Shown here in pieces: positions 1-36,304 of a DNA stretch of 36,304 nucleotides. Each line of letters starts with the position of its first letter. Within the stretch, counting starts at the first letter, position 1. Below the pieces are notes generated by a model. The model did no database searches, was not told where the DNA came from, and saw nothing but the letters and a program-made list of their open reading frames with translations. Both the position numbers and the translations under genes were made by a program. The DNA lies in assembly GCA_029067355.1 (NCBI GenBank), contig JAIEEQ010000066.1:1-36304 (forward strand), written 5' to 3'. Source of the DNA: Anaeroplasmataceae bacterium. GTDB taxonomy: Bacteria; Bacillota_I; Bacilli_A; Acholeplasmatales; Anaeroplasmataceae.

Positions 1-92
1 ACTCCGACAGGCTGTTGCGGTCTCTGCTCATATAATAGAGCTGCATCGGCTGTCCTCCCGTGGCCGACGGCGTAATCGCGCTAAAGAAAAAT
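1..92 (-). pseudogene. Fragment of a lysyl-PG synthase/flippase-like membrane protein; probable contig-end chimera
   Basis: Read on the minus strand this stretch encodes GFFFSAITPSATGGQPMQLY and about ten further residues before the window edge. The core ITPSATGGQP is typical, from memory, of the polytopic family of lysylphosphatidylglycerol synthase membrane domain/AglD-like flippases. No start codon or ribosome binding site precedes it; the frame emerges directly from the terminator of the neighbouring lipoprotein gene and is closed by a stop a few codons upstream. I counted 48 G or C in bases 1-80 (60%), against obviously AT-rich sequence everywhere else. Either this is a short misjoined piece from another genome at the contig end, or a genuine 5'-truncated gene remnant. 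I favour the misjoin. Confidence 0.5.
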
Positions 93-120
93 CCCACAAA
101 AGAACCACTTCTTTTGTAGG
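87..120 (-). terminator. Rho-independent terminator of the lipoprotein/mscS operon
   Basis: A 12-bp stem (93-104 with 109-120, one G-T wobble on the minus strand) closes a 4-base loop and is followed on the minus strand by ATTTTTCTTT. It lies directly after the stop codon of the lipoprotein gene. Confidence 0.85.
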
Positions 121-126
121 ATTAGT

Positions 127-1101
127 TTAGATAAGCACCTTGCTCAAATCAGAAGAAAATTTAAATTCCTTATAGGTTTCTTTCTCTTCTTCTTTTAATT
201 GCTCTATTGTAAAATAATCATAATTACAATTCACAATAAAATCTAGCTTCGCTTTTTTTACTTCAACCTGACCTGATATATACTGTTCTACATATTTGTT
301 TTCTAACCATAGCGAAATCAATTCATCTGCTGAAAACCGAATTTGTTTAGGCAAAAGATTGGAACAATACACTTCAATTTCAATTGGAATCTGTCCGTCT
401 ATTTGAGTTTCTTCTATTCCCAGATTTGCAGGAATTTGAAGTTGTAGAGTAAAGGTATCCTTAGTTGTTTTAAGGATTACAATTTGGAAATCTGAAATAT
501 AGTCAATGTCTTGATTTAAAAAATCACTAAGCTTGTAATACTTCATCAAATCAATAAAGGATGTTATCATCGCTTTATATTGCTGAGTAAACAAGGAAAT
601 GTCATACTTATGTCTAATTGTTGCTTTAGTATTGCCATCCTCTAAAATCCCTTGTGCATAAATATACTGATCATCATTTGCAATATTTAAACCAGCCCTA
701 AGCTTGGATTTAAAAGATAAACTATCTGAATCAGTGTTGACATATCCATCAGCTGATAGCACTCCTGAAAGTAGATACTTTTTCAAATTCATCTTAGCTT
801 GCATTCCAAGATTATAGGATAAGTCAATTGTGGTTATCGCTTGATTAGTAATCAAAACATTTCCTGAAATATTACATTCCACATTTAAATCTATACCATT
901 GAATTCCGTATCCCGTTTTGCATCATTTAATTTTTCAAAAATTTCCTTTATTTCTGCTGGCTGACTTGTCTTTGAAAATTGATAGATAGTTTCTTCCTGT
1001 TGTTCTCCAAGCAAGATAACCTCTGCTGGTGCTTCCTTATCCCCACATCCTGTCAAAAACAAAAAGCAAAGAAAAAGAATAAACGATACTACTTTTTTCA
1101 T
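127..1101 (-). CDS. Putative lipoprotein of unknown function
   Basis: The protein begins with a basic-hydrophobic signal peptide ending in the lipobox LTGC, so it is predicted to be exported, lipid-modified and anchored on the outer face of the membrane. The mature part (about 300 residues) is polar and rich in beta-type segments; I recognise no domain. Chosen start: the ATG preceded by AAGGAG at a 5-base spacing. A GTG two codons earlier is in frame but overlaps that ribosome binding site. The Shine-Dalgarno sequence lies inside the last codons of the upstream mscS-type gene, so the two are translationally coupled and share one operon and the terminator that follows. A role next to a mechanosensitive channel (envelope stress?) is only a guess. 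Confidence 0.75.
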   Translation of the reverse strand: MKKVVSFILFLCFLFLTGCGDKEAPAEVILLGEQQEETIYQFSKTSQPAEIKEIFEKLNDAKRDTEFNGIDLNVECNISGNVLITNQAITTIDLSYNLGMQAKMNLKKYLLSGVLSADGYVNTDSDSLSFKSKLRAGLNIANDDQYIYAQGILEDGNTKATIRHKYDISLFTQQYKAMITSFIDLMKYYKLSDFLNQDIDYISDFQIVILKTTKDTFTLQLQIPANLGIEETQIDGQIPIEIEVYCSNLLPKQIRFSADELISLWLENKYVEQYISGQVEVKKAKLDFIVNCNYDYFTIEQLKEEEKETYKEFKFSSDLSKVLI

Positions 1102-1103
1102 AG

Positions 1104-1949
1104 TCACTCCTTATTCTTGATAGAAACCTCTACCTGATTAAATGGAATCTCAATACCCTGTTCATCAAATGCCTTCTTGATTTCCACCAGCAAATAATTA
1201 TTAATTGTCCAATAATCCTTATTATTACACCATACACGAATGTTTAAATCCACACTTGAGCTGGAATATTCTTTGATTCCTACATAAGGTTCAGGATCTG
1301 TAAAGATTAAAGCATTCTCCTTACAAACGTCAAAAATAGCATCTGTCGCCTTGTTTAAATCTGCGTCATAGGCAATAGACATAACAACATCCACTCTTCT
1401 TGTTTCCTTAATGGAAGAATTAACAATAACATTATTAGCTAATGAGCCATTTGGTACATGAATGACCTTATTGTCTGGAGTTACTAAAACTGTATAGAAC
1501 ATATGAATGTCTTCTACTGTACCAGATTCTCCGTTTGTAGTTATTTTATCTCCAATCCGGAAAGGTCTCATAACAATAATAATGATGCCACCCGCAAAAT
1601 TGGATAAAGACCCCTGCAAGGCTAATCCAAGAGATACTCCTGCAGAAGCAATCAATGCAGTAATGGAGGCTGTTTCAATTCCAATATATCCAATAAAACA
1701 AACCAAACAAACCAGCTTGATTACAATTCGGATACTCTGTGTTCCTACTCTTGATAAGGTTTCATCTGCTTGTTTTCTTTGTAATCTCTTATAAAGCTTT
1801 TTTGTTAAAATGTTTGTTATTTTAAAAATAATAAACAAAAGGAGCAATCCAACAATTAACCGAATTCCTGTTGTCGTACACCAATTTAATACTGTATTCC
1901 ATAAAGCATTCCAGTCAATGCCTTTGGCTTCATCTGCTAAAATCAACAT
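1104..1949 (-). CDS. MscS-family small-conductance mechanosensitive channel
   Basis: This 281-aa membrane protein has the MscS plan: two to three N-terminal transmembrane helices (about residues 25-120), the pore helix rich in Gly and Ala (SLGLALQGSLSNFAGG, about 106-121), then the beta domain (PFRIGDKITTNGESGTVEDI) and a C-terminal alpha-beta domain. Channels of this family open under membrane tension and release osmolytes during hypo-osmotic shock. The length suits the YggB/MscS-short subfamily. The start ATG is preceded by AAGGAAG at a suitable distance. The stop codon overlaps the 5' region of the lipoprotein gene, with which it forms an operon. I found no convincing SigA promoter: a TTGACA on the minus strand (2029-2024) has no well-spaced -10. 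Confidence 0.93.
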   Translation of the reverse strand: MLILADEAKGIDWNALWNTVLNWCTTTGIRLIVGLLLLFIIFKITNILTKKLYKRLQRKQADETLSRVGTQSIRIVIKLVCLVCFIGYIGIETASITALIASAGVSLGLALQGSLSNFAGGIIIIVMRPFRIGDKITTNGESGTVEDIHMFYTVLVTPDNKVIHVPNGSLANNVIVNSSIKETRRVDVVMSIAYDADLNKATDAIFDVCKENALIFTDPEPYVGIKEYSSSSVDLNIRVWCNNKDYWTINNYLLVEIKKAFDEQGIEIPFNQVEVSIKNKE

Positions 1950-2012
1950 AATTTGCTACTTCCTTTACATAATTTCACATTTTAAATAAATATTTTTTCT
2001 ATACTTTTTGTT

Positions 2013-2135
2013 TATACTATAAGTGTCAAAAGGACAGAAAGGAGTTTTATTATAATCGACATCTAAAATCTCCCCTTACAATATTCGTCGATTAACATTT
2101 ATCGCTCTAGGAAACTAGAGCCTTTTTATTTTATT
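2013..2135 (+). ncRNA. Candidate structured small RNA between mscS and serS
   Basis: Both flanking genes are on the minus strand, yet a strong terminator here works only on the plus strand. Upstream of it, TAATCGAC (2053-2060) pairs perfectly with GTCGATTA (2087-2094). GGAG-TTTTA (2041-2049) can pair with TAAAA-T-CTCC (2064-2073, one bulge). The two helices interleave, so they would form an H-type pseudoknot or exclude each other. A -10-like TATACT (2013-2018) or TATAAG (2018-2023) could start a transcript of about 100 nt, but the -35 is poor. No ATG, GTG or TTG follows the AAAGGAG at 2038-2044 at a useful distance, so it is unlikely to encode a peptide. It does not match a class I can name. 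Confidence 0.4.
2104..2130 (+). terminator. Plus-strand intrinsic terminator
   Basis: GCTCTAG (2104-2110) and CTAGAGC (2115-2121) form a perfect 7-bp stem with a GAAA (GNRA) tetraloop, followed by CTTTTTATTTTA. On the minus strand the hairpin is followed by GATAAATG, not a U-tract, so it ends a plus-strand transcript, presumably the small RNA. It also overlaps the 3' end of serS. Confidence 0.7.
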
Positions 2136-3412
2136 GGCTTTAAAACTTCTGTTCCACCCATATAAGCTTGTAGGGCCTTAGGAACATTCACACTGCCATC
2201 TGCATTATAATTGTTTTCTAATACAGCAATTAGTCCTCTAGGGGTTGCAAGCACTGTATTATTCAAGGTATGTACCAGATAGGTTCCCTTTTCATTTTTT
2301 GTACGAATTCCCAAGCGTCTAGCCTGTGCATCCCCTAAAGTTGAACAAGAACCAACCTCAAAGTATTTTTGCTGTCTTGGACTCCAAGCCTCAACATCAC
2401 AAGACTTCACCTTTAAGTCTGCCAAATCACCTGTACAGCATTCTAGTGTACGTACAGGAACATCAAGGCTTCTAAAAAATTCCACCGTATAGCTCCACAT
2501 CTTATGATACCAATCCATACTCTCCTCTGGCTTACATAACACAATCATTTCCTGTTTTTCAAACTGATGTACTCGGTAGATTCCCCGTTCTTCAATTCCG
2601 TGAGCTCCAACTTCCTTTCTAAAGCATGGAGAATAGGAGGTCAATGTAATTGGAAGCTCCTGCTCCTTAACAATTTGTCCCTTAAAACGACCAATCATAG
2701 AATGCTCAGAGGTACCAATCAAATAAAGATCTTCGCCCTCAATTTTATACATCATATTTTCCATTTCAGCAAAGCTCATTACTCCATTTACCACATCAGA
2801 ACGAATCATAAATGGAGGAATGCAATAGGTAAAGCCCTTGTTAATCATAAAATCTCTTGCATAGCTCAACATAGCAGAGTGTAATCTTGCAATATCTCCC
2901 ACCAAATAATAAAAGCCATTTCCGCTGGTTCTACCAGAAGCATCTTTATCTAAGCCGTTAAATCTCGCAATGATGTCAGCATGATAGGGGATTTCATAAT
3001 TTGGAATAACAGGTTCTCCATATTTTTCAATTTCCACATTTTCAGAATCATCCTTACCAATAGGAACACTTGAATCCACAATTTGAGGAATAACAAGCAT
3101 TTTTTGGTTCAGTTCCTGCTGAAGTTTTTCTAAAGTAGGCTCGATTTCTGCAATTCGATCATTATTTTTTGAAACAATTATCTTGATTTCATTAGCCTGC
3201 TCAATTTCTTTATTTTTCATATGATAGCCAATTTTTTTACTCAGCTCATTTCTAGAAGCTCTAAGCGTCTCTGCCTCTAGCTTTAAGGCACGAATGTTCT
3301 TATCTAAAGCAATAACCTCATCTACCAAAGGAAGCTTTGCCTCTTGAAACTTCTTTCTCAAATTCTCTCTTACCATCTCTGGATTTTCTCTAATAAATTT
3401 AATATCTAACAT
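2126..3412 (-). CDS. serS: Seryl-tRNA synthetase
   Basis: The enzyme charges tRNA-Ser with serine (class II aminoacyl-tRNA synthetase, cytoplasmic homodimer). The 428-aa length is normal for bacterial SerRS. An N-terminal helical arm (about residues 1-110), used to grip the long variable arm of tRNA-Ser, starts with MLDIKFIRENPEMV. Class II motif 2 is present as FRKEVGAHGIEERG followed by RVHQFEKQE, and motif 3 as NNTVLATPRGLIAVLEN. The gene stands alone behind a T-box leader whose specifier codon reads as serine, which agrees with the protein call. A GGAAGGAG-type ribosome binding site precedes the ATG. Confidence 0.97.
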   Translation of the reverse strand: MLDIKFIRENPEMVRENLRKKFQEAKLPLVDEVIALDKNIRALKLEAETLRASRNELSKKIGYHMKNKEIEQANEIKIIVSKNNDRIAEIEPTLEKLQQELNQKMLVIPQIVDSSVPIGKDDSENVEIEKYGEPVIPNYEIPYHADIIARFNGLDKDASGRTSGNGFYYLVGDIARLHSAMLSYARDFMINKGFTYCIPPFMIRSDVVNGVMSFAEMENMMYKIEGEDLYLIGTSEHSMIGRFKGQIVKEQELPITLTSYSPCFRKEVGAHGIEERGIYRVHQFEKQEMIVLCKPEESMDWYHKMWSYTVEFFRSLDVPVRTLECCTGDLADLKVKSCDVEAWSPRQQKYFEVGSCSTLGDAQARRLGIRTKNEKGTYLVHTLNNTVLATPRGLIAVLENNYNADGSVNVPKALQAYMGGTEVLKPIK

Positions 3413-3424
3413 AAATATTTCTCC

Positions 3425-3645
3425 TTCCTATTTTAAAAATAAAAATCCTTAAGTATAAACCTAAGGACGATAATAACCGTGGTGCCACCTTACTTCTAGT
3501 GTAATCACTAGCACTTAAATCCTTTAACGCAGGAATACGTTTCTTATCCAAGGTAGATTCATCTAATGCCATTAACTAGCTTTCACCAGACGCTAGCTCT
3601 CTAAATAATAAACAACAGACTACTTAGTCTCTTCATTTAAGAATG
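3425..3645 (-). promoter_or_regulatory. T-box riboswitch upstream of serS (specifier UCU, Ser)
   Basis: The leader of serS contains the T-box core TAAGGTGGCACCACGG (3492-3477 on the minus strand), a stem III hairpin CTAGTG-ATTA-CACTAG just before it, and a long stem I. The specifier codon is most likely UCU (3557-3555), because it is followed by ACC exactly as the AAC codon is in the asnS leader of this window. Uncharged tRNA-Ser would pair with the codon and with the T-box bulge, favour the antiterminator and let transcription continue into serS. Confidence 0.93.
3432..3467 (-). terminator. T-box-controlled attenuator terminator of serS
   Basis: On the minus strand TCCTTAGG pairs with CTTAAGGA (8 bp including a wobble) around a TTTATA loop, followed by TTTTTATTTTT. 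It overlaps the antiterminator partner of the T-box. Confidence 0.85.
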
Positions 3646-3650
3646 CTTTA

Positions 3651-3679
3651 ATTATATCATTTCTTTAAAATGATTTCAA
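3651..3679 (-). promoter_or_regulatory. SigA promoter of serS
   Basis: TTGAAA (3679-3674) and TATAAT (3656-3651) are separated by exactly 17 bases on the minus strand, directly ahead of the T-box leader. Confidence 0.85.
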
Positions 3680-3685
3680 TTCCCT

Positions 3686-3922
3686 TTATTGAACAATCGT
3701 TTCTTCCGAAGGTTCCTTTGGCTGTCTATTTTGTATTTCGCTATGAATCCAGACATACCCAATTCCAAAGCCAACAGCAATTATTACAAGGACAATAATG
3801 AATGTAACATACCACAACTGCCAGGCGGAGTACGACCATATGCCATAAACTAGACAAGCTATTATTGTATATACAATCGCAATACAAATATTCACATAAT
3901 TTTTCTTAATATGTTCTAGCAT
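3686..3922 (-). CDS. Small membrane protein, unknown function
   Basis: A 78-aa protein with two hydrophobic helices (roughly residues 10-30 and 35-58) and a short polar C-terminus rich in Glu. I do not recognise the family. The chosen ATG has AGGTG five to six bases upstream; a GTG three codons earlier lies inside that ribosome binding site. A -10 element TATAAT (3945-3940, minus) precedes it, so it is probably a single-gene transcript with a very short leader. Confidence 0.6.
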   Translation of the reverse strand: MLEHIKKNYVNICIAIVYTIIACLVYGIWSYSAWQLWYVTFIIVLVIIAVGFGIGYVWIHSEIQNRQPKEPSEETIVQ

Positions 3923-4035
3923 AATTATCACCTGTGCCTATTATAACACAAAACAAATATGAACAATACATAATTTTAAAGATTTTATATCTTTTCTTTT
4001 AAATTAAGCAATCATAATGCCAAGCATACTTTCTT

Positions 4036-4070
4036 AAAAACCAGTTATCCTAAATAAAAAACCAGCTGTC
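4036..4070 (+). repeat. Phased direct repeat, probable LytTR operator
   Basis: AAAAACCAGTTATC (4036-4049) and AAAAACCAGCTGTC (4057-4070) are direct repeats with matching positions 21 bp apart, two turns of the helix. They end 10 bases before the -35 of the LytTR gene. LytTR regulators bind tandem direct repeats spaced this way, so autoregulation is the simplest reading. Confidence 0.6.
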
Positions 4071-4079
4071 TCAAAGCTA

Positions 4080-4108
4080 TTGATAATTTAAAATCAAATC
4101 CGTATAAT
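4080..4108 (+). promoter_or_regulatory. SigA promoter of the LytTR-DUF3021 operon
   Basis: TTGATA (4080-4085), a 17-base spacer and a perfect TATAAT (4103-4108). Confidence 0.88.
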
Positions 4109-4134
4109 ACTTGCTGTAAAGGAGAGTGAAGAAT

Positions 4135-4575
4135 TTGAAAATTGAAATAGAACTTGATGAAAATTGTGCAGAAACAAAAGTTATCATTCTTGCCAACAAA
4201 ATGACAGAGGAAATATCAAATGTAATGCAAATTCTATCAAACACAAACGTAATAGAGCTTATTGGATTTAATCATAATACCGCAACCTTTTTGAATCCAG
4301 CTGATATTCTTCGGATTTATGCAAGCAATGGAAAGGTCTTTGCTGTTACAGATAACGAAGAATACGTCTTACGTTTACGCCTATATGAAGCAGAGGAAAA
4401 GCTAAAGGATAAAGGATTTGTAAGAATTTCAAATTCTGAAATTATTAATAGCAAAAAGGCAAAAAAGTTTGATTTGAATATTACAGGAACAATTTGTGTA
4501 ACGCTATCAAACAAAACAACAAGTTATGTATCAAGAAGATATGTAACAAAAATTAAAAAAGCATTAGGGATATGA
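4135..4575 (+). CDS. LytTR-domain DNA-binding transcriptional regulator
   Basis: A 146-aa cytoplasmic regulator. The C-terminal ~95 residues form a LytTR DNA-binding domain: a LNPADILRIYASNGKVFAVT strand pair, a helix resembling the LYEAEEKL element, FVRISNSEIIN, then the SRRYVTKIKKALG end typical of the family. The N-terminus (KIEIELDENCAETKVII) matches the short non-response-regulator type that is usually encoded next to a DUF3021 membrane protein. I chose the TTG start at 4135: the strong AAAGGAG lies about 10 bases upstream, whereas the GTG at 4126 nearly abuts that site. The gene is on the lagging strand, opposite most of its neighbours. The phased repeats ahead of the promoter suggest autoregulation. 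Confidence 0.9.
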   Translation: MKIEIELDENCAETKVIILANKMTEEISNVMQILSNTNVIELIGFNHNTATFLNPADILRIYASNGKVFAVTDNEEYVLRLRLYEAEEKLKDKGFVRISNSEIINSKKAKKFDLNITGTICVTLSNKTTSYVSRRYVTKIKKALGI

Positions 4576-4584
4576 GGTGTTAAT

Positions 4585-5040
4585 ATGAAAAAAAATATTA
4601 TATTACGTAGTTTAATTGGGGCTCCTATTGGAGTAGTAATAAGTTTACTAATTACAATTATTATTTCAATTTGTATAGGAAATGGACAATACTATGCTGT
4701 TCCACGCGAGCTTATAAATCTATGCGGAAGTGAAATTGTTGCTGTGATTGTTCAGCTAAGTTGCTCCCTCATTGTAGGAGCAATAGGCGGTGCTTCTTCT
4801 ATAATATGGGGCATTGAATCTTGGAGCTTGTCCAAACAAACTCTAGTGCATATGGCTGTTCTTGTTATTCCTTATTTTCCAATCTCCTATTTATTGAATT
4901 GGATGCCACATCATTTGTATGGAGCACTAGCTTATATTGGAGCTTTTGTTGTTGCGTATGTAGGAATATGGGGATCAATCTATATTTCAATAAAATCAAA
5001 GATTAAAAAGATGAATAAATACATACAAGAGCTTGAATAA
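4585..5040 (+). CDS. DUF3021 family membrane protein
   Basis: A 151-aa integral membrane protein with four predicted transmembrane helices (about residues 8-32, 50-75, 85-108 and 113-135) and a short basic C-terminal tail. It follows the LytTR regulator by nine bases, with GAGGTG as ribosome binding site. LytTR plus DUF3021 is a common two-gene unit in Bacillota, in which the membrane protein is thought to modulate the regulator, by analogy with other LytTR-inhibitor pairs. What it senses is unknown. Confidence 0.85.
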   Translation: MKKNIILRSLIGAPIGVVISLLITIIISICIGNGQYYAVPRELINLCGSEIVAVIVQLSCSLIVGAIGGASSIIWGIESWSLSKQTLVHMAVLVIPYFPISYLLNWMPHHLYGALAYIGAFVVAYVGIWGSIYISIKSKIKKMNKYIQELE

Positions 5041-5044
5041 AATG

Positions 5045-5072
5045 AAACGGTGAGAATCAATTCTCACCGTTT
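5045..5072. terminator. Bidirectional terminator between DUF3021 and rnfB
   Basis: AAACGGTGAGAAT (45-57 of this kilobase) is the exact complement of the following ATTCTCACCGTTT. It is followed by TTTATCATTT on the plus strand and CATTTTATTC on the minus strand, so it can end both convergent operons. Confidence 0.85.
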
Positions 5073-5074
5073 TA

Positions 5075-5398
5075 TCATTTAAGCTTTAAAGGATTAATTG
5101 AGCCATCATCATTGGGATGCTCATCTAAATATTTACGAATGGCTTCTGGCTTTCCAGATTTCAAGCCTGGCTTACAAAGTCCTAAGCTTTCAGCAGTTTG
5201 ATTTACAATTGCCTCAGCATAGCCTACACATCCTGGATACCCACAAGCACCACAATTTGCATTAGGTAAAATCCCTGTTATATCTTCTACTCTTGTATCA
5301 ACCTTAACATATAGGAACTTAGCAGCCACAGCCAATCCAAATCCAAAAAGCAATCCTAAGCCAGCCAATATTCCTATGGCAATAAAAACCTCTTTCAT
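5075..5398 (-). CDS. rnfB: Minimal RnfB: electron-transport complex subunit B without ferredoxin domains
   Basis: RnfB takes electrons from ferredoxin in the Rnf complex. This copy has the N-terminal membrane helix (residues 4-30) and the first [4Fe-4S] module: C49-x2-C52-x4-C57-x17-C75 within LPNANCGACGYPGC. It ends at residue 107. Usual RnfB proteins continue with one or more ferredoxin-like domains of two CxxCxxCxxxCP motifs; none is present. The stop is followed directly by a shared terminator, and I saw no ferredoxin frame beyond it, so this looks like a true short form and not a frameshift. The ATG overlaps the TGA of the upstream 75-aa gene (ATGA), with GGAGG inside that gene, so translation is coupled. 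Confidence 0.85.
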   Translation of the reverse strand: MKEVFIAIGILAGLGLLFGFGLAVAAKFLYVKVDTRVEDITGILPNANCGACGYPGCVGYAEAIVNQTAESLGLCKPGLKSGKPEAIRKYLDEHPNDDGSINPLKLK

Positions 5399-5622
5399 TC
5401 TTCTTCCTCCTTGCTTGCAAGCTCTTCTTTAATTTTTTTCAAATCTAATTTTTCATGAATCTTACAATCTGTGTTTGTGCAATTTAAGCAAAATTCATCA
5501 GATATCTTAATTTGCTCACAGCCCTTTGGAACAGGTGTTCTTTTATTTAAAACATAAGATACCACAAATAAAATCACTAGCAAAACTAGAATTGTAATTG
5601 CTAAACTAAGAAATGGATTCAT
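5395..5622 (-). CDS. 75-aa Cys-rich membrane protein inside the rnf operon
   Basis: One N-terminal transmembrane helix (residues 5-25) is followed by a short cytoplasmic segment with four cysteines, C35-x9-C45-x2-C48-x4-C53, and an acidic-basic tail (LDLKKIKEELASKEEEE). The CxxCxxxxC spacing is the same as in the RnfB cluster motif. The gene sits between rnfA (4 bases away) and rnfB (ATGA overlap), so it is expressed as part of the complex. It faintly resembles the FeoB-associated Cys-rich membrane proteins in layout only. I infer a metal or Fe-S binding accessory subunit of Rnf; the family is not one I know. Confidence 0.7.
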   Translation of the reverse strand: MNPFLSLAITILVLLVILFVVSYVLNKRTPVPKGCEQIKISDEFCLNCTNTDCKIHEKLDLKKIKEELASKEEEE

Positions 5623-5626
5623 AAGA

Positions 5627-6217
5627 TTATCCTATCATCCCTGACAAGCCTAAGAAAGCTAAGCTCATTAAAGCAGCTGTTGCTAGAGCAATAGGAATTC
5701 CTTTAAATGCCTTAGGAACATTTGCTGCATCTAAACGATAACGAATGCAGGAAAATACAAAAATCACTAAGGCAAAGCCTAGTCCTGTACCAATAGCTTC
5801 AGCCATAGACATTCCAAAGCTTAAGCCCTGACTGGAATTTCCTTGAGCAACACCCAATACAGCACAATTGGTAGTAATCAAAGGAAGATAAACGCCTAAA
5901 GCTTTATATAAGGATGGAGAAAATTTCTTAATAAACATTTCAACTAGCTGAACAATTGATGCAATAACCAGTATATACGTAATTGTATCCATATAAGCAA
6001 TACCACAATAATCAAGAAGTTGATAAATTGGCCAACATATAGCGGCAGCTAGAACAATAACAAAGGTTACTGCAACACCCATACCTAATGCAGAGGAGGA
6101 TTTTTTAGAAACACCCAAGAAGGGACATACACCATAAAATCTTGAAAGAGTAACATTGTTAATCAGCATTGCATTTGCAATTGCTAGTAAAAAAGCAACA
6201 ATTAAATTCCAAAACAT
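5627..6217 (-). CDS. rnfA: Rnf complex subunit RnfA
   Basis: Integral membrane subunit of the ferredoxin:NAD+ oxidoreductase (Rnf), which couples electron flow to Na+ or H+ pumping. The 196-aa length and six hydrophobic helices fit. NNVTLSRFYGVCPFLGVSKK and TNCAVLGVAQGN are the two conserved loops, whose cysteines, together with the pair in RnfE, hold the intramembrane iron-sulfur cluster. A GAGGAGGG ribosome binding site overlaps the end of rnfE. Confidence 0.95.
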   Translation of the reverse strand: MFWNLIVAFLLAIANAMLINNVTLSRFYGVCPFLGVSKKSSSALGMGVAVTFVIVLAAAICWPIYQLLDYCGIAYMDTITYILVIASIVQLVEMFIKKFSPSLYKALGVYLPLITTNCAVLGVAQGNSSQGLSFGMSMAEAIGTGLGFALVIFVFSCIRYRLDAANVPKAFKGIPIALATAALMSLAFLGLSGMIG

Positions 6218-6218
6218 T

Positions 6219-6974
6219 TTACTTTCCCTCCTCTTGACTTGCTTGCTTTGAAGCTAGCTCTGCAATCTTTTTTGCCTTTAATTCTTCAATTCTTTTTTTC
6301 TCAGCTAGAATTTTCTTTTCTTCCTTATGATTTCTGTAAAAGGACATAACTGCTAAAATACACCCTAAGGTTAAGAACCCACCAGCCGGAAGAATGAAAA
6401 GCTTAATTGCATAATCTGCTAAAGGAGTTATGCTTGTATAAGGAATGAATGTAAAATAAACCCCAAAGGTCAAGCCTCCCGTCCCCAAAAGCTCACGGAT
6501 AACTCCCATTATACATAATGCCATTGTAAAGCCTAGCCCCATGCCTAGAGCATCTAGCAAAGATAACAAAGGTCCATTTTTAGAAGCAAAGGCTTCTGCT
6601 CGACCTAGTATAATACAGTTTACAACAATCAAGGAAATAAATACCCCAAGACTTGCATAAAGCTCAGGAAGAAAGGCCTCTGCAAACATTTTAATGATAG
6701 TAACAAAGGTAGCAATAATGACGATGTAACATGGAATCTTTACTTCCAAAGGAATAATTTTACGCAAAAGAGAAATAAGAACATTTGATCCAATCAAGGT
6801 CAAAATAACTAACAATCCCATACCAAAGGCTGATTCTAAGGATTTCGTAGTAGCAAGTGTAGGACACATTCCAAGCAATCCTACAAGCACTGGATTTTCC
6901 TTAACAATTCCAGCCAAGAAAGCTTTTAAACGCATAGATTTTTCTTTTACTGGCTTTTCTTTTGACTGTTCCAT
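6219..6974 (-). CDS. rnfE: Rnf complex subunit RnfE with charged C-terminal tail
   Basis: Paralogue and inverted partner of RnfA in the membrane core. The family signatures ENPVLVGLLGMCPTLATTKS and VNCIILGRAEAFA carry the two cluster-binding cysteines. At 251 aa it is longer than usual: after the last membrane helix (ends about residue 212) come about 39 residues that are almost all charged or Ala (for example EEKKILAEKKRIEELKAKK), predicted to be a cytoplasmic helix. The start overlaps the rnfG stop. Confidence 0.94.
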   Translation of the reverse strand: MEQSKEKPVKEKSMRLKAFLAGIVKENPVLVGLLGMCPTLATTKSLESAFGMGLLVILTLIGSNVLISLLRKIIPLEVKIPCYIVIIATFVTIIKMFAEAFLPELYASLGVFISLIVVNCIILGRAEAFASKNGPLLSLLDALGMGLGFTMALCIMGVIRELLGTGGLTFGVYFTFIPYTSITPLADYAIKLFILPAGGFLTLGCILAVMSFYRNHKEEKKILAEKKRIEELKAKKIAELASKQASQEEGK

Positions 6975-7525
6975 TAGTTTATTCCTCCTTGTCTAGTTTT
7001 AGCATCATCAAAGGCTGATTTAACTAAACTACGTATCAGCTTAGAAGCATAGGTGGCCCCTGCTGTAACATCAGAATTTTTCAAATCAAGATTGTCCACA
7101 TCTGCTTCCGTCATATTTTCTTTATAGGAATTATTCAAATGTGTATCAGCCTCGCTAGAAAAGGATTGTCCATTTGTAATAAAACGAACACCAGCCAGCT
7201 TAGAATCCGCTGTAATTCCTAACAACAATTCAATTTTTCCGTAGGCATTGGAACCCTCTACTGTATAAATATATCCTAAAAATTCCCCAGTAGAATCGTA
7301 AGCCATAATGATTTCCTTAATACTTTTAGAGGAAAACCCTTCTGTAATAATCGTTGATTGATCTACTGTATAGGCTTCAAAGACTTCCTGACATAGTTTA
7401 GCCTTTCTTTCTTCATTGTTTTTCTGAATAATTGGAGCTGTAACCAAATTAATACAAGCGATTAGTGCCGCACACATTCCAGCAATTAATGTGAGAACTA
7501 AAGCAGTTAATGTATATTTTTTCAT
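6974..7525 (-). CDS. rnfG: Rnf complex subunit RnfG
   Basis: A 183-aa protein with one N-terminal membrane helix (about residues 6-28) and an extracytoplasmic FMN-binding domain. FMN is normally attached covalently by ApbE to the Thr of an [S/T]GAT-type motif; here it reads DVTAGATYASKLIRS near residue 158, with Ala in place of the Ser before Gly, a common variant. YGKIELLLGITADSKLAGVRF is the conserved FMN-domain strand pair. It abuts rnfD and overlaps rnfE. Confidence 0.94.
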   Translation of the reverse strand: MKKYTLTALVLTLIAGMCAALIACINLVTAPIIQKNNEERKAKLCQEVFEAYTVDQSTIITEGFSSKSIKEIIMAYDSTGEFLGYIYTVEGSNAYGKIELLLGITADSKLAGVRFITNGQSFSSEADTHLNNSYKENMTEADVDNLDLKNSDVTAGATYASKLIRSLVKSAFDDAKTRQGGIN

Positions 7526-7526
7526 C

Positions 7527-8663
7527 TTATAGCCCTCCTAACTGTGAGGCAACAGAGAAGCCAACAATTAAACAAATGACAATCATTGTCAAGCTTAAAC
7601 CTAATAGTTGTTTCCAAGTATAGGTGTTCTTCTTTCCTCTCATCAAATAATCCATTGTTGGAGCAAACATATTTACAATTAGAATGGAGAATGCAACTCC
7701 TTCTGGATAAGCACCACAATATCTTACGAGTGCTGTAATAATACCTGCCATAGCACCAAAAGCAATTCTACCAAATTTGGTGGTTGGAGAGGTTACAGGA
7801 TCTGTTATCATAAATACTGCACCAAATAAAAGACCACCCGAAAGCATTTCATACATAAACAATTCAAATATATTCCATTCACTACCTAAATGAGGTTGAT
7901 TACTCCATACACAGTATGCTGTAATACTTACAACCAGCGTAATGATAGCAAAGCTTCCTATCATAGATAAGCAAGCTCTTAAATCCGCACTTCTTCTTAC
8001 AAATAAATAAATTCCACCAACAAGAATCAGTAAGGAACAAACCTCTCCCATAGATCCAGGAATTTGTCCTAAAAATAAATCAAGCAGGCTATACTCATTT
8101 AAGGCTTCTCCTATCATCCCTAGATTCTCTTTTACTATTGCAAGTGGTGTACCAGATGCAGAAACATCTACTCCACCTTGACCGTAAACCAACTTAGAAC
8201 CAAAACACACTCCAACAAATACACGTCCTGTTGCGGCAGGGTTAAAAATATTACTTCCCAAACCACCAAAAATCATCTTACCAATTAAGATGCCAAATAA
8301 AGCTCCAATAAACACAACATACCCCGAACAGCCCGCTGGCATAATCAATGCATAAATCAGAGCTGAAATTAATGGTGCAATGATATTATTGATGGTGTAC
8401 TGACGCTTTACCTTTAAAAATCCTTCTTTACTAAATAATTCCTTTATTTTCATACCACTAGGCCATTTGATAAACATATGACAAATAAGTTCAGTTACAA
8501 GCATAGTAGCAATGGAAATTAAAACCACATACACTCCATTCCATCCATTTTGAATACAGGCGAATAAAACAACTGGAAGTAATGCAATTAAAACATCTAG
8601 CATCATCCGCCGAACAGATACTGGCTTACGAATGTATGGAGCGCTTTGAGCAACTAATTTCAT
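7527..8663 (-). CDS. rnfD: Rnf complex subunit RnfD
   Basis: Polytopic membrane subunit (378 aa, about ten helices), related to NqrB. It carries a covalently bound FMN at the Thr of SGTPLA (DVSASGTPLAIVKEN, near residue 175) and the family signature GGLGSNIFNPAATGR. MLSGGLLFGAVFMITDPVTSP is the second conserved block, near residue 270. It follows rnfC by 11 bases with AGGAGGG as ribosome binding site. Confidence 0.95.
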   Translation of the reverse strand: MKLVAQSAPYIRKPVSVRRMMLDVLIALLPVVLFACIQNGWNGVYVVLISIATMLVTELICHMFIKWPSGMKIKELFSKEGFLKVKRQYTINNIIAPLISALIYALIMPAGCSGYVVFIGALFGILIGKMIFGGLGSNIFNPAATGRVFVGVCFGSKLVYGQGGVDVSASGTPLAIVKENLGMIGEALNEYSLLDLFLGQIPGSMGEVCSLLILVGGIYLFVRRSADLRACLSMIGSFAIITLVVSITAYCVWSNQPHLGSEWNIFELFMYEMLSGGLLFGAVFMITDPVTSPTTKFGRIAFGAMAGIITALVRYCGAYPEGVAFSILIVNMFAPTMDYLMRGKKNTYTWKQLLGLSLTMIVICLIVGFSVASQLGGL

Positions 8664-8674
8664 ATTCTTCCCTC

Positions 8675-9964
8675 CTATACCATTCTTTTTGCCTTACGAC
8701 AATAATCTGTTAAATGTATTTTAGAGGTACAGGTATAAGTACACATACCACATAGAATACAAGCTTTTATATTGAGCTTGTTTAATGCATCCTTATCTTT
8801 ATTCTTAACTGCTTGCATAATTTGAACAGGCTGTAATCCGGCTGGACAAGAATATACACAGGACGCACAGCGTACACAAGGCTCCTCACGAACAGGTCTT
8901 TCATTCAGTACAATGGTAGAGGTACAGGTTTTGGTGATAACCGCATCATCTCGAACTAAGTTTGCCCCCATCATAGGTCCCCCCATAATTAAAACCTTAT
9001 TCTCTTCGCCTTTATACCCACCACAAACATCAATAAGCTCCTTTAAGGAGGTTCCAATTCTTAATCGGATATTCTGAGGAATATTAATACCATCTCCAGA
9101 TAATGTATAATTCCTTTTTGTAACAGGCTGATTATATTTGATTGCACGATATAACCCAACGATTGTTGAAACATTGAATACCATAAGTCCAAGTTTTGCT
9201 GGTAATACTCCAGCAGGAACCCTAATTCCTAAGGCAGATTTAATCATTTCAATTTCCCAGCCCTGAGGATAATAATTCCCTACACGACATACCTCAATAT
9301 TCAAGTCTGGAAACCTTGTCAATTCTGCGGTTAAGCAATCATACAAATCCTGATATTTCTTTTTAATGCAAATTAATCCCTTTTTTGCTTTAAATGCTTT
9401 CATCGCATAACTGGCTCCCAATATGACACGTCTTGGATGCTCAAGCATCATTCTGTGATCAGAAGAAATGTAGGGCTCACACTCAACACCATTAATTAAA
9501 ATGGTGTGAATAGGATCCTTTGTCTGAAATTTAATATACGTTGGAAATGAGCTTCCTCCTAATCCAACTAAAGAAACCTCTTTTGTAATCCTAGCAAAAT
9601 CGTCTAATGTCAGCTGATCAATTTCTTCATCCGTTCTTGGAATTTCTGGACTAATCCACTCATCCTTTTTATCATTCTTAATTTGAACAAATTCAGTCAG
9701 TTTTCCGCTACGATGAAATTTTTTCACAAATCCAACGACTTCTCCTGAAACCGTAGAATGAATGGGTTGTTCAAAAAATGGTCCCTTACGAATCCCAATG
9801 ACTTGTCCTATTTTAACCTTATCTCCTGCCTTAACAAAGATATCACTTGTTGCACAACGAGCATTGGTAACGGCCATATAAATATATTCTGGCTCTAGAT
9901 ATCTAAGCGTAGGTAAGCTGGTTGTAGAAACTACACCTGTAATTTGTCTTGTCTTTCCTATCAC
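8675..9964 (-). CDS. rnfC: Rnf complex subunit RnfC
   Basis: Peripheral cytoplasmic subunit that binds FMN and NADH and passes electrons by two [4Fe-4S] clusters. The N-terminal part has the barrel-sandwich segment (KAGDKVKIGQVIGI) and the NuoF-like domain (VSLVGLGGSSFPTYIKF, then ILINGVECEPY). The clusters are at C363-x2-C-x2-C-x3-C373-P and C402-x2-C-x2-C-x3-C412. Length 429 aa, the compact form. The start is GTG behind an excellent AAGGAGG eight bases upstream. It opens the rnf operon, in the clostridial order C-D-G-E-A-B with one extra gene. Confidence 0.96.
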   Translation of the reverse strand: MIGKTRQITGVVSTTSLPTLRYLEPEYIYMAVTNARCATSDIFVKAGDKVKIGQVIGIRKGPFFEQPIHSTVSGEVVGFVKKFHRSGKLTEFVQIKNDKKDEWISPEIPRTDEEIDQLTLDDFARITKEVSLVGLGGSSFPTYIKFQTKDPIHTILINGVECEPYISSDHRMMLEHPRRVILGASYAMKAFKAKKGLICIKKKYQDLYDCLTAELTRFPDLNIEVCRVGNYYPQGWEIEMIKSALGIRVPAGVLPAKLGLMVFNVSTIVGLYRAIKYNQPVTKRNYTLSGDGINIPQNIRLRIGTSLKELIDVCGGYKGEENKVLIMGGPMMGANLVRDDAVITKTCTSTIVLNERPVREEPCVRCASCVYSCPAGLQPVQIMQAVKNKDKDALNKLNIKACILCGMCTYTCTSKIHLTDYCRKAKRMV

Positions 9965-10009
9965 AATAATCCCTCCTTATCATTTTTTCTATGATATTCT
10001 TTAATTCAA

Positions 10010-10023
10010 AGATAATATTATCT
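10010..10023. repeat. 14-bp perfect palindrome in the rnfC leader
   Basis: AGATAATATTATCT is its own complement and lies between the putative rnf promoter and the rnfC ribosome binding site. It could be a repressor site or a weak mRNA hairpin; I cannot assign a regulator. Confidence 0.35.
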
Positions 10024-10050
10024 AGTTTTTAAATAAATTTCTTCATATTC

Positions 10051-10078
10051 ATAATAACGCTTACATTACTATTGTAAA
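10051..10078 (-). promoter_or_regulatory. Possible rnf operon promoter
   Basis: TTTACA (10078-10073) and TATTAT (10056-10051), 16 bases apart on the minus strand, with an inverted repeat TTACA/TGTAA overlapping the -35. It would give a leader of about 80 nt. Confidence 0.45.
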
Positions 10079-10129
10079 TCATTTCCACCAGAAAATCTAG
10101 AAAAAAGATATTTTCTTTCTAAAAAAACA

Positions 10130-10795
10130 TTACCCGACATAATTTCGACTGTTTTTTAAAAACTCTAAAATCTCCTCATCTTTCAAAGAATCATCTAAAC
10201 AAATGGATATCCATCTTTTTTTATTCATATGATATGCTGGATAAATACCTGAATATTTTAAGTATTCTTCTAAATCTAAAGGATTGATTTTAACATTCAA
10301 AATTTCAACATATCCTTCAGCATTTTTATCTAGCTTACTTTTAGCAACATAAGTAATTAAAGCATACCACTTTCCACTAAAAGTATGTCTGAAAATTCCA
10401 GTATCTGGATACCCCTCCCATAAAAATTCTGGTTTGTTCTGAAACTCTTTTAAAATAATATCTGTAATACGATTTCCTTGTGAAGAAGCAAAGTATAGTC
10501 TTTTCCCACAATTCTTTTTAATATCTTCTAAAAGTGATTTATATTTTAAGCGTATCGTATTTACAAACTCTCCCTTTAGTTTTTGAATCCGAAAGGCAGT
10601 ATATTCCTCTTGTAAATTTAAATCCAAGATTTTCCCTGTTACCTTTTGATCTAAATCAACTTCCAAATGAGCTAAAAATCCCTCTTGAATTTCTTTTGAC
10701 AATACATAAGTCTTATCTTTTTTTATAAAACCATACTTCAATAACTGATCAAAGGATAATTCAATCTTTGCAAATACCTCTTCTTCAATTCTCAT
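10130..10795 (-). CDS. MmcQ/YjbR-like family protein with N-terminal extension
   Basis: The last ~115 residues resemble the YjbR/MmcQ (CyaY-fold) family: LWEGYPDTGIFRHTFSGKWY, then ALITYVAKSKL, VEILNVKINPLDLEEYL, then IYPAYHMNKKRWISICLDDSL. These small proteins have a DNA-binding-like fold but no well-established function. The first ~100 residues (residues 1-105) are an extra region often found ahead of YjbR in Bacillota. It is transcribed alone: TATAAT with GGAGGAG lies just upstream of the start ATG and unrelated genes flank it. Confidence 0.8.
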   Translation of the reverse strand: MRIEEEVFAKIELSFDQLLKYGFIKKDKTYVLSKEIQEGFLAHLEVDLDQKVTGKILDLNLQEEYTAFRIQKLKGEFVNTIRLKYKSLLEDIKKNCGKRLYFASSQGNRITDIILKEFQNKPEFLWEGYPDTGIFRHTFSGKWYALITYVAKSKLDKNAEGYVEILNVKINPLDLEEYLKYSGIYPAYHMNKKRWISICLDDSLKDEEILEFLKNSRNYVG

Positions 10796-10837
10796 AATAC
10801 TCCTCCAATAAAATCATTATAGCATAAAATCAAAGAA

Positions 10838-10868
10838 AAAAACTAAGATTTTAACTCTTAGTTCCACT
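10838..10868 (-). terminator. Terminator downstream of glyA
   Basis: On the minus strand AACTAAGA and TCTTAGTT form an 8-bp stem around a 7-base loop, followed by TTTTTC. It lies about 100 bases after the glyA stop; the bases between hold nothing I can identify. Confidence 0.75.
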
Positions 10869-10963
10869 ATATGAAAATCGCTATTCTTTCTAATTTTTTT
10901 AAGCTCAGATATTTGTGTTCCTTAGCTTGATGCATAAAACAAAAAGAAGTTTTCTCAACCACT

Positions 10964-12196
10964 TTATGGAAGAGGATGCTTCTCCATAAACTGAATCACT
11001 TCTTTTTTTATATTTTTTAAGACATTCAGATTCAAACTGTTTCTAAACGCTTTATCAATCCATTGTGCCACACGCCTACAATCCTCTTCATTAAATCCTC
11101 GTGTTGTAACAGCTGCTGTTCCTAATCGTATTCCAGAGGTTATTGTTGGCTTTTGTGTGTCGTTAGGAATTGCATTCTTATTGCAGGTAATATTTATATG
11201 ATATAAAACATCTTCAGCTTGCTTTCCTGTAATCCCCACACTATTAAAAACATCTACCAAAATAAGGTGGTTATCTGTCCCACCAGATATTATCGTATAT
11301 CCCAAACCAGATAGCTCCTCTGCAAGAGCCTGACAATTCCTAATAATCTGTTGTGCATAGCTTTTAAATTCTGGAGCTAAGGCTTCCTTAAAGGCCACTG
11401 CCTTACCAGCAATCACATGCATTAAGGGTCCGCCTTGTAAGCCTGGAAATACAACAGAATTTATACGCTTTGCTATTTCTTTATGATTGGTAAGTATTAT
11501 TCCTCCACGTGGTCCTCTTAAGGTCTTATGTGTTGTTGATGTAACAACATCTGCATACTCTATTGGATTGAGATGTAAGCCTGCTGCAACTAATCCAGCA
11601 ATATGCGCCATATCTACCATAAGATAGGCTCCGACAGCATCTGCTATTTCTCTAAATCTTTTAAAATCAATTGTTCTAGAATAGGCACTTGCTCCTGCAA
11701 CAATAAGTTTGGGTTTTACCTGTTTGGCAATTCGCTCTACTTCATCATAATTGATAATGCCTTTTTCATCTAAGCCGTAGGAATAAGCCTGATAGAATTG
11801 ACCACTAAAGCTTTTGTTATATCCATGCGTTAAATGTCCCCCTGCATCTAAAGACATTCCTAAAATAACATCACCAATATTCAATAACGCCCCATAGGCT
11901 GCCATATTGGCTGAGGAACCAGAGTGTGGCTGAACATTAGCATATTTTGCATGAAATAGCTTACAGGCTCGCTCTATTGCAAGATTTTCAACCTTATCAA
12001 TGTATTCACAGCCTCCATAATATCTTTTACCACTATACCCTTCTGCATATTTATTGGTAAGCAGACTCCCTTGAGCTTCTAAAACTGCCTTAGAAACAAA
12101 ATTCTCAGAAGCAATCAGCTCAATATGTAACTCCTGTCTTTGTTGTTCTTCTTTTATTGCTTGAAATATTTCTTTATCTTCCTTTAATATATTCAT
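10964..12196 (-). CDS. glyA: Serine hydroxymethyltransferase
   Basis: PLP-dependent cytoplasmic enzyme that converts serine and tetrahydrofolate to glycine and methylene-tetrahydrofolate, the main source of one-carbon units. At 410 aa it has normal family length. The PLP lysine lies in [50 protein letters not shown] and [14 protein letters not shown] are family blocks. I start at the ATG preceded by GGGGAG; the longer frame would run into the upstream ABC permease gene. The 16-base gap to that permease suggests cotranscription with the exporter, although a TATAAT (12217-12212) just ahead of glyA could give separate expression. Confidence 0.96.
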
Positions 12197-12212
12197 TATT
12201 CTCCCCATATCA

Positions 12213-13802
12213 TTATACTTCAATTGCACCAATATTATGTTCACATGTCTTACTTACCAAGAAATAAAACAAAAATGACATAGCAATTACAACGACCAAG
12301 GAAAGAATAGCTCCAATGACATAATATCCCAAAAATCCAGGAACAATAAAAGCAATACATAAAATACCTGTGTAAAACAAATCCACCAGCATAGAAATTA
12401 ACATTCCCGCAGAATTTTTCACAGCTTCTGTTTCATTTGTCCACTTTAACTTATAAAAATACGTGTTAATCAAAAATCCTAAACAGCACATACTAAACAG
12501 ATAGATTTGAGGTAACAAAATTGTAACAAAAATGGTAAGTATGGTCTTTTTTACATAAATGGTAAGTACAACAGATGAAACTAAAACAAAGGGTGCAAGC
12601 ACTAAATAAGACATAAGAATTTTACTTAAGGAATATTGCTTAAATTGAATTGGTAGACTCTTCATCTGCCACATCGTTTTCCCCTCAAAATTAATCGCAA
12701 CCGCAGAAGGAACCGCCATTCCAACACACCACGTCACAATTAAAACAAAATAACAGGAAATTTCATTTAATATTGTTATAGTCTCAGGATTCTGGATACT
12801 TTGAAAGGAAACAATCATAACAACAATACAAAGAACACACATAACCCCTCCAGTAATGGTATTCATTAAATACATTTTTGAGGAAAAATAACGTTTAAAA
12901 TCCAAATATAACAACGCCTTAAATTGCCCCTTCTGCTTGGTAGATTTTTCCACATAAACTTGGCTTGATCTTGTTGATGTCATTAAAAAGTGAAAATAAT
13001 CATATCCTTTTGCAAATATCCAAATCATAAAGCCTAGTCCAATGAAATTGACAACAACATAAAATAAACGGGGAAGAATTACATAATCTAAGCCTAACAG
13101 CTTTGTTGAAGGGTTAATCCAGCCAAAAATAGTAAGGCTATGTATTATCCCTGAAATATTTTGCTCTTCTTGATTTCCTATTCTGTTTAGCGAAAAGGAA
13201 GAATACATCACCGCGCCTAAAAAGATAATATAAAATAAAATGGATATTATATTACCAAATTTAAAGCGATCAGAAAATAATCCAATGAAAAGCCCTATAA
13301 TTCCTGCAAAAAATAAAGGCAAAACTGGAGTAAACAAAATTAAGAGGATGCCATCTAGGAGCCATATTGGCTGCTGTCCTAAAATGGTTATAACTATTGT
13401 GCTTGGCAAAACAATAATTACAGTATAAAAGGCTTGCATCAAATACAAACTAAAGAATTTAACAAAAATAATACTCTTCTTTGATATTGGCATAGAGGCT
13501 AATAAGTCATAGTCGTTTCCTCCAAACAAGGCTCCTTTAACCTTGGTCATTCCTGTAACAATTGCTAGCATAGAGGCAATACCAGCCATAGCATAAAGAA
13601 TTAAATCTAAATACGCTTTTCCATCAGCACTTACTAAAGCAAGACCAAAAACCAAACTATAAAGAGTAGATATAAATGCACCACTAATGAAAATTAACGC
13701 AAGTGGAATAAGCAGTGATGCGTTTTTTATTTTATCTTTTCTCCTAAAATCAAAGCTTTGAGCCAAGCTAACCTTTAATAAGGCTTTAAATGACTTACTC
13801 AT
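12213..13802 (-). CDS. ABC exporter permease subunit (putative)
   Basis: A 529-aa membrane protein with about 12-14 hydrophobic segments in two halves joined by a hydrophilic loop near residues 280-310. It resembles the large one-chain permeases encoded beside EcsA-like ATPases (EcsB/YthQ type). The ATG at 13802 is chosen for GGAG seven bases upstream; it overlaps the end of the ATPase gene, indicating translational coupling. The substrate is unknown. Adjacent glyA is probably only an operon neighbour. Confidence 0.85.
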
Positions 13803-14505
13803 GGAACAACTCCAGGAATACATTTTCTAAGGACATATCCCCACGTACAGCCTCAAGCTCTCCACTTGCGATAATCTTTCCGTCTTTAATAATGGCAATT
13901 TTATTACAAAGCTTTTCTACAACCTCCAGAACATGAGAGGAAAAGAAAATCATTGTACCTTGGCTGCATAGCTCCTTCATAACTTCCTTTAAATCATAAG
14001 CTGCCTTTGGATCTAGTCCAACAAAGGGTTCATCTAAAACCAATAGCTTTGGTTTATGCACCAATGCTGCGATTAAGACAATCTTTTGCTTCATTCCATG
14101 AGAATAGTTTTTTATACTATCTGATAATCTATCCTTAATTCCAAACATTTCGGCATACCGATGGATTAGTACATCTCTTTCATTTCCTATACCATAAATG
14201 TCACAGATAAAATGAATATATGCAATACCGCTTAAATTTTCATATACATCTGGATTATCTGGAACATAAGCCATCTTCATCTTACAGCCTATTGGATCAG
14301 TTTTAATGGAAACCCCATCTAATAAGATATCTCCCTGCTCAAAGGGGTGGATTCCTGTTATACATTTAATTGTTGTTGATTTTCCTGCACCATTAGGTCC
14401 AATAAATCCATAGATATCTCCATCCTCTATGGTTAAACTGACAGAATCAATGGCCTTTGTTTTAGATTTCTTATACGTTTTTGAAACTGATTTTATTTCA
14501 AGCAT
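13795..14505 (-). CDS. ABC transporter ATP-binding protein (EcsA/CcmA-like exporter class)
   Basis: A 236-aa single-domain ATPase on the cytoplasmic face: Walker A GPNGAGKSTT (about residues 37-46), Q-loop region MKMAYVPDNPDVYENL, signature YSHGMKQKIVLIAAL, Walker B KLLVLDEPFVGLD and the switch SSHVLEVVEKLCN. A non-canonical signature (SHGMKQ in place of SGGQ) is typical of ABC-2-type exporters. It is the first gene of the exporter-glyA operon, behind a strong promoter. Confidence 0.93.
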   Translation of the reverse strand: MLEIKSVSKTYKKSKTKAIDSVSLTIEDGDIYGFIGPNGAGKSTTIKCITGIHPFEQGDILLDGVSIKTDPIGCKMKMAYVPDNPDVYENLSGIAYIHFICDIYGIGNERDVLIHRYAEMFGIKDRLSDSIKNYSHGMKQKIVLIAALVHKPKLLVLDEPFVGLDPKAAYDLKEVMKELCSQGTMIFFSSHVLEVVEKLCNKIAIIKDGKIIASGELEAVRGDMSLENVFLELFHE

Positions 14506-14530
14506 AATTACTCACTCTCCTATATATAAT

Positions 14531-14559
14531 AGTATATCACTTCTTTAAATTCTTGTCAA
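14531..14559 (-). promoter_or_regulatory. SigA promoter of the ABC exporter-glyA operon
   Basis: Perfect TTGACA (14559-14554), 17 bases, TATACT (14536-14531). Confidence 0.88.
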
Positions 14560-14586
14560 TTCATAACAATTCACAATCATTCAAAA
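14557..14586. repeat. Three 10-bp near-repeats overlapping the exporter promoter -35
   Basis: CAATTCATAA, CAATTCACAA and TCATTCAAAA follow each other with a strict 10-base period from the -35 outward. They may be an operator or curved DNA. Confidence 0.3.
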
Positions 14587-14646
14587 TGGATATTGTATAA
14601 GAAAACGTAATCCCAAATTCAGATTTGTTTAAAAAAATTCATACAA

Positions 14647-14685
14647 ACAAAAGAAAACTGTAAAACCTTTATGTGATTTTACAGT
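14647..14685 (-). terminator. Terminator of the hsp20 operon
   Basis: ACTGTAAAA (14657-14665) pairs with TTTTACAGT (14677-14685); TTTTCTTTTG follows on the minus strand. The plus strand also has a T-run, but no plus-strand gene ends here. Confidence 0.8.
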
Positions 14686-14692
14686 CCTTTTT

Positions 14693-15103
14693 TTAATCAA
14701 TTATGATATTTTTCTTAATTTCCTCTTCGTTTTTCCCAATCTGAATCGTTAAAATACCATTATCCAATTTAGCTTTTATATCAGATTCATTTGCTTTATC
14801 TAAGTAATAGCTTCTAGAATAGGAATAGCGACTTCTTTCCTTGCGGATATAATGCTGTTCCTTATCCTCCTTGGACTCCTCCTGATTTACAGAAAGCGTT
14901 AAATACTGGTTATTGAAATCTAAGGAAACATCCTTTTTGTCCACGCCTGGAAGCTCAACCTTTAGGATATATCCCTTCTCCGTTTCCACAATATCTGTCT
15001 TCAAAGCCTTATTAGAGAAAAACGAATCCATAAAAAAGTTTTGAAACTCATCTACAAGATTATTTTTCTTATCTTCATTACTGTTTTTCTTAATAAAATA
15101 CAT
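14693..15103 (-). CDS. Hsp20/alpha-crystallin small heat-shock protein (second copy)
   Basis: A 136-aa ATP-independent holdase chaperone. The alpha-crystallin domain runs from VETEKGYILKVELPGVDKKD to the C-terminus, with LDNGILTIQIGK as the conserved A-x-x-x-N-G-V/I-L block and an IIID end. The ATG with GGAG eight bases upstream is preferred to the in-frame GTG. It lies 41 bases after its paralogue and shares its heat-shock promoter. The N-terminal arm (NSNEDKKNNLVDEFQNFFMD) differs from the other copy. Confidence 0.93.
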   Translation of the reverse strand: MYFIKKNSNEDKKNNLVDEFQNFFMDSFFSNKALKTDIVETEKGYILKVELPGVDKKDVSLDFNNQYLTLSVNQEESKEDKEQHYIRKERSRYSYSRSYYLDKANESDIKAKLDNGILTIQIGKNEEEIKKNIIID

Positions 15104-15144
15104 AGTCCTCACTCCATTTCTAGTTTATGATGTTTTTCTTTGTT

Positions 15145-15522
15145 TTATTCAATTGTTATTGTTTTTTTAGGTTTCTCTTCTGGTGCCTTGGTTTTAATAG
15201 TAACTATAAGTAAGCCGTTTTCAAGCTTAGCTTGAATAGAATCTTCATGAATTTCTCCAAAGTTTATACTACGTTTTAAATGAGTAACATCTCTTTCGTT
15301 AATCAAATATTTAGCCTCTGCATTCTTTTTGCGATCAGCCTCAATCGTTAAAACTCCATCCTCAAAATTCATTTGGATATCTTCTTTTGCTACTCCTGGC
15401 ACTTCAGCAATAACTTGAAATCCATTTTCAATTTCTACTAAATCCACAGGAAAGCCTTTGTACCCTCCTTGACCATAAAAGAAATTATTTAATTCATCAA
15501 AAACCTCATTAAATATTAGCAT
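15145..15522 (-). CDS. Hsp20/alpha-crystallin small heat-shock protein (first copy)
   Basis: A 125-aa small heat-shock protein: a short N-terminal arm (FNEVFDELNNFFYGQGG), the alpha-crystallin domain from VDLVEIENGFQVIAEVPGVA to LENGLLIVTIKTK, and an ITIE C-terminal anchor. AAAGGGTGA is its ribosome binding site. The promoter is flanked by two CIRCE-type operators, so expression should be repressed by HrcA and induced by heat. Two adjacent, diverged Hsp20 genes suggest mixed oligomers or different clients. Confidence 0.94.
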   Translation of the reverse strand: MLIFNEVFDELNNFFYGQGGYKGFPVDLVEIENGFQVIAEVPGVAKEDIQMNFEDGVLTIEADRKKNAEAKYLINERDVTHLKRSINFGEIHEDSIQAKLENGLLIVTIKTKAPEEKPKKTITIE

Positions 15523-15541
15523 AATTATTCACCCTTTCTGT

Positions 15542-15568
15542 TTGGCACTCTATAATATTGATTGCCAA
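15542..15568. promoter_or_regulatory. CIRCE element (HrcA operator) in the hsp20 leader
   Basis: On the plus strand TTGGCACTC, nine bases, GATTGCCAA. Compared with the CIRCE consensus TTAGCACTC-N9-GAGTGCTAA the halves match 8/9 and 7/9, with exact N9 spacing. It lies between the -10 and the ribosome binding site. Confidence 0.8.
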
Positions 15569-15577
15569 TACAATTAT

Positions 15578-15605
15578 AGTATACCACGGAATTTGGCAAA
15601 GTCAA
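15578..15605 (-). promoter_or_regulatory. SigA promoter of the hsp20 operon
   Basis: TTGACT (15605-15600), 16 bases, TATACT (15583-15578) on the minus strand. The -35 lies inside the upstream CIRCE-like site. Confidence 0.75.
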
Positions 15606-15619
15606 TACTAGAGTGCAAA
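15593..15619. promoter_or_regulatory. Second, degenerate CIRCE-like element over the hsp20 -35
   Basis: TTGGCAAAG, nine bases, GAGTGCAAA. One half matches the CIRCE consensus 8/9 and the other 5/9, again with exact N9 spacing. Confidence 0.55.
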
Positions 15620-15623
15620 TTTT

Positions 15624-15803
15624 TTAAAGTTTTTTTAAAAGTTTTTCTCCAAACACTGGAACACTCATTAAAATCACTGCATCCTCCGTTAATAAAATCC
15701 GAATTGTCTCTCCCGTTTTCACCTTTAGGTGATTAATTATTCTATTAGGTAATTCTATTGTGTTTCCTTCTTTTAATTGCACATCCACCATGTTTTTTTC
15801 CAT
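15624..15803 (-). CDS. AbrB/SpoVT-MazE-like small DNA-binding protein
   Basis: A 59-aa protein: MEKNMVDVQLKEGNTIELPN, then RIINHLKVKTGETIRILLTE and a short tail ending KLLKKL. The pattern (beta strand, IELP, a short helix, KVKTGETIRI, then a strand) is the swapped-hairpin AbrB fold seen in AbrB, SpoVT and MazE antitoxins. No toxin partner is adjacent, so a transcription factor is more likely than an antitoxin. GAGG precedes the ATG by nine bases. Its stop lies five bases from the CIRCE-like site, so its transcript probably reads into the hsp20 genes. Confidence 0.7.
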   Translation of the reverse strand: MEKNMVDVQLKEGNTIELPNRIINHLKVKTGETIRILLTEDAVILMSVPVFGEKLLKKL

Positions 15804-15825
15804 ATCTATCTACCTCTTTCAATTT

Positions 15826-15854
15826 AATATAGCACAACTTTATTTGTTTGTTAA
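15826..15854 (-). promoter_or_regulatory. SigA promoter of the AbrB-like gene
   Basis: TTAACA (15854-15849), 17 bases, TATATT (15831-15826). Confidence 0.75.
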
Positions 15855-16047
15855 GTGCACATTTAATTTTTTTCATTTTTGTACATTTTGTTACTATTCT
15901 TGAATTTTATGTGTTTTAATACAGCATTTAACAACTTAGAAAAAACAGAAAAAGACACGCAATTTTTCTTTAATTTAAAAGAGTTTCTGGTAACGAACAG
16001 CACAAAATTATTCTTGCTTTATACAAATTTCTAACAGTTTAATACCA
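15855..16047. other. Intergenic stretch with no recognisable feature
   Basis: AT-rich, without a convincing open frame, RNA hairpin or repeat that I can see. Confidence 0.4.
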
Positions 16048-16095
16048 AATAAAAAAACAGGCTACAAAGTATTCTAATTCTTCACAGCCCGTTTA
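16044..16095 (-). terminator. Terminator of the toxSAS-Panacea operon
   Basis: On the minus strand AACGGGCT pairs with AGCCTGTT around a long loop that can itself pair GTGAAG with CTTTGT, followed by TTTTTA. Confidence 0.7.
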
Positions 16096-16098
16096 CTA

Positions 16099-16833
16099 TT
16101 AGCATTGAGATTCAAAAATTAAATCATCTGGAATTTCGGTATTAAATTGTCCCTTTTTATAGGCTTTTGCCCAAGCAGAATTAGGACTATGAGTTAAATC
16201 TACAAGTTCTGCAGCAGTCATATTCCCATATCTCTCAATCACTTTATCTATGCAGAACAAAATGCGAAACCCATCATCAGCAAAAATAATTCTACTCTTT
16301 TTTGCAAGCTGATCATAAGGAATTTCAATAGTCCTATCCGTTGCTAGTGTGATTGCCCCAGGCGTTCCTTTATACGCCTGATAAACTGAATAAATTACTG
16401 GTCCCAAATCATAAGCATATATTTTATCTCTAAACATTTTCTTTTGGGCAAGATGAAGGTATTCTTGATAACACAAATACAATAACTTTTGTAACTTTAA
16501 ATGTGTACAATTTGTACAAGAAATAATATATTTAGCAACATCTAGTGCCTCAAGCTGTAAATCCTTTATAATTAACTTTACAAAATCATTTAATTCAGAA
16601 ACCTTTCTAACATCGGCATAAAATCTATCCAATTCAACAACAGATTGCCAGCTTTCATCTTTTGTAGTAACAGAATAAATAGAGTATTGGGTTTTTCCTG
16701 CTATTTTCTTTTTTAACTCCATCTGAACTTTTTTAGCTTTGTCCAAATCTGCTTCAGACATTAACGGTATATGATAAGCAATCCTTTCCTTTTGAGTATA
16801 AGAACTACTTAAAAAAATAATATGCTTCACCAC
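16099..16833 (-). CDS. Panacea (DUF4065/SocA-like) domain antitoxin, putative
   Basis: About 244 aa. The C-terminal ~150 residues fit the Panacea domain: LDVAKYIISCTNCTHLKLQK, then LLYLCYQEYL, KIYAYDLGPVIYSVYQAYK and a final SPNSAWAKAY block. Panacea proteins are versatile antitoxins that neutralise unrelated toxins by direct binding, including small alarmone synthetase toxins. The N-terminal ~95 residues (HIIFLSSSYTQKERIAYHI onward) are an extra domain I do not recognise. I chose GTG at 16833, with AGGAGG seven bases upstream; GTG at 16830 is an alternative. The ribosome binding site overlaps the toxin gene stop region, so the pair is coupled. Confidence 0.8.
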   Translation of the reverse strand: MVKHIIFLSSSYTQKERIAYHIPLMSEADLDKAKKVQMELKKKIAGKTQYSIYSVTTKDESWQSVVELDRFYADVRKVSELNDFVKLIIKDLQLEALDVAKYIISCTNCTHLKLQKLLYLCYQEYLHLAQKKMFRDKIYAYDLGPVIYSVYQAYKGTPGAITLATDRTIEIPYDQLAKKSRIIFADDGFRILFCIDKVIERYGNMTAAELVDLTHSPNSAWAKAYKKGQFNTEIPDDLIFESQC

Positions 16834-16846
16834 AACAACACCTCCT

Positions 16847-17440
16847 TTAATCTTCTTGTTCCCACTTAGTGTATCTCTGTTTATATTTAAAATGAGATTC
16901 CTCATTTTTATCTTTATCTTTTTTTCTCCATATTTGCAACTCCCACGGGAAATGATAGTTATCTATTTTCAGATAAACGTGTGTAGCATTGTAATCCGAT
17001 TTCATAGAATGAAAAATCCTAATTTTATCTTTAATATGACTATTTTTTAGATAATTTATTATTTCATCATAATCAAAATCATCTCGTGTATAAATTCGCA
17101 CCCCATAAATATCATTTAGGCATTTGATAATATCAGATTTTCCTTGTTGTTCTGATTCCTTATATCTTCTAATTTTATCTGAAATCGAATTTATTGCTTT
17201 AATTCTATTTCCATCAATAGTATGGGGTATCATACTACAAATTCTAATATAATTATTTGTAACAAATTTATGATATTCAAAAATCAAATTATCTAATATG
17301 TTATCATCAATATGTCTAACTTGATACCTTCTTAAATTGATTATAGAGATTTTATTAGTTGAAACATAGTTATCCCAATCTAAATTAATATCTGTATAAA
17401 CTTTTACTAACTCCTCCACCACATTCAATATTCGTTTCAA
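16847..17440 (-). CDS. RelA/SpoT-domain small alarmone synthetase, probable toxSAS toxin
   Basis: A 197-aa single-domain protein. RelA/SpoT synthetase motifs: GNRIKAINSISDKIRR (79-92), DIYGVRI (110-116), KSDYNATHVYLK (147-158) and PWELQIW (165-171), whose Glu is the expected catalytic residue. It lacks hydrolase, TGS and ACT domains. Housekeeping synthetases usually have GY where this has DY. ToxSAS enzymes either make toxic alarmones or pyrophosphorylate the tRNA 3' end; which applies here cannot be told from sequence. The start is TTG with AGGGG about ten bases upstream. It is first in an operon with a Panacea antitoxin, behind a very strong promoter. Confidence 0.85.
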   Translation of the reverse strand: MKRILNVVEELVKVYTDINLDWDNYVSTNKISIINLRRYQVRHIDDNILDNLIFEYHKFVTNNYIRICSMIPHTIDGNRIKAINSISDKIRRYKESEQQGKSDIIKCLNDIYGVRIYTRDDFDYDEIINYLKNSHIKDKIRIFHSMKSDYNATHVYLKIDNYHFPWELQIWRKKDKDKNEESHFKYKQRYTKWEQED

Positions 17441-17464
17441 TTTTACATACCCCTATCAATTTTA

Positions 17465-17493
17465 TTTATACAATTATTTTCTTTTTTTGTCAA
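17465..17493 (-). promoter_or_regulatory. Strong SigA promoter of the toxSAS-Panacea operon
   Basis: TTGACA (17493-17488), 17 bases, TATAAA (17470-17465), a short distance ahead of the toxin TTG start. Confidence 0.9.
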
Positions 17494-17560
17494 GACTGTT
17501 ATAGCTTTGTGAATTAATGTGATTTGCTAATATATTTAAATAAAATATGATTGATATTTC

Positions 17561-17615
17561 TAAAAAGCACCCCTCAAGTCTTTCTAGATTTCTCTAGTCC
17601 AACTTAAGGGGTACT
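17561..17615 (-). terminator. Terminator of the mnmE-purA-DUF523 operon
   Basis: On the minus strand ACCCCTTAAGT pairs with ACTTGAGGGGT (one mismatch), enclosing a nested CTAGA/TCTAG hairpin, and CTTTTT follows. Confidence 0.75.
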
Positions 17616-17632
17616 CTACATACTAGGTCCTT

Positions 17633-18070
17633 TTATTTTAATAATTCTTCGATTTGGTTTTCACTGAATATTTCAATGTTGTGTTGTTTTAAAAGCTGAA
17701 CTGTAATTCCTTCCCCATTTATCTTTTTTCCTGTAAATGTTCCATCATAAACAAAATGACTTCCGCAGGACGGAGAGGATTCTTTTAAAAGAGCCTTTTT
17801 TATTTTGTTCTTCAAAACGATTTTTAAAGCTTGCTCCGCTCCATGGTGATATTCTTTTGTTACATCTATATTTTGATTTGATAGTACTAGACTTCCTAAA
17901 ATTTCACTTGGATTTCTAGGTATGGTTAATCCTCCCATTACCTCAGGACAAACCAGATAAAGCTCATATCGTTCTTTAATTTTATCTAAATTAGATATTA
18001 AGTTATTTCCACCATTATATTTTGTGTTTTTTCCACAAAGGCAAGCAGATATTAAAAGTTTTTCCTTCAT
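17633..18070 (-). CDS. DUF523 family protein (TudS thiouracil desulfurase-like)
   Basis: A 145-aa cytoplasmic protein with all three cysteine blocks of DUF523: SACLCGKNTKYNGG (C10), VCPEVMGG (C41) and SSPSCGS (C102). In the characterised member TudS the conserved cysteines hold a [4Fe-4S] cluster that removes sulfur from thiouracil; whether this protein does so is not shown. The ATG two codons into the longest frame is chosen; no strong ribosome binding site is visible, and coupling to purA (stop three bases away) may explain expression. Confidence 0.85.
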   Translation of the reverse strand: MKEKLLISACLCGKNTKYNGGNNLISNLDKIKERYELYLVCPEVMGGLTIPRNPSEILGSLVLSNQNIDVTKEYHHGAEQALKIVLKNKIKKALLKESSPSCGSHFVYDGTFTGKKINGEGITVQLLKQHNIEIFSENQIEELLK

Positions 18071-18072
18071 AA

Positions 18073-19359
18073 TCAAAAAATCTTTTCTAACAAAATCGTT
18101 TGAGTACGATCTGGTCCAACAGAAAACAAAGAAACTTTGATTTTCGTTAGTTCTTCTATCTTGCGAATATAATTTTGAGCATTTATTGGTAGCTCCTCAA
18201 ATGAAGTTACTTTTGAAATATCTTCCTCCCAGCCTGGAAGTTCAATATAAAGAGGCTTAACTCTAGAATATTCTTGTGTTGTTGCCGGAATGGTATGAAT
18301 AACTTTTCCATCCAATTCATAGGCATAACAAATTTTTAAAGAGGGTATTCCACTTAGTACATCGAAAAGCATTAACGCTAGGTGATTGATTCCTGAAATT
18401 CTTCTTGCATAATTTAACGCTACACAATCTAAATATCCCACTCGTCTTGGACGCTTTGTTACTGTGCCATACTCATGACCACGCTCTCTGATATAACAGG
18501 CAATATCCCCATCTAGCTCTGTGGGAAACGGTCCCTCTCCTACACGGGTTGTATAGGCCTTACAAATACCTAGAACATCTGTAATATGACGTGGTGCCAC
18601 TCCACAATTCACAGGAACAGACGCTCCAGTCGGAGAAGAAGAGGTCACATAAGGATATGTTCCATGATCTAAGCAAAGCATAACTCCCTGAGCTCCCTCA
18701 AAAAGAATTTTAGAATTTTTCTCTATTTCTTCTTCTAATAACAAAGAGGTGTCACATACAAAAGGCTTGATTTGCTGAGCATAATTTGTATATTCCTTAT
18801 AAATAGAATCAAAATCAAATTCCTCTAACCCCAGCATCTTCAATTCCATATTTTTAATAGTAAGTGTAATTTTAAGCTGGTCCTTAAAAATTTCTGGTTG
18901 AATAAATTCTCCCACTCGTATTCCAATGCGATTGGCTTTATCTGCATAGGTAGGTCCGATTCCCCGTTTTGTTGTTCCAATTTTTTTATCTCCTTTAAAC
19001 TGCTCAAAAGCACCATCTAAGGATGCATGATAGGGCAAGACTATATGTGCTCTATCTGAAATAAAAAGCTGATAGTTTCGTATCCCACAGGATTCTAAAT
19101 TATGAAGCTCATCAAGCATTTGTTTTGGATCAATAACCATTCCGTTTGCCATAATGTTTTTTATCTTAGGATTAAATATCCCAGAAGGAATACTTCTTAG
19201 AGCAAACTTGCTTCCACCAAAAAGAATGGTATGCCCAGCATTATTTCCTCCCTGACTCCGTACTACCACATCAGCCTGTTGAGCTAAATAATCTGTAACC
19301 TTGCCCTTTCCTTCATCTCCCCATTGAGATCCAACAATTACTAAAGTACTCATTTTCAT
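18073..19359 (-). CDS. purA: Adenylosuccinate synthetase
   Basis: Catalyses GTP-dependent joining of aspartate to IMP, the first step from IMP to AMP. VIVGSQWGDEGKGKVTDYL is the N-terminal signature with the catalytic Asp, followed by NNAGHTI, TTKRGIGPTYADKA and GTVTKRPRRVGYLD. About 428 aa, normal length. Two ATGs two codons apart (19359, 19353) are both plausible starts; AGG and TAGGT lie upstream. It begins directly after mnmE and runs into the DUF523 gene, forming a three-gene operon. Confidence 0.96.
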   Translation of the reverse strand: MKMSTLVIVGSQWGDEGKGKVTDYLAQQADVVVRSQGGNNAGHTILFGGSKFALRSIPSGIFNPKIKNIMANGMVIDPKQMLDELHNLESCGIRNYQLFISDRAHIVLPYHASLDGAFEQFKGDKKIGTTKRGIGPTYADKANRIGIRVGEFIQPEIFKDQLKITLTIKNMELKMLGLEEFDFDSIYKEYTNYAQQIKPFVCDTSLLLEEEIEKNSKILFEGAQGVMLCLDHGTYPYVTSSSPTGASVPVNCGVAPRHITDVLGICKAYTTRVGEGPFPTELDGDIACYIRERGHEYGTVTKRPRRVGYLDCVALNYARRISGINHLALMLFDVLSGIPSLKICYAYELDGKVIHTIPATTQEYSRVKPLYIELPGWEEDISKVTSFEELPINAQNYIRKIEELTKIKVSLFSVGPDRTQTILLEKIF

Positions 19360-19361
19360 AC

Positions 19362-20702
19362 CTACTTTCCTAAACAAAATTTTGTAAACAATGCAGTAAT
19401 TAATTCATCAGGAGTTGATTGACCTGTAATAGCTCCCAAATCATCAAAGGCACCTTTTATGTCAATCTCAATCAAATCAATGTCCACACCCTTAAAACAA
19501 GCATCATAAGCCTGATGTAATGCCTCATAGGCACGATTCATAAGATGAAGCTGTCTTTGATTTGCTAAAAACTTTCCTTCATCTATATTTATTTGATCTA
19601 TATTTGTCGTCTTCAAAATTTCTTTCACCAAAACAGACATTCCCGTTTTATTTTTTGCTGAAAGCTTAACCATATTTTCTAAAGAAAAGCTCTGAGGCTG
19701 ATCAGCTTTATTTCCAATTAATATCCGGGTTTTGTTCTTTGTCAGTTCCAAGAGCTGTTGATCTTCTTCTTCTAAAGGCTTAGAACTATCTAAAACCACT
19801 AAAATCAAGTCTGCCTGTTCAATAACAGCTGAGCTTCGTTTTATACCAATTTGTTCTACCACATCATTGCTTTTGCGAATTCCGGCAGTATCTATTAAAT
19901 GAAGCGTTACATTATCAATCGTAAGGCTTCCCTCAACCAAATCTCTTGTCGTTCCAGGAATATCTGTAACAATTGCCTTTTCCTCTTCTAAAAGCATATT
20001 CAAAAGGCTTGATTTCCCCACATTAGGCTTTCCAACAATAGCTGTTTTAATTCCATGAATAGCCAGCCGGGATATTTTAGAATTGAAAAGAATCTCCTTC
20101 ATATCCTTTATCATACTTTCCAATAAAGGAATTAAATAATCTCTTGTAACATCAATACTATCCTCATATTCAGGATAATCAATGTTCACCTCTATTTTCG
20201 CTAAAAGATCAAGCAATCGTTCTCTAAAGCTCTGTATCAGTCGTGTTGTTGATTGACGAAGAGAATTTTGAGCCGATTTTAATGCAGTAGTATTTTCTGC
20301 ATGAATAATATCCATTATTGCTTCCGCCTGCGTAAGGTCCAACTTTTTATTTAAAAAAGCACGTTTGGAAAATTCTCCTGGTTCAGCCAAACGAAATCCA
20401 TTTTTTAATAAGAGCTGTAAAATTGTATTTGTAACTAAAATGCCGCCATGACAATTAATTTCTACCATATTCTCGCCATCAAAAGATCTTGGAGCAATAA
20501 AAACATTACAAACAACCTCATCCACTATCTTTTCCCCATCGATAAGATGTCCATAATGAATAGTATGAGATTTAACTGCTGTTAAATCACACCCTTTAAA
20601 TATAGTATTTACATTTTGAATTGCCTCTGGTCCACTACAACGAATAATTGCTATTGCAGAAGTTCCATAAGGAGTAGCAGGAGCACAAATGTTGTCTACC
20701 AT
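19362..20702 (-). CDS. mnmE: tRNA modification GTPase MnmE (TrmE)
   Basis: Works with MnmG to install the cmnm5 group on U34 of tRNAs. The N-terminal formyl-THF-binding dimerisation domain starts ICAPATPYGTSAIAIIRCSG; the helical domain is interrupted by the G domain with G1 GKPNVGKSS, G2-G3 IPGTTRD and DTAGI, and G4 NKAD. The C-terminus FCLGK carries the essential CxGK motif. 446 aa from the ATG that follows GAGGTG by nine bases. In many Bacillota mnmE sits next to jag near the origin; here about 13 kb of other genes intervene. Confidence 0.97.
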   Translation of the reverse strand: MVDNICAPATPYGTSAIAIIRCSGPEAIQNVNTIFKGCDLTAVKSHTIHYGHLIDGEKIVDEVVCNVFIAPRSFDGENMVEINCHGGILVTNTILQLLLKNGFRLAEPGEFSKRAFLNKKLDLTQAEAIMDIIHAENTTALKSAQNSLRQSTTRLIQSFRERLLDLLAKIEVNIDYPEYEDSIDVTRDYLIPLLESMIKDMKEILFNSKISRLAIHGIKTAIVGKPNVGKSSLLNMLLEEEKAIVTDIPGTTRDLVEGSLTIDNVTLHLIDTAGIRKSNDVVEQIGIKRSSAVIEQADLILVVLDSSKPLEEEDQQLLELTKNKTRILIGNKADQPQSFSLENMVKLSAKNKTGMSVLVKEILKTTNIDQINIDEGKFLANQRQLHLMNRAYEALHQAYDACFKGVDIDLIEIDIKGAFDDLGAITGQSTPDELITALFTKFCLGK

Positions 20703-20837
20703 AATCAAGCACCTCACAAATACTCTTATATTATAATGGATTTTTTATTACTTTTCCACCATAAAAAACAAAAAACATTTTACTTTACACAACGAATCGT
20801 TGTTTATTCAACAAAGAGAATAAATTCTTTTAAAAAT

Positions 20838-20868
20838 AAAAAATTGATACACATAGGTGCATCAACTA
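20838..20868 (-). terminator. Terminator of the tRNA-Gln gene
   Basis: On the minus strand TTGATGCAC and GTGTATCAA pair (9 bp, one wobble) around a CTAT loop, followed by TTTTTTATTTTT. Confidence 0.85.
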
Positions 20869-20879
20869 TTTTATTCAGA

Positions 20880-20954
20880 TGGCAGGACTAACAGGATTTG
20901 AACCTGTGAATGAGGGAGTCAAAGTCCCTTGCCTTACCGCTTGGCTATAGTCCT
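20880..20954 (-). tRNA. tRNA-Gln (anticodon UUG), CCA encoded
   Basis: Cloverleaf on the minus strand: acceptor AGGACTA with TAGTCCT, D-arm GCCAAGCGGTAAGGC, anticodon stem GGGA/TCCC around CTTTGAC (anticodon TTG), T-arm ACAGGTTCAAATCCTGT, discriminator G and encoded CCA. The D-arm and anticodon arm match Bacillus tRNA-Gln closely, as I remember it. Confidence 0.96.
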
Positions 20955-20960
20955 ATAAAA

Positions 20961-20978
20961 GGCTCTTTTATAGAGTCC
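20961..20978 (-). other. Hairpin in the tRNA-Gln leader
   Basis: GGACTCT and AGAGCC form a 6-bp stem with one bulged A on the minus strand, between the tRNA promoter and the mature 5' end, followed by TTTTAT. It may help RNase P processing, or act as a weak terminator for the upstream fprA-type gene, for which I see no other. Confidence 0.35.
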
Positions 20979-20984
20979 TTTTCT

Positions 20985-21013
20985 ATTTTACTTGATTTAA
21001 AGTTGAAATGCAA
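20985..21013 (-). promoter_or_regulatory. Promoter of tRNA-Gln
   Basis: TTGCAT (21013-21008), 17 bases, TAAAAT (20990-20985) on the minus strand. Confidence 0.7.
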
Positions 21014-21029
21014 GAAAATTTTGTTTTTT

Positions 21030-22163
21030 TTAATGACTTTTTAATTTTTCAGCAAGGGCTTCAATCTGCTTACTGCTACTATCATTTACTTTAGATTTAA
21101 TTGTAACCCCTTCTTCTAAGATTGTTAAATTCTTAGATGAACTAAAATACTGAGTTATATATTTTTTTGCAGTAGGTGCCCATGACCCATTTTCTATAAT
21201 TCCTATGGTTCTATTTTGAAAATCACGTTCAACCAATCCATGCATAAACGCTTCTACTGGCGGGAAAACACCATTATTATATGTTGGAGAGGCTATTACT
21301 AATTTTGAATATTGAAAAGCTTTACTGATTGCTGATGCCAAATCACATCTAGCTAAATCAAAAACTTCTACTTTTGTATTTTCTAACTTAGAAGTAAGCT
21401 CCTCTACCGCCTTTTTTGTATTCCCATAAATAGATGCATAGGCAATACAGATACCTTCCTCTTCTGGCTGGTAGCTAGACCAAGTTTGGTATAATCCTAA
21501 ATAATAAGAAAGATGATCTTGTAGGATTGGACCATGCAATGGATAAATTCTACATATTTCTAATCCTGAAACCTTTTTAAAAAGATTTTGCACAGGCACC
21601 CCATATTTCCCTACAATTCCAATATAATATCTTCTGGCTTCTTCCTTCCAGTCTTCTTCAATATCTAACGCTCCAAATTTGCCAAACGCATCAGCCGAAA
21701 ATAAGGATTTAGTAAAAGGCTCATAAGCCATCATGACCTCTGGCCAATGAACCATAGGAGCAAAGACAAATTTTAAAGAATACTTACCAAGCTCAAGTAT
21801 CTCTCCTTCTTTCACAATCATTCTGTTTTTTATTGATAAACAAGGAAAGAACTGATCAATCATAGTGAAGGTTTTTGTATTTCCTACAAGTGTTATGTTA
21901 GGATACTCTTTTATAAATCGTTCTATACTTGCTGAATGATCAGGCTCCATATGTAGGATAACCAAATAATCTGGAAGTTTATCTGCCAGCACCTTTTTAA
22001 CATTTTCAATCCATTCCTCTGCAAAATGAATATCAACTGTATCCATAATTGTTATTTTTTCATCCAAAATTATATATGAGTTATAACTCATTCCATTTGG
22101 GACCTTATACTGTCCCTCAAATAAATCAACTTTATGATCATTTACACCAACATATTGAATCAT
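21030..22163 (-). CDS. FprA-type flavodiiron protein (O2/NO reductase)
   Basis: A 377-aa soluble A-type flavoprotein that reduces O2 to water and/or NO to N2O, protecting anaerobes. The N-terminal metallo-beta-lactamase-fold domain holds the diiron ligands H71-x-E73-x-D75-H76, H139, D157 and H210. The flavodoxin domain from about residue 240 (IAYASIYGNTKKAVEEL) binds FMN. The start ATG is chosen for AGGT upstream, six bases in from the GTG of the longest frame. It follows the NrnA-like gene by only nine bases and is probably cotranscribed with it. Alongside Rnf it supports an anaerobic lifestyle. Confidence 0.94.
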   Translation of the reverse strand: MIQYVGVNDHKVDLFEGQYKVPNGMSYNSYIILDEKITIMDTVDIHFAEEWIENVKKVLADKLPDYLVILHMEPDHSASIERFIKEYPNITLVGNTKTFTMIDQFFPCLSIKNRMIVKEGEILELGKYSLKFVFAPMVHWPEVMMAYEPFTKSLFSADAFGKFGALDIEEDWKEEARRYYIGIVGKYGVPVQNLFKKVSGLEICRIYPLHGPILQDHLSYYLGLYQTWSSYQPEEEGICIAYASIYGNTKKAVEELTSKLENTKVEVFDLARCDLASAISKAFQYSKLVIASPTYNNGVFPPVEAFMHGLVERDFQNRTIGIIENGSWAPTAKKYITQYFSSSKNLTILEEGVTIKSKVNDSSSKQIEALAEKLKSH

Positions 22164-22172
22164 TTTCACAAC

Positions 22173-23120
22173 CTACTTTATTGCTTTAAATTTTTTTACT
22201 ATTTCATCTGCTTTTGCAACAAATCCATCTAGTTCATCCCAGCTTAATAAGGTAGCGCCACTTGCCTTAGCATGTCCGCCTCCACGATATTCTCCTGCAA
22301 GCAAATTAATTACAGGTCCACGAGACCGCAACCGAACACGAATTTCTTCCTTAGAATACTCCAAAAACAAAGCCCATACAGGACAATCCTCAATTGTTGA
22401 AATTGTTGATACCTGTGCAGCTGCATCCTCATAGCCAACCCCATATTGAGCAACCTCTTCCATAGAAAGTGTAGCATATGCAAAGCCGTGCTCAGACATC
22501 TTAAAGGTTGATAAAATATGGCCCTTTAACTTTAAAGAAGCTAAGGTTTCAACTGAAAGATGATTGTCAATATAACCCAAATCAGCTCCTGCATCTACTA
22601 AAGTAGCAGCAGCTTTAAAGGTTCTAGAATTAACAGAATCAAATTTAAATCTTCCGGTATCCGTAGATAACCCAACATAAAGAGCTTGAGCAGCTTCTTT
22701 AGGTAATTCCCACTCATTCCTATATAGCATATATAATTCTGTAATAATTTGGGCACAAGCTGGAGCTGTAACATCAACATATTGATAATCTCCGTAATCA
22801 TCCACTGGAATATGATGATCTATCTTAATAAATTCCTTCGCTAGATTTACTCTTGTGTCAGATAATCGATCACTTGTTGCACAATCCACACAAATAGATA
22901 AGGCTCCTTCAAACAAAGATTCCTCAACTAAAGTCGGTCTTCCTATAAATCCGACAAACTCACTTGCTTCTCCTGTAACATATACTTTTTTATGTGGGTA
23001 ATTTTCTTTAATTAAATAATATAATCCATACTGACTTCCAATACAATCACCATCTGGACGTATATGCCCATGTATGATTATTGTATCATATTTTTCAATG
23101 TATTCCTTTATTGTTTCCAT
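22173..23120 (-). CDS. DHH-family phosphoesterase, NrnA-like (oligoribonuclease/pAp phosphatase)
   Basis: A 315-aa cytoplasmic manganese enzyme with DHH and DHHA1 domains. Motifs: HGHIRPDGDCIGS (H19, D23, D25), D79 in CVDCATSDR, DHH at 101-103, and GGGHAKASGA near the C-terminus. B. subtilis NrnA digests 2-5-mer RNA and dephosphorylates pAp; the same role is likely but not proven here. The second ATG is preferred because AAGGA lies eight bases upstream; the first ATG is too close to it. It could finish the breakdown of short oligonucleotides taken up from outside. Confidence 0.9.
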   Translation of the reverse strand: METIKEYIEKYDTIIIHGHIRPDGDCIGSQYGLYYLIKENYPHKKVYVTGEASEFVGFIGRPTLVEESLFEGALSICVDCATSDRLSDTRVNLAKEFIKIDHHIPVDDYGDYQYVDVTAPACAQIITELYMLYRNEWELPKEAAQALYVGLSTDTGRFKFDSVNSRTFKAAATLVDAGADLGYIDNHLSVETLASLKLKGHILSTFKMSEHGFAYATLSMEEVAQYGVGYEDAAAQVSTISTIEDCPVWALFLEYSKEEIRVRLRSRGPVINLLAGEYRGGGHAKASGATLLSWDELDGFVAKADEIVKKFKAIK

Positions 23121-23151
23121 ATCCATAATCCTTTCTTAATCTCTTTTTTTA

Positions 23152-23160
23152 ATTATAACA
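23152..23160 (-). promoter_or_regulatory. Extended -10 promoter of the nrnA-like gene
   Basis: TGTTATAAT on the minus strand (TG-N-TATAAT). The -35 region is a T-run without clear match. Confidence 0.55.
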
Positions 23161-23162
23161 TG

Positions 23163-23205
23163 ACAAAAGAAAAAAAGCACTAAATTTATTAGCGCTAGGT
23201 TGGTT
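23163..23205 (-). terminator. Intrinsic terminator, second of two downstream of the OB-fold lipoprotein gene
   Basis: On the minus strand AGCGCTAA pairs with TTAGTGCT (one wobble) around a short loop, then TTTTTTTC. Another terminator already lies 110-150 bases upstream of it. Confidence 0.7.
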
Positions 23206-23316
23206 TATTTTCACTTAACGTTTAAAAAGAATTTCAAATTCTTGCTTATATTATCAGCAAAATTTTATAGCAGTATCTTTTTCTTTTCTATAATATACAT
23301 GTCTTATTTATAAAAA

Positions 23317-23353
23317 AGAAAAGAGATAAAGCATTATGCCTTATCTCTTAAAG
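23317..23353 (-). terminator. Terminator of the nuclease/ABC importer operon
   Basis: AAGAGATAA and TTATCTCTT form a 9-bp stem, extended by GCAT/ATGC pairing near the loop; TTCTTTTTT follows on the minus strand. Confidence 0.85.
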
Positions 23354-23368
23354 TTAATTTATCAACAA

Positions 23369-25231
23369 TTAAGCTGTCTGTGATAATACAAAATCAATCT
23401 GAGCAATCCATAACTGATTGGTATTTCCACTTGTAACATTTTTAATAGTTACAGTATTACCATTAACAACATAAGCACCATTCTCTCCAACTGTTAAAAT
23501 ATTTTCAGCAGAAGTTGATACTTGTAGAACGCCACCTTTATCGCCTGTTGCAATAGTTACAGTAATACTATCAATTTTATAGCCCTCAATAACTTTGAAT
23601 GTTAAAGAACATCCATTACCTTCTTTATTGCCATAAAGTCTGATTTCTGCACCATTTTTCAAATATGGGTTGTTAGCATATTCCTCACCACTGCTGCTTG
23701 TACCAGTAACAGCGGTATAAGTTACATCGAAAACATAATCATTAAGACCTAAAGCAGTAACAGGATTAGCAAATGTATGAATTTGACCTGCTTTATCCAC
23801 TGTGCTCTTTGCGGTTGCAGAAGTTAAAGGTGTTTCTGGCTTTGTTGGTGTCGTTGGGGTTTCTGGCTCTGGATCTGGTGTTGGATCAGTAGAAGTTGAA
23901 GGTGCTTTCTTTAATACAACTTGTAATAAAGCATTCTTAACTTGCTTAGATCCATTATATTCATCCATAGGTCCATAAACGGCAATAACATCACCAACAG
24001 CTAACTTTTCTTCAGCTTTCCAAGAATCATAACGAACAGCGCCAGTAGAATTCCATACACCATCAGGATAGTTCTTGTCATTATCTCCTTGATATAGACC
24101 ATATAAGTAAATTTCTTTTCCAGAAGCATCTTTTAAGTAAATATTACCATATTTGTCATTTACAATACTCTTAACTTCACCATATACACTTAAGAAATCA
24201 CCCTTAGCAACCTCTAAAGCATCAGATACTGTTAAGAATGGATAATCTTGAATTAAACAGTTCTTAACTTCCTCTGTTGTATTATAAGTATCTCTTTGAC
24301 CATATACATAAACATAATCGCCAACAGCTAACTTCTCTTCAGCTTTCCAAGAGTCATAACGAACAGCATCAGTAGATGACCAAGTACCATTTGCATAGTT
24401 CTTATCAACTGAACCTTGATATAATCCGTAAATTTCAATTTCTTTACCTGCTTCATCAACAATCCAGAAGTTACCATACTTATCAGAAGCAATGCTCTTA
24501 ATTCTACCTTGAACAGAAATTAATGCATCCTTAGGTTGAGCTAAAGCATCTGTAACAGTTAAGAATGTTATTTCTTTTGATACGCGTGTTTTAACATCTT
24601 TCTCTACAACTATTGTACCAGCAGTTGCTTTAACCTTTATAAATACATTTTCAGATCCAGTTTCTGGGTCTAAAGTTAATTGTGTTCCTTCTAACTTAGC
24701 AGTCGCATAAGTGCCACCTAAAGAATATTCAAATGTAATTTCATCCTTATATTCATTAGATTTAGCAGGTAAATCTAAGACTACTTTTTCATTATAAGAA
24801 GCTTTTACACCTGTATTAGAAATTGCAGTATTTAAAGCTTTTTCAGCATCAATCATTTGAACAGTTGTTTTAAATTCATAAGATGCTGTTTGACCACCTG
24901 CTGTAACAGATGCAGTTAATTTTACTTCTGTATCTACATCAAATGGAAGCTTAACATCTGCCGTATATTGTGTATCATTGTTCTCAATTATATTTAATAC
25001 TGATGTGTCACTTGAAACCCAAGAAACATCATAGGTTTCAGAATTGTGTTTTACAATCTTAGGGATTGCAAAGTCCTCAGAAACCTTTGTCCCATCCTGT
25101 GTTAATATAACTTTATTCAAAATTTCTTCTGCTAAAGAAACTTTTGAATCATCATTGCCACAAGATGTCATTGCTGTAATTCCTAATGTAGCTAATAAAC
25201 CACATGCGGCGATCTTTCCAATTTTTTTCAT
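23369..25231 (-). CDS. Surface lipoprotein with atrophied Ig-like domains and two tandem OB-like repeats
   Basis: Signal peptide with lipobox AMTSC (Cys 24). Residues about 33-220 look like two degenerate bacterial Ig-like domains (VSWVSSDTSVLNI is typical). Residues 223-331 and 332-440 are direct repeats of an OB-like unit (FLTVTDAL, IKSI..DKYGN, EIYLYGLYQG, DSWKAEEKLAVGD, VYG). A Thr/Pro linker (about 445-470) precedes a C-terminal beta domain (475-620) ending in LWIAQIDFVL. OB units of this kind often accompany extracellular nucleases and bind nucleic acid or sugar; no catalytic motif is seen. Last gene of the operon, 26 bases after the nuclease. Role inferred: nucleic-acid capture at the surface. 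Confidence 0.75.
   Translation of the reverse strand: MKKIGKIAACGLLATLGITAMTSCGNDDSKVSLAEEILNKVILTQDGTKVSEDFAIPKIVKHNSETYDVSWVSSDTSVLNIIENNDTQYTADVKLPFDVDTEVKLTASVTAGGQTASYEFKTTVQMIDAEKALNTAISNTGVKASYNEKVVLDLPAKSNEYKDEITFEYSLGGTYATAKLEGTQLTLDPETGSENVFIKVKATAGTIVVEKDVKTRVSKEITFLTVTDALAQPKDALISVQGRIKSIASDKYGNFWIVDEAGKEIEIYGLYQGSVDKNYANGTWSSTDAVRYDSWKAEEKLAVGDYVYVYGQRDTYNTTEEVKNCLIQDYPFLTVSDALEVAKGDFLSVYGEVKSIVNDKYGNIYLKDASGKEIYLYGLYQGDNDKNYPDGVWNSTGAVRYDSWKAEEKLAVGDVIAVYGPMDEYNGSKQVKNALLQVVLKKAPSTSTDPTPDPEPETPTTPTKPETPLTSATAKSTVDKAGQIHTFANPVTALGLNDYVFDVTYTAVTGTSSSGEEYANNPYLKNGAEIRLYGNKEGNGCSLTFKVIEGYKIDSITVTIATGDKGGVLQVSTSAENILTVGENGAYVVNGNTVTIKNVTSGNTNQLWIAQIDFVLSQTA
23912..24238 (-). repeat. 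OB-like repeat unit B (109 codons)
   Basis: Second copy of the in-frame repeat; shares long nearly identical DNA with unit A around AVRYDSWKAEEKLAVGD. Confidence 0.8.
24239..24565 (-). repeat. OB-like repeat unit A (109 codons)
   Basis: First copy of the in-frame repeat, directly joined to unit B. Equal length and high local DNA identity point to a fairly recent tandem duplication. Confidence 0.8.
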
Positions 25232-25257
25232 TTAAACTTTTCCTTTCCTCTATTTTG

Positions 25258-26535
25258 CTACTCTAAAATAGTTACATCATCCACTGATACAACTCTAATT
25301 TGTTTTGTACCATTGAAAGTTTCAATCAATCCAACAACCGTGATTGTTTTTCCCTTGAAATAATCTTCTGTAATTATTTCATAGTTTTCAGTTCTAAGTA
25401 TAGATGTACGAACAGTAACTGTCTTTCCATCAACTAAACCAGTAATTGTTATAGCTCCTGCACTAGAACCCGTAGTTGTTGTATATACGCTTGTTACTGA
25501 AATGTTTTCTAACTTTACTAGCATTCTTTCTGTATCGTTAGAAGCATTTATTAAATCATTTGCAGTTAAAGTGGTTGTAATTACTTCATAATTTTCCTCT
25601 AATAAAGTAATATTTTTTAAAGATTGTACACCAATATCTTGCATATTGGAAATTTGAACCATTCCATTGTATTCCTGAACATTTCCATAAATAGAAACGC
25701 GATTTCCTGGAACAAGCTTTTTGGTGTTCAAGTTATATCCCTTATACAATAACATAGAATAAACAGTTTCTGTTTCAGCATCATAATCCTGAGCATAAAC
25801 ATATAATCCATCTTCTTTTGTTATTGTACAATCAAATTTAACAGCAATTGCATCATTAATCAATTTTGTTTGATTCTCTATAATATATTTAATTGTAACT
25901 TCTTGTGCATCACCATAATAATAATTTGGATCCTTTTCTTTGCCTTTGCTGAAAACCTTTATCCCTTGTATAACGGCTTGAGCATTTGCTTTTTCAAATT
26001 GAGAAGAATATAGCTTTATAGAGGAGTATTTACCATAAGATAAACCCTCTTGAACTAATTCAAGATTCAACAATCTGTAATCTGCTGAGCTACTTTCTCT
26101 ATACCAAACATAAGTTAAATAACGATTACCCGTAGTATCAATTTGAGCAGGACCACCATCACTTTGAACAACAATAGAATCTGCATTTTCTAATTTACTT
26201 GCTGTAAATTTAGAAGCTGTTTTTCCCCATTCTTCTACTTGACCAGTGGATTCTGGAGTATCTACACCCAAAAAGCGTGCAGTAAATTCTTGTCCATTTG
26301 CCTTAAATACAGCAGTATCTCCATCTACGCATCGTAAAAGTTCAGCAAAAGCAACTCCATCTTCTCCAAAGAATGAATGATCTGATGTAACAGAAAACCC
26401 TAATTTAGTTTCTGAAACATAGTCAACAAATTCTGGTGTATTAGGTTCTTCCTCTTTGTTATCATTACAGGAAGAAAATAAACCAATGCTAAATATAAAG
26501 CACAATATGAATAATACTTTGCGTATGTTTTTCAT
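25258..26535 (-). CDS. Surface-anchored thermonuclease (SNase) lipoprotein with C-terminal OB-like domains
   Basis: Signal peptide with lipobox LFSSC (Cys 23). Residues about 60-200 are a staphylococcal-nuclease domain: calcium-site D73, R87, D92-T93, E95 and R138. Their spacing equals D21, R35, D40-T41 and E43 of the S. aureus enzyme exactly, with the last Arg one residue shorter (51 instead of 52), so the enzyme should be active on DNA and RNA with Ca2+. Residues about 210-425 hold two OB-like units (VPGNRVSIYGNVQEYNGMVQ; KGKTITVVGLIETFNGTKQI). It sits 24 bases after the binding-protein gene in the same operon as a complete ABC importer, which suggests it feeds the transporter. Confidence 0.92.
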   Translation of the reverse strand: MKNIRKVLFILCFIFSIGLFSSCNDNKEEEPNTPEFVDYVSETKLGFSVTSDHSFFGEDGVAFAELLRCVDGDTAVFKANGQEFTARFLGVDTPESTGQVEEWGKTASKFTASKLENADSIVVQSDGGPAQIDTTGNRYLTYVWYRESSSADYRLLNLELVQEGLSYGKYSSIKLYSSQFEKANAQAVIQGIKVFSKGKEKDPNYYYGDAQEVTIKYIIENQTKLINDAIAVKFDCTITKEDGLYVYAQDYDAETETVYSMLLYKGYNLNTKKLVPGNRVSIYGNVQEYNGMVQISNMQDIGVQSLKNITLLEENYEVITTTLTANDLINASNDTERMLVKLENISVTSVYTTTTGSSAGAITITGLVDGKTVTVRTSILRTENYEIITEDYFKGKTITVVGLIETFNGTKQIRVVSVDDVTILE

Positions 26536-26559
26536 TTACATCAACTCTTTTTTTAGTTT

Positions 26560-27981
26560 TTAGTCTTCACATTCAAGAATGGCATCTCTAAATGCTTTAT
26601 CAATTGTTTTTGTTTCAGTAATAGCTGCAACAAATAATGCTCCTACTTGATCACGAGCCTTAGAAGAACCATTAAATGCAGGTGAAGTATAATAATTATC
26701 AATAAATTCAGAAGATTTCTTTGCAGTTAAAGCTGCTAAACCATCTGCTGACTTTCCATTTCCTGTTGCTAACCAATCAGCATATGTTCCCTTATCTGCT
26801 AAATTACCCTTTGTATAAACAGAGTTTAATACTGGGTTGTAACCACTCGCATTAGAGAATGCAGCTTGGAAATCTGTATCTAATAAATAGTCCTTAATGA
26901 AAATCCAGCTTGCTAATACTCTTTGTGGATTATCTTCCTTATTTAGAATACATAAGCTTGGTCCCTGAGAAATAACCTTGAATTCTCCATTTTCCCATGT
27001 TGGAATAGCAGTTACATCTACTTCAAATGATTTATTTGATGGATATTGGTGAGCAGCTCCACCAGTAGATCCAATAGACATAAAGCTATACTTTGTATTA
27101 GATCCATTATTATAAGTTGCTGGATCATAAGCAGTAAACAAAGATGATGTATAAGTAGTTAAGATAGTTTGAGTTGTAAATAATCCTTCTTGATACCACT
27201 CAAGGAATTTTTGAACATAGCTTCTGTTTTCTGCATTGTCAAATAAGAAATGATTGCTACCAGAAGCAGTTGTATATGCAGACCCTGTTTGCTCACATAA
27301 AGTGATAAATAAGTTTGCCTCACTATCAATTCCTAAAGGAATAACATTAGGATATTTTGTAGAACCATCTTCATTTTTCATATTCTTAATTGTTCTACAT
27401 AATTCCATTATTTCTTGCCATGTTCCAGGTACACTCCATTTATTTTCATCAAATACTGTTTTATTATAATATAATACCTCAGTAGATTTTGAGAAAGGAA
27501 TTGTGTACATTAAATCATCGCCAAATTGCTTTCCTTCGGCATAATACCCAGGAACAAAATCATCTAATTGCTCTTGAGTAAATCCATAGGTAGGATCATT
27601 AATTAAATTATCCAATTGAACTACGGCATTTGCTCTGTTATAAAGAGCAACATGGTCTGGGTAACAATATGCAATATCTGGCTCCAAACCTTGTGGAATT
27701 TCAGTTGAAATTTGATTTCTAACTGCATCATAGTTACCAATTTGCTGAGAATTAATCTTAATGTTAGGATAATCAGCTTGGAACTTATCAATTGCTGTTT
27801 GTAGGATAGCCTGTAAATTGGTTCCCATTGTGTGATAGAACTCGATTGTCATTTCTTTTGATGTATCAAGTCCTCCCTCTGGAACAACATAGTTTGCTTG
27901 TCTTTTTCCGCCACCACAGCTTGCAAGAGCCAAAGCCAATCCTGCTGTTACTCCAGCTAATAAAAACTTTCTTGCTTTCAT
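26560..27981 (-). CDS. ABC importer extracellular solute-binding lipoprotein (family 1, CUT1 type)
   Basis: 473 aa. Lipobox LALASC (Cys 22) anchors it outside. MTIEFYHTMGTNLQAILQTA, FQADYPNIKIN, YYNKTVFDENKWSVPGTWQE and a long C-lobe match the MalE/UgpB-type fold, length typical. By family it would bind oligosaccharides or glycerol-3-phosphate-type ligands; the adjacent nuclease suggests a nucleotide or (deoxy)ribose-phosphate product, which is inference. Start ATG with AAGGAG about 11 bases upstream; 61 bases after the permease gene. Confidence 0.92.
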   Translation of the reverse strand: MKARKFLLAGVTAGLALALASCGGGKRQANYVVPEGGLDTSKEMTIEFYHTMGTNLQAILQTAIDKFQADYPNIKINSQQIGNYDAVRNQISTEIPQGLEPDIAYCYPDHVALYNRANAVVQLDNLINDPTYGFTQEQLDDFVPGYYAEGKQFGDDLMYTIPFSKSTEVLYYNKTVFDENKWSVPGTWQEIMELCRTIKNMKNEDGSTKYPNVIPLGIDSEANLFITLCEQTGSAYTTASGSNHFLFDNAENRSYVQKFLEWYQEGLFTTQTILTTYTSSLFTAYDPATYNNGSNTKYSFMSIGSTGGAAHQYPSNKSFEVDVTAIPTWENGEFKVISQGPSLCILNKEDNPQRVLASWIFIKDYLLDTDFQAAFSNASGYNPVLNSVYTKGNLADKGTYADWLATGNGKSADGLAALTAKKSSEFIDNYYTSPAFNGSSKARDQVGALFVAAITETKTIDKAFRDAILECED

Positions 27982-28042
27982 TTTCTTTGTTTCTCCTTTT
28001 GTCTTTCTTTTTTAAAGCTTGAAATTTATATTAAAGGCAATT

Positions 28043-28957
28043 TTAGCCCTTAATACCACTCTTAGATACACCCTTCATAATGTATTTTCTGAAGAATATA
28101 AAGATAATAATCAATGGCAATGACACCATAACAACGCCCGCCATTTTCATAGGGAAGTGAGTCATATTGGTCTGCTCATCAACAAAGCTATTGGTTAACC
28201 AGTTTGAAATCAACTGGAAATTTTTGTCTTTGTTAACTAGTCTTGGCCAAATATAGGAATTCCATGAGCCCATTACCTTCAAAATTCCAATTGAGGTAAT
28301 TGTTGGACTTGCTAATGGAATCATAACCTTCATTAGATATTTCATATCACTTGTACCATCTACCTTTGCAGCATAGTACAAGGAATCAGGAATTTGCATA
28401 AATGCATTTCTTAACAAATACACATAAAATATAGATACCAAGAATGGAACAATTAAAACCGTATAGGAGTTTGTCCATCCTAGATTTGCCACAGTAGCAA
28501 AGTTTGAAATTGTAAACAATTCTCCTGGTACCATCATAGTAGCTAGCAAAATTGTAAACACTAAATTTTTTCCCTTAAATTCAAGTCTTGCGAATGCAAA
28601 GGCGGCAAGAATAATAACCACCATAGATAAAACCGTAGATACAATAGCTATAATAACTGTATTAAGCATATCTCTAGCAAAATAGTTTACCTGAGCTGCA
28701 TTTATATAATTTTCAAAGACAAAATTTTTAGGAAAATAGGTTGGGACTAACAACAAATATTCATCCATAGTTTTAAAGGATGTATTTAGCATCCAATAAA
28801 ATGGGAACAAAGTTGTAATAGCAACAATAACTAAAAATATGTAAATAAAAACCTTAGTAATTATTTTTATTACGTTTTGACGCTTAATTGCCTTTTGTAT
28901 TTTTTCTTCAGAATCAAATACAGGAGTTTGTACGGGTGCTTGTAAATTATTTTCCAT
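28043..28957 (-). CDS. CUT1-type ABC importer permease (MalG/UgpE-like)
   Basis: 304 aa, six transmembrane helices from about residue 30. The EAA loop near residue 200 reads YYAAKVDGTSDMKYLMKVMI-PLASP, which contacts the ATPase. The start FYWMLNTSFKTMDEYLLL is typical of the MalG side. It follows the MalF-like gene by 12 bases with AGGAGG. Confidence 0.94.
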   Translation of the reverse strand: MENNLQAPVQTPVFDSEEKIQKAIKRQNVIKIITKVFIYIFLVIVAITTLFPFYWMLNTSFKTMDEYLLLVPTYFPKNFVFENYINAAQVNYFARDMLNTVIIAIVSTVLSMVVIILAAFAFARLEFKGKNLVFTILLATMMVPGELFTISNFATVANLGWTNSYTVLIVPFLVSIFYVYLLRNAFMQIPDSLYYAAKVDGTSDMKYLMKVMIPLASPTITSIGILKVMGSWNSYIWPRLVNKDKNFQLISNWLTNSFVDEQTNMTHFPMKMAGVVMVSLPLIIIFIFFRKYIMKGVSKSGIKG

Positions 28958-28969
28958 GTCTTCTTCCTC

Positions 28970-29911
28970 CTAAAAATGTACTCTCTTTTTATTTACTTGG
29001 AATTGAACGATTGTTAAAAGTAAAATAATAACAAACAGTGCTAATGCCATAGCAGAGGCACGACCATAGTCCGTAGTTTCTATGAATTCATAAATTCTTG
29101 CAACAACGGTGTTCATACGGCCCTGATCACCAATAGGCCCCATATTGTCTGCACCAAACACTCCAACAACAGATGAATATTCCTTAAATGCTCCAATAAA
29201 CCCTGTTACAAATAAATATGAAATCATTGGCGAAAGTAACGGAACAGTAATTTTCGTTAAAACTCTCCATTTTGGAGTACCATCAACCTTTGCAGCATCA
29301 TAATATTGTTTATTTACAGATTGTAATGCACCAGATAAAATAAGGATTTTAAATGGTAATGCACTCCAAACGATGTAAACAACCAACACTGTTATATTTG
29401 CCGCATAAGATGAGCCTGGTCCCATCCAGTTCACCGGTCCGATTCCAAACCATCCTAGGAAAGTATTAATAATTCCCTCTGCACCAGAAGACCCCTGAGA
29501 AACAGACTGGAACATTAATGCAAATACTGATCCAATTGCCAATGCATTAGTTACATAAGGTAAAAAATAAATTGTCTGAAAAAGTTTTTGCAATGGTTTA
29601 ATGCTATTTAATGCTACTGCAATTAATAAAGCAATAACTATTGACAAAGGAACGGTAAATACAACCAATATTGCTGTATTTCCTAATGCCCTAAGAAATT
29701 TAATAGAAGATGCGCTTCCATCAAATAATTTTCGGTAATTTTCAACACCAATCGTAAAGTCTGCATATCCAGAAGCAGCGTCCATACCATTATAATTATT
29801 TATAAAGGAATAAACGATGGTGGAAATCATAGGGTAAAATGTAAATATAGCCATAAGGATTAAGGCTGGAGCTAAAAACAACCACGCCTTTTTGGTGTTT
29901 AATCCTTCCAT
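28970..29911 (-). CDS. CUT1-type ABC importer permease (MalF/UgpA-like)
   Basis: 313 aa, six transmembrane helices. The EAA loop is YYDAAKVDGTPKWRVLTKIT followed by VPLLSP. WLFLAPALILMAIFTFYPMI is the usual N-terminal helix. It forms the heterodimeric pore with the MalG-like protein. It lies 12 bases after the ATPase gene with GAGGTGGG as ribosome binding site. Confidence 0.94.
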   Translation of the reverse strand: MEGLNTKKAWLFLAPALILMAIFTFYPMISTIVYSFINNYNGMDAASGYADFTIGVENYRKLFDGSASSIKFLRALGNTAILVVFTVPLSIVIALLIAVALNSIKPLQKLFQTIYFLPYVTNALAIGSVFALMFQSVSQGSSGAEGIINTFLGWFGIGPVNWMGPGSSYAANITVLVVYIVWSALPFKILILSGALQSVNKQYYDAAKVDGTPKWRVLTKITVPLLSPMISYLFVTGFIGAFKEYSSVVGVFGADNMGPIGDQGRMNTVVARIYEFIETTDYGRASAMALALFVIILLLTIVQFQVNKKRVHF

Positions 29912-29923
29912 TTAACCCACCTC

Positions 29924-31066
29924 TTATTCTTCAGTTGAGGTTTTGTCAACCTCATCATTAGTTTCTTCACTTTGTTTCTCTTTTATAAATAAATCTTCCT
30001 TACCTAAGCGAATTTCAGTCTGTCGATTAAATAAGAATACTTTGCTTGGTTTTAAATTGAATTTAACAACACCAGTTGCAGGAATCTTCGTATCCACATC
30101 AACAATTGCACGTAGAGTTGGCTTTTCACATTGTTCATTTTTAGCAACAATAGAAATATCTCTACCCATAACCTCTAATTGTTGTACATTACAAGAAAAT
30201 ACTCCCTTATCAGAAACAATAAATCCTTCTGGACGAATACCAACATAAATTTCTTGATCAGCAAATTCTGTATCCATTATTGCTTCATTGCCAATATAAA
30301 CCTTGTGATTTTTGATTTCTCCTGAAAAAATATTAATTGGAGGCGTTCCTAAAAATTTAGCAACAAACAAGTTCACAGGATCATCATAAACTCTCTGTGG
30401 CTCATCTACCTGTTGCACAACTCCCTCTTTCATAACCACAATAAAATCAGAAATGCTCATTGCTTCCTCTTGGTCATGAGTAACGAAAATTGTAGTTACT
30501 CCAGTTTCACGCTGGATTCTTTTAATTTCCTCTCTTGTTTGTAATCTTAAACGAGCATCTAGGTTGGACAATGGTTCATCTAATAATAACACATTTGGAT
30601 TTTTGACAAGAGCACGAGCAATAGCAACTCTCTGCTGCTGTCCTCCTGATAATTCAGCAGGCTTTCTGTCAAGCAAATTGTCAATTTGAACAAGCTTTGC
30701 TACTGCTAAAGCTCTATCATTTGCCATTTTTTTACTAACCTTTTGATTTGTTAATGGGAAAGTAATGTTTTTCAAAACTGTCATATGTGGGTATAATGCG
30801 TAGTTTTGGAATACTAATCCAATTCCTCTTTTTTCTGCTGCTAGATGTGTTACCTCAGCATCACCAAAGAAAATTTGTCCAGAAGTAGGAACCTGTAATC
30901 CACTAATCATAAACAATGTTGTAGATTTACCACATCCAGATGGTCCTAATAAGCCAACCAATTTTCCATCAGGAATCTCGATGTCTAGATTATCAACTGC
31001 TCTAACTTCGGATTGAGTCTTTTTGTTAGTAAAGACTTTAGTTAAATTCTTAAGTACAATCTTCAT
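29924..31066 (-). CDS. CUT1-type ABC importer ATPase (MsmK/UgpC/MalK-like)
   Basis: 380 aa. Walker A GPSGCGKSTT, Q-loop LVFQNYALYPHMTV, signature LSGGQQQRVAIARAL, Walker B NVLLLDEPLSNLDARL, switch VTHDQEEAMS, and a C-terminal TOBE region (YVGIRPEGFIV). I start at the ATG behind AAGGGG; the longer frame adds residues with no family similarity. First gene of the operon. Such ATPases can serve several sugar importers, but here the whole transporter is encoded together. Confidence 0.94.
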   Translation of the reverse strand: MKIVLKNLTKVFTNKKTQSEVRAVDNLDIEIPDGKLVGLLGPSGCGKSTTLFMISGLQVPTSGQIFFGDAEVTHLAAEKRGIGLVFQNYALYPHMTVLKNITFPLTNQKVSKKMANDRALAVAKLVQIDNLLDRKPAELSGGQQQRVAIARALVKNPNVLLLDEPLSNLDARLRLQTREEIKRIQRETGVTTIFVTHDQEEAMSISDFIVVMKEGVVQQVDEPQRVYDDPVNLFVAKFLGTPPINIFSGEIKNHKVYIGNEAIMDTEFADQEIYVGIRPEGFIVSDKGVFSCNVQQLEVMGRDISIVAKNEQCEKPTLRAIVDVDTKIPATGVVKFNLKPSKVFLFNRQTEIRLGKEDLFIKEKQSEETNDEVDKTSTEE

Positions 31067-31160
31067 TTTTAAACCCCTTATTTTTTTCTTACGAAGAATT
31101 TTGTTTATGTGCAATAGCAATAAAAAAGAAACACCAAACAAAAAATTTCTTTCTATTTTA

Positions 31161-31169
31161 ATTGTAACA
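31161..31169 (-). promoter_or_regulatory. Extended -10 promoter of the ABC importer/nuclease operon
   Basis: TGTTACAAT on the minus strand (TG-N-TACAAT), about 95 bases ahead of the ATPase start. The -35 is weak. Confidence 0.5.
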
Positions 31170-31258
31170 TAGCCAAGCAAAAAAGAAAATAGAAAAAAGT
31201 ATTTTTGCCAAGCTTTTTTTATAAATTTTTGGAATTGAAAAACAAAATGTAACTTTTA

Positions 31259-31297
31259 GACGAAAATAAAACCCTTTCCTATGAAAGAGTTTCTTTT
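31259..31297 (-). terminator. Terminator of asnS
   Basis: AACTCTTTC pairs with GAAAGGGTT (9 bp, one wobble) around ATAG, followed by TTATTTTC on the minus strand. Confidence 0.85.
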
Positions 31298-31303
31298 AAT
31301 CTA

Positions 31304-32686
31304 TTAAAATTCACAATTTTTAGGTGTTCTAGGAAAAGGAATAACATCTCGAATATTCTCTATTCCTGTTAGATACATAATCAAACGTTCAAAGCCCATT
31401 CCAAAGCCTGAATGAACACAACCTCCATACCTTCTTGTATCCAAATACCAATCAATTTCTTTTGGATCAATATGGAATTCTGCCATTCTAGCTAGAAGCT
31501 TTTCTAAATTCTCTTCTCTTTGAGATCCACCCATTAATTCTCCAGCCTGCGGAACAACCAAATCAACAGCAGCTACCGTTTTTCCATCTGGATTTAACTT
31601 CATATAATAGGCTTTTATATCCTTTGGCCAATTTGTAATAAATACAGGTCCATTAAAATGCTCTGTAATATACTTCTCATGTTCTTTTGCAATATCATCC
31701 TCATAGGATGGAGTAAATTCCCATTTTACTGGAGCCTTTTTTAAAATATCAATAACCTCGTGATGAGATATTCTAACAAAATTTGAATTTAACAAATCGG
31801 TTAATTTTTGTTTTAACCCTTTTGCTACAAATTGATCACAAAATTGTATTTCTAATGGACATTGTTTTAAAACATAATCCACAACAAATTTTAGCATTTC
31901 CTCTTCAATATCCATGAGTCCGTTTAAATCACAAAAGGCCATTTCAGGTTCTATCATCCAAAATTCATTAGCATGAGTTTTTGTATTAGAATTTTCTGTT
32001 CTAAATGTAGGTCCAAAGGTGTATATATCACTAAATGCCATAGCAAAGGTTTCTCCATGAAGTTGTCCTGATCCAGTTATAAACGCTTGTTTCCCAAATA
32101 AATCCTTAGAAAAATCAACTTTTCCTTCGTCATAAGGCAAATGATTAAAATTCAGTGTAGAAATTTTAAACATTTGATCTGAGCCTTCACAGTCAGCACA
32201 AGTAATCAAAGGCGTATGTACATAAAGATATCCATTATCCTGAAAATATTTATGAATTGCCATTGCTGCAACACTTCGTATCCTGAAAACAGCAGTAAAG
32301 AGGTTTGTTCTAGGGCGCAAATGAGCTACCTCTCTTAAAAATTCTCTTGTATGGCGTTTTGGTTGAATTGGATAGGTTTCAGGACAATCTCCTAACATAT
32401 GTACAGAAGATGCATGAATTTCAAATGGCTGTTTCATATTTGGAGTTAAAACAACAACACCCTTTACCTGAACAGACATCCCAACACGATACTTAGAAAT
32501 TTCCTCAAAATTATCTAATTTATCATCATAAACAACTTGTAAATTATCAAAATACGTACCATCATTTATATTTAAGAATCCAAATTGAGCCTGAGCGCGA
32601 TTTGTTTTTACCCACCCCATAATGGTGATTTCTTGTTCATTAAACTCTTCAAATTTTAAAAATAGCTGTTTTAGTTTTGTTCTCAT
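31304..32686 (-). CDS. asnS: Asparaginyl-tRNA synthetase
   Basis: Class II synthetase charging tRNA-Asn. 460 aa from the ATG behind AGGAGG. The N-terminal OB anticodon-binding domain (ITIMGWVKTNRAQAQFGFLN) and catalytic domain with motif 2 FRTENSNTKTHANEFWMIEP and motif 3 GFGMGFERLIMYLTG are present. AsnRS and AspRS are related, but the T-box specifier in its leader is AAC (Asn), which settles the identity. Confidence 0.97.
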   Translation of the reverse strand: MRTKLKQLFLKFEEFNEQEITIMGWVKTNRAQAQFGFLNINDGTYFDNLQVVYDDKLDNFEEISKYRVGMSVQVKGVVVLTPNMKQPFEIHASSVHMLGDCPETYPIQPKRHTREFLREVAHLRPRTNLFTAVFRIRSVAAMAIHKYFQDNGYLYVHTPLITCADCEGSDQMFKISTLNFNHLPYDEGKVDFSKDLFGKQAFITGSGQLHGETFAMAFSDIYTFGPTFRTENSNTKTHANEFWMIEPEMAFCDLNGLMDIEEEMLKFVVDYVLKQCPLEIQFCDQFVAKGLKQKLTDLLNSNFVRISHHEVIDILKKAPVKWEFTPSYEDDIAKEHEKYITEHFNGPVFITNWPKDIKAYYMKLNPDGKTVAAVDLVVPQAGELMGGSQREENLEKLLARMAEFHIDPKEIDWYLDTRRYGGCVHSGFGMGFERLIMYLTGIENIRDVIPFPRTPKNCEF

Positions 32687-32700
32687 AGTTCCTCCTAAAA

Positions 32701-32912
32701 TAAAAATCCTTAGCATAATGCTAAGGACGAATTCTTCCGTGGTACCACCTTACTTCTAGTGTAATCACTAGCACTCAAATTCTTTAACGCAGAAAACGGA
32801 TGGGTCTACTTAATTTCTTCCATCTCTCAAAGGTGTTTCATTCTATTTATTGCTATCTATTTTCACCAACCATAGATTCTCTATAAGCGATTCTAAATAG
32901 AACAATCCTCAT
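32701..32912 (-). promoter_or_regulatory. T-box riboswitch upstream of asnS (specifier AAC, Asn)
   Basis: T-box core TAAGGTGGTACCACGG (32752-32737), stem III CTAGTG-ATTA-CACTAG, stem I with specifier AAC (32837-32835) followed by ACC. The attenuator is TCCTTAGCAT/ATGCTAAGGA followed by TTTTTATTTTA (32727 downward). It is nearly identical to the serS T-box over the stem III-antiterminator part. It fills the gap between asnS and cwlJ. Confidence 0.96.
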
Positions 32913-32919
32913 CACAGAT

Positions 32920-32948
32920 TTTATATCTTTATTTTTATTGTATATCAA
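32920..32948 (-). promoter_or_regulatory. SigA promoter of asnS
   Basis: TTGATA (32948-32943), 17 bases, TATAAA (32925-32920). Confidence 0.8.
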
Positions 32949-32976
32949 ATTGAAAAAAAGTCAATAAAAAATAAAG

Positions 32977-33005
32977 TTATATTTTAATTCCTTTGCTCAT
33001 AATTT
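32977..33005 (+). promoter_or_regulatory. SigE-like sporulation promoter of cwlJ-gerQ
   Basis: TTATATT (32977-32983), 14 bases, CATAATTT (32998-33005). This fits the SigE pattern of an ATATT-type -35 and CATA-N3-T -10. No SigA-type promoter is evident. Confidence 0.6.
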
Positions 33006-33026
33006 TAATTGTAAGGAGTGATTCAA

Positions 33027-33446
33027 CTGGCAAGAATAGCTTATACCGATAAAGAATTGCAACTATTAGCAAGGCTTATGCGTGCAGAAGCGGAAGGAGA
33101 AGGGCAAATGGGAATGCTACTGGTAGGAAATGTATGTGTAAACCGAGCAGTAGCGGATTGTTTAGACTTCAAAAAAATTAACACAGTGGAAAAAGCAGTG
33201 ATGCAGAAGCCTGGTGGATTTGAGGCAACCTCCAAAGGATATTTCTACCAAGCTGCTCGTTCTGTGGATAAAAAATTAGCCAAACGTATCCTAGAGGGTG
33301 AAAAATTTCATCCTGCAACGAATGCCCTATGGTTTTATAATCCTCATGGTGAGGAATGCCGCAAAACTTGGTGGAATCAACAACAAAGTGGAGCTTATAA
33401 ACAACACTGCTTCTATGCTCCTAGTCCAAACGAAAATTGTTATTAA
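33027..33446 (+). CDS. cwlJ: CwlJ-like spore cortex-lytic enzyme (SleB/Hydrolase_2 family)
   Basis: Cell-wall hydrolase that degrades spore cortex during germination. LLARLMRAEAEGEGQMGMLLVGNVCVNR, broken here as LMRAEAEGEG and GMLLVGNV, holds the catalytic Glu region; ATSKGYFYQAAR and HCFYAPSPNENCY follow B. subtilis CwlJ closely, as I remember it. No signal peptide, like CwlJ and unlike SleB. The start is doubtful: a GTG at 33018 overlaps the AAGGAG ribosome binding site, whereas CTG at 33027 lies eight bases after it and gives MARIAYTDKEL, aligning with the CwlJ N-terminus. Followed 15 bases later by gerQ, its known partner. Confidence 0.92.
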   Translation: MARIAYTDKELQLLARLMRAEAEGEGQMGMLLVGNVCVNRAVADCLDFKKINTVEKAVMQKPGGFEATSKGYFYQAARSVDKKLAKRILEGEKFHPATNALWFYNPHGEECRKTWWNQQQSGAYKQHCFYAPSPNENCY

Positions 33447-33461
33447 GAAAGGAAAAAGAAA

Positions 33462-33812
33462 ATGAATTATTTTTACCCAAATCCCAATCCATATGGCTAT
33501 TACGGTGGTGGCTATATTGGAGGATACTATCCAAATCAACAACAAAACACTGATATGTCTGATGAACAATCCTATATTGAAAACATACTACGTTTAAATT
33601 TAGGAAAAACGGTTTCTGTTTATATGAATTTTGAAAATTCTCAATGGGGTTCTAAAATATTTAAAGGGAAACTAGAAGCAGCAGGAAAGGATCATATCAT
33701 TATTTCAGATCCATCAAATAATATGCGCTACTTATTATTAACTATCTACCTAAATTATGTAACCTTTGATGAAGAAATCAACTATTATTACCCTTATCAA
33801 AATACAAAATAA
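33462..33812 (+). CDS. gerQ: GerQ-like spore coat protein
   Basis: Inner-coat protein needed for CwlJ to localise and act in B. subtilis spores, where it is cross-linked by transglutaminase. 116 aa: a Tyr/Gly/Pro/Asn-rich N-terminus (residues 1-28) and the conserved domain EQSYIENILRLNLGKTVSVY, then VFMNFEN-type strand, KLEAAGKDHIIISDP and RYLLLTIYLNYVTFDEEI. Ribosome binding site AAGGAAA-type, coexpressed with cwlJ. Ends at a bidirectional terminator. Confidence 0.95.
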   Translation: MNYFYPNPNPYGYYGGGYIGGYYPNQQQNTDMSDEQSYIENILRLNLGKTVSVYMNFENSQWGSKIFKGKLEAAGKDHIIISDPSNNMRYLLLTIYLNYVTFDEEINYYYPYQNTK

Positions 33813-33832
33813 TCTCCTTTAAACGAAATATC

Positions 33833-33880
33833 AAAAAAGCCAAAATGCATTGAAATATCAATATATTTTGGCTTTTATCA
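33833..33880. terminator. Bidirectional terminator between gerQ and jag
   Basis: AAAAGCCAAAAT and ATTTTGGCTTTT form a 12-bp stem with T-runs after it on both strands. Confidence 0.88.
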
Positions 33881-33885
33881 TTTTA

Positions 33886-34488
33886 TTAATTTTTTTTAGG
33901 CTTTATTACAATAGCTCTTGTTTCTCCTTCACCCTCAGATTCAGTATATACATCACGCCAATCACTTAGCTTTTCATGTATAACTCTTCTTTCATAAGAG
34001 TTCATTGGTTTTAATTTCACACTAATTTTTGTTTTGGCTACTTCCTTAGCTGTCTTTGTAGCAAGGATTTCTAATTGATGAGCTCGATTACTTTTATATG
34101 CACCAATATCAAGCGTTGTAACAATTTTATCCTTTGTATAAGTTGAAATTAATGTACGAACAAGAATTTGTAAAGCATCCAATGTCTTTCCTTTTACACC
34201 GATTAAAAGAGGATTTTCATTACTATCAATATTAAAATAGATTTGGGAATCTCCAACAGATCTTGCTTCTATCTGATAACCAATATTCAAGGATTTTAAA
34301 ATGTTTTCTAAATATTTTTTTCCTTCTAGTGTCAAATTTACATCTACTAAAGCTTCACAATTAAAGCCTTCAGGTAATTCTCCTAAAACATTAATAAATA
34401 TTTTTTCACTAGATAAATGCATTTTTTTTACTGCTTCAGCCAATGCCTCTTCAGTAGTTTTTGCAATGATTTCTACTTTCTTTTGCAT
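33886..34488 (-). CDS. jag: RNA-binding protein Jag (KhpB)
   Basis: 200 aa with a Jag N-terminal domain (KVEIIAKTTEEALAEAVKKM), a KH domain (about residues 75-150, LLIGVKGKTLDALQILV) and an R3H domain (MNSYERRVIHEKLSDWRDV). It binds RNA, often with KhpA, and affects cell-wall growth. The second ATG is used since AGGAGG lies eight bases upstream. Last gene of the rpmH-rnpA-yidC-jag cluster. Confidence 0.95.
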   Translation of the reverse strand: MQKKVEIIAKTTEEALAEAVKKMHLSSEKIFINVLGELPEGFNCEALVDVNLTLEGKKYLENILKSLNIGYQIEARSVGDSQIYFNIDSNENPLLIGVKGKTLDALQILVRTLISTYTKDKIVTTLDIGAYKSNRAHQLEILATKTAKEVAKTKISVKLKPMNSYERRVIHEKLSDWRDVYTESEGEGETRAIVIKPKKN

Positions 34489-34500
34489 AAGCATAACCTC

Positions 34501-35496
34501 CTATAATACCGTACTCTTCTTTTGAGCCTTATAATAATTAATTTCATTTAATTTGCGTCCGATAAAGCTTTGGAACAATTGATAAACCGCACCAATTAAC
34601 CAATATAAAGCTAAAGAGGTTGAAGATAGAGACATAAAAACAAACATTATATTCATAACATAGGACATAATTTTCATTTGTTTTTGTTGCTGATCCTGTT
34701 GAGAATTGGTTACTCGATTATTTTGATATTGCTTTAGATACTTTGGCTTTCTTTGAGCCAATTTTTGAGATAAAATTGTAAATCCTCCAAAGGCTAAAGC
34801 AATCACAACTGCAAATATTTTATCCTTAATTTCGGTTGCTTCAAAGAAGGATGTATTTAATTCAAAGAAATTAAATAATTTTGTATTCTGTAAAGCAAAG
34901 GTTCCATACTGAATAATATCTACTCCATTCACAGAAACGGTTGATGTAGCATTGATTCGACGAACAACCTCATACATTGCCATAAAAATTGGAAACTGAA
35001 TGAACATAGGTAATAAACAGCCTAATGGATTCATTTTGTATTTTTTATAAAGTTTCATCATTTCCATCTGCATTTGCTGCTGAGATTGAGGATCTTTACG
35101 ATTACCATACTTTCTTTGAATACGATTCATTTCTGGTTGCATCAGAGTCATTTTTAAACTCATATTATTTTGTTTTGAATAAATTGGCCATGCGATAGTT
35201 CTAACAATTAAGGTCGTAAATAAAATACCCCAAAAGAAAGAGTTTCCTAATCCCTTTCCTATATGGGAACAAATCCAAGCAATTGGCCATGACAAAATTG
35301 AAACTGGCCAGCCCCACATAGCTTCCCAGGAGGAGCTGAATTGAAAATCAGCAGAATATCCTGCCCATCCATCCACATAAGGCCTCATTGTCCATTCATT
35401 GGAATTTGTTCTACAACTCGTTAATCCTAATAATAAAATAAAAAGGAAACCGAGCATAATAAACTTATACTTATGTCTATTTAAAAATTGAACCAT
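34501..35496 (-). CDS. yidC: Membrane protein insertase YidC/OxaA (SpoIIIJ-type)
   Basis: 331 aa. Signal sequence with lipobox GLTSC, then five transmembrane helices. IKYGNRKDPQSQQQMQMEM-type cytoplasmic loop, YKKYKMNPLGCLLPMFIQFP and MAMYEVVRRI are family landmarks; the hydrophilic-groove Arg is present in the first core helix (TLIVRTIAWPIYSKQN). It inserts membrane proteins alone or with Sec. AAAGGAG precedes the ATG; the gene start overlaps the rnpA end by about 20 bases. Confidence 0.96.
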   Translation of the reverse strand: MVQFLNRHKYKFIMLGFLFILLLGLTSCRTNSNEWTMRPYVDGWAGYSADFQFSSSWEAMWGWPVSILSWPIAWICSHIGKGLGNSFFWGILFTTLIVRTIAWPIYSKQNNMSLKMTLMQPEMNRIQRKYGNRKDPQSQQQMQMEMMKLYKKYKMNPLGCLLPMFIQFPIFMAMYEVVRRINATSTVSVNGVDIIQYGTFALQNTKLFNFFELNTSFFEATEIKDKIFAVVIALAFGGFTILSQKLAQRKPKYLKQYQNNRVTNSQQDQQQKQMKIMSYVMNIMFVFMSLSSTSLALYWLIGAVYQLFQSFIGRKLNEINYYKAQKKSTVL

Positions 35497-35839
35497 TTTG
35501 TTCTCCTTTCACAAATAGTTTTTGTTTTTGAAATAAAGCTTTGAGTTCCCTTTCCATTTCCTGAAAATTCAATTTCAAAATATTATTTCTAGCAATAATA
35601 AAAACGTCTGTTGTGGAAACCACACAAAAATTCCGAACAATGGCTCGAATTTGACGCTTTATTCGATTTCTAACCACAGCATTACCTATTTTTTTTCCGA
35701 CACTCATCGCATAACGAAAATGGTTGGTTTCGTGTTGTTCTTTAATATAAATTGTAAAATAAGGATTGCTTGAAAAGCGATGATTTTTCAAAATTTCTTC
35801 AATTTCCTTACTTTTCTTTACGCGATATTGCTTTTTCAT
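35477..35839 (-). CDS. rnpA: Ribonuclease P protein component
   Basis: 120 aa basic protein that assists RNase P RNA in 5' maturation of tRNAs. YRVKKSKEIEEILKN at the start and the RNR signature GNAVVRNRIKRQIR (about residues 52-65) identify it. It is normal in length and lies between rpmH and yidC. Confidence 0.95.
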   Translation of the reverse strand: MKKQYRVKKSKEIEEILKNHRFSSNPYFTIYIKEQHETNHFRYAMSVGKKIGNAVVRNRIKRQIRAIVRNFCVVSTTDVFIIARNNILKLNFQEMERELKALFQKQKLFVKGEQNGSIFK

Positions 35840-35859
35840 AGATTATACCTTGTAGATTT

Positions 35860-35914
35860 ATAATAAATAAAAAGTACAGCCACAAAAAAATTAAAAATTT
35901 GATCAGGTTGTACT
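35860..35914 (-). terminator. Hairpin terminator/attenuator between rpmH and rnpA
   Basis: On the minus strand AGTACAACC pairs with GGCTGTACT (9 bp, one wobble) around a long AT-rich loop, followed by TTTTTATTT. It could reduce rnpA relative to rpmH. Confidence 0.65.
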
Positions 35915-35939
35915 AGTTTTGTCAATATTTATTATGAAA

Positions 35940-36074
35940 TTATACAGTTAATTGTTTTCTACCTTTTTTACGTCTACGAGCTAATACATGACGGCCGTTT
36001 TTAGTAGCCATTCTTGCACGGAAACCGTGAGTAACTTTTCTTTTACGTTTATTAGGTTGATAAGTTCTTTTCAT
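35940..36074 (-). CDS. rpmH: 50S ribosomal protein L34
   Basis: 44 aa: [44 protein letters not shown]. This is the complete, canonical L34 sequence. It is the first gene of the cluster leading away from the presumed origin and has its own strong promoter. Confidence 0.98.
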
Positions 36075-36115
36075 ATTGCTTCATACCTACCTTTCTTACG
36101 AAACCACGCTATCCT

Positions 36116-36144
36116 ATTTTAGCAAAAAACAATACTGTTGTCAA
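36116..36144 (-). promoter_or_regulatory. SigA promoter of rpmH
   Basis: TTGACA (36144-36139), 17 bases, TAAAAT (36121-36116). Confidence 0.9.
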
Positions 36145-36304
36145 ATATTTTTTTGATTAATTTCAACAAATCATTTTTACATAATATTCTTTTTATTTTC
36201 TAAATTAAATTTTTATAAGGAATTTGAGAAAAATATTTAAAATTTTTTTTGTGGTTCTGTGTGGTTTCTTTTTTTTTTAACTAAATTTCTTGTCTTGAAA
36301 AACC
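36145..36304. other. AT-rich spacer towards the presumed oriC
   Basis: In many Bacillota the region upstream of rpmH leads to oriC and dnaA. I see long A/T runs but no good DnaA box (TTATNCACA) in the part present, so the origin itself should lie beyond the right edge. Confidence 0.5.

Follow-up and report, generated by a model that had tools for sequence, protein, structure and literature searches.

The rnf operon and a small gene between rnfA and rnfB

The window, a stretch of 36,304 nucleotides from an Anaeroplasmataceae bacterium (contig JAIEEQ010000066.1), carries a full six-gene Rnf set (RnfC, D, G, E, A and B) in one operon with the gene order C-D-G-E-A-sm-B, in which 'sm' denotes a gene for a small membrane protein (Table 1). 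An earlier reading made from the sequence alone had placed a 75-aa reading frame between rnfA and rnfB and proposed that it is translationally coupled to rnfB. Both proposals were confirmed: the stop codon of sm and the start codon of rnfB overlap in an ATGA, and the AAGGAGG that serves rnfB lies inside sm. The RnfB of the window is 107 aa long, lacks a Fer4 domain and has PF04060 as its sole domain match; it consists of a transmembrane (TM) segment and the FdI domain and nothing more, which places it with the short RnfB of the Thermotoga maritima type. The absence of Fer4 does not exclude an Rnf complex because T. maritima has an RnfB shortened in this way (PMC7414866).

Elsewhere in the window, a LytTR regulator and a DUF3021 membrane protein form a pair (4126-5040, plus strand) that converges with the end of the rnf operon. 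A flavodiiron-like protein, by appearance an A-type flavoprotein (21030-22169, minus strand), is a further redox protein on the contig, and putative lipoproteins (23369-31180, minus strand), one with OB-fold-like repeats and one with a nuclease-like domain, adjoin a sugar-type ABC transporter.

Table 1. Features of the rnf operon and of sm in the window, and reduced sm versions in other genomes (positions preceded by a locus name refer to that locus)
Feature	Position	Strand	Basis or remark
Small membrane protein gene (sm)	5395..5622	-	75 aa, MNPFLSLAITILVLLVILFVVSYVLNKRTPVPKGCEQIKISDEFCLNCTNTDCKIHEKLDLKKIKEELASKEEEE
rnfB, short form	5075..5398	-	107 aa, TM + FdI (PF04060) only
rnfA	5627..6217	-	TIGR01943 above cut-off
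rnfE	6219..6974	-	TIGR01948 above cut-off
rnfG, FMN-binding domain	6974..7525	-	PF04205; TIGR01947 under cut-off
rnfD	7527..8663	-	PF03116
rnfC, both C-terminal [4Fe-4S] motifs retained	8675..9964	-	TIGR01945 above cut-off
ATGA overlap of sm stop and rnfB start	5395..5398	-	sequence
AAGGAGG Shine-Dalgarno serving rnfB, within the 3' end of sm	5406..5412	-	sequence
Predicted transmembrane helix of sm, residues 3-28, then basic NKR	5539..5616	-	AF2 model, pLDDT >90 in first two thirds
Cysteine segment of sm, C35-x9-C45-x2-C48-x4-C53	5464..5520	-	sequence
Predicted charged C-terminal helix of sm, residues 54-74	5398..5463	-	AF2 model
sm versions of 35-41 aa	L292:537-656, L293:491-610, L295:1689-1859, L296:336-506

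The small protein is under purifying selection

The four cysteines of sm (C35, C45, C48 and C53) form the pattern C-x9-C-x2-C-x4-C. Its C-x2-C-x4-C core is common to sm and the RnfB motif NCGACGYPGC, and the suggestion that sm repeats the spacing of the RnfB cluster motif was borne out for this core. In the AF2 model (mean pLDDT 82), a Cys-bearing loop joins the helix of residues 3-28 to that of residues 54-74, and the positive-inside rule predicts that the C-terminal side is cytoplasmic.

Within the GTDB family of the window, sm is present in 40 of 55 genomes, and N26, P32 and all four cysteines are invariant in 41/41 distinct homologues. Differences from close relatives fall mainly in third codon positions, and dN/dS, where computable, was 0.03-0.22 against these relatives, indicating strong purifying selection. 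Because of its occurrence in the family, the low dN/dS and the invariant residues, we conclude that sm is a real, selected gene, far above chance. Thirteen of the 15 family genomes without sm are also without an RnfB-type FeS domain; the other two (G008 and G020) hold only an unread frame of 354 aa and a fragment that does not resemble RnfB. Searched against Pfam with E up to 1, sm matched no family; in NCBIfam, the sole match was an unrelated hypothetical protein (E = 0.14). The gene thus supplies a sequence family that no model found in Pfam or NCBIfam covers, and the protein was previously unnamed.

Occurrence across genomes

A scan of genome contigs with a search pattern that contained the first cysteine (Cys1) yielded 80 sm loci, which belong to Anaeroplasmataceae, Acholeplasmatales, Erysipelotrichaceae (Faecalitalea, Holdemanella, Faecalicoccus, Bulleidia, Solobacterium and others), Haloplasma and two Leptotrichiaceae MAGs. 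The gene lies directly before rnfB in 80/80 loci and directly after rnfA in 79/80, the contig of the remaining locus (L105) beginning before rnfA. In all 80, the RnfB frame is 94-187 aa long and has no Fer4 motif, the longest being that of Haloplasma (187 aa). The latter, from a Haloplasma MAG (L131:1978-2538), has two FdI-like C-x2-C-x4-C motifs and lacks Fer4. A further 39 in-operon loci, sampled without bias, have an RnfB of 93-148 aa in every case (39/39). A plasmid search with a relative gave no match.

Relatives of sm span the window's class and a few Fusobacteriota. Across genomes of the class, a PF04060 match was found in 118/120 genomes with sm versus 23/127 without it, a co-occurrence for which the Fisher test ignores relatedness and is descriptive only. 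Class matches to PF04060 of ~390-430 and 560-630 aa were rejected as RnfB, the examples read being hydrogenase-like proteins. At L174, L175, L176 and L178, PF04060 is C-terminal in hydrogenase-like proteins of ~390-430 aa and 575 aa, which are possible false RnfB calls.

The small gene accompanies the short RnfB

The sequence-only reading had asked whether sm occurs only where RnfB is short, and the Fusobacteriota agree with this. Among 98 genomes of this phylum, sm was found at E < 1e-19 in four, and the same four are the genomes with a short RnfB (109-130 aa; 4/4), versus 0/61 genomes with RnfB frames of 294-443 aa; the 30 long loci that were read have 2-5 Fer4 motifs each. Within the window's class, genus g76 (family f7) has a long RnfB with rnfA abutting and no sm; this RnfB is 286 aa long in G182, and in G281 the long form is truncated by the contig end. 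We further compared 141 rnfA-rnfB pairs. A short RnfB with sm in the operon accounts for 92 of them and a short RnfB without sm there for 18, while the remaining 31 have a Fer4-bearing RnfB (198-347 aa), including those of E. coli (198 aa) and Vescimonas (308 aa). The opposing case, sm in an operon with a long RnfB, was found in none of these 31 pairs.

In an RnfA tree of 128 rows, one branch (100/95) separates all long-RnfB rows from all short-RnfB rows, and the four short rows of Fusobacteriota are nested within the Bacilli side. This nesting argues that the short operon, including sm, moved into Fusobacteriota as a unit. Since short and long forms correspond to one deep split in the tree, the correlation rests on few independent events; the association of sm with the short RnfB is nevertheless real, and stable over long times and through transfer. 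From this linkage, we are confident that sm is functionally part of the Rnf class with a short RnfB. The linkage, together with the absence of sm where RnfB is long, further indicates that sm is very probably a component or an accessory of Rnf.

Copies outside the operon and reduced versions

In families f5, f7, f17 and f22, rnfA and rnfB abut and an sm paralogue is found elsewhere in the genome. Several of these paralogues (L149, L150, L154-L157, L266-L274, L285) are flanked by a dCMP deaminase gene (comEB) on one side and by aspS or an E1-like gene on the other; in them, Cys1 is usually absent and a new C-terminal cysteine is present instead. Others (L152, L153, L275-L277, L281, L282) lie between phosphomutase-like (pgm) and uracil-DNA-glycosylase-like (ung) genes. 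The identities of the aspS, dCMP deaminase, phosphomutase and uracil-DNA-glycosylase neighbours come from reading their sequences. Two paralogue loci adjoin CsoR/copper-ATPase-like genes. One is a second sm copy near the Haloplasma rnfB (L131:3285-3515), with a CsoR-like gene and a copper-type ATPase after it, and the other is an sm-like ORF (L166:4675-4848) in a copper/heavy-metal cluster with CopZ, CsoR and P-type ATPase-like neighbours. Such neighbours also suggest metal binding.

No sm was found in three genomes with a true short RnfB (G229, G275 and G092; 89, 82 and 55% complete, respectively), and in a fourth (G120; 97% complete, short RnfB) sm is absent from the operon. G288 and the f12 genomes have degenerate or 35-41 aa in-operon copies that the profile missed or barely touched. 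The 35-41 aa versions, located between rnfA and rnfB in genomes of 0.8-0.9 Mb, consist of one TM and 3-4 cysteines with a CxxC-type tail, and gene callers could readily overlook them. G069 and second rnf operons have rnfA abutting rnfB, with no sm between. Rnf-type operons without sm also occur in family f14 (L180, L181, L182 and L183), of which at least two genomes (G129 and G102) carry an sm operon as well, giving two Rnf types in one cell.

Conservation of the cysteines

All 80 loci of the contig scan have four cysteines, a count that we discarded as evidence because the search pattern held Cys1, and replaced with the 39 in-operon loci drawn without the Cys1 pattern. The core C-x2-C-x4-8-C is present in 39/39 of these, and Cys1 in 28/39; the other 11 have the three core cysteines only. 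Outside the GTDB family, the spacing between the first two cysteines is 4-9 and Cys1 is not universal. The proposed conservation of four cysteines therefore stands in part: the core is universal in full-size in-operon copies, and Cys1 is kept in most of the unbiased sample. Among 32 out-of-operon copies, 11 have a cysteine upstream of the core (shifted further upstream in two), 17 have none upstream but a C-terminal one, and 4 have three cysteines only. At least four cysteines are thus present in 28/32, and several lineages without Cys1 have gained a cysteine elsewhere. As judged from sequence, the pattern points to a putative metal site that prefers four thiolates and tolerates three.

Proposed function

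Many fermenting anaerobes have Rnf as their main redox-driven ion pump. We tentatively favor, at somewhat less than even confidence, the reading that sm is a dedicated component of the short-RnfB Rnf acting at electron entry. One TM helix would anchor a short cytoplasmic tail, whose three or four cysteines may bind iron or an Fe-S cluster. The protein would work at the face of RnfA/E where electrons enter, beside the mobile FdI of the short RnfB, and would help soluble ferredoxin deliver electrons to a complex whose RnfB has lost its own ferredoxin domains. The role at electron entry is favored because of the link of sm to the short RnfB, and a component of this kind is further supported by the co-transfer of sm with the operon in the RnfA tree, its retention in the 0.8-0.9 Mb genomes, its remote likeness to the metal-linked FeoB_associated family, and the paralogues beside copper-resistance-like genes. 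Cysteine spacing that is more variable than expected for a rigid cluster site counts against it, as do the in-operon copies with the three core cysteines only, the copies away from rnf in four families, the active six-subunit Rnf with a short RnfB in T. maritima (PMC7414866), the few independent events behind the correlation, and G069 and the second rnf operons without sm.

In a stricter form, which we consider possible but rather unlikely, sm would be the seventh subunit of Rnf and, as a [4Fe-4S] (or three-Cys ligated) peptide with one TM, would take the place of the RnfB ferredoxin arm. Strict compensation for the lost domains, as proposed in the sequence-only reading, is opposed by the activity of the one-cluster Rnf of T. 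maritima with six reported genes (PMC7414866), by the absence of Cys1 in part of the in-operon sample and by the lineages in which sm lies far from rnf. The copies at aspS/comEB and pgm/ung in four families would fit a non-stoichiometric helper better than a subunit. If the seventh-subunit reading is true, the electron-input module of a whole class of gut bacteria would consist of two tiny membrane-anchored cluster carriers. The gene is worth including in any purification or heterologous expression of short-RnfB complexes, for example those of gut species of Erysipelotrichaceae.

Comparison with known families and complexes

FeoB_associated proteins (PF12669) resemble sm in having one TM and a Cys-rich tail, with a similarity of 13.8 versus a maximum of 10.2 for shuffled controls, but differ in their Cys pattern. 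Membership in this family was rejected, as the best score was 19.4 bits against a cut-off of 27 and the E-values of sm members were weak; the similarity is remote only. No feoB was recognized by eye beside sm in the neighborhoods read, and the genome of the window holds a separate, weak PF12669-like gene. The weak similarity and the paralogues near copper-type and housekeeping genes would suit a general small metal-binding membrane protein that is carried along by the operon clade and has no Rnf-specific task. We regard this as very improbable, given that sm co-occurs with Rnf at the genome level, is absent with the long RnfB, is kept in reduced genomes and was transferred together with the operon.

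NqrM (DUF539, PF04400), a small membrane protein, is reportedly necessary for the intramembrane [2Fe-2S] of NQR (PMC12174285). Like sm, it has ~75 aa with an N-terminal TM, a basic turn and a short Cys-rich cytoplasmic tail, and it travels with an Nqr/Rnf-type pump, serving the Nqr counterpart of RnfA/E. In contrast to NqrM, sm has no KGSCGG motif and no match to the PF04400 HMM. Homology was rejected on comparison with NqrM sequences collected from nqr operons, in which the match stemmed from the TM and the cytosolic parts scored 10.5 versus up to 15.9 for shuffled columns. An assembly factor of the NqrM kind, which would deliver iron or a cluster to the [2Fe-2S] of RnfA/RnfE or to the FdI of RnfB and stay outside the working enzyme, is nonetheless the chief rival to the favored reading and a distinct possibility, if not a probable one. 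The shared layout, the copies at housekeeping loci, the variable number of cysteines and the 35-41 aa versions all suit a helper, and NqrM itself was not found in the 20 genomes of the set that were searched (without a positive control). Against this reading, sm and NqrM show no homology outside the TM; moreover, the RnfA/E site is the same in the long-RnfB Rnf, which has no sm, leaving the link to the short RnfB unexplained by assembly.

Respiratory complexes commonly contain helper peptides with one TM, and the TM and tail of sm might stand in for the lost RnfB domain by keeping FdI or RnfC in position, without a redox role. The soluble part of RnfB, which in long-RnfB complexes is firmly bound to RnfC (PMC9588780), is missing here, which counts for such a structural helper. 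We consider this unlikely, however, as it leaves unexplained the retention of the core cysteines everywhere, even in the 35-41 aa versions. In the long-RnfB complexes, FdI (B8) swings to RnfA/E and feeds the intramembrane [2Fe-2S] (PMC11889175). The Rnf complexes of C. tetanomorphum and A. woodii (7zc6, 9eri) have homologous RnfA and RnfB, but their RnfB carries 6-8 clusters (PMC9588780, PMC11889175), and no seventh subunit was described. No chain related to sm is present in the solved Rnf entries of the PDB; a PDB fold search with sm gave no match and a PDB sequence search nothing useful.

FdI of RnfB itself (PF04060; C-x2-C-x4-C-x16-C here) shares with sm the C-x2-C-x4-C core and a TM on the N-terminal side. 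The alignment of the sm and RnfB profiles is mostly TM, with C-x2-C-x4-C in register. Unlike FdI, sm has its fourth cysteine on the N-terminal rather than the C-terminal side and gives no PF04060 match.

The short RnfB itself is already known from T. maritima, the only case returned by a literature search (mostly open-access papers) for sm or a short RnfB in these groups. Its RnfB has 10.56 kDa and one predicted cluster, and consists of FdI only according to Vitt et al. (PMC9588780); the gene order rnfCDGEAB and the single [4Fe-4S] (FdI) domain are as in the window (PMC7414866; PMC9588780), but the published description has no small gene between A and B. The purified complex, for which six subunits were reported, uses C. 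pasteurianum ferredoxin as an electron donor and pumps Na+ (PMC7414866). This work raises the question of how an RnfB with a single cluster accepts electrons from ferredoxin, and sm is a concrete candidate for the missing factor.
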